This document shows positions 1 through 64,000 of a stretch of 64,000 bases of DNA, piece by piece. The first letter of the stretch is position 1; each line of letters begins with the position of its first letter. The stretch is from positions 1,240,001 to 1,304,000 of the forward strand of contig NZ_CP016448.1 of NCBI RefSeq assembly GCF_001713355.1, in the 5' to 3' direction. The position numbers and the translations under genes were made by a program. The notes beneath the pieces were generated by a model that did not search any database, was not told the DNA's origin, and worked only from the letters and a program-made list of their open reading frames with translations. The DNA comes from Methyloversatilis sp. RAC08 (GTDB taxonomy: Bacteria > Pseudomonadota > Gammaproteobacteria > Burkholderiales > Rhodocyclaceae).

Positions 1-301
1 ATCGGCATCGGTTTTTCCCCGGGAAAGTTATCTAATGCACGGAACTGAACTTGGAATCACAGATAAGCAAGTCCTAGACCATTAATGACGTTGGTCTTCA
101 TAAACAAGCTTCTAGACAATAGAGATCATCGCAAAGAACGAAAGTGTAAATTTCATCGACGGCGAATCATCATTGAATTGCTGCGCTTTGAGGATGTGGT
201 GGACGGCCACTGGGTGGCTACGAGCGACGACGGAGCGCGCGTTTCTTTTCGCGTCGTTTCGCCTGTCGCGTTGCGCCAGTGTTCTGACGCCTAACAAGCC
301 G
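1..301. other. AT-richer non-coding edge beside tRNA-Phe
   Basis: The first ~190 bases are visibly richer in A and T than the rest of the window, and the sequence returns to GC-rich composition at about 200. Short open frames cross it but none has a convincing ribosome binding site or recognisable product. It lies on the 3' side of a tRNA gene, a common integration position for genomic islands, so it may be the edge of an acquired element that continues outside the window. No integrase or tRNA-end duplication is visible here. Confidence 0.4.
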
Positions 302-334
302 AAACGAAAACGGCCCGCCGTGATGGCGAGCCGT
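302..334 (-). terminator. Rho-independent terminator after tRNA-Phe
   Basis: On the minus strand a 10-bp stem (310-319 pairing with 325-334, one G-U pair) with a 5-base loop is followed by a T-rich tract (301-310 on the plus strand is A-rich). It lies about ten bases beyond the 3' end of the tRNA gene, as expected for its transcription terminator. Confidence 0.7.
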
Positions 335-343
335 CTGAAGGGG

Positions 344-419
344 TGGTGGCCTGGGGCGGAATCGAACCACCGACACGCGGATTTTCAATCCGCTGCTCTA
401 CCAACTGAGCTACCAGGCC
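344..419 (-). tRNA. tRNA-Phe (GAA)
   Basis: The minus strand folds as a complete 76-nt tRNA. The 7-bp acceptor stem GGCCTGG/CCAGGCC is followed by discriminator A and an encoded CCA. The D-arm carries AGCTCAGTTGGTAGAGC, the anticodon stem GCGGA/TCCGC encloses the loop TTGAAAA (anticodon GAA), and the T-arm carries GGTTCGATTCC. It decodes phenylalanine. It has its own promoter and terminator and stands alone. Confidence 0.97.
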
Positions 420-432
420 ACGCGAGGCCGCG

Positions 433-461
433 ATGGTAATGCGTCGGGCAGGCAGTGTCAA
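433..461 (-). promoter_or_regulatory. sigma-70 promoter of tRNA-Phe
   Basis: On the minus strand TTGACA (456-461) and TACCAT (433-438) are separated by exactly 17 bases, placing the transcription start a few bases upstream of the tRNA 5' end. Seen by eye; no transcript data. Confidence 0.6.
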
Positions 462-475
462 AGAGTTTGGCGTAT

Positions 476-802
476 TCAGGCGGCGGGGCGGGCCTGCAGT
501 TCGAGCACGAGGCTGATCTTGGCGATGATGAGCAGCAGTTCGGCGAGCAGCAGCCAGAACAGTGCGACCGCCGGCAGGTGGCGGTCGGGCACGAAGGCGG
601 GGGTGATGCGGCGGGTGATGGCGAGGATGCGCGCGCCGACCAGGTTGAAGGCGTTGTAGATCAGGTTGTGCTGGCGCTGGCTGCCGGCGAGCAGCCACAG
701 CGCACCCTGGGCGATGAAGGTGAGCAGCAGCAGCTCGTTGAGCCCCTTCAGGACGACGAAGACGCGCAGGGCCAGTTCGAGCGTATCGGCGCCGGCGCTC
801 AT
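476..802 (-). CDS. small membrane protein of a two-component operon
   Basis: A 108-residue protein with two or three hydrophobic stretches (about residues 12-40 and 78-100) and no motif I recognise. Its ATG overlaps the stop codon of the upstream sensor kinase gene (shared TCAT at 799-802 on the plus strand), so it is very probably translated by coupling and is the third gene of the response regulator-kinase operon. It could be an accessory of the kinase, but that is inference from position only. Confidence 0.7.
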   Translation of the reverse strand: MSAGADTLELALRVFVVLKGLNELLLLTFIAQGALWLLAGSQRQHNLIYNAFNLVGARILAITRRITPAFVPDRHLPAVALFWLLLAELLLIIAKISLVLELQARPAA

Positions 803-2313
803 GCCGGCCGTCCGGCACCGGCAGGGGCGGCGTGCCAGCTCGGCGCGTCGTCGTCGCGCGGCGCTTCTGTTTCGGGCATGACGCGCGGGAAGGACACGCG
901 CACCAGCAGGCCGAACTCGCTGCGCGCGTCGAGCAGTTCGACGTCGGCGCGGTGCAGTTCGGCGATTTCGCGCACGATGGGCAGCCCCAGGCCGGAGCCT
1001 TCGACCTGGGTACCGAGCACGCGGTAGAAGCGCTCGAACACGCGCTGACGATCTTCTGCCGGCACGCCCGGGCCGGAATCCTCGACTTCGAACAGCGCGC
1101 GGATGTCGGCGCGCAGACGCACGGTGACCATGCCGCCGATCGGTGTGTACTTGATGGCGTTGTCGATCAGGTTCTTGAACATTTCGTTCAGCAGCACCGG
1201 ATTGCCATCGACATGCAGCGGGACGTGTGCGCGCTCGAAGCCGATGTCGATGCGGCGCAGGCGGGCGGCGGGAACCCAGTCGGCCACCAGCCGCTCGACC
1301 AGGCCGTTCAGTTCCAGCCGCTCGACCACATGCACCTTTTCGGTACTGGATTCGGCACGCGCCAGCGCGAGCAGCTGGTTGATCAGGTGGGCCGAGCTGG
1401 TGGCGCTGACGAAAATCTGTTCCATGCAGGCGCGGATCTGCGCCGGGTCGTTTTCCAGCAGCGCCAGTTCAGCCTGGCTCTTGAGCCCGGTCAGCGGGGT
1501 GCGCATCTGGTGCGCGGCGTCGGCGATGAAGCGTCGCTGCGCCGCCAGATTCAGTTCGAGCCGCAGCATCATGTCGTTGAGCGCACTGATCAGCGGCCGC
1601 AGTTCTTCTGGCGCGCGCCGGACTTCGATCGGCGACAGGTCGGTCGGGCGGCGCTTTTCGATCATGCGCTGCAGCCGGTTGAGCGGCCGCAGGCCGCGCG
1701 CCAGACCGAAATACACCAGCACCACGGCGATCGGGATGATGACGAACTGCGGCAGCAGCACGCCGGACAGGATGCGCGACGTCAGCGCCTCGCGCTTGTT
1801 CAGCGTTTCGGCGACCTGCACGGTCACGTAGGAATCCGGAAGGGTGGTGACCGGCTGGAACATGTAGGCGATGCGCACGTCTTCGTTGTTCACGCGGCCT
1901 TCGCGGAAATACAGCTCGCCGGCTTTCCACGGCAGGTGCTGCGGCACGTCGGGAATTTCGGCGTCGCCCGCCAGCAGGCGGCCGCTGCCGTCGAGCACCT
2001 GGTAGTAGATGATGTCTTCGCCGTCGATGTGGAACAGGTCGCGCATCTGCGGCGGCTTGACCAGCGCGGCGCCGACCGGCGTCGAGCGCACCTGGCGGCT
2101 CAGTTCATAGACGCTGTCGCCGAGCACCTTGTCGTACGGCGCGTGGGCGATGTCGTCCGCCACGTTGTGGATGATGGCGATGCTGATCGGCCACACGAAC
2201 ATCAGTGGCGCGAGCATCCAGTCGAGGATTTCGCCGAACAGCGAGTTGTGTTCGCCGGCCGCCCTCTCGTCGGCCTTGTTGCGGCGCTGCCTCAGCTTTT
2301 CACGCGACGGCAT
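799..2313 (-). CDS. sensor histidine kinase, TctE/QseC-like
   Basis: A 504-residue inner-membrane histidine kinase. There is an N-terminal membrane segment (about 31-50), a periplasmic sensor region, a second membrane segment (about 186-205), then HAMP, a dimerisation/phosphoacceptor domain (DAAHQMRTPL, His268) and an ATPase domain with N box (NLIDNAIKYTP), G1 box (DSGPGVP) and G2 box (GSGLGLP). The family partner is the OmpR-type regulator just upstream; the two genes overlap by 14 bases. TctE-like kinases often sense tricarboxylates, but no transporter gene is present here, so the signal is unknown. ATG at 2313 is preferred over an upstream in-frame GTG at 2343. Confidence 0.9.
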   Translation of the reverse strand: MPSREKLRQRRNKADERAAGEHNSLFGEILDWMLAPLMFVWPISIAIIHNVADDIAHAPYDKVLGDSVYELSRQVRSTPVGAALVKPPQMRDLFHIDGEDIIYYQVLDGSGRLLAGDAEIPDVPQHLPWKAGELYFREGRVNNEDVRIAYMFQPVTTLPDSYVTVQVAETLNKREALTSRILSGVLLPQFVIIPIAVVLVYFGLARGLRPLNRLQRMIEKRRPTDLSPIEVRRAPEELRPLISALNDMMLRLELNLAAQRRFIADAAHQMRTPLTGLKSQAELALLENDPAQIRACMEQIFVSATSSAHLINQLLALARAESSTEKVHVVERLELNGLVERLVADWVPAARLRRIDIGFERAHVPLHVDGNPVLLNEMFKNLIDNAIKYTPIGGMVTVRLRADIRALFEVEDSGPGVPAEDRQRVFERFYRVLGTQVEGSGLGLPIVREIAELHRADVELLDARSEFGLLVRVSFPRVMPETEAPRDDDAPSWHAAPAGAGRPA

Positions 2314-2974
2314 CCGGTCGTTCCAGGCAGTAGCCGAGGCCACGCAGCGTCACGATGCGCAGGCCGCTGTGCTCGATCTTCTTGCGCAGCCGATGCACAT
2401 ACACCTCGATCGCGTTGTTGCTGACCTCTTCGCCCCAGCCGCACAGGTGGTCAACGAGCTGTTCCTTGTTGACCAGCCGGCCGGCGCGCAGCAGCAGCAC
2501 TTCGAGCAGCGCCGTTTCGCGCGCAGACAGCTCGATGGCCTGCCCGTTGACGCTGGCGACGTGGTCAGCCTGATCGTAGGCCAGCGGGCCGACTTCGATG
2601 CGCGTCGGCATGCCGGTGCCGCGCCGGGTCAGCGCGCGCACGCGCGCTTCGAGTTCGGGCAGCGCGAAAGGCTTGCACATGTAGTCGTCGGCGCCGGCGT
2701 CGAGTCCGCGCACGCGGTCATCGATGCCGTCCTGCGCCGTGAGGATCAGGATGGGTACGGTGCATTTGCGCGCCCGAATGCGCTTGATCACCTCGATGCC
2801 GGACAGGCGCGGCAGGCCGAGGTCGATGATGGCGAGATCGAAGCCCTGACCGTGCAGCACGGCGTCGGCTTCGCTGCCATTGGCCACGCTGTCCACCGCG
2901 TAGCCGGCGCGCTTGAGCGCACGCACCACGGCGTCGGATATGACCGGATCGTCTTCTGCAAGCAGTATGTGCAT
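2300..2974 (-). CDS. two-component response regulator, OmpR/PhoB family
   Basis: A 224-residue regulator. The N-terminal receiver domain has the acidic pair EDD at residues 7-9, the phosphoacceptor Asp51 (IIDLGLP), and the conserved Thr and Lys (LTA, KPF). The C-terminal winged helix carries the typical end (VHRLRKKI ... TLRGLGYCLE). It closely resembles TctD/QseB regulators. The ATG at 2974 starts directly at the receiver strand MHILLAEDD; a longer in-frame reading to 3022 adds residues unlike the family. First gene of a three-gene operon with the kinase and a small membrane protein. Confidence 0.92.
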   Translation of the reverse strand: MHILLAEDDPVISDAVVRALKRAGYAVDSVANGSEADAVLHGQGFDLAIIDLGLPRLSGIEVIKRIRARKCTVPILILTAQDGIDDRVRGLDAGADDYMCKPFALPELEARVRALTRRGTGMPTRIEVGPLAYDQADHVASVNGQAIELSARETALLEVLLLRAGRLVNKEQLVDHLCGWGEEVSNNAIEVYVHRLRKKIEHSGLRIVTLRGLGYCLERPDAVA

Positions 2975-3320
2975 GTCGCTTGCGGCCTCGCGGCCGCCTC
3001 CTCGATGAGCGCGTGACTGCATTCGTCATTCAAGTGTAAGGCAGATGTAAGCCCACCTGAATATTCTGCAGTTCTCCGTCTTTTGGTCTTCGGGGGCGCA
3101 GCCGGCACGCCGGCACCCGCTCCGGAGGGTGCCCCATTTCCCTGCACGGGGCATCCTCCGCCACCTTTTCTTTCCTGCCTGTTCTCAGCCGCTTTTCGAG
3201 CGGATTGTTTCGGATCTTTCTGCTTCGTTTTCCCTGGTTTTTTCGAAGTCGTGCCCGACCCGGTCGATGATCCTGACAGATGTTGCCATTCGCACTTCTG
3301 CCGCAGACCGATTGTTAACG
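2975..3320. other. Intergenic, no gene seen
   Basis: Between the response regulator start and the groEL terminator. Open frames on both strands cross it, but they have low-complexity, proline- and arginine-rich translations and no ribosome binding site. The promoter of the regulator operon should lie near 2975-3060; I see no clear sigma-70 boxes. Confidence 0.5.
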
Positions 3321-3346
3321 AAAAAACCCGCTCGCGCGGGTTTTTT
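3321..3346 (-). terminator. Intrinsic terminator of groES-groEL
   Basis: Perfect 11-bp inverted repeat (3321-3331 with 3336-3346) with a 4-base loop; the arms end in six A and six T, so it can work as a U-tract terminator in either direction. It lies about 50 bases after the groEL stop codon. Confidence 0.85.
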
Positions 3347-3394
3347 CGGATCGGGTGACCGGGTGCAGCCACCTTGCGGTGGCCGCGTCGGACA

Positions 3395-5068
<1,674 letters not shown>

Positions 5069-5086
5069 TCAGGTTGCAGGAAGCGC

Positions 5087-5377
5087 TCAGGCCTCGACCA
5101 CGCCCATGATGTCTTCTTCGCGCATGACCAGCAGTTCCTCGCCATCGACCTTGACGGTCTGACCCGAGTACTTGCCGAACAACACGCGGTCGCCTGCCTT
5201 GACTGCCAGCGGGCGGATCTTGCCGTCTTCGAGAATCTTGCCTGCGCCGACGGCGATGATTTCGCCCTGATCCGGCTTCTCTGCAGCAGCATCGGGAATC
5301 ACGATGCCCGAGGCGGTCTTGCGCTCTTCTTCCAGACGCTTGACCAGCACACGGTCGTGCAACGGACGGATTTTCAT
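5087..5377 (-). CDS. groS: 10-kDa co-chaperonin GroES
   Basis: A 96-residue GroES starting [14 protein letters not shown]. The mobile-loop stretch [13 protein letters not shown] contacts GroEL, and the roof and C-terminus [14 protein letters not shown]...[10 protein letters not shown] are typical. The ATG at 5377 has AAGGAGTC a few bases upstream; the longer in-frame reading to 5449 runs into the leader and is not the start. First gene of the chaperonin operon. Confidence 0.98.
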
Positions 5378-5400
5378 GCAATGACTCCTTGAAAAATAAA

Positions 5401-5417
5401 TCGCGACAAGGTCGCGA
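5401..5417 (-). promoter_or_regulatory. Hairpin in the groES mRNA leader
   Basis: A perfect 7-bp inverted repeat TCGCGAC/GTCGCGA with a 3-base loop sits in the transcribed leader, about 25 bases upstream of the groES start codon. It could stabilise the mRNA or modulate translation. Structure seen directly; function is inference. Confidence 0.4.
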
Positions 5418-5458
5418 AATGGTCGATATCCGGGCGGCGCGCCTTGCACACCGCTTTG

Positions 5459-5485
5459 TTAGCACTCACTGCCAACGAGTGCTAA
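5459..5485 (-). promoter_or_regulatory. CIRCE operator (HrcA-binding site)
   Basis: TTAGCACTC, nine bases, then GAGTGCTAA: an exact match to the CIRCE consensus. It begins at the -10 hexamer and covers the predicted transcription start of groES-groEL, the classic arrangement for HrcA repression. Confidence 0.97.
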
Positions 5486-5513
5486 TAATAGGGGCTGGGT
5501 GTTGCAATTTCAA
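5485..5513 (-). promoter_or_regulatory. sigma-70 promoter of groES-groEL
   Basis: On the minus strand TTGAAA (5508-5513) and TATTAT (5485-5490) are separated by exactly 17 bases. The CIRCE element overlaps the -10 end, so bound HrcA would block the start site. Confidence 0.75.
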
Positions 5514-5540
5514 GTCCTGATCGCGAGTGGCGCCGCAGAG

Positions 5541-5726
5541 TGCTTGTGGGAGCGCTGCTTTTTGGGGCACTTGCCTGTTTGGAGCACTTGCCTGTGGGAG
5601 CACTTGCCTGTGGGAGCACTTGCCTGTGGGAGCACTTGCCTGTGGGAGCGGCGGCCTCGCCGCGATACGCACGCTGCACAACGACCATCGCGGCACTGAT
5701 CGCGGCGAGGCCGCCGCTCCCACAGG
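5541..5726. repeat. REP pair with a 16-bp tandem head array
   Basis: Four exact head copies (TGTGGGAG at 5593, 5609, 5625, 5641, period 16 bp, spacer CACTTGCC) and a degenerate one at 5576 lead into a complete REP (palindromic core GCGGCGGCCTCGCCGC). About 40 bases later comes its inverted partner ending CTCCCACAGG at 5726. The pair resembles the REP/BIME elements mobilised by RAYT transposases. The rest of the gap to 5945 shows no gene. Confidence 0.85.
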
Positions 5727-5945
5727 AACAGCGCCCGTGCCGACGATCCGCCGCTGCATATATATAGATGCAGCGGCGCCAGCCACCCCGTCCGGCCGCC
5801 GCCTGTCTACACCTGCGCCGGACCTGTGAAGGGTGTGGCGCAGGAATCACAATTTGATGTCTTCAAGCCTTGAACAGCGTGCACAAGCCCGTACGGCTTG
5901 GCATCATGTTCAAAGCGAACATTACCTTTTCCCGTCCTGAAACCG

Positions 5946-7994
5946 ATGCCTGCCCTTGACAGCCTGCATACGCGCCTGCCGCTTGCCGTGCGCATCCTGC
6001 TGTCGATGGCTTTCGTCGCGCTGGCCACGGCGCTGCGCTTCGTGCTGCTGCCGGTCGACGCCGGGCTGGTTTACCTGACGTTCTACTGGGGCGTCGTCGT
6101 GGCCTTCTACCTGTGCGGCCCCGGGCCGGGCGTGCTGAATGTGGTGCTCAGTGGCATCGCCGGCGTCTATTTCTTTTCGCAGCCGTATTCGAGTTTCAGC
6201 GTCGGCCCTAACGGCGCCGTGTCGCTGCTGGTGTTTTCGGCGACCAGTGCGCTGATCGGTCTGGTCGTGGTGAAACTGCAGTCGGCGAGTGCGGCCGCCC
6301 GCAAGACGCTGGAAGCGCTTGCGCTGAACGAGGGCCGTTATCAGGCGATTCTCGAAGACCAGAGCGACCTGATCTGCCGCTTCCGGGCGGACGGTCACGT
6401 GATCTATGTGAATGAAGCCTACTGCCGCTACTTCGGCGCGTCAGCGGACGACATCGTGCGCGGAAAGTGGCACCCGCTCGTGGTTCCCGACGATCTTGCG
6501 CACATCGAACGCGAACTGGCCAGACTGTCGCCGGATAACCCGATGGTGGTCATCGAGAACCGGGTCGTCGTCGCCGACGGCAGCGTGCGCTGGGCGCAGT
6601 TCGTCAACCACGCCTTTTTCGATGATGGCGGGGCGCTGCTCGAGGTGCAGAGCGTCGGGCGCGACATCACCGACCGCAAAAGTCTCGAGGCCCGGCTCGC
6701 CGAGTCGCTGAACGAATTGCAGGACCTGTACGAAAATGCGCCGTGTGCCTACTACTCGCTGTCGGGCGACGGCACCATCCTGCGCATGAACGAAACCGGG
6801 CTGAACTGGCTCGGGCGCACGCGCGACGCCGTCATCGGCAAACTGAAGCTGCCCGACGTGCTGACCCCGGAAGGCCAGGCGCTGTTCGCCGAAACCTTCC
6901 AGAAATTCAAGGCCGAGGGCTCGGTCAGCAACTTGGATTTCGACCTCCTCAGCCTTGGCGGCGATCTGCGCCGTGTCAACGCCAGCGCCACCGCCGTGAC
7001 CGGACCCGACGGACAATTCCTGATGAGCCGGTCCGTCATGTTCGACATCACCGAACTCAGCGAGGCGCGACACGCCTTGCGCCAGCTAGCGCGCGAGCAG
7101 GACGCGATGCTCGACAATGATCTGGTCGGCATCGTGAAGCTGCGCGATCGGCGGATCATCTGGGCCAACCGGGCGACGCACCGCATCTTCGGTTACGCAA
7201 CCGGCGAGCTGACCGGCCGGAACACTCGCCAGCTGTACGCCGACGACGAGGCATTCGAGGTGCTCGGGCATCAGGTCTACGCGAGGGCGGGCGCCGGGGA
7301 GGTATTCCGCCTGCAATTCGAAATGATGCGCAAGGACGGCGAGCGCGTCTGGATCGATGCCAGCGGCACCCGCATGTCGGCCAATCATGAGGAATGGCTG
7401 TGGATCTTCGCCGACATCACAAGGCTGCGGAAATCGCAGGAAAACTCCGAATACCTCTCGCTGCACGACGACCTGACCGGCCTGCCCAATCGGCGGCTGC
7501 TGAACGACCGCCTGGTCCAGGCCATCAGCCAGGCGCGGCGCACGCATCGACCGTTGATGCTGTGCTACCTCGATCTGGATGGTTTCAAACCGGTCAATGA
7601 CCGTTGGGGACACGCCGCCGGCGACCGCCTGCTGCAGCAGGTTGCCACGCGGCTGCTGGGCTGCGTGCGCACGAACGATACGGTCTGCCGACTGGGCGGC
7701 GACGAATTCGTGCTCATGCTGACCGACATGGACGATGTGGATGAGCATGAAGCGGTGATCGGACGCGTGTTGGCAGAGCTTGCCCGCCCCTTCTCGATCG
7801 GTGCCGACCAGCACGCCATCGTCACCGCCAGCATCGGCATCGCCACGTTTCCGGACGATGCGGACGAGGCCGAGCCGCTGCTGCAGCGGGCCGACGAGGC
7901 GATGTATCAGGCCAAGGCCCGCGGTCGCAACTGCACCCAGCGCTATCAGCGGATGAGTCAGGCACTGTTCCCGACGCCGGACCGCCCGGGCTGA
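5946..7994 (+). CDS. membrane diguanylate cyclase with PAS domains
   Basis: A 682-residue signalling protein. The N-terminal ~115 residues hold several hydrophobic segments resembling the DUF4118/KdpD-type membrane domain. Three PAS-like sensor domains follow (roughly 130-255, 260-380, 385-505), each ending in an ITDR/ITEL/ITRL-type linker. A complete C-terminal GGDEF domain (about 515-670) has DGFKPVNDRWGHAAGD and the active-site motif RLGGDEF. It should make cyclic di-GMP from two GTP; there is no EAL domain. The ATG at 5946 is chosen over one 48 bases upstream. Monocistronic by position; the signal is unknown. Confidence 0.9.
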   Translation: MPALDSLHTRLPLAVRILLSMAFVALATALRFVLLPVDAGLVYLTFYWGVVVAFYLCGPGPGVLNVVLSGIAGVYFFSQPYSSFSVGPNGAVSLLVFSATSALIGLVVVKLQSASAAARKTLEALALNEGRYQAILEDQSDLICRFRADGHVIYVNEAYCRYFGASADDIVRGKWHPLVVPDDLAHIERELARLSPDNPMVVIENRVVVADGSVRWAQFVNHAFFDDGGALLEVQSVGRDITDRKSLEARLAESLNELQDLYENAPCAYYSLSGDGTILRMNETGLNWLGRTRDAVIGKLKLPDVLTPEGQALFAETFQKFKAEGSVSNLDFDLLSLGGDLRRVNASATAVTGPDGQFLMSRSVMFDITELSEARHALRQLAREQDAMLDNDLVGIVKLRDRRIIWANRATHRIFGYATGELTGRNTRQLYADDEAFEVLGHQVYARAGAGEVFRLQFEMMRKDGERVWIDASGTRMSANHEEWLWIFADITRLRKSQENSEYLSLHDDLTGLPNRRLLNDRLVQAISQARRTHRPLMLCYLDLDGFKPVNDRWGHAAGDRLLQQVATRLLGCVRTNDTVCRLGGDEFVLMLTDMDDVDEHEAVIGRVLAELARPFSIGADQHAIVTASIGIATFPDDADEAEPLLQRADEAMYQAKARGRNCTQRYQRMSQALFPTPDRPG

Positions 7995-8121
7995 CCAGGT
8001 TCGGCGCAGGATCGGCTGTCGTGCGCAAAGAATGCAGGCGTAGCGTGTCGATCTGGCGCTGCCTGCTTCGTCGTCAGGGTGAAGCGCCCCGAACGGTGGC
8101 GCCCGACAGGAGAACCCGACC

Positions 8122-8610
8122 ATGTCCCACGTCAAGCCCATCCCCGACGGCATGCACACCGTCACCCCGCATCTGGTGTGCGCCGATGCTGCCGCGGCGA
8201 TCGCCTTCTACCAGACCGCCTTCGGTGCCGAGGAGCAGATGCGCCTTGCTGCGCCGCAGGGCAACATCATCCATGCCGCCATCCGCATCGGCGACTCGAC
8301 GGTCATGCTGGTCGATGCCTTTGCCGGCTGCGGCCTGTTCGACCCGACACACCTGGGCGGCTCGCCGGTCACGCTGCACCTGCAGGTCACCGATGTCGAC
8401 GCCGTCGTCGCCCGCGCGGTGGCGGCCGGCGCAACCGTCACGATGCCGGTCGACGATGCGTTCTGGGGCGATCGCTACGGCAAGCTCCGCGATCCTTTCG
8501 GGCACGAGTGGTCGGTCGCCACCCACATTCGCGATGTCGGCCCGGACGAACTGCAGGCCGCGGTGCGGGCGATGTGCAGCAACGATGCGGACAACCCGGG
8601 CGGCCAGTGA
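8122..8610 (+). CDS. VOC-fold (PhnB/glyoxalase-like) protein
   Basis: A 162-residue protein of the vicinal oxygen chelate superfamily. It has the PhnB-like pattern VTPHLVCADAAAAIAFYQTAFGAEE near the N-terminus and a C-terminal WGDRYGKLRDPFGHEWSVATH. Such proteins bind a metal or small ligand; the substrate cannot be read from sequence. AGGAG lies ten bases before the ATG. First gene of a run with two YCII proteins and an ECF42 sigma factor. Confidence 0.88.
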   Translation: MSHVKPIPDGMHTVTPHLVCADAAAAIAFYQTAFGAEEQMRLAAPQGNIIHAAIRIGDSTVMLVDAFAGCGLFDPTHLGGSPVTLHLQVTDVDAVVARAVAAGATVTMPVDDAFWGDRYGKLRDPFGHEWSVATHIRDVGPDELQAAVRAMCSNDADNPGGQ

Positions 8611-8681
8611 GATCGGACCGGGGCGCCGTATCCCGTTCATCCAACCGACCGGCACCGCCGGTCCCGAAGAAGGAGCACACC

Positions 8682-9041
8682 ATGCCGCACATGTTGTTGA
8701 TCGTCGAACCGGTCGGCCAGCGCGCCGAACGCACCGGAGAGGAAGGCCGCGCGCTGTACGACAGCATGATGCGCTTCGGCGCCGACCTGCAGGCGCGCGG
8801 CCTGCTGATCGCAAGCGAATCGCTGCACTCGACTGCCACCGGCGCCCGCGTGGAAACGCGCGAAGGCCGCACCAGCGTGGTCGACGGGCCGTTCGCCGAA
8901 GCCAAGGAAATGGTCGGCGGCTTCTTCCTGCTGGCCACCGACAGCCGGCAGGAAGCGATCGACATCGCGCGCGCCTGCCCGGCCGCCACCTGGTCGACGG
9001 TGGAAGTGCGCGGCGTCGGGCCGTGCTTCGAAAAAGGATGA
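8682..9041 (+). CDS. YCII/DGPF-domain protein
   Basis: A 119-residue protein with the signature VVDGPFAEAKEMVGGFFLL of the YCII (DGPF) family. These small alpha/beta dimers resemble dehalogenase-like enzymes but usually have no known reaction. GAAGGAG precedes the ATG. It sits 71 bases after the VOC gene and upstream of a second DGPF gene and the ECF42 factor; DGPF genes are the standard neighbours of ECF42 genes. Confidence 0.88.
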   Translation: MPHMLLIVEPVGQRAERTGEEGRALYDSMMRFGADLQARGLLIASESLHSTATGARVETREGRTSVVDGPFAEAKEMVGGFFLLATDSRQEAIDIARACPAATWSTVEVRGVGPCFEKG

Positions 9042-9134
9042 GTGACAAAGGATGAGTGACGCAGGCGACGGCGCCGGGCCGCCCGTGCGCCATCCGTCCG
9101 TTGCGTTCGCAAGCAACCGCAGAGGAAGCCCGCC

Positions 9135-9548
9135 ATGCGCTACATGATCATCGTCAAGGCCACGCGCGACACCGAAGCCGGCGTGATGCCCGAAGAACCG
9201 CTGCTGGCCGCGATGGCCGGCTATCACGAAGCGCTGATGCGGGCGGGCGTGCTGCTCGACGCCTCGGGCCTGAAGCCGAGCGCCGACGGCTGGCGCATCC
9301 GCTACTGCGGCAGCACGCGCAGCGTGACCGACGGACCCTTCGCCGAAAGCAAGGAAATGATCGCCGGCTACACGCTGATCCAGGTGAACAGCCGCGAAGA
9401 AGCGCTGGAATGGACGCGTCGCTTTCCGAACCCGGCCGGCGAAGGCGTCGACGCCGAAATAGAAGTGAGGCAGCTGTTCGAGCTGGACGACTTCGCGCCG
9501 GGCGAGGCGATCGACCGCTTCCGCGCGATGGACGCCGGCGCCTCATGA
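9135..9548 (+). CDS. second YCII/DGPF-domain protein
   Basis: A 137-residue protein starting MRYMIIVKATRD with the family signature TDGPFAESKEMIAGYTLI. A C-terminal acidic extension (EVRQLFELDDFAPGE) is typical of the longer DGPF subtype found next to ECF sigma genes. AGAGGAAG precedes the ATG. Sixteen bases separate it from the sigma factor gene, so the two are almost certainly cotranscribed. Biochemical function unknown. Confidence 0.88.
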   Translation: MRYMIIVKATRDTEAGVMPEEPLLAAMAGYHEALMRAGVLLDASGLKPSADGWRIRYCGSTRSVTDGPFAESKEMIAGYTLIQVNSREEALEWTRRFPNPAGEGVDAEIEVRQLFELDDFAPGEAIDRFRAMDAGAS

Positions 9549-9564
9549 TGCAAAGGCGCGGCCG

Positions 9565-10854
9565 ATGAGCGCGCCCGATATCCACCGCACGCTCGATGCG
9601 GTGTGGCGCATCGAATCGGCGCGCATCGTCGGTGCGCTGGCGCGCCGGGTGCGCGACGTCGGCCTGGCCGAAGAGCTGGCGCAGGACGCGCTGCTCACGG
9701 CGCTCGAACAGTGGCCGGCGAAAGGCATACCCGACAATCCGGCCGCCTGGCTGATGACTGCTGCAAAGAACCGCGCCATCGACCTGTTGCGCCAGCGCAC
9801 GCTGCATGCGCGCAAGGCTGATGACATCGCGTTCGAACTCGAAGGTCAGTTGCAGGACGGCGCACCGCCGGCGCCCGACGCCGCGCTCGAAGCCGCCGTC
9901 GACAATCCGCTCGGCGACGACGTGCTGCGCCTGGTGTTCATCGCCTGCCACCCGGTGCTGTCGCTCGAAGCCCGCGTGGCGCTGACGCTGCGCCTGATCG
10001 GCGGCCTGGGTACGCCTGACATCGCGCGCGCCTTCCTGGTGCCGGAAGCGACGATCGCCCAGCGCATCGTGCGCGCCAAGCGCACGCTGGCCGAGGCGCG
10101 CGTGCCGTTCGAACTGCCGCCGCCGGCCGAACTGGCGGAACGGCTGTCGTCGGTGCTGAAGGTGCTCTACCTGATTTTCAACGAAGGCTATTCGGCCACC
10201 GCGGGCGACGACTGGATGCGCCCGACACTGTGCGAAGAGGCGCTGCGGCTGGGCCGCATCCTGGCCGTGCTGGCGCCGGCCGAACCGGAAGTGCACGGAC
10301 TGGTCGCCCTGATGGAAATACAGTCGTCGCGGCTGCACGCGCGCGTCGACGCAGCGGGCGCACCCATCCTGCTGCTGGAGCAGGACCGCACGCGCTGGGA
10401 CCGGCTGCTGATCCGGCGCGGCCTGGCGGCACTCGAACGCGCTGCCTCAGCCGACGGTTACGGCCCGTATGCGCTGCAGGCCGCCATCGCCGCCTGCCAC
10501 GCACGCGCCGCCACTGCCGCCGACACCGACTGGGGCCGCATCGCCGCGCTGTACGACGCGCTGGCCGAACGGGCGCCATCACCGGTGGTCGAGCTGAACC
10601 GCGCCGTCGCCCTGGCCATGGCGTTCGGGCCGCAGGCCGGGCTGGACATCATCGACCGGCTGCTCGACGAACCCGCGCTGCGTCACTACCACCTGCTGCC
10701 CGGCGTGCGCGGCGATCTGCTGGACAAGCTCGGCCGGCTCGACGAAGCCGCCGCGGAGTTCAGGCGCGCGGCGGCGCTCACGCAGAACGGGCGCGAGCGC
10801 ACGCTGCTGCTCGAGCGCGCTGCACGCTGCGCGCGCAACGCAGGGGGCGGCTGA
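9565..10854 (+). CDS. ECF42-type RNA polymerase sigma factor
   Basis: A 429-residue sigma factor, more than twice the usual ECF length. The sigma-2 region (about 15-90; EELAQDALLTALEQW, NPAAWLMTAAKNRAID) and sigma-4 region (about 125-185; VALTLRLIGGLGTPDIARAF) are followed by a long helical, TPR-like C-terminal extension with LYLIFNEGY and repeated helices. This architecture and the DGPF neighbours identify group ECF42. The extension replaces an anti-sigma factor in regulation, and none is encoded nearby. Its target is probably its own DGPF/VOC operon. Confidence 0.92.
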   Translation: MSAPDIHRTLDAVWRIESARIVGALARRVRDVGLAEELAQDALLTALEQWPAKGIPDNPAAWLMTAAKNRAIDLLRQRTLHARKADDIAFELEGQLQDGAPPAPDAALEAAVDNPLGDDVLRLVFIACHPVLSLEARVALTLRLIGGLGTPDIARAFLVPEATIAQRIVRAKRTLAEARVPFELPPPAELAERLSSVLKVLYLIFNEGYSATAGDDWMRPTLCEEALRLGRILAVLAPAEPEVHGLVALMEIQSSRLHARVDAAGAPILLLEQDRTRWDRLLIRRGLAALERAASADGYGPYALQAAIAACHARAATAADTDWGRIAALYDALAERAPSPVVELNRAVALAMAFGPQAGLDIIDRLLDEPALRHYHLLPGVRGDLLDKLGRLDEAAAEFRRAAALTQNGRERTLLLERAARCARNAGGG

Positions 10855-11145
10855 GTCGAGAGGACAGAGGTCGCAGCATGTGCGGCGGCGGTGACCTGCA
10901 CCGCTGCCCGGTCGTCTCCCTATTTCGCGACACGGGATTTCGCAGCGTCCGCCACTGTCCGAGGCAGGTGTGCACGGCTTCCCCCGTACGCGCATGCACT
11001 GCGTGTCGCAGTGCGCACTCACGCCGCCGGCTGTTGTAAGCATGGCCGTGGGCTACCGGTCTGATCCTGCAAGACGCGAACCGGCACGGGCGCGTCAGCT
11101 GCGGAGCCACGCTCCGCATACTGCATACCCATGAGGAGACATTGC
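10855..11145. other. Intergenic with a perfect 8-bp dyad
   Basis: No gene supported. It contains GCACTGCG-TGT-CGCAGTGC at 10996-11014, a perfect 8-bp inverted repeat with a 3-base loop and no T-run. It could be a weak transcription stop after the sigma gene or an operator for the following msr genes. Confidence 0.4.
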
Positions 11146-11664
11146 ATGAACCGTCACATCAACCGACGCGAATGGCTGGGCGTGATCGCAGCCGGCGCGC
11201 TCGGCGCAGTCGCCGCCCGCGTGATCGCGGCCGACGCACCCGCAGCCGCCGCGACCGCCAGCGGCGCAACTACCCCGCTCAAGCTCAGTGACGCCGAATG
11301 GCGCAAGCGCCTGTCGCCCGGCCAGTACGCGGTACTGCGCAATGAAGGCACCGAGCGCCCGCGCAGCAGCCCGCTGAACGACGAAAAGCGGCGCGGCACC
11401 TACCACTGCGCCGGCTGCGACCTGCCGCTGTTTTCGTCCGACACGAAGTATGAAAGCGGCACCGGCTGGCCCAGCTTCCATACGGCACTGCCCGGTGCGC
11501 TCGGCACCAAGACCGATTTCAAGGCCATCCTGCCGCGCACCGAATACCACTGCGCACGCTGCGGCGGCCATCAGGGTCATGTGTTCGACGACGGCCCGGC
11601 GCCGACCGGCAAGCGCTACTGCAACAACGGCATCGCGCTGCGTTTCGCGCCGGCCGAAGCGTGA
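11146..11664 (+). CDS. msrB: exported methionine-R-sulfoxide reductase MsrB
   Basis: A 172-residue protein. A twin-arginine-like leader (NRREWLGVIAAGALGA) precedes the MsrB domain, which has both CxxC zinc pairs (CAGC, CARC), the fold motif GTGWPSF and the catalytic cysteine in RYCNNGIALRF. It reduces methionine-R-sulfoxide in damaged proteins, here presumably in the periplasm. GAGGAG lies upstream of the ATG at 11146. Its stop overlaps the GTG start of msrA, so the two stereospecific reductases are coupled. Distinct from the MsrPQ system. Confidence 0.93.
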   Translation: MNRHINRREWLGVIAAGALGAVAARVIAADAPAAAATASGATTPLKLSDAEWRKRLSPGQYAVLRNEGTERPRSSPLNDEKRRGTYHCAGCDLPLFSSDTKYESGTGWPSFHTALPGALGTKTDFKAILPRTEYHCARCGGHQGHVFDDGPAPTGKRYCNNGIALRFAPAEA

Positions 11665-12287
11665 GCGACGTGCCGAAACAACTGATCGGGGCAATTGCCG
11701 GTATCGCCCTGTGTGCCGTCGCTTTTGCGCAAGCGCCGGCCGCCGTGCCCGCCGCACAAACGGCGACTGCGAAAGCCACGTTCGCCGGCGGCTGCTTCTG
11801 GTGCGTCGAAGTCGATTTCGACAAGGTGCCGGGCGTGCTGTCGACGACATCCGGCTACACCGGCGGCAAGACCCCAAATCCGACCTACAAGACGGTGTCG
11901 TCCGACACCACCGGCCACGCCGAAGCGGTGCTGATCGAGTACGACCCGGCAAAGGTGAGCTACGAACAGCTTCTGGCTCATTTCTGGCGCAGCATCGATC
12001 CGACCACGAAAAATCGCCAGTTCTGCGACGCCGGCCACTCCTACCGCAGCGCGATCTTCGCGCATGACGCCGCTCAGCTCGACGCCGCGCGGCGCTCGCT
12101 GGCCGAGCTGGAAAAGACCAAGCCCTTCAAGGCGCCCATCGTCACCGAAATCAACACGGCGAGCACCTTCTACCCGGCAGAGGACTATCACCAGGACTAT
12201 TACAGGAAGAACCCGGCGCGCTACCAGTACTACCGCTGGAGCTGCGGCCGCGATGCGCGACTTAAGGAGCTGTGGGGCGGGAAGTGA
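11661..12287 (+). CDS. msrA: exported methionine-S-sulfoxide reductase MsrA
   Basis: A 208-residue protein with a hydrophobic N-terminal signal (about 8-24, cleavage after AFA). The MsrA domain carries the catalytic motif GGCFWC, the SGYTGGKTPNPTY region and the C-terminal EDYHQDYY. It reduces methionine-S-sulfoxide and complements MsrB. Translation starts at GTG 11661, overlapping the msrB stop codon. Both proteins being exported points to periplasmic protein repair. Confidence 0.93.
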   Translation: MSDVPKQLIGAIAGIALCAVAFAQAPAAVPAAQTATAKATFAGGCFWCVEVDFDKVPGVLSTTSGYTGGKTPNPTYKTVSSDTTGHAEAVLIEYDPAKVSYEQLLAHFWRSIDPTTKNRQFCDAGHSYRSAIFAHDAAQLDAARRSLAELEKTKPFKAPIVTEINTASTFYPAEDYHQDYYRKNPARYQYYRWSCGRDARLKELWGGK

Positions 12288-12378
12288 GCACCTGAGCATC
12301 CCCGCCCTGCCTCCGTGACGGCTTGATCACCCGCAAAGTCCGGGGCACGGTCGCACACCGGGAGCGCTGAGGGCTGTT

Positions 12379-12872
12379 CCTGTGGGGTGTCCCTGTGGGG
12401 TGTCCCTGTGGGGTGTCCCTGTGGGGTGTCCCTGTGGGGTGTCCCTGTGGGGTGTCCCTGTGGGGTGTCCCTGTGGGGTGTCCCTGTGGGAGCGGCGGCC
12501 TCGCCGCGATACGCGGTCTGCACAATGATGGTCACGGCACTATCGCGGCGAGGCCGCCGCTCCCACAGGCCGATATGCACTTTGCACGACGATGGCCACG
12601 GCACGATCGCGGCGAGGCCGCCGCTCCCACAGGTTGATAATGCACTTTGCACGACGATGGTCACGGCACGATCGCGGCGAGGCCGCCGCTCCCACAGGTC
12701 GATATGCACTTTGCACGACGATGGTCACGGCACGATCGCGGCGAGGCTGCCGCTCCCACAGGTCGATACGCACTTTGCACGACGATGGTCACGGCACGAT
12801 CGCGGCGAGGCCGCCGCTCCCACAGGCCGCCGCTCCCACAGGTGGCGCTCACACCATTGCCGTTCCCACAGG
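12379..12872. repeat. Large REP array: 13-bp and 64-bp tandem repeats
   Basis: Nine head copies (TGTGGG at 12381 to 12485, period 13 bp, spacer GTCCC) run into a complete REP. Its inverted partner is then repeated: CTCCCACAGG recurs at 12561, 12625, 12690, 12754 and 12818 with period 64-65 bp. Each unit carries a near-identical linker (GCACTTTGCACGACGATGG) and an inverted REP core. One core has a single change (GGCTGCC). Further head remnants follow at 12830-12870. Long open frames across it are periodic peptides and not genes. Confidence 0.9.
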
Positions 12873-12874
12873 GC

Positions 12875-13441
12875 TCACGCCGGATGCCGGATCAGGTTCG
12901 GCGCGTCGCGCGGGTCGAAGTCACCCCAGTCGCCGGCGGCGATGGTGCCGTCGGCGCGTTCGATCTGGTCGGCACCGAGCGCTTCGAGGATGGCGATCAC
13001 CTGTGCCTCGGTGCCCTGCCCGTTCATCGCCACGGCCACCACCATTCCGGATTCACGCTGCGGCAGCGCGTGATCGGTACCTGCCTCGTCTTCGCCGCCT
13101 TCCTTCATCTGCGACAGGCTGCCCACCAGCGTGCCGATGTGCGCGCCGACCGCCGCGCCCAGGACCGAACTGACGGGTCCCATCACGGCGATGCCGGCTA
13201 CGCCGACCGCGGCACCGATGGCGCCGCCGGTGGCCGCGCCGCGCAGCAGGCCTTCGTCGGCTTCGCCTGTGCCCGGTGATTCGTCGCGGTCGCCGCCGAT
13301 CGGATACAGATCGTGCTGCCCGGCCGGATTGACGTAAAAGGTACTGATGCCGTCGCGCGGGAAACCCGCGGCCAGCAGTTCGGTGATGGCGAGTTCAACC
13401 TGATCCTGGCGCTGCAGGCGCCCGGCGATGATGGATGTCAT
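12875..13441 (-). CDS. glycine-zipper hypothetical protein
   Basis: A 188-residue protein. An N-terminal domain of about 60 residues (QRQDQVELAITELLAAGF) resembles the YflT/general-stress-17M type fold. A central glycine/alanine-rich hairpin (about 68-110; GAATGGAIGAAVGVAGIAV) is typical of glycine-zipper membrane segments. A C-terminal domain follows with VVAVAMNGQGTEAQVIAILEALGAD. Function unknown; similar proteins appear in stress regulons. The ATG at 13441 begins MTSIIAGRLQ. Single gene reading into the REP array. Confidence 0.8.
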   Translation of the reverse strand: MTSIIAGRLQRQDQVELAITELLAAGFPRDGISTFYVNPAGQHDLYPIGGDRDESPGTGEADEGLLRGAATGGAIGAAVGVAGIAVMGPVSSVLGAAVGAHIGTLVGSLSQMKEGGEDEAGTDHALPQRESGMVVAVAMNGQGTEAQVIAILEALGADQIERADGTIAAGDWGDFDPRDAPNLIRHPA

Positions 13442-13744
13442 GACTGCCCTTTTGTGTGAATGCCATGCGGATTCCGTGTTGCTGCGCCGAAGAGCACCCG
13501 ACGACTTCCGCGGTGGACGCGCGCCCGACCATCGGACGCTTCGACTGGCGCAGCATGGCAGCCACGATGTGCCAGGTCTGTGCGGTGGCGAACCGGCCGC
13601 GAGAGCTGGGCATGCGCACGTCGGCGTCCCTGCCGGATACGCCTCAATGTGCGTTCGGAGTCGCGTTAAGCGCCACTTAATGTCGCACCTTCAGGATGCG
13701 CCGGTCAGTCCCGACAGATGGGCAAGTTTCCGGTCAGCCACCCC
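13442..13744. other. Divergent intergenic, no gene seen
   Basis: Separates the leftward glycine-zipper gene from the rightward glycosyltransferase. Several overlapping short frames of 60-100 residues occur in several frames, none with a recognisable product or clear ribosome binding site. It must contain both promoters; I cannot assign boxes confidently. Confidence 0.4.
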
Positions 13745-14800
13745 ATGACGCAACCTGACATCCGGCAGGGCGCAGCGCATGACACCGCCGTGGTCATGGC
13801 ATGCGACGCCCGTTACGCGCCCTACGCGTTCTTCATGGCCGAGCAGATCGCATTGCTGCACCCTGACCGCACCTTCGACATCTGCGTGTTTTCGCAGGAC
13901 AACCTCGACCTGCCCGCGGCGTTGGGTGCCACCGGACTCAGGCTGATGAAGCTGCCGCCCGGCAACCCATTCCAGAGCGGTACTCACGCCGATCGACACG
14001 GCGCCGCGGCCTACCTGCGATTGCTCATTCCCGGTGCGGTCGCAGGCTGCTATCGGCGCATCCTCTACCTTGACAGTGACATCATGCCGATGAGTGCCGG
14101 CATCGATCAGCTGCTCGACATCGATCTGCTCGGCGCGGCCATCGGCGCGGTGCGCGACAACGTGCAATGGCGTACGCCGCGGCGACGCGTGCCCGAAAAC
14201 CGCACGCTCGGTCGACCGTCCTCGCCCTACTTCAACTCGGGCATGCTGCTGATCGACGTCGAGCGCTATCGGTTCGAGCGAGTACTCGAGCGCTGCCTGA
14301 CGGTGCTTGCCGACGCGCCCGAAGCCGTGCTGCGGCATGACCAGTCGCTGCTCAACCTCGTGCTGGACGGCCACTGGACCGAACTGAGCCCGGTGTGGAA
14401 CTGGCAATACACCTGGTCGTCGCGCTTCTTCGCCGATCTGGTGGAGCCCAGGTTCATCCACTTCATCGGCCCGAACAAGCCCTGGCGCGACACCGCATGC
14501 ACCTTGCCGCCGCGCTTTCGGCGCGCCTACCGGATGTTCGCCCAGCGTCATTACCCGGCGCGAACGGATCTAGCCGCCATCGACCCGGCGCGCCGCGGCT
14601 GGCCGCCTAAACTTGCGCGCGCCTACCTCAAGCACCTGCTGAGCATCGGCGCCATGACCGACTACCTGAACCGCTTCGACACCGACTTCTCCTGCCGGCC
14701 CGCCACGTGGAAGCCAGCGGTCGGGCCGCGCCGCTGGGCGGCCGGGACCTTCAACCTGCCGGCAGAAACCGGCGTGCGCGCCGCACGGCCAGCAGGGTGA
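13745..14800 (+). CDS. family 8 glycosyltransferase
   Basis: A 351-residue enzyme of the LgtC/GlgA-like GT8 family. It has an N-terminal nucleotide-sugar fold (TAVVMACDARYAPYA), the metal-binding DxD motif in ILYLDSDIMP (about 103-112), YFNSGMLLID, HDQSLLN and the HFIGPNKPW motif that closes the active site. It transfers a hexose from UDP-sugar, commonly to lipopolysaccharide or another glycan; the acceptor is unknown. ATG at 13745 is preferred to one 27 bases upstream. The last 50 bases overlap, antisense, the end of the PEP-CTERM gene. Confidence 0.88.
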   Translation: MTQPDIRQGAAHDTAVVMACDARYAPYAFFMAEQIALLHPDRTFDICVFSQDNLDLPAALGATGLRLMKLPPGNPFQSGTHADRHGAAAYLRLLIPGAVAGCYRRILYLDSDIMPMSAGIDQLLDIDLLGAAIGAVRDNVQWRTPRRRVPENRTLGRPSSPYFNSGMLLIDVERYRFERVLERCLTVLADAPEAVLRHDQSLLNLVLDGHWTELSPVWNWQYTWSSRFFADLVEPRFIHFIGPNKPWRDTACTLPPRFRRAYRMFAQRHYPARTDLAAIDPARRGWPPKLARAYLKHLLSIGAMTDYLNRFDTDFSCRPATWKPAVGPRRWAAGTFNLPAETGVRAARPAG

Positions 14801-15416
14801 GCAACCCGGAGCCGAAGAGCCATACGGCCGCCGGCATCGGGACCGCCGACACGTCGCCGTCATGCACCGCCCAGGCACGGGGTTCGAGCGTGGACACATT
14901 GACGAAGACCTGCACGCCGCCCATGCCGAAGGCCCACGCCGTCTGGCCGGTCGCATCGCCGGCGAAGGCGTCGGCCGACCAGTAGCCCGATACCTGGATG
15001 TTGGAAAACAGGTCGAAGTTGGCGTTGTGGGTGTCGGTGATGGCAATCGTCGCCTCGCCGCCGAGCACGTTGTAGAACAGATTGCCCAGCTCGCTGCCGG
15101 TGCACCCGGTGCCGAGCGAAAACCCGGATCCCTGCGCACTGCAGCTTGAATCCGGTTGCGCCGTGTAGGGCAGTCGCCAGCCGGTGACACCGCCGATGTC
15201 CAGCCCAGCGGCCCAGGCTTTCGCGTCCGCCCAGGTCATCAGTCCGTCCGCGTCGAAGCCGGAAGTCCGTGCGTAGTCCGCATCGGCCAGCCAGGTCAGA
15301 TCGGCGATGGTGTCGTAATACGCCAGCCCGCCGAGCCGCGGCAGCAGTTCGGCGCGAGCCGGGCCGGACAGCGCACTCGCCAGAACGGAAAGAACAATCA
15401 GGTTTTGCAGCTTCAT
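14751..15416 (-). CDS. DUF1566-like exported protein with VPLPA/PEP-type C-terminus
   Basis: A 221-residue secreted protein with a signal peptide (MKLQNLIVLSVLASALSGPARA). The body carries DUF1566/Lcl-type features (YYDTIADLTWLADADYA, WRLPY, YWSAD). The C-terminal sorting signal PMPAAVWLFGSGLLTLLAVRRAR has the proline motif, hydrophobic helix and basic tail of the PEP-CTERM/VPLPA-CTERM class, recognised by an exosortase. GGAGGTGCG precedes the ATG at 15416. No exosortase gene lies in the window. Tail-to-tail overlap of 50 bases with the GT8 gene. Confidence 0.85.
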   Translation of the reverse strand: MKLQNLIVLSVLASALSGPARAELLPRLGGLAYYDTIADLTWLADADYARTSGFDADGLMTWADAKAWAAGLDIGGVTGWRLPYTAQPDSSCSAQGSGFSLGTGCTGSELGNLFYNVLGGEATIAITDTHNANFDLFSNIQVSGYWSADAFAGDATGQTAWAFGMGGVQVFVNVSTLEPRAWAVHDGDVSAVPMPAAVWLFGSGLLTLLAVRRARRFLPAG

Positions 15417-15609
15417 GACCTCGCACCTCCTTGCCGACAGGCACTGAAGAATGACCCACGGAGTAATGATGGATGCGCAAACCGGACGACTGCATTCGCG
15501 CGGCAGGCAACGCCGTGCGCCCTGATGTGGCCGGGGGCGCGCCTTCATCAAGGTTTAGCTCAAGAACGCCGGCTCTGCCCGGCCGCAAAAGATGACTTCG
15601 GCCGGATAC

Positions 15610-15890
15610 TCAGTGCCGGCGGGTGCGTGCTGCGTAGCCGGCAAGACCCAGACCGGCCAGCAGCAAGGCCCAGGTGAGGGCTCGGGAATGGGCGGCGCGA
15701 CGGTGAGCGAGCCGACGAAATGTGCGTCGTCGGCCAGACCGTTGCCGGAGGTGATACCGATGTAGAGGCCGCGGCCGAGGATATTCGACTCGTCGTCATA
15801 CACGTCGGTCGCGACGGAACGCCAGTCGGCCGAGGACCACTCGACGCGGTAGGCCTCGCCTGTGAAGCTCTGCAGGATTTCAAAGACTGA
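15610..15890 (-). pseudogene. decayed PEP-CTERM protein gene (frameshift, 5' truncated)
   Basis: In one frame the minus strand reads ...HFVGSLTVAPPIPEPS; the signal then continues only in another frame as WALLLAGLGLAGYAARTRRH and a stop at 15610. One missing base (TCACCTGG where TCAACCTGG would read Ser-Thr-Trp) explains the shift. Upstream, coding similarity stops at a REP head (CTGTGGGAGC, 15891-15900) and a large hairpin, with no start codon or signal peptide, so the 5' part also appears lost. A sequencing error could explain the shift but not the truncation. Confidence 0.75.
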
Positions 15891-15910
15891 CTGTGGGAGC
15901 TTCCACAATC

Positions 15911-15955
15911 ACCGCTCCACCGCTCGCGCCTTGCAGGCGCGAGCGGTGGAGCGGT
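15911..15955 (-). terminator. 20-bp hairpin after katE
   Basis: A perfect inverted repeat (15912-15930 with 15936-15954, extendable by one pair into the loop) lies just after the katE stop codon and beside a REP head. No T-run follows, so it may act as a REP-like mRNA stabiliser or a factor-dependent stop. Confidence 0.55.
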
Positions 15956-15958
15956 GCG

Positions 15959-18052
15959 TCAGGCCAGATTGCGCAGCGTCTTTTCGCGCGCCCACTGGCG
16001 GGTGCCTGCGGCGGCGATGAAGCCGGTGTGATCGTCGACATCGAACACGCCCGCGTCGGCGATCACACCGGCGGCCTTCAGCAGCGTGCGGCCGCCATCG
16101 TCGAGCATCAGCGCCTTCAGATGACCGAAGGCGTCGCGCACGAAATCGATGGCCGCGGCATCGGCAGACAGTTCGACCGCACCCGACGACGACAGCACGA
16201 TGGCCACCGCGTCGAACATGACCGACGGCGTGCCGGCGAGCTGGCCGTCGGCCGCAAACGTCGAACCGTCGCGCAGCTTCGCGCCGCCGACCTTGGGTGC
16301 GACGAGTTTCACCGTGGCACCGGCTTTCTCCAGCGCCGTGTGCAGCGCCTCGATCGCTGCATCGTCGGTGCCGTCATTCATCAGGATGGCGACGACCCGT
16401 CCGGTCAGCGTGTTGCGACCGTTGCCGATGGTGCGCAGCGCCGGTGACGGTGCGCGGTCCTGCACCGGTCGTGCCGCAGCGGGCGGCGCAGGCATGTCGG
16501 ACAGGCCGAGACCGTCGGCCACGCGCCGCGCCAGCGCCTCGTCGATGTGGCGCAGATGACCGACCATCGCGGCGCGGATATGCGGGTGCTCGACCTTGGA
16601 CAGTTCGAACACGAGTGCGGAGGCGATGTGCGCCTGTTCATGCTCGGTCTGGCTGCGCCAGAACTGACGCGCCTGGCTGTAGTGGTCGGCGAACGTGTCG
16701 GCGCGGATGCGGCCACGCTGTCCGCCTTCGTCGATGGCCATGCTGCGGAAGCCCGTGTCCGGTGATTCGCGCGCCACATCCGGGGCCAGCGTATTCGGTT
16801 CATAGGCCACGCGCCCCTTGGGCTGTCCCATCTGCATGTGACCGTCGCGCTGCTGGTTCGAGAACGGGCACTTCGGCGCATTGACAGGAATCTGGTGGAA
16901 ATTGGCCGAGCAGAGACGCGACAGCTGGGTGTCGAGATAGGAATGCAGCCGCCCCTGCAGCAGCGGGTCGTTCGAAAAGTCGATGCCGGGCACCAGATGC
17001 GACGGGCAGAACGCCACCTGTTCGGTTTCGGCGAAGAAGTTGTCCGGCCAGCGATCCAGCACCATGCGGCCGATTTCCTGCAGCGGCACCAGCTCCTCCG
17101 GAATCAGCTTGGTCGAATCGAGATGGTCGAACGGGAAAGTGGCCGCCTCTTCTTCGGTGAACAACTGCACCGAAAAGGTCCATTCGGGGAAGTTGCCGGC
17201 GGCGATGGCCTCGAACAGGTCGCGCCGGTGAAAGTCGGGGTCGGCGCCGGCGATCTTTACCGCTTCGTCCCACACGGTCGATTGCAGACCGAGCACCGGA
17301 CGCCAGTGGAACTTCACGAAGGTCGATTTGCCGGCCGCATCGATCAGCCTGAAGCTGTGGATGCCGAAGCCTTCCATCATGCGCAGCGAGCGCGGCAGCG
17401 TGCGGTCGGACATGGCCCACATGACCATGTGCATCGATTCCGGCGTCAGCGAAATGAAGTCCCAGAAGGTGTCATGCGCCGAGCCGGCCTGCGGAAAGCC
17501 GCGGTCCGGTTCCATCTTCACGGCATGGATCAGATCGGGAAACTTGATCGCATCCTGGATGAAGAACACCGGAATGTTGTTGCCGACCAGGTCCCAGTTG
17601 CCCTGCTGCGTATAGAACTTGATCGCGAAGCCGCGCACGTCGCGCGGCGTGTCGACCGAGCCGGAGCCGCCAGCCACCGTCGACATGCGGCTGAACACTG
17701 GCGTACGCGTGCCGACTTCGGTCAGTACTGCAGCGGTGGTGTACTCGGCCAGCGAGTGCGTCAGTTCGAAGTAGCCGTGCGCGCCGCTGCCGCGCGCATG
17801 CACGATGCGCTCCGGAATGCGCTCATGGTCGAAGTGGGTGATCTTCTCGCGCAGGATGAAATCTTCCAGCAGCGTGGGCCCGCGCGGATGGGCACGCAGC
17901 GAGTTCTGGTTGTCGGCAATCTCCAGCCCCTGATTCGTGGTCAGTACCGGATGGTCTGCGCCGGCCGGCTGATGCAGCTCGCCGCCGTTGCCGGGGCAAG
18001 CGCCGGCCGATCGAGGGGCGGTGGTCTTTTCCGTGCTGTCGTGCTTCTTCAT
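15959..18052 (-). CDS. katE: large-subunit monofunctional catalase (HPII/KatE)
   Basis: A 697-residue clade-2 catalase. The catalytic histidine is in [12 protein letters not shown], the distal asparagine region is [14 protein letters not shown], and the proximal haem ligand is the tyrosine of [13 protein letters not shown] flavodoxin/DJ-1-like C-terminal domain (about 545-697; [21 protein letters not shown]) distinguishes it from small catalases. It disproportionates hydrogen peroxide in the cytosol, typically in stationary phase or stress. It lies 63 bases after a hydrolase gene on the same strand and may be cotranscribed. Confidence 0.96.
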
Positions 18053-18115
18053 GCGGTGTGTCCTTCGGCTGTGCTGTGGGGCGCGGAGGCGCGCGGGAAA
18101 TCGGTGGCGCCGGGT

Positions 18116-18937
18116 TCAGCCGTGCAGAAATTCGAGCACGTCGGCGATGAAGCGTTCCTTGTGGCTGGCGAACAGGCCGTGCGGCGCGCCTTCGTATTCG
18201 ATGAAGCGGGCGTGCTGGATGGCGCGCGCGGTCAGGCGCGATGACGATTCGATCGGCACGATCTTGTCGTCGCTGCCGTGGATGATCAGTGTGGGCACCG
18301 TGAACGACGCCAGGTCGCCGCGGAAGTCGGTACTCGAAAAGGCCTTCGCGCAGGCGAGCGTCGCCTTCAGGCTGGCCTGCATCGATACCGAGCAGGCCCA
18401 CGCCATCACCTCGTCGCTGACCGGGTGCGACACCATGCCCACGCCGAAGAAGTTCTTGAAGAAGGGTGGCCAGAAGGCGGCGCGATCCTGTGCGATGGCG
18501 GCGGCGGTTTCATCGAACTTCGCCTGCTCGACACCCTCCGGGTTGTCGTCGGTCTTCAGCCGGAACGGCAAGGTCGACGCCACCAGCACGGCCTGCTTCA
18601 CCTGATTGCCGGCGTGGCGTGACATGTAGCGCGCCACCTCGCCGCCGCCCATCGAAAAGCCGAGCAGGGTGGCGTCATGCGCACCGGTCTGTTCCAGCAC
18701 GTCGGCCAGATCGTCGGACAGCGTGTCGTAGTCATAACCGGTCCATGGCTGGTCCGAGCGGCCGAAGCCGCGCCGGTCGTAACTGATGGCGCGCATGCCG
18801 GCGTCGGCGATGGCCATCGACAGGTCGTCGAAACTGTCGGCCGACAACGGCCAGCCGTGGGTCATGACGACCGGGCGGCCCTGACCCCAGTCCTTCACGT
18901 AAAGCTTCACGCCGTCGCGCGTGGTGACATGGTTCAT
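18116..18937 (-). CDS. alpha/beta hydrolase, non-haem haloperoxidase-like
   Basis: A 273-residue alpha/beta hydrolase starting MNHVTTRDGVKLYVKDWG. It has the oxyanion motif HGWPLS, the nucleophile elbow GFSMGGGE, the acid in IIHGSDDKIVP and the catalytic histidine in EGAPHGLF. This is the pattern of cofactor-free haloperoxidases/arylesterases, which act as esterases or perhydrolases. ATG 18937 fits the family start; a longer frame to 19000 does not. Next to katE, which suggests, but does not prove, a peroxide-related role. Confidence 0.88.
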   Translation of the reverse strand: MNHVTTRDGVKLYVKDWGQGRPVVMTHGWPLSADSFDDLSMAIADAGMRAISYDRRGFGRSDQPWTGYDYDTLSDDLADVLEQTGAHDATLLGFSMGGGEVARYMSRHAGNQVKQAVLVASTLPFRLKTDDNPEGVEQAKFDETAAAIAQDRAAFWPPFFKNFFGVGMVSHPVSDEVMAWACSVSMQASLKATLACAKAFSSTDFRGDLASFTVPTLIIHGSDDKIVPIESSSRLTARAIQHARFIEYEGAPHGLFASHKERFIADVLEFLHG

Positions 18938-19018
18938 GGTGATCTCCGTTTCTTCGATGCAGTGCATGCCGGTTCGCGCGGAGCGCGGCCGGACGGTCAT
19001 TCCCGAAGCGCGGGAATT

Positions 19019-19564
19019 TCAGGTCTTGCCGGCCTTCTTGCGGGCGGCCGTGAGGCAGTGGCTGCGCGTATCGCTCGCCATGGCTTCGCATTTCGCGACT
19101 GCGCGCTGGTAGTCGGCATCACGGCGCGTGTCGACTGGCGTCTGTGCGACGCTGCCCCCGGCGCCGGCCTTGGCCTTGGCCAGCGCGCTCGTCTGTGTCG
19201 CCTTGGCGTCGGCAAGACAGCGCGCCTTGTCTGCGCCCACCTGCTCATCGCATCGCTCACGCGCAACTGCGTACTCCGCCTCGGCGCGCACCACGGGGAT
19301 GGCAGCGGCATCCGACAGATGGCCGCTGCGACGGAAGGCGAGTTCGGCATGCGCCACCGCCTGCACGGCGCGCGCTTCCTCGACGCAAATGTCCTTGCTG
19401 TTGCTGGTCAGTTCATCGCACACCGCCCTCGCGTTCGTGAAGGTCGACGCGATGCGCCCTGATTCAAGTTCGAACTCGAAGCGGCTCATCGGCCCGGCTG
19501 CAAGTGCCGGCAAGGACAGCAGCACGAGCGCGCAGGAGGCGAGGATGGGGAACGGAAGGTTCAT
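19019..19564 (-). CDS. periplasmic cysteine-repeat hypothetical protein
   Basis: A 181-residue exported protein with a signal peptide (LPFPILASCALVLLSLPALAA). Three helical repeats each contain a pair of cysteines seven or more residues apart (CDELTSNSKDIC, CDEQVGADKARC, CEAMASDTRSHC), and the repeats are rich in Ala, Arg and Glu. The cysteine pairs could form disulfide-stabilised helical hairpins. No enzyme motif is seen and the function is unknown. ATG 19564 is chosen because the signal peptide begins there. Confidence 0.78.
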   Translation of the reverse strand: MNLPFPILASCALVLLSLPALAAGPMSRFEFELESGRIASTFTNARAVCDELTSNSKDICVEEARAVQAVAHAELAFRRSGHLSDAAAIPVVRAEAEYAVARERCDEQVGADKARCLADAKATQTSALAKAKAGAGGSVAQTPVDTRRDADYQRAVAKCEAMASDTRSHCLTAARKKAGKT

Positions 19565-19793
19565 GGTGCGATCATCCGATGCAGGAGGTGCGGTCCGCTG
19601 GAACATGCGTACCGTTGTATTCACCCGCTGCCATCGGGTCTGTTCGGCAGCGCACGCGCCGTCGACCCATGATCCGGACTTCCGCCTTCAGCCCGGGAAC
19701 GCCCCGCCCGCGCTGTGTCCGTCAGCGCACAGACAAGGATTGAGCCAATGACCACGATACGAGCCCGTATACCTCTATGTCGGAGAACAATTC

Positions 19794-19952
19794 ATGAGTC
19801 TTGGAACCATATTGCTGGTCGTGCTGATACTGATCCTGATCGGCGTCATTCCGACCTGGGGCCACAGCCGCAACTGGGGCTACGGCCCGAGCGGCGGCGT
19901 GGGTCTGATCGTCATCGTGCTGATCGTGCTGCTGCTGATGGGTCGCATATGA
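19794..19952 (+). CDS. DUF3309 small membrane protein
   Basis: A 52-residue protein ([19 protein letters not shown] ... [25 protein letters not shown]). Two hydrophobic helices flank the conserved [16 protein letters not shown] loop, the hallmark of DUF3309 proteins common in proteobacteria. Function unknown; it is probably a small inner-membrane hairpin. GGAGAAC precedes the ATG. Its stop overlaps the start of the downstream dehydrogenase gene (ATGA at 19949-19952), so the two are translationally coupled. Confidence 0.85.
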
Positions 19953-21292
19953 CGCAGCGCAGGGTTGCGGCATCGCGCCCGGGCCATCTGACGGGGGCGA
20001 TGCTCGCGCTCTGCGTGCTGCTCGCCGGCTGCGGCGATACGGCGAAACTTCAGGTCGCCGCAGGTACCGGGCCGGAGCCGATGTTGCCGACGCCTGTCAG
20101 CAGCCTGCTGCCGACCGTGCATATCGCGCCCGCCATCGGCTGGCCCGCGGGCGGCGCACCCCTTGCTGCACCCGGCACGCAGGTCGCCGCCTTCGCGCGC
20201 GGCCTCGATCACCCGCGCTGGCTGCACGTACTGCCCAACGGCGACGTGCTGGTGGCGGAAAGCAATGCGCCGGCAACACCGGACGACGGCAAGGGCCTCA
20301 AGGGCTGGATCAGCGGACTGGTCATGAAGCGGGCCGGCGCCGGCGTGCCGAGCGCCAACCGCATCACCCTGCTGCGCGACAGCGACTGTGACGGCATCGC
20401 CGACCAGCGCAGCGTGCTGCTCGCCGGTCTGAATTCGCCCTTCGGCATGGCGCTGGTCGGCGACACGCTGTATGTCGCCAACACCGACGCCGTACTCGGC
20501 TTTCCCTACGTCACCGGCAGCACTGAAATCACCGCAGCCGGCGTCAAGCTGGTCGATCTGCCCGGCGGGCCGATCAACCATCACTGGACGAAGAACCTGA
20601 TCGCCAATCCCGAGGGCAGTCTGCTTTACGTCACGACCGGTTCGAACAGCAACGTCGCCGAGCGCGGCATGGCGGCCGAAGAAGGTCGCGCCGCCATCTG
20701 GGAGGTGGATCTGGCGACGCGCACGCACCGCCTGTTCGCCACCGGCCTGCGCAACCCGAACGGACTGGCGTGGGACCCGCATCGCAAGGCCCTGTGGACG
20801 GTGGTGAATGAACGCGACGAGATCGGCAGCGATCTGGTGCCCGATTACCTCACCTCGGTGCGCGACGGCGACTTCTACGGCTGGCCGTACAGCTATTTCG
20901 GCCAGCATGTCGATGTGCGGGTACAGCCGCAGCAGCCGGCACTGGTCGCCCGCGCCCGCAAGCCCGACTACGCGCTCGGGCCTCACACCGCCTCGCTCGG
21001 TCTGGCGTCGTCGGCCGGCACTACGCTGCCTGCGGCGTTCGCCAGCGGCATGTTCATCGGCCAGCACGGCTCGTGGAACCGCCGGCCGCACAGCGGCTAC
21101 AAGGTCATCTTCGTGCCGTTCGGCGACGGCAAGCCCGCGGGCGAACCGATCGATGTGCTGACCGGCTTCCTGAGCGCAGACGGCGAAGCCTATGGCCGAC
21201 CGGTGGGTGTCGCGCTCGACGGCAAGGGCGCGCTGCTGGTGGCCGATGATGTCGGCAACACGATCTGGCGCGTCACGGCTGCGGCGAAATGA
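19949..21292 (+). CDS. sorbosone dehydrogenase-like PQQ beta-propeller lipoprotein
   Basis: A 447-residue predicted lipoprotein (lipobox LLAGC, about residues 23-28) with a six-bladed propeller of the soluble PQQ glucose/L-sorbosone dehydrogenase family. It shows [57 protein letters not shown] and [16 protein letters not shown]. It may oxidise a sugar or aldose in the periplasm with PQQ; the substrate is unassigned and no PQQ synthesis gene is here. Coupled to the DUF3309 gene upstream and the DUF2177 gene downstream (ATGA overlaps), forming a three-gene operon. Confidence 0.88.
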
Positions 21293-21705
21293 GCACGACC
21301 ATCAGGCTCGCGGCAGCCGCCACGACCACGCTCATCGTGATGGTCGTGCTCGACCTTGTCTGGCTCGGCGTCATCGCGAAATCGACCTACCAGCAGGGCA
21401 TCGGCCACCTGATGGCCGATCGGCCGGTCATTCCGGTGGCCGTGCTGTTCTACGTCATCTATGCGGTCGGACTGACGATATTCACCATCCGGCCATTCGC
21501 AGCGGTACCCGGTCTCGGGCAGACCGTCATCGCCGCCGCGCTGTTCGGCTTCTTCGCCTACGCGACCTACGACCTGACCAACCTTGCGACACTCAAGGAC
21601 TGGCCGGTCCGCATCGTGTTGATCGACATCGCCTGGGGCATCTTCGTCAGCGCCGTCTCGGCCACCGCAGGCAAGTGGATGCTCGACCGGCTCTCGGCGG
21701 GCTGA
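21289..21705 (+). CDS. DUF2177 membrane protein
   Basis: A 138-residue protein with four predicted membrane helices. It carries the family pattern [20 protein letters not shown], the central [15 protein letters not shown] and [19 protein letters not shown], as in DUF2177 proteins. Function unknown. Its start overlaps the stop of the sugar dehydrogenase gene, making it the third gene of that operon, which ends at the REP array. Confidence 0.87.
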
Positions 21706-21730
21706 GGTTGGCGGGGCGTCCATTGCGGGG

Positions 21731-22073
21731 GCTGAGACCTGTGGGAGCTGAGACCTGTGGGAGCTGAGACCTGTGGGAGCTGAGACCTGTGGGAGCTGAG
21801 ACCTGTGGGAGCTGAGACCTGTGGGAGCTGAGACCTGTGGGAGCTGAGACCTGTGGGAGCTGAGACCTGTGGGAGCTGAGACCTGTGGGAGCTGAGACCT
21901 GTGGGAGCTGAGACCTGTGGGAGCTGAGACCTGTGGGAGCGGCGGCCTCGCCGCGATCGGCGCGATGATCGCTGATCAACGCGCCGATCGCGGCGAGGCC
22001 GCCGCTCCCACAAAACCTGCGCCGCTCCCACAAAACCTGCGCCGCTCCCACAAAACCTGCGCCGCTCCCGCAA
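21731..22073. repeat. REP pair with 16-bp head array and 20-bp tail array
   Basis: Thirteen head copies (TGTGGGAG recurring every 16 bp from 21740 to 21932, spacer CTGAGACC) lead into a full REP (GCGGCGGCCTCGCCGCGAT). A short palindromic linker and an inverted REP ending CTCCCACA follow. The far end is amplified in turn: GCCGCTCCCACAAAACCTGC occurs three times (20-bp period) plus a partial copy. The array copies are essentially identical. Confidence 0.92.
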
Positions 22074-22096
22074 GGGGACTCCGGCGGCGCCGCAGC

Positions 22097-23737
22097 TCAA
22101 GGCAGCGTATGCCCCTCGAACTGCTGTCTCAGCTTGAGCTTGAGCATCTTGCCGGTGGCGGTGTGCGGGATTTCATCCACGAACACGACATCGTCCGGGA
22201 TCTGCCAGCGGGCGATCTTGCCTTCGTAAAACGCGAGCATCCCGGCGCGATCGAGTTCGGCGCCGGGCTTCTTCACGACGACCAGCAGCGGGCGCTCGTC
22301 CCATTTCGGGTGGCGGCACGCGATGACCGCCGCTTCGAGCACGGCCGAATGCGCCATGGCGATGTTCTCCAGCTCGATCGAACTGATCCATTCGCCGCCC
22401 GACTTGATCACGTCCTTGCTGCGGTCGGTGATCTGCATGTAGCCGTCGGCATCGATGGTGGCGACGTCGCCGGTGGCGAACCACCACTGGCCGTCGAGTT
22501 CGCGCAGTGCCGAGCCGGCTTCGCCGAAATAGCGCTCGATCACCCAGGCGCCGCGCACCAGCAGGTCGCCGCTGCTGCGGCCGTCCCACGGCAGTGCACA
22601 GCCGTCGTCGCCGACGATGGCCAGATCGATGCCGCAGATGGCGCGGCCCTGCTTGTTCAGCAGCGCGCGCTGCGCGTCCGGCGGCAGCGTCGCGTGCTGC
22701 GCCTTGAGCCGCGACAGCGTGCCCAGCGGCGACAGTTCGGTCATGCCCCAGGCGTGTATGACCTGGACGCCGTAGTCCTCTTCGAGCGTCTGCCGCATGG
22801 CCGGCGGACAGGCTGCGCCGCCGATGACGGTGCGCTTCAGGCTGGACATCTTCAGCCCGGCGCACTTCAGGTGGTTGATGACGCCCAGCCACACGGTCGG
22901 CACGCCGGCGCTGAACGTCACCTGTTCCTGTTCGAACAGCTCGTGCAGCGACTTGCCGTCGAGGAAGGGACCGGGGAACACCAGCTTGGCGCCGACCATC
23001 GGCCCGCTGTACGGCAGACCCCAGGCGTTGACGTGGAACATCGGCACCACCGGCAGGATGACGTCGGCGGCCGAACAGCCCATCGCGTCAGGCAGCGCCG
23101 CGCCATAGGCATGCAGCACCGACGAGCGATGGCTGTACAGCGCGCCCTTCGGATGCCCCGTGGTGCCCGAGGTGTAGCACAGGCTGGACGCGGTGTTCTC
23201 GTCGAACTCCGGCCAGCGGTAGTCGCCGTCCTCGGCGTCGATCAATTTCTCGTAGCACAGCAGGCTGGGCAGCGTCGTCGACGCCGGCATGCGCGCGCGA
23301 TCGGTCATCAGCACGAAATGACGCACCTGCGTCAGCTCCGGTGCGATCTTCTCGACCAGCTGCAGGAAGGTCAGATCGAAGCACAGCACCTGGTCGGCCG
23401 CGTCATTGGCGATCCATGCGATCTGGTCCGGGAACAGACGCGGATTGATGGTGTGGCACACCCGCTGCGAGCCGGACACGCCGTAATAGATTTCGAAGTG
23501 GCGATAGCCGTTCCAGGCCAGCGTGCCGATGCGTTCGCCCGGCTGCGTGCCGAGCCGCGCCAGCGCCTGTGCGAACTTGCGGCTGCGCAATTCGGCTTCG
23601 CGATAGGTCGTGCGATGGATGTCGCCCTCGACCCGCCGCGACACGATTTCGGTGTCGCCATGGTGGCGCGCCGCGTGGCGGATCAGGTTCGAGATGAGCA
23701 GCGGCATCTGCATCATCTGGCCGGGTACCGGATTCAT
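22097..23737 (-). CDS. fatty-acyl-CoA ligase (AlkK/DmdB type)
   Basis: A 546-residue adenylate-forming enzyme. It has the phosphate-binding loop YTSGTTGHPKGALYSH, the A5 motif HAWGMTELSP, A7 TGDVATID, the hinge ITDRSKDVIKSGGEWIS and the terminal lysine in PHTATGKMLKLKLR. It activates a carboxylic acid with ATP and joins it to CoA. The closest family resemblance is to medium-chain acyl-CoA and methylthiopropionyl-CoA ligases; the chain-length preference cannot be read. Followed on the minus strand by a REP array. The next gene upstream is a hydrolase on the same strand, 82 bases away. Confidence 0.92.
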   Translation of the reverse strand: MNPVPGQMMQMPLLISNLIRHAARHHGDTEIVSRRVEGDIHRTTYREAELRSRKFAQALARLGTQPGERIGTLAWNGYRHFEIYYGVSGSQRVCHTINPRLFPDQIAWIANDAADQVLCFDLTFLQLVEKIAPELTQVRHFVLMTDRARMPASTTLPSLLCYEKLIDAEDGDYRWPEFDENTASSLCYTSGTTGHPKGALYSHRSSVLHAYGAALPDAMGCSAADVILPVVPMFHVNAWGLPYSGPMVGAKLVFPGPFLDGKSLHELFEQEQVTFSAGVPTVWLGVINHLKCAGLKMSSLKRTVIGGAACPPAMRQTLEEDYGVQVIHAWGMTELSPLGTLSRLKAQHATLPPDAQRALLNKQGRAICGIDLAIVGDDGCALPWDGRSSGDLLVRGAWVIERYFGEAGSALRELDGQWWFATGDVATIDADGYMQITDRSKDVIKSGGEWISSIELENIAMAHSAVLEAAVIACRHPKWDERPLLVVVKKPGAELDRAGMLAFYEGKIARWQIPDDVVFVDEIPHTATGKMLKLKLRQQFEGHTLP

Positions 23738-23819
23738 GCGCTGCCCTCCACACGACGACGGACGGATGCACCCCGGACGGCCACGACGCAGCCGCCCGGG
23801 GTGTGACGACGGACTGCGC

Positions 23820-24872
23820 TCAGGCGGCCGAAGCCAGCAGTTCGCGCAGGTGCTTGTCCACCTGTTCGGTGTAGCCGGCGTCGGTGCCGAACAGGCCGAG
23901 GTGGCCGTCTATCGTATTGAGCACGCGCAGTTCGCTGTTCGGGATCAGCTTCTGCTCGGCAGCGCAGTCGGCCGGCGGGAAGAACATGTCGGTCGAGATC
24001 GGCATGACGAAGGTTTTCGCCTTGATCCGGCCGAGCGCCGCCTTCAGGTCACCGCCGGTGTGGCGGCTCACGTCGCCGTGCTGCCACTTCCACGCCATGC
24101 ACAGCAGGTCGTTCGGCTCCATCACGCCGAAGTAGCCGTTCATGAAATTGGTGATGAAATCATCGACCGACGAAAAGCCGAGCGCCTTGATGCGGTCCTG
24201 CTGGAAGAATTCGGTGCTCCAGCCCATGACCGCCCACATCTTGGCGTGGCGGCGCAGACCCTGATGCACTTCGAGCGGAGAGCCGTACCAGCCGCCCTTG
24301 AACGCCGGGTCGGACGTGATGGCTTCGATCAGCGTCTCGGCGAACAGGTAATCGTGCGGCGTGTTCTTCGCGGTGCCGGCGATCGGTGCCGCGCGGCGCA
24401 CCATGTCCGGGTAGCGCACCGCCCACTCGTACGTCTGCTGCGCGCCCATCGAGCCGCCGACCACCAGCGCCAGCTTTTCGATGCCGAACTTTTCGGTGAT
24501 CAGCTTGTGCTGCGCCCGCACATCGTCGCCGATGCGCACGCGCGGGAAATTCGGGCCGCCGCCCGGGAAGGGCGTGTTGTGCGGCGACGTCGACAGGCCG
24601 TTGCCGATCTGGTTGATGGCGATGATGAAATACTTGGCCGGATCGAGCGCGCGACCGGCGCCGATATACACCTGCTCCATGATCTTGGTCGTGCCCGAGT
24701 ACCAGGTCGGCACCAGGATGGCGTTGTCCCTGGCCGCGTTCAGCGTGCCGAAGGTCGCGTACGCCAGCGTGCAGCCGCGTATCGTGCCGCCCTCTTCCAG
24801 CACGTGGTCGCCGATGCTGTGGGTGTCGTACGGGCCGTGGATGGCCTGGTTGTAATAGGCGTGCTCGGTCAT
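23820..24872 (-). CDS. MetX-like alpha/beta hydrolase
   Basis: A 350-residue alpha/beta hydrolase of the homoserine O-acetyltransferase superfamily. The nucleophile serine is in VVGGSMGAQQTYEW, the acid in STDMFFPP and the histidine in DGHLGLFG. Sequences such as PTWYSGTTK and NQIGNGLSTSPHNTP are typical of the hydrolase/acyltransferase branch that is not involved in methionine synthesis. No met genes are nearby. GGAGGAGACAGC precedes the ATG at 24872. It may be cotranscribed with the acyl-CoA ligase gene, hinting at acyl-group metabolism. Confidence 0.85.
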   Translation of the reverse strand: MTEHAYYNQAIHGPYDTHSIGDHVLEEGGTIRGCTLAYATFGTLNAARDNAILVPTWYSGTTKIMEQVYIGAGRALDPAKYFIIAINQIGNGLSTSPHNTPFPGGGPNFPRVRIGDDVRAQHKLITEKFGIEKLALVVGGSMGAQQTYEWAVRYPDMVRRAAPIAGTAKNTPHDYLFAETLIEAITSDPAFKGGWYGSPLEVHQGLRRHAKMWAVMGWSTEFFQQDRIKALGFSSVDDFITNFMNGYFGVMEPNDLLCMAWKWQHGDVSRHTGGDLKAALGRIKAKTFVMPISTDMFFPPADCAAEQKLIPNSELRVLNTIDGHLGLFGTDAGYTEQVDKHLRELLASAA

Positions 24873-24982
24873 GCTGTCTCCTCCTGTTGTTGTGGTGCCG
24901 GTCTCGGGTGCCTGCCCGCAGAGGGTTAGGCTCGGGCAGCGGGCGCAGCGATGATAGCGGAGTGTGCTTGCGGCGCGAACCG

Positions 24983-25354
24983 TCAGCCTTGGCGGCGCAC
25001 ATGCAGACCGTGAAGCAGCCCGCCCAGCGCACCGATCAGCGCACCGGCCGGGCTGGTGACGAACAAGCCCGGCAGCGGCCCCTGATTGGCGCCGGGCGAG
25101 ACGATCATCGGGCCGACGAAGCCAGGCGCGAAACCGATGCCGCCGACGATGGCGGCGCCGCGCAGGACGTGACCGAACAGCGATCCGGGCGGATCGTCCA
25201 GCCGCGCCCACGCGTAGCGGGTCACCGCCAGCGATACCATCGTGCCGATTCAGTCGAGATCGCCAAGGGGCAGGAACAGCGACGCCACCCAGCCCGGCAT
25301 GTAAATCGCGAAGAACACGACGAAAGTCAGTGCGAAACGCAGGACGGGCTTCAT
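24983..25354 (-). pseudogene. small membrane protein gene split by an in-frame stop
   Basis: The frame from ATG 25354 reads MKPVLRFALTFVVFFAIYM...FLPLGDLD and hits TGA at 25250-25252. It continues in the same frame through IGTMVSLAVTRYAWARL to a stop at 24983. Replacing the TGA by TGG restores one 123-residue protein with membrane helices at both ends. The downstream half alone could start at ATG 25240 (85 residues) but has no good ribosome binding site. A single nonsense change, or a base-call error, is the simplest reading. Function unknown. Confidence 0.65.
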
Positions 25355-25452
25355 CGCGTTCGTGTTCCGTGGAAAACCGTGACACGAAATTCTGCCGGGC
25401 GACCGCACTGCGCGGAAGTCCGGGGCACAGGCACCGGCCCCGGACGCCGCCA

Positions 25453-26154
25453 TCAGGGCCGTCGGCGCAGCCTCTCGCGGTGACGCAGCGCAAGCAGCAG
25501 CGTCATGCCGGCGGCCAGCAGATGCCATGACTGCGGCTCGGGCACCGGCGTGACCGACACCTCGGTCAGCACAAGGTTGTTGCCCTGGCTTGCACCGGGG
25601 GGCAGATAGGTGACGAAGCCACTGGTCACCTGAAAGTCTGCCGGGTCGAACGTCGCCGGAAGCGCATCGCCCTGCAGCGCCGACGGGCGGGTCGCCGAGC
25701 CGACGGAAAATGTCAGCTGCAGGAAACGGGCGATGCCGGGCTGCGCGACGTCTTCGACCGCCACCCTGAAATAGAGGCTGTCGCGATAGAGCCCCGCCAC
25801 GAAATCATCGTTCAGCACGACGATTTCACTGGTCGGCGATGGCGGAGACGCGACCATCGCAAAAGTCTGGTCACCGATCACGGCGCTGAAACGGGAAATG
25901 GCGTCCTGATAAAGGCCGATCCAGTTGAGCGGCTGGGTGTCGGACGTGGCAGGATCGTAGTCGAGCGAGCCTGAAATCGCCTCCCCAACCTCGATTCCGG
26001 GTATCGCGTAAGGCACGCTGATGCTACTGACCGTACCTGAAAAGACCACTTGCGTGCTGGCCGCCGTCGCCGGTCCGCCGGCCAGACAGGCAGCGCCGAC
26101 CAGCATTGCTGCAATGGATCTGCGCAGCGCGCGACGGTTATCGTGAGTCTTCAT
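25453..26154 (-). CDS. PEP-CTERM sorted exported protein
   Basis: A 233-residue secreted protein: a signal peptide (about 12-32, ending GPATAA), a beta-rich body, and the C-terminal signal PVPEPQSWHLLAAGMTLLLA followed by an Arg-rich tail. This is the canonical PEP-CTERM motif, cut by exosortase and often linked to exopolysaccharide. AAAGGAGATGG precedes the ATG at 26154. The body has no enzyme motif. It stands divergent from the ferredoxin reductase gene. Confidence 0.9.
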   Translation of the reverse strand: MKTHDNRRALRRSIAAMLVGAACLAGGPATAASTQVVFSGTVSSISVPYAIPGIEVGEAISGSLDYDPATSDTQPLNWIGLYQDAISRFSAVIGDQTFAMVASPPSPTSEIVVLNDDFVAGLYRDSLYFRVAVEDVAQPGIARFLQLTFSVGSATRPSALQGDALPATFDPADFQVTSGFVTYLPPGASQGNNLVLTEVSVTPVPEPQSWHLLAAGMTLLLALRHRERLRRRP

Positions 26155-26231
26155 CTGCCATCTCCTTTTCTTGTCCGGACAAGCCCGGGTGATCGATTAC
26201 GCTGCGTCCTGCAGCCCCGCTACGCCCGGGG

Positions 26232-26249
26232 CGGATCAGGTCAGATCCG
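26232..26249. promoter_or_regulatory. 6-bp dyad in the divergent PEP-CTERM/fpr region
   Basis: CGGATC-AGGTCA-GATCCG, a perfect 6-bp inverted repeat, lies in the 213-bp gap between two divergent genes. It could be an operator; the arms are short and chance is possible. Confidence 0.3.
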
Positions 26250-26367
26250 TTTCGATTGGATCACCGTGCCGGCAGGTGATCTTTGATCTTTATTAAGGTC
26301 ATGAACCGCTGACCCGCAGTCATCCCGGCAATGCGTTTTCCGGAACATTCCGCCGAAGGAAGAGAAG

Positions 26368-27144
26368 ATGAACACGCTGGCGACCCGCAACGCTGATCTG
26401 CCGCGCTCGACCACACAGACCGTGACCGCCGTGCGGCGCTGGACAGACACGCTGCTGTCGCTGCGCATCGACCGGCCTGACGGATTCCGCTTCTCGCCCG
26501 GCCACTACGTCAAGCTGGGGCTGCCGGCGGGCGCGGACGATGCCGTGTGGCGTCCGTATTCCATCGTGTCGGTCGAAGCGGACGACGAGCTCGAATTCCT
26601 TATCGTGCTGATTCCGGGCGGCGCCTTCAGCGAAGCGCTCGCGGGCATCGAGCCTGGCCATCCGGTCATGCTGTCGTCGTCCATCTTCGGCTTCTTCCTC
26701 GAGCCGCAACTGTCGCCCGGCGACACCCTGTGGATGCTGGCGACCGGCACCGGGCTCGGGCCCTATGTGTCGCTGTTGCGCACGCCGGGCGCGCTGGACC
26801 GTTACCGGCGCCTGATCCTGGTGCACAGCGTGCGGCTGGCGGCCGAACTGGCCTACCGCGACGAACTCGAAGCACTGGCCGTGACCGACACGCGGCTGCG
26901 CTATCTGCCCATCGTCACCCGCGAAGCCGGCGCGTCGGCGCTGAGCGGGCGCATTCCCGCGCTGATCGCCGACGGCACGCTGGCGCAGCACGCACAGACA
27001 CCGCTCGATCCGGCGACCGGCCGCGTCATGGTGTGCGGCAATCCGGATTTCACGACCGACATGCGCGCCCTGCTGAACGCGCGCGACTTCGTGCCATGCC
27101 GGCGCGGCAACGCCGGCAGCATGCTGTTCGAGAAGTACTGGTAG
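26368..27144 (+). CDS. fpr: ferredoxin/flavodoxin-NADP reductase
   Basis: A 258-residue FAD enzyme of the bacterial Fpr type. It has the FAD motif RPYSIVS, the FAD/NADP region GGAFSEALAGI, the pyrophosphate motif MLATGTGLGPYVSLLR, the NADP motif MVCGNPDFTTDM and the C-terminal aromatic end EKYW. It moves electrons between NADPH and ferredoxin or flavodoxin in the cytosol, often in oxidative stress and Fe-S assembly. GAAGGAAGAG precedes the ATG. Unrelated in fold to the second ferredoxin reductase at 34336. Confidence 0.93.
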   Translation: MNTLATRNADLPRSTTQTVTAVRRWTDTLLSLRIDRPDGFRFSPGHYVKLGLPAGADDAVWRPYSIVSVEADDELEFLIVLIPGGAFSEALAGIEPGHPVMLSSSIFGFFLEPQLSPGDTLWMLATGTGLGPYVSLLRTPGALDRYRRLILVHSVRLAAELAYRDELEALAVTDTRLRYLPIVTREAGASALSGRIPALIADGTLAQHAQTPLDPATGRVMVCGNPDFTTDMRALLNARDFVPCRRGNAGSMLFEKYW

Positions 27145-27154
27145 CGGCCTGCCG

Positions 27155-27787
27155 TCACTTCGGCACCCGCCACAAGTACCAGCTCGCCGCCGATCGATGC
27201 GGCGCCCACGGCGCACCCAGTGCGGCGATCTGCCGTGCGGTGGGCAGTGCATCGAGCGACTTGAGCCGCCGGTAGCCGTCACGCACGCCGAAATCGTCGG
27301 CCGGCAGGATGTCGCCGCGTTCAAGCGTGAACATCAGCAGCATGTCCACGGTCCAGCGGCCGATGCCGCGCAGCGCGGTCAGGCGCGACACCAGCGCCTC
27401 GTCGGCGAGCGCCAGCGCTTCGTCGCGACCCGGTACGTGGCCGTTCAGCGCGCCCTCGGCGATGCCGCGCAGCGTGTCGGCCTTGCGCGCCGAAAAGCCG
27501 CAGGCACGCAAGGCCTCCGCATCCGTCTCGAACAGTTGCTGCGGCGTCGGGAAGTTGCCGCCGTGGCGCGCCAGCAGTCGCCCCATGATGGCGTCGGCCG
27601 CGCGACCGTGCAGTTGCTGGTAGGCGACGGCGCGCACCAGCGCCTGCCAGGGCTCGCGCACCGGGCCGGGCGCCAGGCCACACGGGCCGACGGTCGCGAT
27701 CAGCCGCGCCCAGTCGTCGTCGAGGGCGGCGAGATGGCGTTCGGCGTCGTCCAGCGCTTTCCGGGGGTGCGTCATGGGGTGCGTCAT
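27155..27787 (-). CDS. alkA: DNA-3-methyladenine glycosylase II (AlkA type)
   Basis: A 210-residue HhH-GPD glycosylase. It has the helix-hairpin-helix LTALRGIGRWTVDMLLMF, the catalytic aspartate in ILPADDFGVRDGYR, and YQQLHGRAADAI in the N-terminal half. It removes alkylated purines from DNA. It is shorter than E. coli AlkA, lacking the N-terminal beta domain, as in many bacteria. Two possible ATGs (27787 and 27775) reflect a duplicated MTHP. Divergent from ada, so the pair forms an alkylation-repair locus. Confidence 0.9.
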   Translation of the reverse strand: MTHPMTHPRKALDDAERHLAALDDDWARLIATVGPCGLAPGPVREPWQALVRAVAYQQLHGRAADAIMGRLLARHGGNFPTPQQLFETDAEALRACGFSARKADTLRGIAEGALNGHVPGRDEALALADEALVSRLTALRGIGRWTVDMLLMFTLERGDILPADDFGVRDGYRRLKSLDALPTARQIAALGAPWAPHRSAASWYLWRVPK

Positions 27788-27829
27788 GGCGAATCAGTAT
27801 CGATGCGCCGTGCGATACCGGCAAGGCGG

Positions 27830-27843
27830 AATTCGAAAGCAAG
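27830..27843 (+). promoter_or_regulatory. Candidate Ada box upstream of ada
   Basis: AATTCGAAAGCAAG matches the AATT-N5-GCAAG pattern of the E. coli ada promoter box. A possible -10 hexamer TACAGT lies at 27874-27879, which places the box around -56 to -43, the position at which methylated Ada activates its own promoter. Confidence 0.55.
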
Positions 27844-27913
27844 GTGCGGAGTGCGCATGCGCCGAACGGCGACTACAGTGCGGCCATCGACACGCAGGCG
27901 CGAAGGATTCCGG

Positions 27914-29005
27914 ATGAACGCATCGCCCCGCCATGAAGCACCGGATGTCGCCACGCGCGCGGCCGCCACGCTGGCCGACCCGCGCTGGGCGGCGGTGGTC
28001 GCGCGCGATGCCGCGGCGGACGGCGACTTCTTCTATTCGGTGAAAACGACCGGCGTGTACTGCCGGCCGTCGTGCGCCGCGCGCACCGCGCGACCCGAAA
28101 ACGTCGCCTTCCACGCGAGCGCGGCCGACGCCGAACGCGCCGGTTTCCGCGCCTGCAGGCGCTGCCGGCCCGACCAGCCGCCGCGCACCGAACGGCAGGC
28201 CGCCCTCGTCGCCGACCTGTGCCGGCTGATCGAGCGCTCCGACTCGCCCCCGCCGCTCGATGCGCTGGCGGCGCACGCCGGCGTCAGCGCCTTTCATCTG
28301 CACCGCCTGTTCAAGTCGGTGACCGGTCTGACGCCACGCGCCTGGGCTGCCGCGCGCCGGGCCGAGCGCCTGCGCGACCATCTGACGGAGGGTGCGCCGG
28401 TGACCGACGCGCTGCACGACGCCGGCTACGGTTCCAGCAGCCGCCTGTACGAGGCGTCCGGCGCCCTGCTCGGCATGACACCGGGCCGCTATCGCGCGGG
28501 CGGCGCCGACACCGACATCCGCTTCGCACTCGGCCAGTGTTCGCTCGGCGCCATCCTGGTTGCGGAAAGCCCGCTCGGCGTGGTCGCGATTTCGCTGGGC
28601 GACGACCCCGACGCGCTTGCGCGCGCGCTGCAGGACCGCTTTCCGCAGGCGCGGCTGATCGGCGGCGACGCGGCATTCGAACGGCGCGTGGCACAGGTGG
28701 TCGGCTTCGTGGATGCCCCGCGCATCGGGCTGGCGCTGCCACTCGACCTGCGCGGCACCGCGTTCCAGCAGCGCGTGTGGCAGGCGCTGCGCGACATTCC
28801 GGCCGGGCACACGCTGAGCTACCGCGAACTCGCGACGCGGCTCAGCGTCCCGAAATCGGTGCGCGCAGTCGCCGGCGCCTGTGCGGCCAACACGCTGGCG
28901 GTGGCCATCCCGTGTCACCGCGTGGTCCGCAGCGACGGCGCGCTGTCAGGCTACCGCTGGGGTGTGGCACGCAAGCGCGCGCTGATCGACCGCGAGACGG
29001 AGTGA
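27914..29005 (+). CDS. ada: Ada: bifunctional transcriptional activator and O6-alkylguanine-DNA methyltransferase
   Basis: A 363-residue Ada. The N-terminal zinc domain has four cysteines (Cys50, 54, 81, 84; YCRPSC, CRRC), of which Cys50 accepts methyl from phosphotriesters. An AraC-type helix-turn-helix follows (about 95-190; HAGVSAFHLHRLFKSVTG). The C-terminal methyltransferase domain holds the acceptor Cys334 in IPCHRV. Methylated Ada activates the alkylation response. Preceded by a candidate Ada box and followed directly by alkB. All catalytic residues are present. Confidence 0.96.
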   Translation: MNASPRHEAPDVATRAAATLADPRWAAVVARDAAADGDFFYSVKTTGVYCRPSCAARTARPENVAFHASAADAERAGFRACRRCRPDQPPRTERQAALVADLCRLIERSDSPPPLDALAAHAGVSAFHLHRLFKSVTGLTPRAWAAARRAERLRDHLTEGAPVTDALHDAGYGSSSRLYEASGALLGMTPGRYRAGGADTDIRFALGQCSLGAILVAESPLGVVAISLGDDPDALARALQDRFPQARLIGGDAAFERRVAQVVGFVDAPRIGLALPLDLRGTAFQQRVWQALRDIPAGHTLSYRELATRLSVPKSVRAVAGACAANTLAVAIPCHRVVRSDGALSGYRWGVARKRALIDRETE

Positions 29006-29650
29006 ATGGAGCTGTTCGATGCACTCGAACGCGCGGCTGGTCCGGTCATCCTCGCACCGGGTGCCGCCCTGCTGCGCGGCTTCGCGCAGGACGACGCGTC
29101 AGCCCTGCTGGCCGCGATCGACACGGTGACCGCGCTTGCACCGCTGCGCCACATGGTGACGCCCGGCGGCTACACGATGTCGGTCGCCACCACCAGTTGC
29201 GGCGAAATGGGCTGGACGTCCGACGCACAAGGTTACCGCTACGCCGCGTGCGATCCGGACAGCGGCCTGCCGTGGCCGGCCATGCCGCCGCTGTTCCGCA
29301 CGCTGGCACGCGAATCGGCGGCGCAGGCCGGCTTCCCCGGTTTCGAACCGGACGCCTGCCTGATCAACCGCTACGCCCCCGGCGCACGGCTCACGCTGCA
29401 CCAGGACCGGAACGAGCGCGACTTCGGCGCACCCATCGTGTCGGTGTCGCTGGGACTGCCCGCGACCTTCCTGTTGGGCGGCATCAGGCGCACCGACCCA
29501 ACGCTCAAACTGCATCTGGCACACGGTGATGTGGTGGTGTGGGGCGGACCGGCGCGGCTGCGCTTTCACGGCGTGCTGCCGCTGGCGCACGGCACGCACC
29601 CGATGACCGGGGCGTGCCGCATCAATCTCACATTTCGCAAGGCGAGCTGA
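29006..29650 (+). CDS. alkB: AlkB: Fe(II)/2-oxoglutarate DNA dealkylase
   Basis: A 214-residue dioxygenase with the iron-binding HxD (LTLHQDRNE) and distal histidine (LRFHGVLP), the 2-oxoglutarate arginines in CRINLTFR, NRYAPGARL and the substrate-lid stretch GGYTMSVATTSCGEMGW. It oxidatively removes methyl groups from 1-methyladenine and 3-methylcytosine. Its ATG follows the ada stop codon with no gap, so ada-alkB is one operon, as in E. coli. Confidence 0.95.
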   Translation: MELFDALERAAGPVILAPGAALLRGFAQDDASALLAAIDTVTALAPLRHMVTPGGYTMSVATTSCGEMGWTSDAQGYRYAACDPDSGLPWPAMPPLFRTLARESAAQAGFPGFEPDACLINRYAPGARLTLHQDRNERDFGAPIVSVSLGLPATFLLGGIRRTDPTLKLHLAHGDVVVWGGPARLRFHGVLPLAHGTHPMTGACRINLTFRKAS

Positions 29651-29900
29651 GCGCGGGCTGATCGGAGGTTTCATGCAGCGCCGCGTTGAGCGCATCGATG
29701 ATCGGCGCCCAGTCGGCATCGGCCTGCAGGCCTTCACGCAGGAAGGCCGCCTGCGAAGGCGTCCAGAATGGCGCTTCGGACAGCTTCACGCAGTCGGGCA
29801 GCGGCCGGTGCTGGTCGATGAAGCGGTAGATCGATCCCGGATCTGAAGGCAGTCCGAGCTGTGCGAACAGTTGCGCAGTGCTGTGTACCGGTGCGTCCAT
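29628..29900 (-). CDS. DUF2789 family protein
   Basis: A 90-residue protein with the family pattern AQLFAQLGLPSDPGSIYRFIDQHRPLP followed by LSEAPFWTPSQAAFLREGL, matching DUF2789. These are small cytosolic proteins of unknown function. GAGGATC-like bases precede the ATG. Its last 23 bases overlap the end of alkB on the other strand. Confidence 0.85.
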   Translation of the reverse strand: MDAPVHSTAQLFAQLGLPSDPGSIYRFIDQHRPLPDCVKLSEAPFWTPSQAAFLREGLQADADWAPIIDALNAALHETSDQPALSSPCEM

Positions 29901-30147
29901 GAGGATCTCCCGTGTCGGATGGTGGAGCAGGATGCCGTTGCCGCGCGGACCGGCAGGCGGATGGTTCAGCCGCCGATGCGCCCAAGCGTGGCGTACAGGG
30001 TTGACGCGTCATGGCGTCAGGCGTTCAGCCCGACGTTGACACGCTTGGCCTTCGCGATCGATCTTCGCACCCAGCGTGCGCGTCTGTCGGCGTCCGGTCT
30101 GTTAGCCAGAGCACCAAGTTCGCCGGGGAGCCGGGCGAATCGGTAGC

Positions 30148-31710
30148 ATGGCGGGAACCACGTTCAGGCAGTGCGGCCGAAGCCGGGTTGAAGGTCAGGC
30201 TTTCATTCACTTCTGTCCGGACGGAGCGCCGTTGCAACTGCCCATTTCCATTGATGCCTCGTCGTCCTCGACGCTGCATTCGCAGATCGCGGCGCAGCTG
30301 CGCGCGCTCATCCTCGACCGACGGCTGGCGCCCGGTGCGCCGGTGCCGGCGACGCGTGACCTCGGCCGCCAGCTCCACGTGTCGCGCAACACGGTCACCG
30401 CGGCCTACGACGAACTGATCAGCGAAGGCTATCTGTACACCGAGCGGGCGGTCGGCACCTTCGTCTGCAAGACGCTGCCGGACACGCTGATCGGCCGCGC
30501 GCCGGCGCGCGCCGAGCATCGCAGCGGCAGCCTGCACCGCGCGATGAACCTGCCGCTGCCCTACGGCGGACGTGGCCTGACCGGGCTGCACCGGCCGAGC
30601 GCGCCGCGCCTGATCGCAGACTTCGTGTTCGGCCGCTCCGACCCGCGCAGTTTCCCGGAAAAGATCTGGCGCAAGCTCATCGTCGAATGTCTGGGCGGCG
30701 CGGCAGAGCGCATGAGCGAATACATCGACCCGGCCGGCCTGCCCGAACTGCGGCAGCTCATCACCAGCCGGCTCGGCCCGACGCGCGGCATGGTGGCGTC
30801 GGTCGAACAGGTGCTGCTGGTGGCCGGCTTCCAGCAGGGCATCGATCTGGTGGCGCATCTTTTCGTCGGCACGCACACGCCGGTGGTGATGGAAGCGCCG
30901 AGCTATCGCGGCGCGGCCTTCCTGTTCGAAAGCTATGGCGCGCACATCATTCCGGTGCCGGTAGACCAGCACGGCATCGACGTCGGCCGACTGCCGGAAA
31001 GCCGGGTGAAACTGGTGTATGTCACGCCGTCGCACCAGTTTCCGACCGGCGTCACGATGCCGCTGCACCGCCGGCTCGCGCTGCTCGAATGGGCGGCCAA
31101 GGCCGGCGCGTACATCCTGGAAGTGGACTACGACGGCGACTACCGCTACGACGGCGCGCCGCTGCCGTCGCTGCAGTCACTCGACCGCAACGGCTGCGTC
31201 ATCTACCTGAATTCCTTCTCGCGCTCGATCGGCCCCGGGCTGCGCATCGGCTACATGGTCGTGCCGCGCGACCTGATGCGCACCGCGGTCACCATCAAGT
31301 CGCTGATGGACAACGGCCTCGCCTGGCTGGAACAGGCCGCCCTCGCGCAGTTCGTGCGCGACGGCAGCTTCGACACCCATCTGCGCCGCCTGCTGCACGC
31401 CAACGAAGCGCGCCGCGACGTCCTGGTCAGCGCGCTGCGCACCCACCTTCCCGGCGCACGCGTCAGCGGCGCCGACGCCGGCTCGCACGTGCTGGTCACG
31501 CTGCCACCCGAGGCCCCGACGGCCGCCGCCGTGCAGCAGGCCGCGCTCGAACTGGGTGTGGGCGTACAGCCGCTGGCGGACAGCCCGGCCTGGTTCTTCG
31601 AACATCTGGACGATGCCGATCGCTGCCTGCTGCTCGGCTACACGCATCTGAGCGAAGAACAGATCGCACAGGGGATTGAGCTGATCGGGCAGGCGGTACG
31701 GCAGGGCTGA
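30148..31710 (+). CDS. MocR-type GntR regulator with aminotransferase domain
   Basis: A 520-residue regulator of the MocR/PdxR family. The GntR winged helix (about 40-105; LHSQIAAQLRALILDRRLAPG, ATRDLGRQLHVSRNTVTAAYDEL) is linked to a fold-type-I aminotransferase-like domain that binds PLP (EVDYDGDYRYDG, YLNSFSRSIGPGLRIGYM with the usual lysine position altered to Arg). Family members sense PLP or amino-acid adducts. A TTG at 30232 with GGACGGAGC upstream would give a protein starting at the usual LPISID; the true start is uncertain. Confidence 0.88.
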   Translation: MAGTTFRQCGRSRVEGQAFIHFCPDGAPLQLPISIDASSSSTLHSQIAAQLRALILDRRLAPGAPVPATRDLGRQLHVSRNTVTAAYDELISEGYLYTERAVGTFVCKTLPDTLIGRAPARAEHRSGSLHRAMNLPLPYGGRGLTGLHRPSAPRLIADFVFGRSDPRSFPEKIWRKLIVECLGGAAERMSEYIDPAGLPELRQLITSRLGPTRGMVASVEQVLLVAGFQQGIDLVAHLFVGTHTPVVMEAPSYRGAAFLFESYGAHIIPVPVDQHGIDVGRLPESRVKLVYVTPSHQFPTGVTMPLHRRLALLEWAAKAGAYILEVDYDGDYRYDGAPLPSLQSLDRNGCVIYLNSFSRSIGPGLRIGYMVVPRDLMRTAVTIKSLMDNGLAWLEQAALAQFVRDGSFDTHLRRLLHANEARRDVLVSALRTHLPGARVSGADAGSHVLVTLPPEAPTAAAVQQAALELGVGVQPLADSPAWFFEHLDDADRCLLLGYTHLSEEQIAQGIELIGQAVRQG

Positions 31711-31884
31711 CCCCTCGGGGACGCACCCGCTGCGCTTTGCGCCCCCTGGCACCCCCCTTTTTTCGCTGACTGGCCCTGTCGCCTCAGGTGCTTCGTCTCC
31801 TATCTTCCATGGGTGCCACAGCGCCGCCAGCGCGTCATCGACGCGCCTGGCGACCCAGCCTTCAACGCCACCCGGGAGACTTCC

Positions 31885-34017
31885 ATGTCAGTGCATCTGA
31901 GTGAAACGCGCGTCGTGCGCGGCGCCTGTCCGCAGGATTGTCCGGACACCTGTGCCTTCCTGTACCACGTCGAGGACGACAAGCTGGTGGAGGTCACCGG
32001 CGACCCGGATCACCCGATGACGCGTGGCGGGCTGTGCGTGAAGCTGAAGAATTTCGCCGAGCACCACTACAACCCGGACCGCCTGCTGTACCCGATGAAG
32101 CGCGTCGGGCCGAAGGGTTCGGGCATGTTCGAACGCATTTCTTGGGACGCTGCGCTGGCCGAAATCAAGACGCGCTGGACCGACATCATCGACCAGTACG
32201 GCTCGCAGGCCATCATGCCGCACGGCTACCTCGGCCATCAGGGCACGCTGAACGGCCTGACCGCCGGCGACGCCTTCTTCAACCGGCTGGGTTCGTCGGT
32301 GGCGGAAAAGACCTACTGCGAATCCGGCTCGTCGACCGCGTGGATCATGACCGTGGGCCCGACCGGCGGGCTGGACGTGGAAAGCCTCGCGCACTCGAAG
32401 TACATCATCGTGTGGGGCATGAACATGCTCAACACCAATCTGCACGCCTGGCCCTTCATCGTCGAGGCGAAGGCAAAGGGCGCCAAGGTGGTGGTGATCG
32501 ACCCGGTGCGCACGCGGACCGCGAAACAGGCCGACTGGCACATCCGCATCAAGCCGGGCACCGACGGCGCGCTGGCGCTGGGCATGATGAATGTGATCAT
32601 CGCCGAAGGCCTGGTCGATGCCGATTACGTCGAAAAGTACACCGTGGGCTACGACCAGCTGGCGGCGCGCGCGGCCGAGTTTCCGCCCGAGCGGGTGTCC
32701 GAGATCACCGGCATTCCGGTGCAGGACATCCTGACGCTGGCGCGCGAATACGCCACCACGCAGCCGTCGGCGATCCGCCAGGGCGTGGCGGTGGAACGCA
32801 GCCCGGGCGGCGGCGACGCGATCCGCGCCATCACCTGTCTGCCGGCGCTGACCGGCGCCTGGCGCCATGTCGGCGGCGGCACGGTGGAAATGCCGATCTG
32901 GGAATTTCCGTTCCGCTTCGATTTCATGTGCCGGCCGGACTGGATCAAGCCGGGCACGCGCGTCATCAACGAACTCGATCTGGGTGCGGCGCTGACCGGC
33001 GCCATGCCACTCGACCCGCCGATCAAGTCGCTGTTCGTCTACAACTCGAACCCGGTGTCGCAGGCACCGAACGCCGGCCAGATCGTTGCCGGCCTGATGC
33101 GCGAAGACCTGTTCACGGTGGCCAGCGAACTGTTCATCACCGACACCGCGAAGTACGCCGACATCCTGCTGCCGGCCACCATGCAGGCGGAACAGCTCGA
33201 CCTGATGGTGACCTGGGGTCATCTGTACGTGATGCTCAATACGCCGGCGATCGCGCCGCCGGGCGAGTGCGTGCCCAATGTCGAACTGTTCCGCCGGCTG
33301 GCCGGTGCGATGGGCTTCACCGACGAGCACTGGTCGCTGAGCGACGAGGAAATGATCCGCCGCTCGTACGACTGGGACGCACCGGCGATGGAGGGCATCA
33401 CGCTGGAAAAGCTGAAGGACAAGGGCTGGATGAGGCTCAACGTCGGTCTGCCGGGCGAACGCGCGCCGCATGCCGAGGGCAATTTCAAGACGCCGTCCGG
33501 CAAGTGCGAATTCGCGGCCAGCGCGGCGGCCGGCGGCAACTTCGTCGTGCCGGTGTGGCGGTCGGGCTACGAAGGCATGCAGCCGGGCACGCCGGTCGAT
33601 GCGGTGCCCAATTACATCCCGTCGCACGAAAACGCGGCCTCTGAAGCGGCCAGCCGCTATCCGCTGAATCTCGTGTCGCCCAAGCCGCACGCCTTCCTGA
33701 ACACGCAGTACGCCAACGAGCCGACACAGCAGCGCCGGCAGGGCGAACAGCTCATCGTGATCCACCCGGTCGATGCGGGAAAGCGGGCGATCGAGCACGG
33801 CAGCTATGTGCGCGTGTTCAACGAGCGGGGTGCCTTCGAAGCGCGCGCCGAACTGAGCGAGGATGTGTCGCCCGGGCTGATGATGACCAATGTCGGCCAC
33901 TGGCCCGGACTGAACCGCAGCGGCACTGCGGTCAATTCGACCACCTCGGCGCGCCACTGCAATCTGGGTCAGGCAGGCACCTACTGCGACAACCTGGTCG
34001 AAGTGCGGAAGGTGTGA
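31885..34017 (+). CDS. molybdopterin oxidoreductase, bis-MGD family
   Basis: A 710-residue enzyme of the DMSO reductase/formate dehydrogenase superfamily. The N-terminal [4Fe-4S] motif is C15-x3-C19-x3-C23-x27-C51. The cofactor-binding domains include IIVWGMNMLNTN, VIDPVRTRTA and LFVYNSNPVSQAPN, and the C-terminal domain carries HCNLGQAG. Cys145 in KTYCESGSSTA is the likely molybdenum ligand. There is no Tat signal, so the enzyme is cytosolic. It is followed after 7 bases by a ferredoxin and then a ferredoxin reductase gene, which should form its electron-transfer chain. The substrate is unknown. Confidence 0.85.
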   Translation: MSVHLSETRVVRGACPQDCPDTCAFLYHVEDDKLVEVTGDPDHPMTRGGLCVKLKNFAEHHYNPDRLLYPMKRVGPKGSGMFERISWDAALAEIKTRWTDIIDQYGSQAIMPHGYLGHQGTLNGLTAGDAFFNRLGSSVAEKTYCESGSSTAWIMTVGPTGGLDVESLAHSKYIIVWGMNMLNTNLHAWPFIVEAKAKGAKVVVIDPVRTRTAKQADWHIRIKPGTDGALALGMMNVIIAEGLVDADYVEKYTVGYDQLAARAAEFPPERVSEITGIPVQDILTLAREYATTQPSAIRQGVAVERSPGGGDAIRAITCLPALTGAWRHVGGGTVEMPIWEFPFRFDFMCRPDWIKPGTRVINELDLGAALTGAMPLDPPIKSLFVYNSNPVSQAPNAGQIVAGLMREDLFTVASELFITDTAKYADILLPATMQAEQLDLMVTWGHLYVMLNTPAIAPPGECVPNVELFRRLAGAMGFTDEHWSLSDEEMIRRSYDWDAPAMEGITLEKLKDKGWMRLNVGLPGERAPHAEGNFKTPSGKCEFAASAAAGGNFVVPVWRSGYEGMQPGTPVDAVPNYIPSHENAASEAASRYPLNLVSPKPHAFLNTQYANEPTQQRRQGEQLIVIHPVDAGKRAIEHGSYVRVFNERGAFEARAELSEDVSPGLMMTNVGHWPGLNRSGTAVNSTTSARHCNLGQAGTYCDNLVEVRKV

Positions 34018-34024
34018 GGGCGCC

Positions 34025-34330
34025 ATGACCCATGTCGTGACCGAAAGCTGCCGCGGCTGTCGCTTCACCGACTGCGTGACGTCCTGCCCGGTGGCCTGCT
34101 TCCATGTCAATGAGGTGCGCGTCTACATCAACCCGCAGGTCTGCATCGACTGCGGGGCGTGCATACCGGCCTGCCCGGTGCGCGCCATCGTCGAGGAATT
34201 CGACCTGCCGGAAGACCAGATGCACTGGATGGACATCAATGCGAAGGCGGCGGAGCGCTACCCGGTGATCCGCACCAAGCTGCCGCCGCTGGACGGGGCC
34301 GACGACAAGCGCCGCCAGCTCGGCTTCTGA
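34025..34330 (+). CDS. 7Fe/8Fe-type ferredoxin
   Basis: A 101-residue ferredoxin (FdxA-like). The N-terminal half has nine cysteines in the pattern CRGCRFTDCVTSCPVAC and CIDCGACIPACPVRAI, giving two clusters, probably [3Fe-4S]/[4Fe-4S] or 2x[4Fe-4S]. The C-terminal ~50 residues (EDQMHWMDINAKAAERYPVI) match the extension typical of FdxA. It is the probable electron carrier between the flavoprotein downstream and the Mo enzyme upstream. Confidence 0.92.
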   Translation: MTHVVTESCRGCRFTDCVTSCPVACFHVNEVRVYINPQVCIDCGACIPACPVRAIVEEFDLPEDQMHWMDINAKAAERYPVIRTKLPPLDGADDKRRQLGF

Positions 34331-34335
34331 TCGCG

Positions 34336-35709
34336 ATGTCGGAAGCCGGAAAGCCGCTGCGCGTCGCCATCGTCGGCAGCGGACCGAGCGGCTTCTATGC
34401 CGCCGAGGCGCTGCTGGCGAGCGGGCTCGATGTCGAGATCGACCTGCTGGAGCGCCTGCCGGTGCCTTACGGGCTGGTGCGCTTCGGCGTGGCGCCGGAT
34501 CACGCGAAGCTGAAGTCGGTCAGCGCGGTGTTCGCACAGATTGCCGCCGACCCGAAAGTGCGCTTCTTCGGCAATGTGGCGCTCGGACGCGACGTGACCG
34601 CCGACGAACTGGCGGCGATGTACCACGCTGTCATCGTGGCCTGCGGCGCCGGGGCGGACCGCACATTGGGCATTCCCGGCGAAGACCTGCCGGGCGTGCA
34701 CGCGGCGGGCGATTTCGTCGGCTGGTACAACGGCAACCCGGATCACGCCCACCTCTCGTTCGACTTGTCGCAGGAGGTGGCGGTGGTCATCGGTCAGGGC
34801 AATGTGGCGATCGACGTGTGCCGCATCCTCGCCCGGCCGGTGGACGAACTGCGCCGCACCGACATTGCGCAGCACGCGCTCGACGCACTGGCCGGCTCGC
34901 GCATCCGCGACATCCACCTGATCGGCCGACGCGGTCCGGTGCAGGCGAAATTCACGCCGAAGGAATTGCGCGAACTGGGCGCCCTGCCCGGCTGGCAGCC
35001 GGTGGTCGATCCGGCCGCGCTCGAACCGGGTGAGGCCTGCCGACGCGAACTGACGCTGCCCCACGTCGTGCATGCGGCGAAGAATCTGGACATCCTGCGC
35101 GGCTTCGCGGCCCGGCCGATGGAGGCAGGACGACGCATCCACCTGCACTTCCTGCGCGCGCCGGCGGCGCTGCACGGTGACAACCGCGTGCAGCGGCTCG
35201 TGCTGGGCGGCCAGCAATTGTCCGGCGAGGCGGGTGCGCAGTCGGCCGTCGCGACCGGAGAGCAGTACGAACTGGACGCCGGCCTGGTGTTCCGCAGCGT
35301 GGGCTACCGCGGCACCGCGCTGCCGGGTCTGCCGTTCGATGCCCGCGCCGGCGTGATCCCGAACGCCGGCGGCCGCATTGTCGATGCCTCGGGCCAGCCG
35401 CTGCCGGGCTGGTATGTCACCGGCTGGATCAAGCGCGGCCCGACCGGAGTCATCGGCACCAACCGCGCCGACAGCATGGATACCGTTGCCGGCCTGCTGC
35501 AGGACGTGTCGGGCCTTGCCGCACCCCGACCTGGCCGGCAGGCCCTGGCGTCCCTGCTCGAGAGCCGGTCGCACCGGGTGATCGATTTCGCCGCCTGGCA
35601 GGCCATCGAACGTGTCGAACAGGCGCGCGGTCAGGCGCTCGACAAGCCAGCGGAGAAGTTCGTGCGCATCGACGACATGCTCGCAGCAGCGCGCGGCGCG
35701 CCGCCGTAG
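34336..35709 (+). CDS. adrenodoxin-reductase-like ferredoxin-NADP reductase
   Basis: A 457-residue flavoprotein like mycobacterial FprA/adrenodoxin reductase. It has FAD Rossmann VAIVGSGPSGFYAAE, PYGLVRFGVAPDH, the NADP Rossmann VAVVIGQGNVAIDVCRIL, HLIGRRGPVQAKFTPKEL and the C-terminal GWIKRGPTGVIGTNRADS. It transfers electrons between NADP(H) and ferredoxin. ATG 34336 lies just after the ferredoxin stop codon, so the Mo enzyme, ferredoxin and reductase form one operon. All motifs are intact. Confidence 0.93.
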   Translation: MSEAGKPLRVAIVGSGPSGFYAAEALLASGLDVEIDLLERLPVPYGLVRFGVAPDHAKLKSVSAVFAQIAADPKVRFFGNVALGRDVTADELAAMYHAVIVACGAGADRTLGIPGEDLPGVHAAGDFVGWYNGNPDHAHLSFDLSQEVAVVIGQGNVAIDVCRILARPVDELRRTDIAQHALDALAGSRIRDIHLIGRRGPVQAKFTPKELRELGALPGWQPVVDPAALEPGEACRRELTLPHVVHAAKNLDILRGFAARPMEAGRRIHLHFLRAPAALHGDNRVQRLVLGGQQLSGEAGAQSAVATGEQYELDAGLVFRSVGYRGTALPGLPFDARAGVIPNAGGRIVDASGQPLPGWYVTGWIKRGPTGVIGTNRADSMDTVAGLLQDVSGLAAPRPGRQALASLLESRSHRVIDFAAWQAIERVEQARGQALDKPAEKFVRIDDMLAAARGAPP

Positions 35710-35731
35710 GCGATGCGCTGTGCAACGGGCG

Positions 35732-35826
35732 CTGTTGGGCATCGCTGCGCTCACCCCAACCTACGGGTCGTCACGCCGCTGTCGGATGCTTTTGTAGGTT
35801 GGGGTGAGCGCAGCGATGCCCAACAG
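35732..35826. repeat. Perfect 33-bp inverted repeat between convergent genes
   Basis: Arms 35732-35764 and 35794-35826 are exact reverse complements separated by 29 bases. The sequence (GTAGGTTGGGGTGAGCGCAG...) resembles a widespread intergenic repeat in proteobacteria. Lying between the converging reductase and SDR genes, it can act as a bidirectional terminator or mRNA end. Confidence 0.85.
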
Positions 35827-35842
35827 CGGTCAGCAGCGCACT

Positions 35843-36628
35843 TCAGGCCAGCAGCGCCTGCATGATGCGGCGCTGCACGCTGCGCGGCGCGAGGCGTGCG
35901 GACCAGGCGGACAGCTTGTTCGCCAGCCCCGGTACCACGCCGGCGCGGCCCTGCATCAGCGCGCGGATGCCGGCTTCGGCGACCGGGCGCGGCGCCATCA
36001 TCATCAGGTTCAACGTGGCCGACACATGGTGGCCAGAGCCTTCGAAGAACGCCGTCTTGGTGACGCCGGGCGACAGCACGGTGACGGTCACACCGGCCGG
36101 CGCCAGTTCGTCGTGCAGCGCCTCACCCAGCGCCAGCACATAGTGTTTGGTGCCCGCGTACGCGGCGTAGAACGGCGCCGGCATGAAGCCGAGCAGGCTG
36201 GCCACCAGCAGGATGCGGCCGCGCCCGCGACGCGCCATGTCCTGCGCGTACTGCTGCGTGAGCTCGGTCAGTGTGACCATGTTGAGCTGCAGCATCTGCG
36301 CCAGCCGGACCGGATCGGCGTCAAGCAGCGGACCGTGCAGACCGAAGCCGGCGTTGTTGATCAGAGTTTCGATGCGCAGCCCGCGCGCATCGGTGCGCCG
36401 CTTCAGCTCGGCGGCGGCGCCGGGCTGGGACAGGTCGATGCCTTCCACGACCACGTCGATGCCGTGCATGCTGCGCAGCGTGTCGGCCAAGCGTTCCATG
36501 TCGGCCACGCCGCGCGCGGCGAGCACGAGGTTCATGCGCCGGGCAGCGAGGAGGTGGGCGAACTCGACGCCCAGACCGCTGGAGGCGCCGGTGATGAGTG
36601 CCCAGTTGCCGCTGTTCGATGTCTGCAT
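35843..36628 (-). CDS. short-chain dehydrogenase/reductase
   Basis: A 261-residue classical SDR with the NAD(P) motif TGASSGLG, NNAG in LINNAGFGLHG, the catalytic serine region LLVASLLGFMP, and YAAYAGTK carrying the catalytic Tyr and Lys. C-terminal extensions like this occur in DltE/YqjQ-type SDRs. The substrate is unknown. It starts one base after the RND permease stop codon, so it is the last gene of the efflux operon, an unusual member. Confidence 0.9.
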   Translation of the reverse strand: MQTSNSGNWALITGASSGLGVEFAHLLAARRMNLVLAARGVADMERLADTLRSMHGIDVVVEGIDLSQPGAAAELKRRTDARGLRIETLINNAGFGLHGPLLDADPVRLAQMLQLNMVTLTELTQQYAQDMARRGRGRILLVASLLGFMPAPFYAAYAGTKHYVLALGEALHDELAPAGVTVTVLSPGVTKTAFFEGSGHHVSATLNLMMMAPRPVAEAGIRALMQGRAGVVPGLANKLSAWSARLAPRSVQRRIMQALLA

Positions 36629-36629
36629 G

Positions 36630-39600
36630 TCAGTGCTCCGTCTGCAAGCGAGGGGGAGGCGAGCGGCCTTGTTCGGCCGCCGGTGCGCCGATGCGGAACC
36701 ACAGCGCGAACAGCGCCGGCAGGAAAAGCAATGTCAGCACGGTGCCGACCGCCGTGCCCCCGATCAAGGTATAGGCGAGCGCCCCCCAGAATGTCGAAGT
36801 GGTCAGCGGGATGAACGCGAGCACCGCGGCCACCGCGGTCAGCAGCACCGGTCGGGCGCGCTGCACGGTGGCTTCGACCACGGCGTCGTACGGACGCATG
36901 CCGGCGGCACCGTTGGCCTCGATCTGGCCGACCAGGATGAGCGTATTGCGCATCAGGATGCCGGCCAGCCCGATCAAGCCGAGGATGGCGTTGAAGCCGA
37001 AGGGCTGGTCGAACAGCAGCAGCGCGGGTGCCGCACCGATCAGCCCGAGCGGCGCCGTCAGGAACACCATGGTCATCGCGGAAAACGAACGCACCTGGAT
37101 CATGATGACCGTCAGCATCAGCAGCAGCATGACCGGGAATACCGCCGCCAGCGCAAGGTTGGCCTTGTTGCTTTCCTCGATCGAACCGCCGGTGTCGATG
37201 CGGTAGCCGTCGGGCAGCGCGGCGCGCAGGTCGGTCAGCGCGCGGTCGATCCCGGCCGACACATCCGGCGGCTGCACGTGCTCGGCGATGTCGCCGCGCA
37301 CCACGATGGTCGGGTGGCGGTCGCGCCGGTGCAGCACCGGCTCTTCCTGCCGCACCTCGGTGCGCCCGATCTGCGCCAGCGGAATGCGCCGGCCGTCGGC
37401 GGCGATCAGTGACAGGGCATCCAGCGAAGCCGGGTCGCTGCGCGGGTTTGCCTGTATCGAGCCGCCGACGCGCGCCACCACAGCCACCGAGCGGATGTCT
37501 TCGCGCAGTTCGGTCACCGTCACGCCGTCGAGCAGGAACTGCAGCTGCTGTGCCGCCTCGGCCGGCGACAGCCCGATCTGGCGCAGCCGCGACTGATCGA
37601 GCACGAAGCGCAGCGTCGCGGCCGGCCCGGTGTTGTCGCGGTGCACCTCGCGCATGTCCGGGTGGGCGCGCATCACCGCCTCGACGTCGCTGGCGATCGC
37701 GCGCAGCCGGTCGAGGTCGGGCCCGCTGACGCGGTAGGACACCGGGAACGGGACCGGCGGGCCGAACAGCAGTTGTGTGGCGCGCACGCGCGCCTCCGGC
37801 GCCAGGCCCTCGGCGACGCGCTCGCGCAGGCGCTGTCTGAGGATGTCGCGTTCGGCCGCGCCCGGGGTCAGCACGATGATCTTGGCGAATGCCGGATCGG
37901 GCAGTTCCTGCGACAGCGAGAAGAAGAAGCGCGGCGCGCCCTGCCCGATGTAGGCCGTGACGACCTTCGATTCCGGCTGCAGCCGCAGCCAGCCCTCGAC
38001 CTTTTCGGTCGTGCGCTGCGTGGCGGCGATGTCGCTGCCGGACGGCAGCGTCACCTCGACGATCAGTTCCGGCCGCTCGGACACCGGGAAAAACTGCTTC
38101 TTCACGACGACCATCGCAGCCATCGATGCACCGAACATGAGCAGCACGACCAGGGCCACCGTGCCCTTGCGCCGCACGCACCACGCGACCAGCGCGCGCA
38201 GCTGCCGGTAGCGCGGCGTGTCGTAGATGGCACGGGCGCCGCCGGGCACGGCGGCCACGGCCGGCAGCAGCTTGACCCCCAGATAGGGCGTGAACACCAC
38301 GGCGACCAGCCAGGACATCAGCAGCGAAAAGGCCACGATCCAGAAGATGTTGCCGGCGTACTCACCGGCGCTCGACGCGGCGAAGCCCACCGGCATCAGG
38401 CCGATCACGGTCACCGCGGTGCCGGACAGCATGGGCGCGGCGGTGACCGTCCATGCGTGTGCGGCGGCTTCGACGCGCGCCATGCCTTCCTGCATCTTCA
38501 CCACCATCATTTCGATGGCGATGATGGCGTCGTCCACCAGCAGGCCGAGCGATAGGATGAGCGCACCCAGCGTGATGCGGTCGAACTCGCGCCCGGTCAT
38601 CAGCATGACGATGAACACCGCCGCCAGCGTGAGCGGCACGGCGGCCGCGACGATGACGCCCTCGCGCCAGCCGAGCGACAGGAAGCTCACGCCGGTCACC
38701 ACCGCCAGCGCGACGAAGAACTTCAGCATGAATTCGTCCACCGCCTGGGTGATGTTCACCGCCTGGTCGGAAATCTTCGTGAAGCTGAGGCCGAGCGGCA
38801 GTTCGGCGGTCAGCGCGGCCTCTTCGGCCGCGAGTGCGCGGTCCAGCTCCAGGCCGTTCCAGCCGGGTCGCATGACGACGCCGATCACCATCGACGGTTC
38901 GCCGTCATGGCGGATCAGGAAGGTGGCCGGATCCTCGAAGCCGCGCCGGATGTCGGCGATGTCGCCCAGCCGGAACGTGCGATCGCCGGCGCGCACCGGG
39001 GTGTCGCGCAGCGTGTCGACACCGGCGTAGGCGCCGTCGAGCCGCAGGAACACGCGCGGGCCGTCGGTACCGACCGAGCCGGCCGGCGTCACCGCGTTCT
39101 GCCGCGCCAACGCGTCGAAAATGTCGCGCGCATCGATGCCCAGCGTGGTCAGCCGCTCGTACGACAACTCGACGAACACCCGCTCCGGCCGCTCGCCGAT
39201 GATGTTCACCTTGTTCACGCCGGGCACGCGCAGCAGCCGCTCGCGCAGCCGCTCCGCCTCGCGCACCAGATCGCGTTGCGGCAGGTCGCGCGCCTTGAGC
39301 GCATAGAGCGCGAAATTCACGTCGGAATATTCGTCGTTGATGAACGGCCCGTAGACGCCGGGCGGCAGGCGGCGCGCCTCGTCGCCGAGCTTCTTGCGCG
39401 CCTGGTAGAACTGCTCCGGCACGTCGGCCGGGCGGGTCGAATCCTTCAGCGTCAGCGTGGCGAACATCAGGCCGGGCCGGGTGAAGGTTTCCACCCGGTC
39501 GTAGCCAGCCAGTTCCTGCATGCGCTTTTCCAGCGGCTCGGCCACCAGATCCTGCATCTGCTGCGCGGTGGCGCCCGGCCAGGCGGCGCTGAAGGTCATC

Positions 39601-39740
39601 ACCTTGATGCTGAACACCGGGTCTTCGGCCCGGCCCAGCTTGAAGAAGGCAAACACGCCGGACAGCGCCACCGCGATGATCAGGAACAGCGTGACCGCGC
39701 GTTCGCGCACCGCCAGCGCCGACAGGTTGAGGCGGCTCAT
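36630..39740 (-). CDS. RND efflux pump inner-membrane subunit
   Basis: A 1036-residue AcrB/MexB-like HAE1-family transporter of normal length. It has the proton-relay motif ILSLGLLVDDAIIAIEMMVV in transmembrane segment 4, the usual duplicated 6-TM halves and large periplasmic loops. It exports drugs or other small molecules by proton antiport with a periplasmic adaptor and outer-membrane channel. Its ATG overlaps the adaptor stop codon. The N-terminal features (AFFKLGRAEDPVFSIK) are nearer to the TriC/acriflavin-resistance subgroup than to E. coli AcrB. Substrate not predictable. Confidence 0.94.
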   Translation of the reverse strand: MSRLNLSALAVRERAVTLFLIIAVALSGVFAFFKLGRAEDPVFSIKVMTFSAAWPGATAQQMQDLVAEPLEKRMQELAGYDRVETFTRPGLMFATLTLKDSTRPADVPEQFYQARKKLGDEARRLPPGVYGPFINDEYSDVNFALYALKARDLPQRDLVREAERLRERLLRVPGVNKVNIIGERPERVFVELSYERLTTLGIDARDIFDALARQNAVTPAGSVGTDGPRVFLRLDGAYAGVDTLRDTPVRAGDRTFRLGDIADIRRGFEDPATFLIRHDGEPSMVIGVVMRPGWNGLELDRALAAEEAALTAELPLGLSFTKISDQAVNITQAVDEFMLKFFVALAVVTGVSFLSLGWREGVIVAAAVPLTLAAVFIVMLMTGREFDRITLGALILSLGLLVDDAIIAIEMMVVKMQEGMARVEAAAHAWTVTAAPMLSGTAVTVIGLMPVGFAASSAGEYAGNIFWIVAFSLLMSWLVAVVFTPYLGVKLLPAVAAVPGGARAIYDTPRYRQLRALVAWCVRRKGTVALVVLLMFGASMAAMVVVKKQFFPVSERPELIVEVTLPSGSDIAATQRTTEKVEGWLRLQPESKVVTAYIGQGAPRFFFSLSQELPDPAFAKIIVLTPGAAERDILRQRLRERVAEGLAPEARVRATQLLFGPPVPFPVSYRVSGPDLDRLRAIASDVEAVMRAHPDMREVHRDNTGPAATLRFVLDQSRLRQIGLSPAEAAQQLQFLLDGVTVTELREDIRSVAVVARVGGSIQANPRSDPASLDALSLIAADGRRIPLAQIGRTEVRQEEPVLHRRDRHPTIVVRGDIAEHVQPPDVSAGIDRALTDLRAALPDGYRIDTGGSIEESNKANLALAAVFPVMLLLMLTVIMIQVRSFSAMTMVFLTAPLGLIGAAPALLLFDQPFGFNAILGLIGLAGILMRNTLILVGQIEANGAAGMRPYDAVVEATVQRARPVLLTAVAAVLAFIPLTTSTFWGALAYTLIGGTAVGTVLTLLFLPALFALWFRIGAPAAEQGRSPPPRLQTEH

Positions 39741-40870
39741 GGCGCACGCCCCGCGGCGGCGAGTGCCGTGTCGAGGCCGCGCACGGCGCTGCCATCGCGC
39801 AGCAGGTGGGCGCCGAGCGCGACGATGCGTTCGCCGACGCGCAGGCCGGCGGAAATCGTCGCGCTGTCGTGTCCCAGGCCGGCCACGGTGACCGCGCGGA
39901 AGGCGACTCGGCTGCTATCGCCTGCCTGCTCGATCACCCACACGCCCGGGCCATGGCCGGTGTCGTGCAGCGCGGCGATCGGCACCCGCACCCGCTCGCC
40001 GGCCCCCTCACCCGGCAGACTGTCGAGCGCAAGCGTCACCGTACTGCCGATCGGTGCCTGCGCTGCAGCGCCGTCGAGCAGGTAGCGCGCTTCGAAGGTG
40101 CGGCTGCGCGGGTCGGCCGCGTCGGACAACTGACGCAGCCGGGCCGTGAAAGTGGCACCCGGCAGACTGTGCAAGGTGGCGGTGGCGCGCGAGCCGACCG
40201 CCGGACGCACCGATTCGGGCAAATTGACCTGCGCCTCGCGTGCCCCCGCGCGCGCCAGCCGCACGACCGGCTCGCCGGCGCGCACGACCTGGCCCGGTTC
40301 GGCGAGGGTATCGACCACCACACCGTCGCTGTCGGCCACCAGCAGCGTGTAGCCGGAAGCGTTGCGTGCCACCTGCTGCTGCGCCAGCGCCGCGTCGAGC
40401 AGCGCCTGCGCGCTGTCGGCGCCGGCGACCGCCTGGTCGCGCACCTGGGCCGACACGGCACCCTGCTCCACCATTCCGCGCAGCCGCTGCTCGTCGGCGC
40501 GCGCCTGAACCGCGCGCGCCCGAGCCGCCTCGACCGCCGCGGCCTGCGCCGCGAGCGCCAGATCGAGATCGGCCGCATCGAGCCGCATCAGCGGCTGGCC
40601 GCGCCGCACCGTCTGGCCGGTATCGACCAGGCGCTCCACGACCTTGCCGGCGACCCGGAAACCCAGATCACCGACCACGCGCGACGTCACCACGCCGGTG
40701 TAAGACTGCGAGGCCGCCCGGTCCGGCTGCACGACGGCGACGGCCACCCGCGGCACACCGGTGCGCGGGTCGGGCTGCGCCGGCTGGGTGCAGGCTGCGA
40801 GGGCAAGAACGAGCGGGAATGCGAAGACAAGGCCGATAACGGCGGGGAGGCGAAGCGGGCGGGCATCCAT
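39737..40870 (-). CDS. RND efflux periplasmic adaptor lipoprotein
   Basis: A 377-residue membrane-fusion protein. The lipoprotein signal (LPAVIGLVFAFPLVLALAAC) is followed by the barrel-sandwich segment (VGDLGFRVAGKVVERLVDTGQ), an alpha-hairpin rich in Ala, Arg and Gln (about 100-160) and a beta-barrel. It links the inner-membrane pump to the outer-membrane factor. ATG 40870 is preferred to a longer reading. It lies downstream of tetR with an 18-bp palindrome in the gap between them. Confidence 0.92.
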   Translation of the reverse strand: MDARPLRLPAVIGLVFAFPLVLALAACTQPAQPDPRTGVPRVAVAVVQPDRAASQSYTGVVTSRVVGDLGFRVAGKVVERLVDTGQTVRRGQPLMRLDAADLDLALAAQAAAVEAARARAVQARADEQRLRGMVEQGAVSAQVRDQAVAGADSAQALLDAALAQQQVARNASGYTLLVADSDGVVVDTLAEPGQVVRAGEPVVRLARAGAREAQVNLPESVRPAVGSRATATLHSLPGATFTARLRQLSDAADPRSRTFEARYLLDGAAAQAPIGSTVTLALDSLPGEGAGERVRVPIAALHDTGHGPGVWVIEQAGDSSRVAFRAVTVAGLGHDSATISAGLRVGERIVALGAHLLRDGSAVRGLDTALAAAGRAP

Positions 40871-40902
40871 GACCGGGCACTTTCGGAAAGAGAGCGCCCA
40901 GT

Positions 40903-40920
40903 TTCGTAACAAGTTACGAA
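40903..40920. promoter_or_regulatory. Palindromic TetR operator before the adaptor gene
   Basis: TTCGTAAC-AA-GTTACGAA is a perfect 8-bp palindrome between tetR and the adaptor start. A possible -35 TTGACT on the minus strand (40923-40928) lies just upstream, so a bound repressor would cover the promoter. It shares the GTAAC half-site with the palindrome at 41620-41647. Confidence 0.7.
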
Positions 40921-40950
40921 TAAGTCAACTAGTAACCTGAAAACATTCGC

Positions 40951-41583
40951 TCAGGGCGAAAGGCTGCGCAGCACCAGGCTGGACACCGCCGCCGCATTGG
41001 TGGCGATCTCCTCGCGCGGCGTCTGTTCGAGCATCACCGGATGGCAGAACGGCGACGTGGTGACGAAGATCGCGCGGCACACCTCGTCGAGCGGTGTCTT
41101 GCGCTCGAACTCGCCGCGCTCCCGGCCGTCGGCCACGATGCGGCACAGCGCCTGCAGGATGGCGTCCTTGTGCTGCGCCACCGAGCCCCAGCCCTCTTCG
41201 ACCGCCGCCACCACGATGTCGTGCAGCCGGCGCTCGTTGAAGAACAGTTCGAAGCCTTCTTCAAAAAGCGCGCGGTAGAAGCGTCTCAGCCGATCCGCGG
41301 CAGGCGCGTCCTCGCTCGCGATGGCCATCAGCCGTTCATCCAGCGGCTGCAGCGTCATCCTGCAGACCGCCTCGCCGATCGCCTGCTTGGACTCGAAGAA
41401 GCGATAGACGTAGGCGCTCGACACACCGATGGCGCGCGCCAGGTCGGCCACCGTGGTCTTCTGGTAACCGTAGTGACGGAAGTGTTCGTCAGCGGCGGCG
41501 ATGATCTGCTCGCGCCGTTCGTGTTCGACCGGGCCGCGCTGACCGGTCGCCAAAGGGGTGTCGTGGGCTGCGATGTCATCCAT
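40951..41583 (-). CDS. TetR/AcrR-family repressor of the efflux system
   Basis: A 210-residue regulator. The N-terminal helix-turn-helix (about 25-70; QIIAAADEHFRHYGYQKTTV, DLARAIGVSSAYVYRFFESK) is typical of TetR. The C-terminal ligand domain resembles the YbiH/AcrR type, with several Cys and Arg. It lies between the efflux operon and the divergent outer-membrane factor gene and should repress both from the palindromes on each side. A likely own promoter is TTGTCA (41613-41618) and TAACCT (41590-41595) on the minus strand, 17 bases apart. Confidence 0.9.
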   Translation of the reverse strand: MDDIAAHDTPLATGQRGPVEHERREQIIAAADEHFRHYGYQKTTVADLARAIGVSSAYVYRFFESKQAIGEAVCRMTLQPLDERLMAIASEDAPAADRLRRFYRALFEEGFELFFNERRLHDIVVAAVEEGWGSVAQHKDAILQALCRIVADGRERGEFERKTPLDEVCRAIFVTTSPFCHPVMLEQTPREEIATNAAAVSSLVLRSLSP

Positions 41584-41611
41584 GAAGCAAGGTTACAAGG
41601 TCGACCCCGCA

Positions 41612-41647
41612 TTGACAACGAGTAACGAGTATATAAACTTGTAACTC
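41612..41647 (+). promoter_or_regulatory. OMF promoter with TetR-type operator
   Basis: TTGACA at 41612-41617 is a good -35; the -10 is probably TAAACT at 41634-41639. The dyad GAGTAACGAG...CTTGTAACTC (41620-41647; 10 of 14 pairs match) lies inside the promoter and shares the GTAAC half-site with the operator at 40903-40920. It also overlaps the tetR promoter region, fitting joint repression. Confidence 0.6.
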
Positions 41648-41664
41648 TTTATCAGGAGCGCGCC

Positions 41665-43170
41665 ATGCCGTCATCCCTCCGCCGCCTGCCGACCGCCGCC
41701 GTATGGATGCTGACCGGCCTCACCCTGGGTGGCTGCGCGGTCGGCCCCGACTTCCGCCGCCCCGAGCCGCCAGCCAGTACGCACTTCGTGTCGGCCGGCG
41801 CGGTGGCCGCGCGCAGCGCCCCGGTGGGCGCGGAAGATCCTGCCCGCTGGTGGGCGGGATTCGACGACCCGCTGCTCGATCGCATCGTCGCGCGCGTGCT
41901 GGCCGGCAACCTCGACCTTGCGGTGGCGGCGGCGCGGCTCGAACAGGCACGTGCCGGGCTGGCGGTGCGCACGGCGATCCAGCGCCCGTACGGCCAGTTG
42001 GGCGCCGAGGCGGCCACCGGCCGACTGTCGATGCAGACGCCACTGGGTCGCCTGCTCGACGCGCGCCCCGGCTTTGACCGCACGGCCGACGAATACGCGC
42101 TCAACGCGGGATCCAGCTGGGAACTGGACCTGTTCGGTGGCCTGCAGCGCGGCGAGGACGCCGCCCGCGCCGACTATCTGGCGGCAGGTGCCGGCGAGGC
42201 CGGCGCACGACTGGCCGTCGTGGCGCAGGCGGCCGACACCTATATATATGTGCGGGCGCTGCAGTCGCGGCTGCAGGTGCTGCACGAACAGATCGATACG
42301 CAGCGCCGTCTGGTCGGGCTGATTGCGCTGCAGGTGTCGCGCGGTCTGGCCGCCGAACTGCAGCACGATCAGGCGCAGGGCGCGCTGGCGGAGGTCGAGG
42401 CCGCGCTGCCCGCACTCGAAGCCGGGCGCGATGCGGCGATGTTCGCGCTCGACGTGCTGACCGGCGACACCCCGGGCCACTGGCGCGCCGAACTCGAGCC
42501 GCCCGCTGCGCTGCCGCGTGCGCCGGCCATCGCCACAGCGGGTGGTCCCGCCAGCCTGATCCGCCGCCGACCCGACCTGATGGCGGCCGAGTACCGGCTG
42601 GCCGCCTCGAATGCACGCATCGGCGAAGCCATCACCGCGTACTATCCGCGCATGGCGCTGACCGGCCTGCTGGGTTTTGCCACGGCGGGTGGCGGCAGCC
42701 TGATCGCGTCGGGCGCCGCGCAGGCGCGTCTGGCCGCCGGCCTGCGCTGGCGGCTGTTCGACTTCGGGCGCGTCGATGCCGAAGTGGCTGCGGCGCGCGG
42801 TGGCGAAGCCGAAGCGCTGGCGCTGTACCGGCAGGCGGTGCTGCGCGCCACCGAAGAGGTAGAAAACGCCTTCACCACGCTGGTCAAGCGCGAGTCGCAG
42901 GCTGCGACGCTGAGCACCGGCGAGGCGGCGCTCACCCGTGCGCGCGAGCGCGCCTTCGCGGCCTGGCAGGGCGGCGTGGTCAGTCTGGTCGAGGTGCTCG
43001 ACGCCGACAGCCGACTGCTGCGCACGCGCGACGCCCGCATCCAGGCTGAAGCCGACGCGGCGCGCGCCGCGGTGGCGTCGTTCCGCGCGCTGGGCGGCGG
43101 CTGGCAGCCGGCCGTGACGGATGACACGCGGCCACGACCGGTCGCGGGTACGCTGGGCAGCGACGGGTAA
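41665..43170 (+). CDS. RND outer-membrane factor, NodT family lipoprotein
   Basis: A 501-residue OprM/NodT-type channel. The lipoprotein signal (VWMLTGLTLGGC, lipobox LGGC) is followed by WWAGFDDPLLDRIVARVL, SWELDLFGG, the mid-repeat RPDLMAAEYRLAASNARIGEAI and WRLFDFGRVDAEV, in two structural repeats. The trimer spans the outer membrane and completes the efflux pump. Divergently transcribed from tetR across a shared operator. GGAGCGCGCC precedes the ATG. Confidence 0.93.
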   Translation: MPSSLRRLPTAAVWMLTGLTLGGCAVGPDFRRPEPPASTHFVSAGAVAARSAPVGAEDPARWWAGFDDPLLDRIVARVLAGNLDLAVAAARLEQARAGLAVRTAIQRPYGQLGAEAATGRLSMQTPLGRLLDARPGFDRTADEYALNAGSSWELDLFGGLQRGEDAARADYLAAGAGEAGARLAVVAQAADTYIYVRALQSRLQVLHEQIDTQRRLVGLIALQVSRGLAAELQHDQAQGALAEVEAALPALEAGRDAAMFALDVLTGDTPGHWRAELEPPAALPRAPAIATAGGPASLIRRRPDLMAAEYRLAASNARIGEAITAYYPRMALTGLLGFATAGGGSLIASGAAQARLAAGLRWRLFDFGRVDAEVAAARGGEAEALALYRQAVLRATEEVENAFTTLVKRESQAATLSTGEAALTRARERAFAAWQGGVVSLVEVLDADSRLLRTRDARIQAEADAARAAVASFRALGGGWQPAVTDDTRPRPVAGTLGSDG

Positions 43171-43224
43171 GGTTGGCGCTGCCGCGCCGGTCTGATCGAG
43201 GGTCCAGCGACCCCGTGATGACCG

Positions 43225-45306
43225 ATGCCCGCGATACCCCCGCACCCACACCCGCCCGTTTCCTTCCGCCTTCCGCTGCCGGAAACCGACGCGCGCTCCG
43301 CCCACGCCAGCGAGCTGGTGAAGCCGCCCGCCCGCGGGCTGGTCATCGCCTTCATCGTCGCGACCGTGATCAGCGTGGTGCTGGCCAGCGCGGTTTACCT
43401 GCAGACGCGGGCGCTCGAACAGGCGTCGGAAAGACTGTTCACGATGCGCCTGCCCGCGCTGGAGGCGATCTCGAGCCTGCGCGGACCTATCGCAGCACAG
43501 CAGGCGATCCTGTACCGCTATTACGCCAGCCGCGACGTGGACGAATTCCGGCAGCTGTATCGCAGCAATCACGCCATGCTGCTGACCCATCTGAACAAGC
43601 TGGAGCACGCGCTCGACGACCAGGACGCAACGATCTGCCGCATCGGGCTGGGCGAGGTGCAGAGCCTGGCGGAACAGCTGGAGACTGCATTGTCGAGCCC
43701 GCGTCCGAATGATGGCGCAGCGATGGCGCTGCTGTCGCAGGTGGGCATGCATGCCGACCAGATGGGCGGCGAACTGGCAGGTATCGTCGAAGACATCCGC
43801 CGCGAATTCAGCGCCAGCGTCGAGGAAACCCACGCGGCGACGCGCTTCATCGCCTTCATCGTCTATGGCTACTCGGGTTTCCTGCTGCTGCTCGGCACGC
43901 TGGTGGCGTTCAACCTGAAGCGCTATTTCGACGCCAGCAGCCACCAGCGCACGATCGCGCTGTTTCCCGAGCGCAACCCGTCGGCCGTGCTGCGGCTGGA
44001 CGGCACCGGTGTGGTCACCTACGCCAACCCGGGTGCGCGCGACCTGCTGGCGGGCGTCGGTCATGCCGGCGGCGAGCCGCAGCGGCTGTTGCCGGACGAT
44101 CTCGCCGAGCGGCTGCGCGCGCTGCGCGAGGCCACTCCGCCGTCGGCCGACTGGGAATACCCGGTGGGCGGGCGCGTCCTGCACTGCAAGGCGCACTACA
44201 TCGAACAGGATCAGGTGTTCCACGCCTACCCGGTGGACGTGACCGCGCAACGCGACGCCGAACGCGCGTTGAACGATGCGCTGGGTCAAGTCAGCGAACT
44301 GGGCAAGCGTCTGGCCGACGAGAACGTCTACCTGAAGGCGGAAATGCTGACCGCGACGCCGTCATCGGACATCGTCGGCCAGAGCCCGAAGCTGAACGAG
44401 GTGCTGGCGCGCATCGACCAGGTCGCCGGCACCTCGGCCACCGTGCTCATCCTCGGCGAAAGCGGCGTCGGCAAAGAATCCTTGGCGCGCGCACTGCATG
44501 ATCGCAGCGACCGCAAGGACAAGCCCTTCATCAAGCTCAACTGCGCGGCCATCCCGGCGAATCTGGTCGAAAGCGAACTGTTCGGCCACGAAAAAGGCGC
44601 CTTCACCGGTGCGGCGACACGCCGGCTCGGCCGCTTCGAACTGGCCGACGGCGGCACGCTGTTCCTCGACGAAATCGGCGAACTGCCGCCGGACACCCAG
44701 GCCAAGCTGCTGCGCGTGCTGCAGGAACACGAATTCGAGCGCGTCGGCGGACAGGCCACAATCAAGGTCGATGTGCGCATCGTCGTCGCCACCCACCGCG
44801 ACCTCAAGGCCATGGTGAAGGACGGCAGCTTCCGCGCCGACCTGTACTACCGCATCAACGTGTTCCCGGTCGAACTGCCGCCGCTGCGCCAGCGGCGCGA
44901 AGACGTTCCGGCACTGGTCGCACATTTCCTGAAGAAATTCTCGACCGAGCACGGCAAGGCGATAGATGGCGTGTCGGCACGCGCACTGGAGCGGCTGCAG
45001 GCCTACGACTGGCCGGGCAACATCCGAGAGCTGCAGAACGTGATCGAGCGCGCCACCATCGTGTGCCGCGGCAGCGTGCTCGATGTGCCGCCGCTGGGCG
45101 ACAACGCCGGTCCGTCGTCACCGACTCCAGCCACCGCCGTCGATCTCGAATCGGTCGAACGCCGCCACATCACCCAGATGCTGAGCGACCACAACTGGGT
45201 CATCGAAGGCAAATCCGGCGCCGCCGCCGCCCTCGGTCTGGCCGCCGGCACACTGCGCTCGCGCATGAAGAAACTCGGCATCGAGCGCCCGCGGGCAGTT
45301 GGGTAG
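43225..45306 (+). CDS. membrane-bound sigma-54-dependent activator
   Basis: A 693-residue protein that fuses a membrane sensor to a sigma-54 activator. There are two TM segments (about 38-60 and 208-230) with a ~150-residue periplasmic helical sensor between, then a PAS-like domain (about 250-350) and a short coiled coil. The AAA+ domain (about 370-610) has Walker [10 protein letters not shown], the sigma-54 contact loop GAFTGA and Walker [12 protein letters not shown] Fis-type helix-turn-helix ends at [16 protein letters not shown]. There is no receiver domain, so it senses directly. Start codon uncertain; GTG/ATG alternatives exist nearby. Confidence 0.9.
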
Positions 45307-45329
45307 GTAGGCGCCTTTCCGGGCATTGT

Positions 45330-45520
45330 CGACTGTGGGAGCGGTGTCGACTGTGGGAGCGGCGGCCTCGCCGCGATACGCACGTTGATCATCGATCATC
45401 GCTGCGCTGATCGCGGCGAGGGCGGAGCGGGGGTTTCGGCGAGCATTGCTCGCCGCCCGCAGAGCCGGCCGGCCATGCAGGGCCGGCAGTGGATCGCCGC
45501 TCCCACAAAACCACCGCTGC
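45330..45520. repeat. REP pair interrupted by a second palindromic element
   Basis: Two head copies (GTCGACTGTGGGAGCGG, 18-bp period) lead into a full REP core. The inverted partner starts as GATCGCGGCGAG (to 45420) and is interrupted by about 75 bases containing the palindromes GGCGAGCATTGCTCGCC and GCCGGCCGGCCATGCAG. It then resumes as GCCGCTCCCACA (from 45496), with a further degenerate head after that. Confidence 0.8.
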
Positions 45521-45578
45521 TCCCGCAGTGCCGCTCGCAAAACTGCTGCCGCGACACCTGCGGCCGGGCAACGGCCGA

Positions 45579-46832
45579 TCAACCGTAGCGCTGCCTCGCC
45601 ACGACGGCCAGGCCGCAGCCGACGCTGCCATACAGGTCGCCCTCGACCGGGCGCGCTTTCGGAAAGCGCCGGGACAGCGCATCACGCAGCACCGGCACGG
45701 CGCTCGAGCCACCGGTGAAGAACAGCGTGTCGAGCGTGTCCGCACGCACGCCGGCGTGATCGAGGCAGCGCTGCGCGGCGGCGCACACCCGTTCGATCTC
45801 GGCTGCGATGGCGGCTTCGAACTGCGGGCGCGTCAGGGTCACCGCCAGTCCGGCTTCCGCCACATCGAGATCGAGCTCGCAGGCGAGCGCCTGAGACAGT
45901 TCGATCTTTGCCGCTTCCGAGCGCATGGCGATGCGGTGGCCGCTGCGTTCGCGCACCACGCGCAGCAGGCGGTCAAAGCGCTTCGTGTCGACCACGTCGA
46001 GCCGCATGTCCTGCAGGCTGGCCAGCACGGCGCGCGGATAGGCAAGATGGATGGTGTGCCAGGTGGCGAGCTGGAAATAGGTGGTGTTGGGCAGGATGGC
46101 GCCGCTGGCCAGCAGGCCGCCCATGCCCAGTTCCGGCATGACGCAGGAGAGCGACAGCCGCTTGTCGAAATCGGTGCCGCCGATATGCACGCCGCTGGTG
46201 CCCAGCAGGTCGGCGCTGCGGTCAGTCGCGTTGCGCCGCTCGGGCGACAGGCGCACCAAGGAAAAGTCGGACGTGCCGCCGCCGATGTCGACCACCAGCA
46301 CCAGGGATTCCCGGTCGACGGTCTGCTCGAAAGCATGCGCCGCGGCGATCGGTTCGAACTGGAAACTGACGTCACGAAAGCCCAGTCCGCGCACGATCTG
46401 CGCCAGCGTGTCTTCGGCCAGCTGGTCGGCTTCGCGGTCATCGTCGACGAAATACACCGGCCGGCCGATGACCACCTGGTCGAAGCCGCAGCGCGCCGCG
46501 GTTTCGGCGCGCTTGCGGATTTCGGCCAGAAAGCCGCCGATCAGGTCGCGGAATGCGAGATGACGGCCGCCGACATCGGTGCCGGTATCCATCAGGCCGC
46601 TGCCGAGCAGGCTTTTCATCGAACGCATCAGCCGCCCCTCGTAACCTTCGAGGTATTCGTTCAGCGCGGCGCGGCCGAACGACATCGTGTCTTCGTCGAG
46701 ATTGAAGAACACGGCCGACGGCAGCGTCAGCCGACCCGCTTCCAGCGGCAACAGACGGGCGACTGCACCGTCGTGCACCGCGGCGGTGGAGTTGGAGGTA
46801 CCGAAATCGATGCCGCAGGCGGTCAGGCTCAT
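45579..46832 (-). CDS. yegD: YegD-like Hsp70-family protein
   Basis: A 417-residue actin/Hsp70-fold protein. It has the phosphate-1 motif GIDFGTSNSTAAV, the connecting motif VVDIGGGTSDFSLV, the adenosine motif LFFTGGSSAVPVLRDAL and IGRPVYF. It contains the nucleotide-binding domain but no full DnaK substrate-binding domain or EEVD tail. YegD proteins are putative chaperones of unknown client. A single gene between a REP element and a 299-bp gap. Confidence 0.88.
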   Translation of the reverse strand: MSLTACGIDFGTSNSTAAVHDGAVARLLPLEAGRLTLPSAVFFNLDEDTMSFGRAALNEYLEGYEGRLMRSMKSLLGSGLMDTGTDVGGRHLAFRDLIGGFLAEIRKRAETAARCGFDQVVIGRPVYFVDDDREADQLAEDTLAQIVRGLGFRDVSFQFEPIAAAHAFEQTVDRESLVLVVDIGGGTSDFSLVRLSPERRNATDRSADLLGTSGVHIGGTDFDKRLSLSCVMPELGMGGLLASGAILPNTTYFQLATWHTIHLAYPRAVLASLQDMRLDVVDTKRFDRLLRVVRERSGHRIAMRSEAAKIELSQALACELDLDVAEAGLAVTLTRPQFEAAIAAEIERVCAAAQRCLDHAGVRADTLDTLFFTGGSSAVPVLRDALSRRFPKARPVEGDLYGSVGCGLAVVARQRYG

Positions 46833-47131
46833 GATGCGTTCAACCTGAAAACCTCATTTGATCGACGCCATGGGTATGGTTGGCGGGGCGTACGGCAAGG
46901 CGCGAGGACGCGGCAGGATGGCTACCTGCAAGGACGAGCAACGCAGCCGGGCACCCCGCCGGCCGTGCACAGGGCGGCGAAGCGCGCTCACCCGGAGGGC
47001 GAAGGCCTGGCGAAAGCAGGAAAGTTGCAAGGGCAATGTCTTCCATCGATGTTTCAAGCGATCAACTGAGGTGTTCAGGTTCAGTGCAGGGACAACACGG
47101 GCGCGCAGCCTACGGCGCTGCGCAAGCCGGG
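46833..47131. other. Intergenic, no gene seen
   Basis: Between the leftward yegD-like gene and the leftward VTT-rhodanese gene. It probably holds the yegD promoter. Overlapping frames on both strands have no recognisable product. Confidence 0.4.
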
Positions 47132-48073
47132 TCAAACGCCGGCGGCCGGTTCGATCATTTCCAGACGGTAGCCGGCTGCCTTCCAGCCGTCGATGCCGCC
47201 GAGCAACGGCCGCGCGTCGACGATGCCGGCCGCGCGCAGCTTCAAGGTGGCGCGCACTGCCGACACGTCATTCGGGCACGCGCAATACACGATGACGGGC
47301 CGGTCGCGCGGCAGCCGATGCGCCGCGGCATCGATATGTTCGAGCGCGATGTGCAGCGCGCCCGGGATGCGCACCGGTTCGGCATCGGCGATCAACGCGG
47401 AGCGCACGTCGATGACCGTCACGTCGACGCCGCTGTCGAGCATGTCCAGCAGGTCGGCGGGCGCCAGCCTGACCGCGCGCAGCGCCTTCATCGCGCGCTG
47501 GCGGTCGAACCAGCGGTAACCGACATACAGCGCGAGCAGCGTGCCGACCGCGGCGGCAGCCGCTGAACCAAGTCCGGCCAGATAGTCGAGCACGACGCCG
47601 ATCTGTTCGTGGAACACCAGCCCGATGGCCAGCGCGGCACCGGCCCACAGCAGCGCACCGGCGGTGTTGAACAGCATGAAGGCGCTCGGCCGCATGCCCA
47701 GCGCACCGGCCAGCGGCGGGGCCAGCGTGGACAGGCCGGGCACGAACTTGGCGATCACCAGCGTGGCCAGTCCGTAACGCGTGAAGGTCGATTCGCTGGT
47801 GCGCACGCAGGTGTCGGGCGACAGCGAAATGCGGCACAGCAGCTTCAGCACGCGATGGCCGTGACGCCGTCCGGCGACATACCAGGCCAGATCACCCAGC
47901 GTTGACGCGAGCACTGCCACCAGCAGCGCGATCACGCCGTACATCGGTTCGTCCGCCACGCGCGCGCCGGCCAGCATGACCAGCGGCATGGCCGGAATCG
48001 GCAACCCGAGCTGTTCCGCCAGCACCACTGCAAACAACAGCCACAGGCCGTATTCGGCCAGCAATCCACTCAC
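47132..48073 (-). CDS. VTT-domain membrane protein fused to rhodanese
   Basis: A 313-residue fusion. The N-terminal VTT/DedA-type membrane domain (about 1-205) has LPIPAMPLVMLAGA, the re-entrant motif FVPGLSTLAPPLAGALGM and several TM helices. A cytosolic rhodanese domain (about 215-305) has VIDVRSALIADAEPVRIPGA and the active-site cysteine in IVYCACPNDVSAV. DedA proteins help transport lipids; rhodanese handles sulfane sulfur. The link between them is unknown, though the same fusion recurs in proteobacteria. It starts at GTG 48073 with GGGAAAGAC upstream. Confidence 0.88.
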   Translation of the reverse strand: MSGLLAEYGLWLLFAVVLAEQLGLPIPAMPLVMLAGARVADEPMYGVIALLVAVLASTLGDLAWYVAGRRHGHRVLKLLCRISLSPDTCVRTSESTFTRYGLATLVIAKFVPGLSTLAPPLAGALGMRPSAFMLFNTAGALLWAGAALAIGLVFHEQIGVVLDYLAGLGSAAAAAVGTLLALYVGYRWFDRQRAMKALRAVRLAPADLLDMLDSGVDVTVIDVRSALIADAEPVRIPGALHIALEHIDAAAHRLPRDRPVIVYCACPNDVSAVRATLKLRAAGIVDARPLLGGIDGWKAAGYRLEMIEPAAGV

Positions 48074-48193
48074 GTCTTTCCCCTGCAGACTCGCGCATCG
48101 GTCAACGATGACACATCGTCGTGACGCGATGCGCCTTGTCAGCCGCACATGGGGACAAAAGCCGGAATTGCGACCCGCGCTGGCCGGATCATT

Positions 48194-49015
48194 TCACCGC
48201 ACCGTGTGACGCAACAGGCGCAGGCATTCGGCGGTGGCCGCGAGATCGGCGGCGAGGTAATCGTCATCGGTGCGGATCATCGGGTCAGCGCCGCATTCGA
48301 GCAGCAGCGCCAGCATGTCGTGCTTGCCGCTGGATGCGGTGTACATCAGTGCCGTGGCGCCGGTGTCGTTGCGGTTGTCGAGATCGATGCCGGCAGCCAC
48401 CAGCGCACGCACGATGACGGCCTGACCGGACACGCAGCCCAGCCACAGCGCGTTGTTGCCGTCACCGTTGCGCCGGTCGACGGCAACCCCGAGCGCCAGC
48501 AGTTCGGACACGAGGTCGGCCCGGCCGGACAGCGCCGCGCGCATCAGTGGCGTCAGGCCGTGTTCGCGCGGCGCGTCGAGATCGGTGGCGTCGAAGCCCT
48601 GTTCGGCCACGAAGGCCTGCAGTGCAGCCGAACCACCGGCCGACGAAGGCTGCCCGGCACTTGCCGATGCGCGCCGTTCAAGCGCCGCGGCAAGCGCGTC
48701 GTGACCGCCGTCGACGCTGTAGACCTCGGCGTAGCGGAAGTCGGCGAACATGCCCGCCCAGGTCTTGCTGGCGTTGCCGCGATAGCAGTAGATGAGCACT
48801 GGCGTCGCGCGGCCGACCGTCTGCATCGCGGCGCCGAACCCGGCTTCGGTCAGGTGCTGTGCGCCGGCGATGTGCGCGCGCTCGAAGCTGGCACGGTCGC
48901 GCGTGTCGAACAGCGCCAGCGATGCAAGCGCGCCGCTGCGATGGCGCAGCAGCAGGTCGGCCGCCTGGTCGGCGGGAATGCAGCGATGGCGGGAAGCGGT
49001 CGCGTGGTCGTTCAT
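48194..49015 (-). CDS. rhodanese-ankyrin repeat protein
   Basis: A 273-residue protein. The N-terminal rhodanese domain (about 10-115; LFDTRDRASFERAHIAGA, active-site cysteine in VLIYCYRGNAS) is followed by about four ankyrin repeats (about 145-265; REHGLTPLMRAALSGRADLV, NGDGNNALWLGCVSGQAVIV, NDTGATALMYTASSGKHDML). Rhodanese moves sulfane sulfur or reduces persulfide; ankyrin repeats bind a partner. Its ATG overlaps the stop of the nitroreductase gene (49012-49015). It is the last gene of the rnf operon extension. Linkage to Rnf is inference from overlap. Confidence 0.88.
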   Translation of the reverse strand: MNDHATASRHRCIPADQAADLLLRHRSGALASLALFDTRDRASFERAHIAGAQHLTEAGFGAAMQTVGRATPVLIYCYRGNASKTWAGMFADFRYAEVYSVDGGHDALAAALERRASASAGQPSSAGGSAALQAFVAEQGFDATDLDAPREHGLTPLMRAALSGRADLVSELLALGVAVDRRNGDGNNALWLGCVSGQAVIVRALVAAGIDLDNRNDTGATALMYTASSGKHDMLALLLECGADPMIRTDDDYLAADLAATAECLRLLRHTVR

Positions 49016-50706
49016 GGCGTGGGTTCCGATGCGGCCGGTGTGCGCTGCGCGTAGGCCGGCGATGATTCGATGCGCGCATCGTCGATCGCGCGCCCGAGGG
49101 TGAAGTGGTACAGCGTCTGGTGCGCCGTGCCTTCGAGGCCGATCAGCTCGTGCACCGCGTCGTCGAAGAAGCAGCCGATGCCGGTGCCGCGCAGGCCCAT
49201 CGCTTCCGCCTCGGCATAGAGCACCTGGCCGATCAGCCCGGCCTGCCGGTGCAGGTCGCGATAGTTGGCGGCAGACGCCGCCAGCGCAGCTTCGAATTCG
49301 CACAGCATGCCGAGCGCAACACAGCCGTTGGCGGCAATGTCCTGATGGCAGTGCAGGCTGCGTGCCAGCCGCGCAAGCGCCATCGGCTCCATCGCCGCCA
49401 GCTGGTAGAGCGGCACTGCGGCATCGTCCACCGGCAGCAGGTCGTGCTGACGGGCCAGCCGCGCCGGCACACCCTGTTCGACACCGCCACGCGACAGCAG
49501 ATAGACCCCGGGCGACAGGCCTTCGACGCGGTGCACGAACAGCAGCAGGTCGATGCGCCAGCCACCGGGCAGCGCGTCCCAGGGCATGCCGCCGGACGGC
49601 TGCAGGCGTTCCAGCAGACGATCGAAGGCGTCGCGCGCCATGACCGTCCGCGGGTCGAAGCGCTGCGCGCTGCGCCGCCCGAGCAACACCTCGCCGATCG
49701 ATCGCCCGCGTCTTGCGGGCGCGGCAGCCGCGCGTGTTGCGCGTGCGCCTGCCGGATGCCCGGCGGCAACGGGCGCGGCGCCCTGCACGGCATCGCGCGT
49801 GGCGGCCGCCACCTCGCCCACCGCCGCCCAGCGATACATCGGATGGCGGTCCACCGTGCTCGCCGGTCCGAACCACTGCACGGCATCGATGGCGGGCAGC
49901 GGCAGCGCATCGTTGCCGTCGCAGCCTATGCCGAGCAGCAGTTCGGCCTCCTCGATTTCGGTATCGATGGCGCGGCGCGCCGGAAAATCCTGCAGGCGAT
50001 CGGTGCCGACGAGCGCCGCCAGCGACGCCGCGTCGATGTCCGGCTGCGCCTTTAGCGTCCAGCCAAGCACGGCCGCCGCGTAGCGCATCGCACCGACTGC
50101 GTGACCGGTGTCCAGCTGACAATAGCGGAAAGCGCGCTCGCCGTATTTCCACGCCTCGCGCCACATGACCGACGTCAGCACGATGTGCACGCCGGCGCTC
50201 CCGGTGGCACGTACGCCGTGGCGGGCGCGGCATTCAAGCTCGTGCGTTTCGGGAAGGTAGTGGTACAGCCCGTCGGCGAGCGCGTCGAGCCCGCGTATCA
50301 CCAGGTAGGCCTCCACCGGGTGCAGGTTGCCGCTGGATGGATTGGCGCGCACCGCCCAGCGGTCAGGGCCGCTCGATTTCCATGCCGTCAGGCCGAGCGA
50401 CAGGTGCAGCAGCGCCCCCAGCGTGTGCAGCGACAGCGGCAACGGCAGCAGCGGCGTGTCGAGTGCGGCAAAATCCAGATCGAGTCGCGGCCGGGCCGGA
50501 TTGGCGTCGTCGGTCGCCAGCGGCAGCGCGCGGCGCGGCGCGCCGTCGAAGTGCCGGAACGCCGCCGGCTGCGCGTCCCAGTCCAGCGTTTCCGGGCCGG
50601 CGGCGTAGCCGGCGTAACGGTGGCGGGTGCGCACGTGATAGGCGCGCACGACCTCGGCAGCAGACGCGGACGCGTCCGGCGCAGACCGCGTTTCAGTCGT
50701 CGTCAT
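49012..50706 (-). CDS. tandem nitroreductase (SagB/ThcOx-like)
   Basis: A 564-residue protein with two FMN nitroreductase-like halves. The first (about 75-290) has RANPSSGNLHPVEAYLV and GVHIVLTSVMWREAWKYG. The second (about 330-545) has RRSAQRFDPRTV, NGCVALGMLCEF and AEAMGLRGTGIGCFFDD. Such SagB-like proteins can oxidise azolines in peptides, but no cyclodehydratase or precursor peptide is present. The start overlaps rnfH by 14 bases, so it belongs to the rnf transcript. Electrons for Rnf or an Rnf-dependent reduction is a reasonable guess only. Confidence 0.8.
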   Translation of the reverse strand: MTTTETRSAPDASASAAEVVRAYHVRTRHRYAGYAAGPETLDWDAQPAAFRHFDGAPRRALPLATDDANPARPRLDLDFAALDTPLLPLPLSLHTLGALLHLSLGLTAWKSSGPDRWAVRANPSSGNLHPVEAYLVIRGLDALADGLYHYLPETHELECRARHGVRATGSAGVHIVLTSVMWREAWKYGERAFRYCQLDTGHAVGAMRYAAAVLGWTLKAQPDIDAASLAALVGTDRLQDFPARRAIDTEIEEAELLLGIGCDGNDALPLPAIDAVQWFGPASTVDRHPMYRWAAVGEVAAATRDAVQGAAPVAAGHPAGARATRAAAAPARRGRSIGEVLLGRRSAQRFDPRTVMARDAFDRLLERLQPSGGMPWDALPGGWRIDLLLFVHRVEGLSPGVYLLSRGGVEQGVPARLARQHDLLPVDDAAVPLYQLAAMEPMALARLARSLHCHQDIAANGCVALGMLCEFEAALAASAANYRDLHRQAGLIGQVLYAEAEAMGLRGTGIGCFFDDAVHELIGLEGTAHQTLYHFTLGRAIDDARIESSPAYAQRTPAASEPTP

Positions 50707-50977
50707 CGTCGTCCGACATGCCGTTCTTGCGCGGCACCGTTTCCGGGTCGCAGATGATCGGTCGATATATTTCGATGCGGTCGCCCGGGCGCAACGGTGC
50801 GTCCTTCTTCACCACCTTGCCGAATACGCCGACCTTCTGCCGGCTGAGGTCGATGTCCGGGCACAGCTTCAGGATGCCCGACAGTTCGATGCCTTCGGCC
50901 ACCGTGCAGGCATCCGGCACGTCGATCTTCAGCCAGTGGCTGGCGACACTGCCCGCATAGGCAACGGCAATCCGCAT
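50693..50977 (-). CDS. rnfH: RnfH family protein
   Basis: A 94-residue beta-grasp/ubiquitin-like protein with AVAYAGSVASHWLKIDVPDAC, VGVFGKVVKKDAPLRPGDRIEIYRP and an acidic tail of repeated Asp. It is the RnfH protein found at the end of rnf operons; its role is unknown. Twelve bases after rnfE and overlapping the nitroreductase gene. Confidence 0.9.
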   Translation of the reverse strand: MRIAVAYAGSVASHWLKIDVPDACTVAEGIELSGILKLCPDIDLSRQKVGVFGKVVKKDAPLRPGDRIEIYRPIICDPETVPRKNGMSDDDDDD

Positions 50978-50989
50978 GGCGCGCCTCCT

Positions 50990-51673
50990 TCAGTGAGCGG
51001 CCTGCGCGCCGGTCAGCGCAGCCGCACGCCGATCGGCGCGCCGCTGCAGCCAGCGGCGTCCCGCGATCAGCAGGCCGAGAGCGAGAAATCCGCCCGGCGG
51101 CAGGATCATGAACAGCGCGCCGGAATCCGCCGGCAGCACCTTCGTTTCGAGAAATGCGAAATGCGGCCCGAGCAGCAGATGTGCATTCGCGAACAGCGTG
51201 CCGGCACCGGTGATTTCGCGCAGCGCGCCCATCACCGTCAGCGCCAGCGTGAAGCCGAGGCCGGTCGCCAGACCGTCGAACGCCGACAGCGCCGCCGACT
51301 GGCGCGACGCGAAGGCTTCGGCGCGGCCGAGCACCGCGCAATTGACGACGATCAGCGCGATGAAGATGCCGAGCACCTTGTACAGGTCGTGGAACCAGGC
51401 GTTCAGGCACATATCGACCAGCGTCACCATGCCGGCTATCAGCACGATGAAGACCGGAATGCGCACCTCGTCGCTGACCCAGTGACGCAGCGACGAAATG
51501 AGCGCATTCGACATGACCAGCACGACCATCGTCGCCAGACCCATGCCCAGACCGTTGGTCGCGCTGCTGGTCACCGCCATCGCGGGACACAGGCCGAGCA
51601 TCTGGCCGAGCACCGCATTGTTGTCCCACAGGCCGTCGCGCGCGACGGTCTTCGCTGACGGACTGTCACTCAT
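50990..51673 (-). CDS. rnfE: Rnf complex subunit RnfE
   Basis: A 227-residue membrane subunit with six predicted helices. Typical motifs include LGLCPAMAVTSSATNGLGMGLAT, the cysteine-containing ALIVVNCAVLGRAEAF, and LPPGGFLALGLLIA. RnfE pairs with RnfA around a buried Fe-S centre in the NADH-ferredoxin oxidoreductase. Its ATG overlaps the rnfG stop codon. Normal length for the family. Confidence 0.94.
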   Translation of the reverse strand: MSDSPSAKTVARDGLWDNNAVLGQMLGLCPAMAVTSSATNGLGMGLATMVVLVMSNALISSLRHWVSDEVRIPVFIVLIAGMVTLVDMCLNAWFHDLYKVLGIFIALIVVNCAVLGRAEAFASRQSAALSAFDGLATGLGFTLALTVMGALREITGAGTLFANAHLLLGPHFAFLETKVLPADSGALFMILPPGGFLALGLLIAGRRWLQRRADRRAAALTGAQAAH

Positions 51674-52320
51674 GGCTTCTCCCCGCTGACCGGCACCGCC
51701 TCGCCGCTCGCTTCAGCCGTCAGTTCCGGGCGGTGCGCGGCGAGAAATTCGAGGCCTTTCTTCACCGTGGCGACGACCGCGCGCGGCGTGATGGTCGCGC
51801 CGGCGAACTGGTCGAAGTCGCCGCCATCCTTCTTCACCGCCCAGCGCGCCGGTGCCGGCTGCTGCAGCGACTTGCCGTCGAAGAAACGTATCCAGTCATG
51901 CCGCGCGACCTCGATCTTGTCGCCCAGGCCCGGTGTTTCGTTGTGCTTCGTCACCCGCACGCCTACGATGCGGCCGTCGACATCGACCGCCATCAGCAGC
52001 ACGATGCGCCCGCCGTAGCCGTAGCCCGACATTTCGAACAGCAGCGCCCGCAACACGCCCTGCTTGCGGGCGCGATGCACGGTCAGCGGCGCACCGTCCG
52101 GCCCGGCCAGCTGCAGCGTGTCGGTCAGCAGGTTGTTGTCGGCATAGCCGGCCGGCAGGATCTGTTCGAGCTGCAGCCGCGTGTCATCCGATTGCGCCTG
52201 CGCGATCTGCTCGCGCGTGGCGAACTGACCGACGGCGAGGAAGGCGGTGGTGACCAGCATCACCACGCCCAGCGAGGCGCCCGGAAACCACAGTGCGTCA
52301 GGTGCGCGCGAACCGCTCAT
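51670..52320 (-). CDS. rnfG: Rnf complex subunit RnfG (FMN-binding)
   Basis: A 216-residue subunit with one N-terminal membrane helix (about 12-35) and a periplasmic FMN domain. The flavinylation motif DQFAGATITPRAVV carries the threonine to which ApbE attaches FMN, and NETPGLGDKIE is conserved. ATG 52320 has TGACC overlap with rnfD's stop region (52317-52320). It passes electrons inside the Rnf complex. Confidence 0.94.
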   Translation of the reverse strand: MSGSRAPDALWFPGASLGVVMLVTTAFLAVGQFATREQIAQAQSDDTRLQLEQILPAGYADNNLLTDTLQLAGPDGAPLTVHRARKQGVLRALLFEMSGYGYGGRIVLLMAVDVDGRIVGVRVTKHNETPGLGDKIEVARHDWIRFFDGKSLQQPAPARWAVKKDGGDFDQFAGATITPRAVVATVKKGLEFLAAHRPELTAEASGEAVPVSGEKP

Positions 52321-53390
52321 CGCGTGACCTCCTGTGCCCGACGCGCGTCCAGTGGCTTGCCGCCGATGCGCCGGCCGAAGATGCGCGGCCGGGCCCACAG
52401 GTCAAGCAGGGGTGTGGCGGCATTCATCAGCAGGATGGCGAAGCCGACACCTTCCGGATAGCCGCCCCAGGTGCGGATCAACCACGTCAGCAGGCCGGCG
52501 CCGAGCGCGAATATCCACTGCCCGAACGGCGCACTGGGCGAGGTGACATAGTCGGTGGCGATGAAGAAGGCGCACAGCAGCGCACCGCCCGACAGCAGAT
52601 GGGTGGACGCCGGCAGGAAGGCCTGCGGCGCCGCAGCGTGCGCGATGGCTGCGGGAATGCACAGACCGGCGAGGAAGCCGACCGGAATGCGCAGGCCGAT
52701 GACGCGCTTGAACACCAGGAACAGCCCGCCGGCGCCGATCAGCAGCGCCGACGTTTCGCCGAGGCTGCCGGCCCGCAGGCCCAGCAGCGCCTCGTCTGGC
52801 AGAAAGCCGTGCATCGCATCGACCAGCGTCAGGCCTCGTCCGAGTTCGGTCTTCACGTGGCCGAGCAGCGAGGCGCTGGTCAGCGCATCGGGGATGCCCC
52901 CGTTCAGGCCGATGGCGATCGCCTGCGCGAGGTCGGTGCCCTGGGCCAGCACCTGCGGGCTCACCCACTGCGTCATGTGAACCGGGAACGACACCAGCAG
53001 AACGGTGCGTCCCACCATGGCCGGATTGAAAACGTTGCAGCCGAGCCCGCCGAACACCTGCTTGGCGATGACGATGGAAATGAAGCCTCCAAGCACGCCG
53101 ATCCACCAAGGTGCCCAGGGCGGCAGCGACATGGCGAGCAGCCAGCCGGTCAGCGCGGCCGAGCCGTCCGACAGCACCGGTGCGACGCGCCGGCCGGACC
53201 CCTGCAGGCACAGTGCTTCGGCCAGTACGCAGGACAGCACGGTGACCGCCCACAGACAGAAGGCCGGCCAGCCGAACTGCCAGAAGCCGGCCACGGTGGC
53301 CGGCACCAGGGCCGCCATGACGAGCGCCATGATCTGGCCGCTGGTGCGCCGCGACAGCGCATGCGGCGACGCCTGCACCGGCGTGTTCAT
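52317..53390 (-). CDS. rnfD: Rnf complex subunit RnfD
   Basis: A 357-residue membrane subunit with about ten helices, including the conserved GGLGCNVFNPAMVGRT and FGQWIFALGAGLLTWLIR. Most RnfD proteins carry FMN on a Thr in a motif ending GAT; here the corresponding region reads DALTSASLLG, so the attachment residue would be Ser. It may accept FMN at Ser or lack it. Overlaps rnfC and rnfG by four bases each. Other motifs look normal. Confidence 0.92.
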   Translation of the reverse strand: MNTPVQASPHALSRRTSGQIMALVMAALVPATVAGFWQFGWPAFCLWAVTVLSCVLAEALCLQGSGRRVAPVLSDGSAALTGWLLAMSLPPWAPWWIGVLGGFISIVIAKQVFGGLGCNVFNPAMVGRTVLLVSFPVHMTQWVSPQVLAQGTDLAQAIAIGLNGGIPDALTSASLLGHVKTELGRGLTLVDAMHGFLPDEALLGLRAGSLGETSALLIGAGGLFLVFKRVIGLRIPVGFLAGLCIPAAIAHAAAPQAFLPASTHLLSGGALLCAFFIATDYVTSPSAPFGQWIFALGAGLLTWLIRTWGGYPEGVGFAILLMNAATPLLDLWARPRIFGRRIGGKPLDARRAQEVTR

Positions 53391-54893
53391 GCCGATTCCT
53401 CGTGCGAGGCGGCCGCCTTCGCCGCCGCTTCGGCCGCTTGTGCGGCCGCGCGTTCGGCCTTGCGGCGGGCGTGCATTTCGGCCTTTTCACGCGCCTCGCG
53501 TTCATGGCGCGCGGCGCGCGCCTCGGTCAGTTCGCGCACCTCGTCGAGCCGCTTGCGTTCGCGTTCGCGCGCCATCAGTTCGCCGCGGGCGTGCGCGAAG
53601 TACTGCACCAGCGGTATGCGCGACGGGCACACATAGCCGCAGGCGCCGCAGGTGAGGCAGTCGCGCAGGCCGATGTCCTCGGCCTGCTCCAGTTCGCCGG
53701 CATGGATGCGGTTGGCCATTTCCAGCGGCATCAGGCCGACCGGACAGGCCACGACGCAACTGCCGCAGCGGATGCAGGCGCTCGGCTCGCGTGCACCGAC
53801 TTCGGCCGCGGTCAGCGCCAGCACGCCGCTGGCACCCTTGCCGACCGGCACGTCGAGGTCGGGCACGGCCACACCCATCATCGGTCCGCCGACCACCAGC
53901 CGGGCCGGCTCGCGAGTCAGTCCGCCTGCGCGCTCGACCAGCCATGACAGCGGCGTGCCGACGCGCGCGCGCATGTTGCGCGGCGCCGCGACGGCACCAC
54001 CGGCCACCGTGATCACCCGCTCGGTCAGCGCTTCGCCGTGGCGCAGCGCGCGCCACACCGCCGCCGCCGTGCCCACGTTGTGCACCACCACGCCGACATC
54101 GGCCGCCCGCCCGCCGGCAGGCGGCTCGACCCCGAGCAGGGTGTGGATGAGCTGGCGCTCGGCACCCATCGGGTAACGGCTCGGAATGCGCACGACCGAC
54201 ACTTCCGGGTAGGGATGCGCCGCCACCTTCATGGCGTCGATGGCATCCGGCTTGTTGTCCTCGATGCCCACCAGCAGATGCTGCGCCCCGGTGGCGCGCA
54301 GCAGCAGGCGCGCCCCTTCGATGATGTCGCTGGCGCACTCCTGCATCAGCCGGTCGTCGCATGACAGGTAAGGCTCGCATTCGCTGCCGTTGAGGATGAC
54401 GGTGTGTATGCCGCTGCGCTGGCCGAGCGCCAGCTTGACCGCGGCCGGAAACGCGGCGCCGCCCATGCCGACGACCCCGGCGGCAGCGACTCGACGGGCA
54501 ATCTCTTCCGGCGCCAGATTGATCGGATACGGTTCGACGTCGCGCGGCGCCCAGCGGTCGAGACCATCCGGGCGCAGCGTGATGCCCTGCCCGGGCAGTC
54601 CGGACGGATGCGGCATCGGCGCGTCGCCGATCGCCATCACGGTGCCGGAGGTCGAAGCATGCACGTGCGCCGACACATGGCCGACCGCCTCGGCCACCAG
54701 CTGACCGCGCAGCACGTGGTCACCGACCTTCACCACCGGGCGCGCCGGCCTGCTGCGACAGCGGCAGCACCAGCAGCGGCGGCAACCCGGCATCGGCGAT
54801 GGCCAGCCCGGCCGCCGGGAACTTGTGGCTGTCCGGATGGATGCCCCAGCGCGTGAGCAGGCGCCGGATCGGCGGGATGACGACGTGAGCCAT
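53387..54893 (-). pseudogene. rnfC: rnfC with an apparent frameshift near the 5' end
   Basis: From ATG 54893 one frame reads MAHVVIPPIRRLLTRWGIHP ... LVLPLSQQAGAPGGEGR and stops at 54720-54722. The family sequence resumes in another frame as PARPVVKVGDHVLRGQ and runs to 53387 with an intact body: NADH/FMN domain (GMGGAAFPAAVKL, NGSECEPYL), two [4Fe-4S] motifs (CIRCGSCVVACP, CLTCGACGYVCP) and an Ala/Glu-rich helical tail. The break lies near 54740-54752. One extra or two missing bases in a GC-rich stretch would repair it. The operon looks otherwise intact, so a sequencing error is possible. Confidence 0.85.
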
Positions 54894-54897
54894 GACG

Positions 54898-55434
54898 TCA
54901 GGCCGCCATCGGTGGCTTCGGCATCACCCAGGTGCCTGCGGTGGTCGGCAGTTCCTGCATCGTGATGGCACCGGTCGGGCACTTCTCGGCGCACTGGTTG
55001 CAGCCGGTACACGCTTCGACGAACACGCCGTGCAGCTGCTTCATCGCGCCGACGATGGCGTCCGACGGACACAGGCGGTAGCACTTGGTGCAGCCGATGC
55101 AGATCGCGTCCTCGATGACCGCGATCTTCGGCGCTTCATCCATATCGTCGTCGCCCAGCGTGATGCCGAGGTGTCCGGCGATCGCCAGCGCCACGACCTT
55201 GCCGCCCGGCGGGCAGCAGGTCGGCGACGCCTCGCCCTCGACGATGGCCTGCGCCGCACCTTCACATCCGGGGAAGCCGCACTGACCGCAATTGGCGGCC
55301 GGCAGCATGGCCACGATCTCTTCCACGCGGCTGTCGCCCTCGACGGCGAACTTGCGCGCCGCCACACCGAGCACGACGCCAAGACCTGAGCCGATGGCGG
55401 CCAGGCTCATCACTGCGGTGATCATCTGTTCCAT
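54898..55434 (-). CDS. rnfB: Rnf complex subunit RnfB (Fe-S)
   Basis: A 178-residue subunit. The N-terminal helix is followed by the cluster motif CGQCGFPGCEGAAQAI (with a second CC at about 73-74), then two ferredoxin motifs CIGCTKCYRLCPSDAI and CTGCNQCAEKCPTGAI. It accepts electrons from or passes them to soluble ferredoxin. Between rnfA (one base apart) and rnfC (four bases). Ends in a proline-rich tail. Confidence 0.94.
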   Translation of the reverse strand: MEQMITAVMSLAAIGSGLGVVLGVAARKFAVEGDSRVEEIVAMLPAANCGQCGFPGCEGAAQAIVEGEASPTCCPPGGKVVALAIAGHLGITLGDDDMDEAPKIAVIEDAICIGCTKCYRLCPSDAIVGAMKQLHGVFVEACTGCNQCAEKCPTGAITMQELPTTAGTWVMPKPPMAA

Positions 55435-55435
55435 T

Positions 55436-56026
55436 TCAGCCTCCTGCTGCGGGTACGAGCCCGGTGAAACCCATGAATGCCAGCGCCAGCAGGCTGGCCG
55501 TGACGAACGCGATCGGTGCGCCTTCGAAACTGTCCGGCACGCGCGCCAGCTGCAGGCGCTCGCGCAGACCGGCGAACAGCACCATCACCAGGGTGAAGCC
55601 GACGCCGGAGGCGAAGCCGGTCAGCACGCTCATGCCGACGCCGAGCGCGGACTGCGCATTGAGCAGCGGGATGCCGAGCACCGCGCAGTTGGTGGTGATC
55701 AGCGGCAGGTAGATGCCGAGCACGCGGTGCAGATCGGGTGTGGATTTGCGCATCGCCATTTCGACGAACTGCACGACTGCGGCAATGACGACGATGTAGG
55801 ACAGGATGCGCAGATAGCCCAGATCGAACGGCCGCAGCAGCGCGTACTCGAGCACCCAGGCCGCCAGCGCCGACAGCGTCATGACGAAGGTGGTGGCCAG
55901 CCCCATGCCGAAGGCGCTGTCGATCTTCTTCGACACGCCCATGAAGGGGCACAGGCCGAGGAAGCGGACCAGCACCACGTTGTTGACCAGCGCTATGCCG
56001 ATTACTGCAAGCAAGACATCACGCAT
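55436..56026 (-). CDS. rnfA: Rnf complex subunit RnfA
   Basis: A 196-residue membrane subunit starting [20 protein letters not shown] with six helices. It has the motifs [13 protein letters not shown] and [17 protein letters not shown], whose cysteines ligate the RnfA-RnfE iron-sulfur centre. First gene of rnfABCDGEH. CAAGGAGGTCGCA precedes the ATG at 56026. A sigma-54-type promoter match lies about 28-42 bases upstream. Confidence 0.95.
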
Positions 56027-56053
56027 TGCGACCTCCTTGTTGCAGGTCTCAAT

Positions 56054-56068
56054 GCATGCGGCGTGCCA
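56054..56068 (-). promoter_or_regulatory. Candidate sigma-54 promoter of rnfA
   Basis: On the minus strand TGGCAC-GCCGC-ATGC: the -24 box is exact and the -12 box differs by one base from TTGC, with the required GG-N10-GC spacing. The predicted start near 56043 leaves a short leader containing the ribosome binding site. Confidence 0.5.
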
Positions 56069-56304
56069 TGCCCGCGCCGACCTGGCGCAGCGCTGCCGTC
56101 GCCACCCGGCAGATCCGCCGCAACGGCCGTGCCGGCGCGACTTTCGGCCGCCGGGCGCGGATTCCGCTCGCCGATCCGGCAGCGCGGTGCGTGTCGTGCT
56201 GCGGCGCGTCGGCAACCCTACAAATTCGACATGACTTGTCTGACGATCGCGGCGCTCGCGACGCGTGGAAAAGCAAGTCTCTGATCCATATCAAGTTTTC
56301 AAAC

Positions 56305-56319
56305 TGGCCCGCAAGTTGC
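56305..56319 (+). promoter_or_regulatory. Candidate sigma-54 promoter of iscS
   Basis: TGGCCC-GCAAG-TTGC on the plus strand fits the -24/-12 consensus with one change and the GG-N10-GC spacing. The predicted start is near 56331, 28 bases before the iscS ATG. I found no NifA-type TGT-N10-ACA site in the 332-bp gap. Confidence 0.5.
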
Positions 56320-56358
56320 GTAGTCCCTGCAACACCCTTCCATGCAGGAGAGTCCGAC

Positions 56359-57567
56359 ATGAACCGCCCGATCTATCTGGACTACGCCGCCACCACACCC
56401 GTCGATCCGCGGGTGGTCGGAAAGATGATGCCCTGGCTGTTCGACAACTTCGGCAATCCGGCCAGCCGCTCGCATGCCTACGGCTGGGCCGCGGAAGAAG
56501 CGGTGGAACTGGCCCGCGAACAGGTGGCGGCGCTGGTCGGCGCCGATCCGCGTTCCATCGTGTGGACTTCCGGCGCCACGGAATCGAACAACCTGGCCAT
56601 CAAGGGCGCGATGCAGTTCCACGCCGGCCGAGGCAAGCATGTCGTGACCGTGAAGACCGAACACAAGTCGGTGCTCGACACGGTGCGCGAACTCGAACGC
56701 GCCGGCTGCGACGTGACGGTGCTCGACGTGCAGGAAAACGGTCTGCTCGACCTCGATGCATTCCGCGCCGCGCTGCGGCCGGACACGGTGATCGCGTCGG
56801 TCATGTTCGTGAACAACGAAACCGGCGTCATCCAGGACATCGCCGCGCTGGGCGCCATCTGCCGCGAAAAGGGCGTGCTGTTCCATGTCGATGGCGCGCA
56901 GGCAACCGGCAAGGTGCCGTTCAGTCTGGACGAGCTGCCGGTCGACCTGATGTCGCTGTCGGCACACAAGACCTACGGCCCGAAAGGCATCGGCGCGCTC
57001 TATGTCAGCCGCAAGCCGCGCGTGCGAATCGACGCCATCATCCACGGCGGCGGCCACGAGCGCGGCATGCGTTCCGGCACGCTGGCGACCCACCAGATCA
57101 TCGGCATGGGCGAAGCCTACTGGCTGGCACGCGACAGCATGGGCAGCGAGAACGAACGCATCCGCTCGCTGCGCGATCGCCTGATGAACGGGCTGATGGC
57201 CCTCGATCAGGTGTTCGTCAACGGCGACCTCGAACAGCGCGTGCCGCACAACCTCAACCTCAGCTTCAACTTCGTCGAAGGCGAATCGCTGCTGATGGGC
57301 ATGAAGGACGTCGCCGTGTCGTCCGGCTCGGCCTGCACCTCGGCCAGCCTGGAGCCGTCCTACGTACTGCGCGCCATGGGCCGCAGCGACGAACTTGCGC
57401 ACAGCTCGATCCGCTTCTCGATCGGCCGCTTCACGACGCAGCAGGAGGTCGATGCGGTGATCGAGAAAGTCAGCACTGCGGTGAACAAGCTGCGCGAACT
57501 GTCGCCACTGTGGGACATGCACAACGAAGGCATCGATCTGGCGACGGTTCAGTGGGCCAGTCACTGA
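56359..57567 (+). CDS. iscS: cysteine desulfurase IscS
   Basis: A 402-residue PLP enzyme. It has [17 protein letters not shown] near the N-terminus, the PLP lysine (Lys204, [12 protein letters not shown]), [10 protein letters not shown], and the catalytic loop cysteine (Cys326, [15 protein letters not shown]). It takes sulfur from cysteine and hands it to IscU for Fe-S assembly. It is the IscS rather than NifS branch by sequence. CAGGAGAG precedes the ATG. First gene of iscS-iscU-erpA-iscA-hscA-fdx, with no iscR in front. Confidence 0.96.
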
Positions 57568-57615
57568 GCGACTCAGGCAACACCCCTCACTCACCTCTTT
57601 CAGCGGAGAACCACC

Positions 57616-58023
57616 ATGGCATACAGCGACAAGGTGCTTGACCACTACGACAACCCGCGCAACGTCGGCGGCTACTCGAACCAGGACGAAGACGTCGGTA
57701 CCGGCATGGTCGGTGCCCCCGCCTGCGGCGACGTCATGAAGCTGCAGATCAAGGTCGGTGCCGACGGCATCATCGAAGACGCGAAATTCAAGACCTACGG
57801 CTGCGGCTCGGCGATAGCCTCGTCGTCGCTGGTGACCGAATGGGTCAAGGGCAAGACGCTCGACGAGGCACTGGCGATCAAGAACACCGAAATCGCCGAA
57901 GAGCTTGCACTGCCTCCGGTGAAGATCCACTGCTCCATCCTGGCCGAAGACGCGATCAAGGCCGCCGTCGCCGATTACCGCACCAAGCAGACCGCCGCCA
58001 ACACGGCCGTCGAAGGCGCCTGA
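57616..58023 (+). CDS. iscU: Fe-S scaffold IscU
   Basis: A 135-residue scaffold with the three cluster cysteines Cys37 ([14 protein letters not shown]), Cys63 ([13 protein letters not shown]) and Cys106 ([14 protein letters not shown]), and the HscA-binding LPPVK motif just before Cys106. It assembles [2Fe-2S] clusters from IscS sulfur and passes them on. Plain IscU length, so not the longer NifU. GCGGAGAACC precedes the ATG. Confidence 0.96.
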
Positions 58024-58034
58024 AAGGACACGTC

Positions 58035-58412
58035 ATGAACACGCTGACCGAAAACACCCTCGCCGCGGCAACCCCGCCCGCCCTGTCGCCGATCACCTTC
58101 TGCGAAGCCGCTGCCAGCAAGGTGGCCGAAATGATTGCCGAAGAGGGCAATCCGGCACTGAAGCTGCGCGTCTATGTGACCGGCGGCGGCTGTTCCGGCT
58201 TCCAGTACGGCTTCGCCTTCGAAGAGACGGTGAACGAGGACGACACGCACATCGTGCAGTCCGGCGTCACGCTGCTCGCCGACTCGATGAGCCTGCAGTA
58301 CCTGATGGGCGCCGAGATCGATTTCGAGGACGGACTCGAAGGCTCGCGCTTCATCATCCGCAACCCGAACGCGACGTCGTCGTGCGGCTGCGGCAGTTCC
58401 TTCTCGATGTGA
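58035..58412 (+). CDS. erpA: A-type Fe-S carrier ErpA
   Basis: A 125-residue A-type carrier with [21 protein letters not shown] and the C-terminal CGCGSSF (three cluster cysteines). The stretch [22 protein letters not shown] is ErpA-like rather than IscA-like. An N-terminal extension of about 20 residues precedes the domain. It delivers [4Fe-4S] clusters to target enzymes. Twelve bases after iscU and 13 before iscA; an erpA inside an isc operon is unusual, as it is normally a separate gene. Confidence 0.93.
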
Positions 58413-58425
58413 GCGGAGTCCGGCC

Positions 58426-58749
58426 ATGACCATCACCATCAGTGAAGCCGCGGCGCGGCACGTGCAGAAAAGTCTGACCAAACGCGGCCAGGGCGTCGGC
58501 CTGCGGCTGGCGGTGAAGACCAGCGGCTGTTCCGGGCTGGCCTACGCGCTTGAGTTCGCGGACGCCGCCGAGGCGGAGGACGTGCGCTTCGAAAGCCATG
58601 GCGTCACCGTGCTGGTCGATCCGAAAAGCCTGCCCTTTCTCGACGGCACCGAACTCGACTTCGTGCGTGAAGGCCTGAACGAAGGCTTCAAGTTCAACAA
58701 TCCCAACGTCAAGGCCGCCTGCGGCTGCGGCGAAAGCTTCGGCGTCTGA
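58426..58749 (+). CDS. iscA: A-type Fe-S assembly protein IscA
   Basis: A 107-residue IscA starting [17 protein letters not shown], with [15 protein letters not shown] and the terminal CGCGESF; the stretch [20 protein letters not shown] is diagnostic for IscA. It carries iron or clusters in the ISC pathway. It follows erpA directly and precedes hscA by 44 bases, the place where hscB normally sits. Confidence 0.95.
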
Positions 58750-58793
58750 AGCCTGCCGCGCCGGCGTCATCACCGAAACGGGAGCAGCCCATC

Positions 58794-60665
58794 ATGGCCT
58801 TGCTGCAGATTGCCGAACCGGGCCTCAGCGCCGCACCGCACCAGCACCGGCTGGCCGTGGGCATCGATCTGGGCACCACCAACTCGCTGGTCGCCACGGT
58901 GGCCAGCGGACTGTCGCGCGTGCTGCCCGACGCCGAAGGGCGCCGGCTGCTGCCCTCGGTGGTGCGCTACGCCGAGAGCGACATCGTCGTCGGCCACGCC
59001 GCGCAGGCGGCGCAAGTTGACGATCCGGGCAACACCATCGTGTCGGTGAAGCGCTTCATGGGCCGCACGCTGGCCGATCTCGACGCGTCGGTGCATACCC
59101 CCTACACGCTGGTGGACACGCCGGGCATGCTCAGTCTGGCCACTCGCAGCGGCGTGCGCTCGCCGGTCGAAGTGTCGGCCGACATCCTGCGTTCGCTGCG
59201 CCAGCGCGCCGAAGAGGGCCTGGGCGGCGACCTGGTGGGCGCCGTCATCACGGTGCCGGCCTATTTCGACGACGCGCAGCGTCAGGCCACCAAGGATGCG
59301 GCGCGCCTGGCCGGCCTCAATGTGCTGCGCCTGCTCAACGAACCCACGGCTGCCGCCATCGCCTACGGGCTGGATAACGCGGCGCAGGGCGTGTTCGCCA
59401 TCTACGATCTGGGCGGCGGCACCTTCGACATTTCGATCCTGAAGCTATCGCAGGGCATGTTCGAAGTGCTGTCCACCGCCGGCGATGCCGCGCTCGGCGG
59501 CGACGATTTCGACCATCGCATCGCCGACTGGCTGCGGCAGAACCTGGCACTCGCAGCGACCTCCGCCGGCGAGACGCGCATGATGCTGGCGCGGGCGCGG
59601 AGCGCCAAGGAGGCGCTGTCGAGTGCACCGGTGACATCGATCGCCGGCCAGCTGGACAATGGGCGCAGCTTCAGTTTCGAACTGACGCGCGAACAGTTCG
59701 AAAGCCTGACCGCCGATCTTGTGGCGCGCAGCATGGCGCCGGTACGGCGCGCGCTGCGCGACGCGGGCATCGCCGCCGACGAGGTCGACGGCGTGGTGCT
59801 GGTCGGCGGCTCGACCCGCATGCCGCAGGTGCGCGACGCGGTCGGGAAGCTGTTCCGCCGCGAACCGCTGAGCAACCTCGATCCGGACGAAGTGGTGGCA
59901 CTCGGCGCCGCCATGCAGGCCAATGTGCTCGCCGGCAACAACCCCGGCGGCGGCGACTGGCTGCTGCTCGATGTCTGTCCGCTGTCGCTCGGGCTGGAAA
60001 CGATGGGCGGGCTGGTCGAAAAGGTCATCCCGCGCAACACCACGCTGCCCGCCGCACGCGCGCAGGAATTCACCACCTACAAGGACGGCCAGACCGCGAT
60101 GGCGATTCACGTCGTGCAGGGCGAACGCGAGCTGGTGAGCGACTGCCGTTCGCTGGCGCGCTTCGAACTGCGCGGCATTCCGGCGATGGTTGCGGGGGCG
60201 CCGCGCATCCGCGTCACCTTCCAGATCGACGCCGACGGCATGCTGTCGGTGTCGGCTCGCGAACAGACCAGCGGCACCGAGGCGCACATCGAAATCAAGC
60301 CGTCCTACGGTCTGAGCGACACGCAGATCGCCGACATGCTGACCGACGCCTGGGGCAAGGCCGACGTCGACATGGCGGCGCGCATGCTGCGCGAGGCGCA
60401 GGTGGATGCCCGCCGTCTGGTCGATGCGACCGAAGCCGCGCTGGCCGAAGACGGCCACGCCCTGCTGACGCACGACGAATTCGTGGCCGTGCAGTCGGCG
60501 ATGTTCGCGCTGGCCGAAGAACTGGAAAGCGGCGGCGACCTGCAACGGCTCAAGCGCGCCAGCGAGGCGCTGAACACCGCCACCACCCACTTTGCCGGGC
60601 TGCGCATGGACGCCGGCATCCGCCGCGCGCTGTCCGGCACACGCATATCGGCGCTGCAGACATGA
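58794..60665 (+). CDS. hscA: Fe-S assembly chaperone HscA
   Basis: A 623-residue Hsp70 of the HscA branch. It has [49 protein letters not shown], and a substrate-binding domain ([16 protein letters not shown] onward) followed by the helical lid. The short N-terminal extension and lack of EEVD separate it from DnaK. It uses ATP to release clusters from IscU and normally works with the J-protein HscB, whose gene is absent here. Stop overlaps the fdx start. Confidence 0.94.
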
Positions 60666-60994
60666 GCCGGATCACCGTACTGCCTCATCCGCAGCTGTGC
60701 CCGACCGGCACCAGCTTCGACGCCGCAGCCGGCACGACCGTGTGCGATGCGCTGCTGGCGCACGACATTGCGATCGAGCATGCGTGCGAAAAGGTGGCCG
60801 CCTGCGCGACCTGCCACATCTACGTGCGCCAGGGCGGGTCGTCGGTCAATGTGCCGGACGATGACGAAGAGGACCAGCTCGATGACGCCTGGGGCCTTGA
60901 AGCCGCATCCAGACTGGCCTGCTGCGTCCGTCTGGGCAACGCGGATCTGACCATCGAACTGCCGATGCACACGCGCAACCTCGCGCGCGAGTGA
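60662..60994 (+). CDS. fdx: ISC-type [2Fe-2S] ferredoxin
   Basis: A 110-residue adrenodoxin-like ferredoxin with cluster cysteines Cys42, Cys48, Cys51 ([10 protein letters not shown]) and Cys87 or 88 (RLACCVRLG), plus an acidic patch [18 protein letters not shown] for partner binding. It supplies electrons during cluster assembly. The ATG overlaps the hscA stop codon; it is the last gene before a strong terminator. Confidence 0.95.
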
Positions 60995-61036
60995 AACGCC
61001 CGGATGTCCGGGCGCGTTGAAGCGGGCACTTTCGGT

Positions 61037-61067
61037 GCGCGGCGAGAAGTTTCGCCGCGCCCTTTTT
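61037..61067 (+). terminator. Intrinsic terminator of the isc operon
   Basis: Nine-base arms GCGCGGCGA (61037-61045) and TCGCCGCGC (61052-61060) with a 6-base loop, followed by CCTTTTT. A smaller perfect hairpin (60997-61014, 8-bp arms) lies just upstream after the fdx stop. Confidence 0.85.
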
Positions 61068-61079
61068 CCGGCTGCCGGC

Positions 61080-61322
61080 CTACCACTCCTTCTGCATGCC
61101 CCACGGATGCGAACCGGGCACCAGTTCCACCTTCAATCCCTTCTTCGCGATGTCGTCGAGCGTCCGGTAGAAGGTCGCTTCGTGCATCAGCGTGCCCTTG
61201 GTGGTGTACAGCGCGACATACTTCGACGGCAGGTCGACCTCGATGACGAAATCGCCACCCGGGTCCTGCACGCTGCGCGCCTTGCCGTTCCAGTCGATGA
61301 AATAGCCGTTTTCACTGGTCAT
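61080..61322 (-). CDS. small conserved hypothetical protein
   Basis: An 80-residue soluble protein starting MTSENGYFIDWNGKAR, with several aromatic and charged residues (KYVALYTTKGTLMHEATFYR) and no motif I recognise. It overlaps the end of the ohr gene by 11 bases on the same strand, so it is probably translated with it. Possibly a partner in peroxide defence by position only. Confidence 0.7.
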   Translation of the reverse strand: MTSENGYFIDWNGKARSVQDPGGDFVIEVDLPSKYVALYTTKGTLMHEATFYRTLDDIAKKGLKVELVPGSHPWGMQKEW

Positions 61323-61773
61323 CGCATGTCTCCCGGTTCCAAGCCGTCGCCGGTGCTTCGAGCACCGCGACCGCACTGACGGTGACGTTGTTCTTTGTCG
61401 CATCGGTATACGGACACACCTTCAGCGCGCGCTCGACCAGCGAGTCGGCGGTCGGCTGGTCGATGCCGTGCAGCACCGTGGTGAAGCGGATCGCCATGCG
61501 GTAGGCCTCCTCGAAGTTCTTGAACAGCGACAGCTCGGCCTCGACCATGCAGCCCTTCACCGGCAGCCGGTCGGCGCGCACGATGTGCCGCACGGAGTTC
61601 TCGAAACAGGCGGCCCAGGCGGCCGCGAAAAGCTGCTCCGGATTGCTGCCGGGTTTCTTGCCACCCATTTCCGGCGGCGCGGCGAGGTCGAGTTTCAATG
61701 TGCCGTCTTCGCTCTGCACGCGGCCGTTGCGGCCGCCCTGGCTGAAGACGCGGGTTTTGTAGATGAGGTCCAT
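61312..61773 (-). CDS. OsmC/Ohr-family peroxidase
   Basis: A 153-residue protein with the two redox cysteines of the family, Cys56 (AAWAACFENS) and Cys120 (LKVCPYTDATKNN). Spacing and context fit the Ohr branch, which reduces organic hydroperoxides using lipoylated proteins. KTRVFSQGGRNGRVQSEDG at the N-terminus is usual. Lies between selO and the small protein on the same strand. Confidence 0.9.
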   Translation of the reverse strand: MDLIYKTRVFSQGGRNGRVQSEDGTLKLDLAAPPEMGGKKPGSNPEQLFAAAWAACFENSVRHIVRADRLPVKGCMVEAELSLFKNFEEAYRMAIRFTTVLHGIDQPTADSLVERALKVCPYTDATKNNVTVSAVAVLEAPATAWNRETCDDQ

Positions 61774-61805
61774 GACAGCTCCCGGTTGAAAGAACAGTTG
61801 CGTCG

Positions 61806-63317
61806 TCAGCTCGAACAGCTGACCGACATGGCGCCCGCCCAGTCCGGCGGCGGCGCGGCGTAATGCGCACGGTCCGGCTGGTCGTCGAAGGGCCTGCGCA
61901 GACAGTCGAGCAGCCCGCGCACTTCGCCGAAATCACCGTCGCGCGCGCGGCGGATCGCCGACTCGGCCATCCAGTTGCGCAGCACATAGCGCGGATTGAC
62001 CGCGCGCATCGCCGGCTGGCGCACCGCATCGCGACTGCCTTCGCGGGCGAGTCGCGCACGCCAGCCGAGCAGCCAGGCGTCGCACGCCTCGCGGTCGGCG
62101 AACAGGTCGCGCAGCGGCGCGTCAATTAAGGCGCGCGACTCGCGCAGAACCGCTCCGGGCAGACTGGACAGCGCGCGGAAGAACAGCGTGTAGTCGATGC
62201 GCTCAAGCTGCAGCAGACCGAGCGTGGCGCCGATGAAGTCGGCATCGCCGGGCAGCGGCGTCGCAAGGCCGAGGCGGGCCCGCATCCGTTGCGCGAAGTG
62301 CGCGTCGAAGGTGGGCGTGAAGTGGTCGTCGACCAGCGCACGCGTGATGTCGGGATGGCCGATCAGCGGCCCCAGGGCGTCGGCCAGCGCGTACAGATTC
62401 CACAGGCCGATGCGCGGCTGCGCGCGAAAGGCGTAGCGCCCGTACGTGTCGGAGTGATTGCAGATGTGTCCGGCGTCGAACGTTTCCATGAAGCCGAACG
62501 GGCCGTAGTCCAGCGTCAGGCCGAGGATGGACATGTTGTCGGTATTCATCACGCCGTGCATGAAGCCGATCGCCTGCCAGTGCGCGATCGTTTCGCCGGT
62601 GCGGCGGGCGACGTCGGCCAGCAGCGCTTCGAACGGTTTCGGCGCATCGTGCAAATGCGGCAGGAAGCCGTCGATCACGTGATCGGCCAGCGTACGCAGG
62701 CTGGCGACATCGTCCTTGTCGGCGAAGTATTCGAAACTGCCGAAGCGCACGAAGCTGGGCGCGATGCGCGTCACCACCGCAGCCGTTTCCATCGTTTCAC
62801 GCTGCACCGGCAACGACGAGCCGATGACGCACAGCGCGCGCGTGGTCGGTATGCCGAGCGCGGCCATCGCCTCGGAACAGAGGAATTCGCGGATCGACGA
62901 ACGCAGCACCGCTCGACCGTCGGCGAAGCGCGCGTACGGCGTCGGCCCCGCCCCCTTGAGCTGCAGCTCCAGTGTGCCGGACGGCGTACGCACGCCGCCG
63001 AGCAGGTGGGCGCGGCCGTCGCCCAGACGCCCCGACCAGCTGCCGAACTGGTGGCCGCCATAGACCGCCGCCAACGGGTCGCTGCCGCGCAGCAGCGTGT
63101 TGCCGGCGAAGACGTCGACGAAGGCCGGGCGCGCCAGTTCGCGCGCGTCGAGGCCGATCAGCGCCGCCGCATCGTCGCTCGCGGCCACCACGTGCGGCGC
63201 CGGCAAGGACGACGGCGACAGCCGCGAATGGAAGGCGGCAGGCAGCCGCGCGTAGCGGTTGTCGAAGGCGAGCGCTTCGAGCGCAAGACCGGGCGGCGGA
63301 TTCGGGGGTGCGTTCAT
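61806..63317 (-). CDS. selO: protein AMPylase SelO (YdiU family)
   Basis: A 503-residue pseudokinase-fold AMP-transferase. It has AVYGGHQFGSWSGRLGDGRA, LQLKGAGPTPYARFADGRAV, SSIREFLCSEAM, HGVMNTDNMSILG and DYGPFGFMETFDAG. It transfers AMP from ATP to protein side chains in redox stress. The C-terminus ends SVSCSS, the cysteine form of the tail that carries selenocysteine in animals. ATG 63317 is preferred to an upstream reading. It is first in a small operon with ohr, consistent with oxidative defence. Confidence 0.93.
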   Translation of the reverse strand: MNAPPNPPPGLALEALAFDNRYARLPAAFHSRLSPSSLPAPHVVAASDDAAALIGLDARELARPAFVDVFAGNTLLRGSDPLAAVYGGHQFGSWSGRLGDGRAHLLGGVRTPSGTLELQLKGAGPTPYARFADGRAVLRSSIREFLCSEAMAALGIPTTRALCVIGSSLPVQRETMETAAVVTRIAPSFVRFGSFEYFADKDDVASLRTLADHVIDGFLPHLHDAPKPFEALLADVARRTGETIAHWQAIGFMHGVMNTDNMSILGLTLDYGPFGFMETFDAGHICNHSDTYGRYAFRAQPRIGLWNLYALADALGPLIGHPDITRALVDDHFTPTFDAHFAQRMRARLGLATPLPGDADFIGATLGLLQLERIDYTLFFRALSSLPGAVLRESRALIDAPLRDLFADREACDAWLLGWRARLAREGSRDAVRQPAMRAVNPRYVLRNWMAESAIRRARDGDFGEVRGLLDCLRRPFDDQPDRAHYAAPPPDWAGAMSVSCSS

Positions 63318-63536
63318 GTCGGGCCTGTTGTCATCAGCCTGACCTAGCAAGAATCGCGCACGCCCGCGCAGCAGCCGGTCGGCGCACGACTGCACGCCGG
63401 CGATGTGCCAAACACGACAAAGCCGACGTCGCGTCCGCCCTTCACCACCACAGCGCTGCCGTCCGGCGCGCCGGGGCGCCGTGGAACGATGCTTGCTCGA
63501 CGCCCCTCATGTGATTGCCACCGTGAGGACCGCACC

Positions 63537-64000
63537 ATGCTGGATACCCTGATCGTCGGCGCCGGACTGTGCGGCCTGAGCATCGCCGGCCGGCTGCAAT
63601 CGGCCGGACGCGACTTTCTGCTGATCGATGCGCGACCGCGCGCCGGCGGGCGCATCGAAACCGTGCCGGGCGCGGCCGGCAAGGCAGCGCTCGACCTCGG
63701 GCCCGGCTGGTACTGGCCGCAGACGCAACCGCGCATGGTGAAGCTGCTCGCCGAACTCGGGCTTGACGGACATGCGCAGCACGACAGCGGCCTCATCCTG
63801 CATCTGGCCAGCACGGATTCGAGTCCGGAAGCGCTGGCCCAGAATGGCGTGCACAACGGTGCGCACCGCGTCATCGGCGGCATGGGCGCCATCGTCGAAG
63901 CGCTGGTGCAGCGGCTGGCGCCCGACCGCCTGCGCACCGGCTGCAGGCTGCTGCGACTGGTCGACCGCGGCGACTTCGTCGAGGCGCACTGCCGCAGTCC
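63537..64000 (+). CDS. FAD-dependent amine oxidase-like protein (cut by window end)
   Basis: Only the first ~154 residues are present. They start MLDTLIVGAGLCGLSIAGRL, a dinucleotide-binding motif (GAGLCG) for FAD, followed by IDARPRAGGRIETV, the second FAD motif of flavin amine oxidases, and LDLGPGWYWPQTQPRM. The frame is open to 64000 and continues outside. The substrate cannot be judged. GTGAGGACCGC precedes the ATG; divergent from selO. Confidence 0.85.
   Translation, partial: MLDTLIVGAGLCGLSIAGRLQSAGRDFLLIDARPRAGGRIETVPGAAGKAALDLGPGWYWPQTQPRMVKLLAELGLDGHAQHDSGLILHLASTDSSPEALAQNGVHNGAHRVIGGMGAIVEALVQRLAPDRLRTGCRLLRLVDRGDFVEAHCRS

Follow-up and report, generated by a model that had tools for sequence, protein, structure and literature searches.

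The closest described systems are the REPINs of Pseudomonas fluorescens SBW25 (Bertels and Rainey 2011, PMC3116915), which, like the elements analysed here, form inverted REP hairpins, are linked to a RAYT and occur in tandem clusters that include flanking DNA, an arrangement of whole REPs known from several accounts (PMC3116915; PMC3733652; PMC2613905). The repeats of SBW25 consist of whole REPs or REPINs (GI-GIII, 72 and 112 bp apart; PMC3116915), whereas in the arrays described below it is mostly 6-9 nt of the REP head and a short spacer that are repeated, at many REPINs and on a side that follows replication. Near 2 Mb every GI-GIII array runs forward, and near 4 Mb every one runs in reverse (PMC3116915), a split that would fit the same replication rule, although the section of the source that reports it offers no such explanation. 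In Stenotrophomonas maltophilia, the SMAG arrays that serve for MLVA typing (Roscetto 2008, PMC2613905) are likewise REP-linked, contain flanking DNA and vary in copy number; they differ in that the unit contains the whole SMAG, and the cited passages describe no polarity. IS200/IS605 peel-and-paste transposition (PMC5371812) is similar in its Y1/HuH family, its single-stranded mechanism and its replication-tied orientation, but the passages concerned describe no array formation. Lastly, polymerases slip in vitro on a template carrying a hairpin and short direct repeats (PMC4134008), both of which are present here; that work used archaeal polymerases in vitro, while the outcome proposed here is genomic, the growth of an array outside the hairpin. 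REPINs, RAYTs and whole-REP tandem clusters are thus known; the literature searched yielded no account of arrays of REP heads alone or of a replication-linked array side.

The window, a 64-kb stretch corresponding to positions 1,240,001-1,304,000 of the source genome (G000; a single contig of 3,937,190 bp, or 3.94 Mb), contains 11 REP cores, and its arrays were read directly and by TRF. An earlier note on this DNA had described four tandem arrays of a REP head with a locus-specific spacer, each running into a full REP. These arrays are real, direct reading and TRF being in agreement, with small corrections to coordinates and copies (Table 1): the four, nine and thirteen copies counted at 5593, 12381 and 21740 are three exact units and a degenerate one, eight units plus the REP, and twelve units plus the REP, respectively, while the two copies of the 18-bp locus near 45333 hold when the REP head is counted. 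This last unit scores 18 by the measure described below, under the array threshold of 20, and no microhomology was seen by eye at its junction. Adjacency to the 5' boundary of a full REP was borne out both in the genome sample and in the window, where each of the four head arrays stops exactly at TGTGGGAGCGGCGGCC, the start of a REP. CTGTGGGAG occurs 28 times in the window versus 0.42 expected, and the heads of array 2 read GTGGGG, not GTGGGAG. The other side of two of these REPINs, absent from the earlier note, carries 20-bp and 64/65-bp units. The former have 13 nt in common with the REP and, with a score of 50, form one of the two origin-side arrays in our sample that reach 40; the latter are the only repeats in the window whose unit contains a whole REP, as in a tandem REP cluster or BIME. 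Whole-REP clusters occur beyond the window too, for example at G000:C1:406903-407562, where four tandem REPINs lie at a spacing of ~190 bp, flanking DNA included. At 15891-15957 of the window a lone REP head, CTGTGGGAGCTTCCACA, stands without a REP beside a GC-rich inverted repeat that looks terminator-like by eye.

Table 1. Positions of arrays, REPINs and associated elements; coordinates are those of the window, except in the last two rows, which use genome coordinates.
Feature	Position	Strand	Description
Array 1, type A	5577-5640	+	16-bp unit TGTGGGAGCACTTGCC; three exact copies and a degenerate first copy; terminus (left) side
REPIN after array 1	5641-5724		REP + arm 5641-5666, inverted arm 5699-5724
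Array 2, type A	12381-12484	+	eight 13-bp units TGTGGGGTGTCCC; nine heads counting the REP; terminus side
REPIN after array 2	12485-12567		29-bp hairpin predicted on the - strand
Origin-side half-REPIN repeats	12519-12826	-	64/65-bp unit (middle + REP arm), ~5 copies
Array 3, type A	21740-21931	+	twelve 16-bp units TGTGGGAGCTGAGACC; terminus side; REP at 21932
REPIN after array 3	21932-22012		
Origin-side array	22000-22073	-	20-bp unit TGTGGGAGCGGCGCAGGTTT (- strand), ~3.5 copies
Single 18-bp unit before REP	45334-45351	+	two copies counting the REP head
REP arm	45352-45377	+	inverted partner broken by ~75 bp of other sequence (45421-45495), by eye
RAYT gene	G000 415,096-415,536		between two REPINs, same REPs flanking
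IS110-family element sites	G000:C1:413426-414709 (L038), 458791-460077, 626432-627733, 3155268-3156542		

A genome-wide search with the REP core returned 237 matches (116 forward, 121 reverse) and none to a reversed control. For analysis of individual loci we combined the window, 60 stretches of 20 kb at even spacing and the surroundings of listed REPs into a sample of 1,412,002 bases. It contains 218 REP arms, of which 211 differ by no more than 3 mismatches from the 25-mer behind the 237 matches. Most REPs form inverted doublets ~83 bp long (REPINs): pairing gave 101 candidates, 98 after removal of shared arms, and left 19 single arms. The middle of the REPIN measures 31-32 bp in 91 of the 98, and only 7 lie inside a predicted gene according to home-made gene calls, so that REPINs are mostly intergenic. 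The inner REP hairpin, by eye, is GCGGCG-GCCT-CGCCGC and starts at nt 8. One element, the REPIN at 12485, was folded as single-stranded DNA and is predicted to form a 29-bp stem (143 nt, -50.3 kcal/mol, z -7.3) matched in stability by 0 of 200 shuffles. The earlier note had called for a search for a RAYT gene, and one is present, scoring 136.3 bits against NF047646 (an NCBIfam equivalog with a cut-off of 80) and above the cut-off for PF01797; a second, distant match to the RAYT protein lies at G000:C1:1322170-1322616 (35% identity). REP heads also harbour an IS110-family element of ~1.25 kb (PF01548 and PF02371 above cut-off), and at 3675122 the end of this element comes after a REP-head array. 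A second REP-like core, TGTGGGAGCGACGGCCCCGTCGCGAT, occurs at G000:C1:94248, 458743, 460077-460478 and 2026538-2026668, partly in a tandem cluster beside the main family, with an array score of at most 8 in all 8 arms found.

Each arm was given an array score, that of the best tandem period ending in the REP head; shuffled flanks (20 per arm) reached a maximum of 11. A score of 20 was taken as the threshold for an array, and arrays scoring at least 30 with at most 11 nt in common with the REP were termed strong type A. Repeats of this kind are nearly confined to REPs, as TRF applied to the 60 even stretches found 19 arrays with a period of 10-30 and at least 3.5 copies, of which 16 adjoin a REP, one (3530001) adjoins a REP just beyond the slice, one (3675122) ends in an IS-cut REP head and one (1009383) is unrelated. 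Scoring of the 98 two-arm REPINs revealed a pronounced polarity. At a score of at least 40, the arm facing the terminus carries an array in 37 cases and the arm facing the origin in 2 (binomial p 6e-11), both of the latter on REPINs that also have a terminus-side array, and at 60 or above the counts are 26 and 0 (binomial p 3e-8); the bias is weaker at low thresholds (40 versus 8 at 30 or above, 44 versus 20 at 20 or above). By chromosome half, again at 40 or above, arrays occupy the left arm of 22 of 56 REPINs and one right arm in the left half, and the right arm of 15 of 42 and one left arm in the right half. The window lies on the left replichore and its four head arrays are on the left side, as the rule predicts. 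Strong type A arrays change side between 1,685,813 and 2,039,026, an interval that contains dnaA (2,004,541-2,004,744), and with the origin as a free parameter and the terminus set opposite to it, any origin position between 1.90 and 2.02 Mb accommodates 38 of the 39. To the left of dnaA the GC skew is mostly negative, from ~2.4 Mb on it is mostly positive, and 730 of 1188 predicted genes are co-directional with replication under this assignment. Placement of the terminus relied solely on GC skew and on the reversal of polarity seen between 3.862 and 0.089 Mb; two pattern searches for a dif site with a gammaproteobacterial consensus found none.

Other causes of the polarity were considered. 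Our first guess, that arrays face the origin, was dropped once dnaA had been located at 2.0 Mb. Transcription direction was rejected because the 37 strong arrays obey the replication rule whatever the gene context, convergent, divergent or either tandem one (two had no neighbour within 1.5 kb and two were inside predicted genes). The orientation of the REPIN, which can be read from its asymmetric middle in 93 of the 98, is itself replichore-biased (38 forward and 13 reverse on the left versus 15 and 27 on the right, p 0.0003), but of the 8 strong type A arrays on minority-orientation REPINs, 7 still face the terminus and 1 faces the origin. Array strength does not correlate with distance from the origin (Spearman 0.08, p 0.42). 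Arrays are associated with intact hairpins, occurring on 30 of 60 REPINs with two perfect arms versus 7 of the 38 others (p 0.0025).

The two sides also differ in what is copied. In arrays scoring at least 20, units on terminus arms usually include 6 or 9 nt of the REP (at most 11 nt in 41 of 46), while on origin arms the copied stretch is 12-17 nt in 15 of 21, most commonly 17, which corresponds to the first half of the inner hairpin plus its loop (Fisher 1.3e-6 for the split of unit types by side). Terminus-side breakpoints thus fall mostly at REP nt 6-9, the foot of the hairpin, and origin-side breakpoints at 12-17, its apex. The earlier proposal that duplication must have begun at the insertion boundary has to be divided accordingly: the unit starts at the TGTGGG head, and its second breakpoint lies inside the REP and depends on the side. 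Likewise, spacers do mostly differ between loci, the 39 strong type A arrays representing 33 distinct units, but TGTGGGAGCTTGC recurs at 4 loci and TGTGGGAGCTGTTCC at three. The outer flanks of these identical units differ, so a seed may be carried along with its element or may form more than once. Greater divergence of distal than of proximal units is seen in only 3 of 33 arrays, and the reverse in none. The terminus arms at G000:C1:1678659, 1685813 and 2496120 carry very short units (7, 7 and 5/10 bp; TGTGGGC, TGGGC) that resemble known G-rich heptamer arrays.

Comparison with relatives showed that the REPIN persists while the array changes. Over hits of at least 800 bp, the flanks of REPINs in G012, a second species of the same genus, are 87-96% identical to those in G000, and the sites are therefore orthologous. 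Of 27 matched terminus arms, 8 carry an array in neither genome, 10 in G000 only, 4 in G012 only and the rest in both: 2 differ in period, 2 agree in period but differ in copy number, and 1 is identical, so that 18 of the 19 informative arms differ; among matched origin arms, 14 of 25 are without an array. Tandem copy number varies here between species, the variation that defines a VNTR or minisatellite being one between strains. Because the score thresholds and the 11/12-nt split of unit types were chosen after seeing G000, G012 served as an out-of-sample check. The split recurred: among arrays scoring at least 20, terminus arms have 7 whose units include at most 11 nt of the REP and 3 whose units include at least 12, and origin arms have 1 and 7, respectively (p 0.025, leaving out one double count and two REPIN duplications of 59 bp; array L250 unmapped). 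Side alone is weak in this genome: with one double count removed, a score of at least 40 is reached by 8 arrays on terminus arms and 4 on origin arms, all 4 of the latter being of the second unit kind; the G012 stretches were picked non-randomly by a two-head pattern, which favours neither side. Several loci with multiple units in G000 have one unit in a relative (495,922 in G009; 2,601,891 and 1,041,392 in G012), and at 1,987,756 the single unit of G012 is shared with G000, which has two more beside the REP. From these aligned states, seeds are probably older than expansions, and in at least one case the extra units lie on the REP-proximal side.

In G005, of the same genus and with a related REP core (85 matches, some in inverted pairs), none of 59 arms at 30 loci has an array, indicating that a hairpin alone is not sufficient. 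The pattern of two TGTGGGAG heads, the second followed by CGG, was found in 8 of 61 genomes (G000 included), all within this genus, of which 13 members were searched; five of the 8 have 1-4 matches. Arrays headed by GGGAGC in G001, G002, G005 and G011 amounted to 4-9 matches each, about the level of the reversed control (2-8). Stretches from G003 and G009 contained one array scoring at least 20 (L280, on the terminus side by its map), and 80 loci near RAYTs of other organisms gave 10 candidate TRF arrays, a few of them with REP-like units (L141, L156, L197).

We consider it probable that these are short satellites grown by replication at RAYT-associated REPINs, in which the lagging-strand polymerase stalls at the hairpin and slips back by one unit. 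From the polarity, the breakpoint, the adjacency to the REP and the association with intact arms we infer such a stall and realignment. During passage of the fork, the single-stranded lagging template could fold the REPIN into a long hairpin, which the nascent lagging strand would meet from the terminus side only. Having copied the flank and the head, the nascent strand would stall at the foot of the stem, and its 3' end could then re-pair one unit back, adding a unit beside the REP. The terminus-side runs suggest that copying errors at the hairpin generate repeats in a direction-dependent manner. The seed for expansion by slippage would be two heads with one spacer, the first duplication being a separate and less understood step, and origin-side units that reach the hairpin apex would reflect a different event, either leading-strand entry or processing by RAYT. 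REP-stalled replication slippage had been named as a candidate in the earlier note and it stands; the terminus-side polarity, which that note lacked, speaks for a stall in lagging-strand synthesis rather than for plain cutting of the boundary by RAYT. Several observations count against slippage: the bias weakens at lower thresholds and in G012, a related REP goes without arrays in the G005 arms tested, units mostly end in the C of the CT step that RAYTs cut, the 18-bp duplication at 45334 lacks junction microhomology by eye, and distal units are seldom the more diverged. Nor would purely local slippage be expected to yield one unit at 4 loci.

An alternative that we regard as unlikely, though it retains some force, is that RAYT makes the arrays by cutting single-stranded DNA between C and T at the head, the segment between cut sites being copied through further rounds of cutting, through strand transfer or through priming by the released 3' end. 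The genome does encode a RAYT, and E. coli TnpA-REP cuts between C and T 5' or 3' of the REP (PMC8266576). With each recurring unit counted a single time, TGTGGG is preceded by a C at the unit end in 30 of 32 strong terminus arrays, versus 34 of 57 array-free terminus arms (p 0.0005), but the same CT step precedes the head in 66 of 84 array-free origin arms. The replichore bias of REPIN orientation also recalls IS200/IS605 elements (PMC5371812), and G005, in which none of the 59 arms has an array, has a more distant RAYT (57%). The main difficulty is one of strand: on the lagging template the terminus-side arm is the REP complement, and the E. coli and S. maltophilia enzymes of RAYT type process the REP strand but not its complement (PMC8266576). 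Because the REP strand of the lagging template is the origin-side arm, cutting by RAYT suits the weak origin-side units better than the strong terminus arrays. Also against it are the change of arrays at REPINs that stay in place and the very short units of three arrays, 7 bp in two and 10 bp in one. Taken together, the repeated units at several loci, the array-free G005 and the CT enrichment keep RAYT in play, above all for seeding.

Slippage on the leading strand, in which the newly made REPIN would fold on leaving its terminus end and pull the 3' end back into the array, predicts the same side and could draw on the stable hairpin. We think it improbable, as breakpoints cluster at the hairpin foot (nt 6-9), as expected for a block met before the stem, and as nascent leading DNA is in general less exposed. 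Still less credible is selection on strand or function, whereby arrays would arise on both sides but persist only where the leading template is the G-rich strand, or would be kept as protein sites or G-quadruplexes. In its favour, side is completely confounded with strand, and Xanthomonas and Nostoc have G-rich heptamer arrays (PMC4692102); against it, there are origin-side units that are by eye at least as G-rich, and the 39 arrays comprise 33 different units. Ordinary tandem-repeat variation independent of REPs would account for the differences in presence and copy number between species, but it is contradicted by the side bias and the near-exclusive REP adjacency in the evenly spaced sample and is very improbable.

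A broader view, whose chances we judge to be evenly balanced, is that REPINs act as replication-polarised satellite factories: each hairpin would stall lagging-strand synthesis and seed and expand a minisatellite of its own on the side towards the terminus, and the other arm would gather a different unit, broken at the apex, so that array side and breakpoint would record the strand that met the hairpin first. The tens of natural hairpins in this one genome would then provide a read-out of where, and on which strand, replication fails, and the side of an array could mark fork direction in complete genomes. If this is true, the birth and directional expansion of tandem repeats, a long-standing question, would become testable in a bacterium, and REPINs would affect their host beyond transposition.
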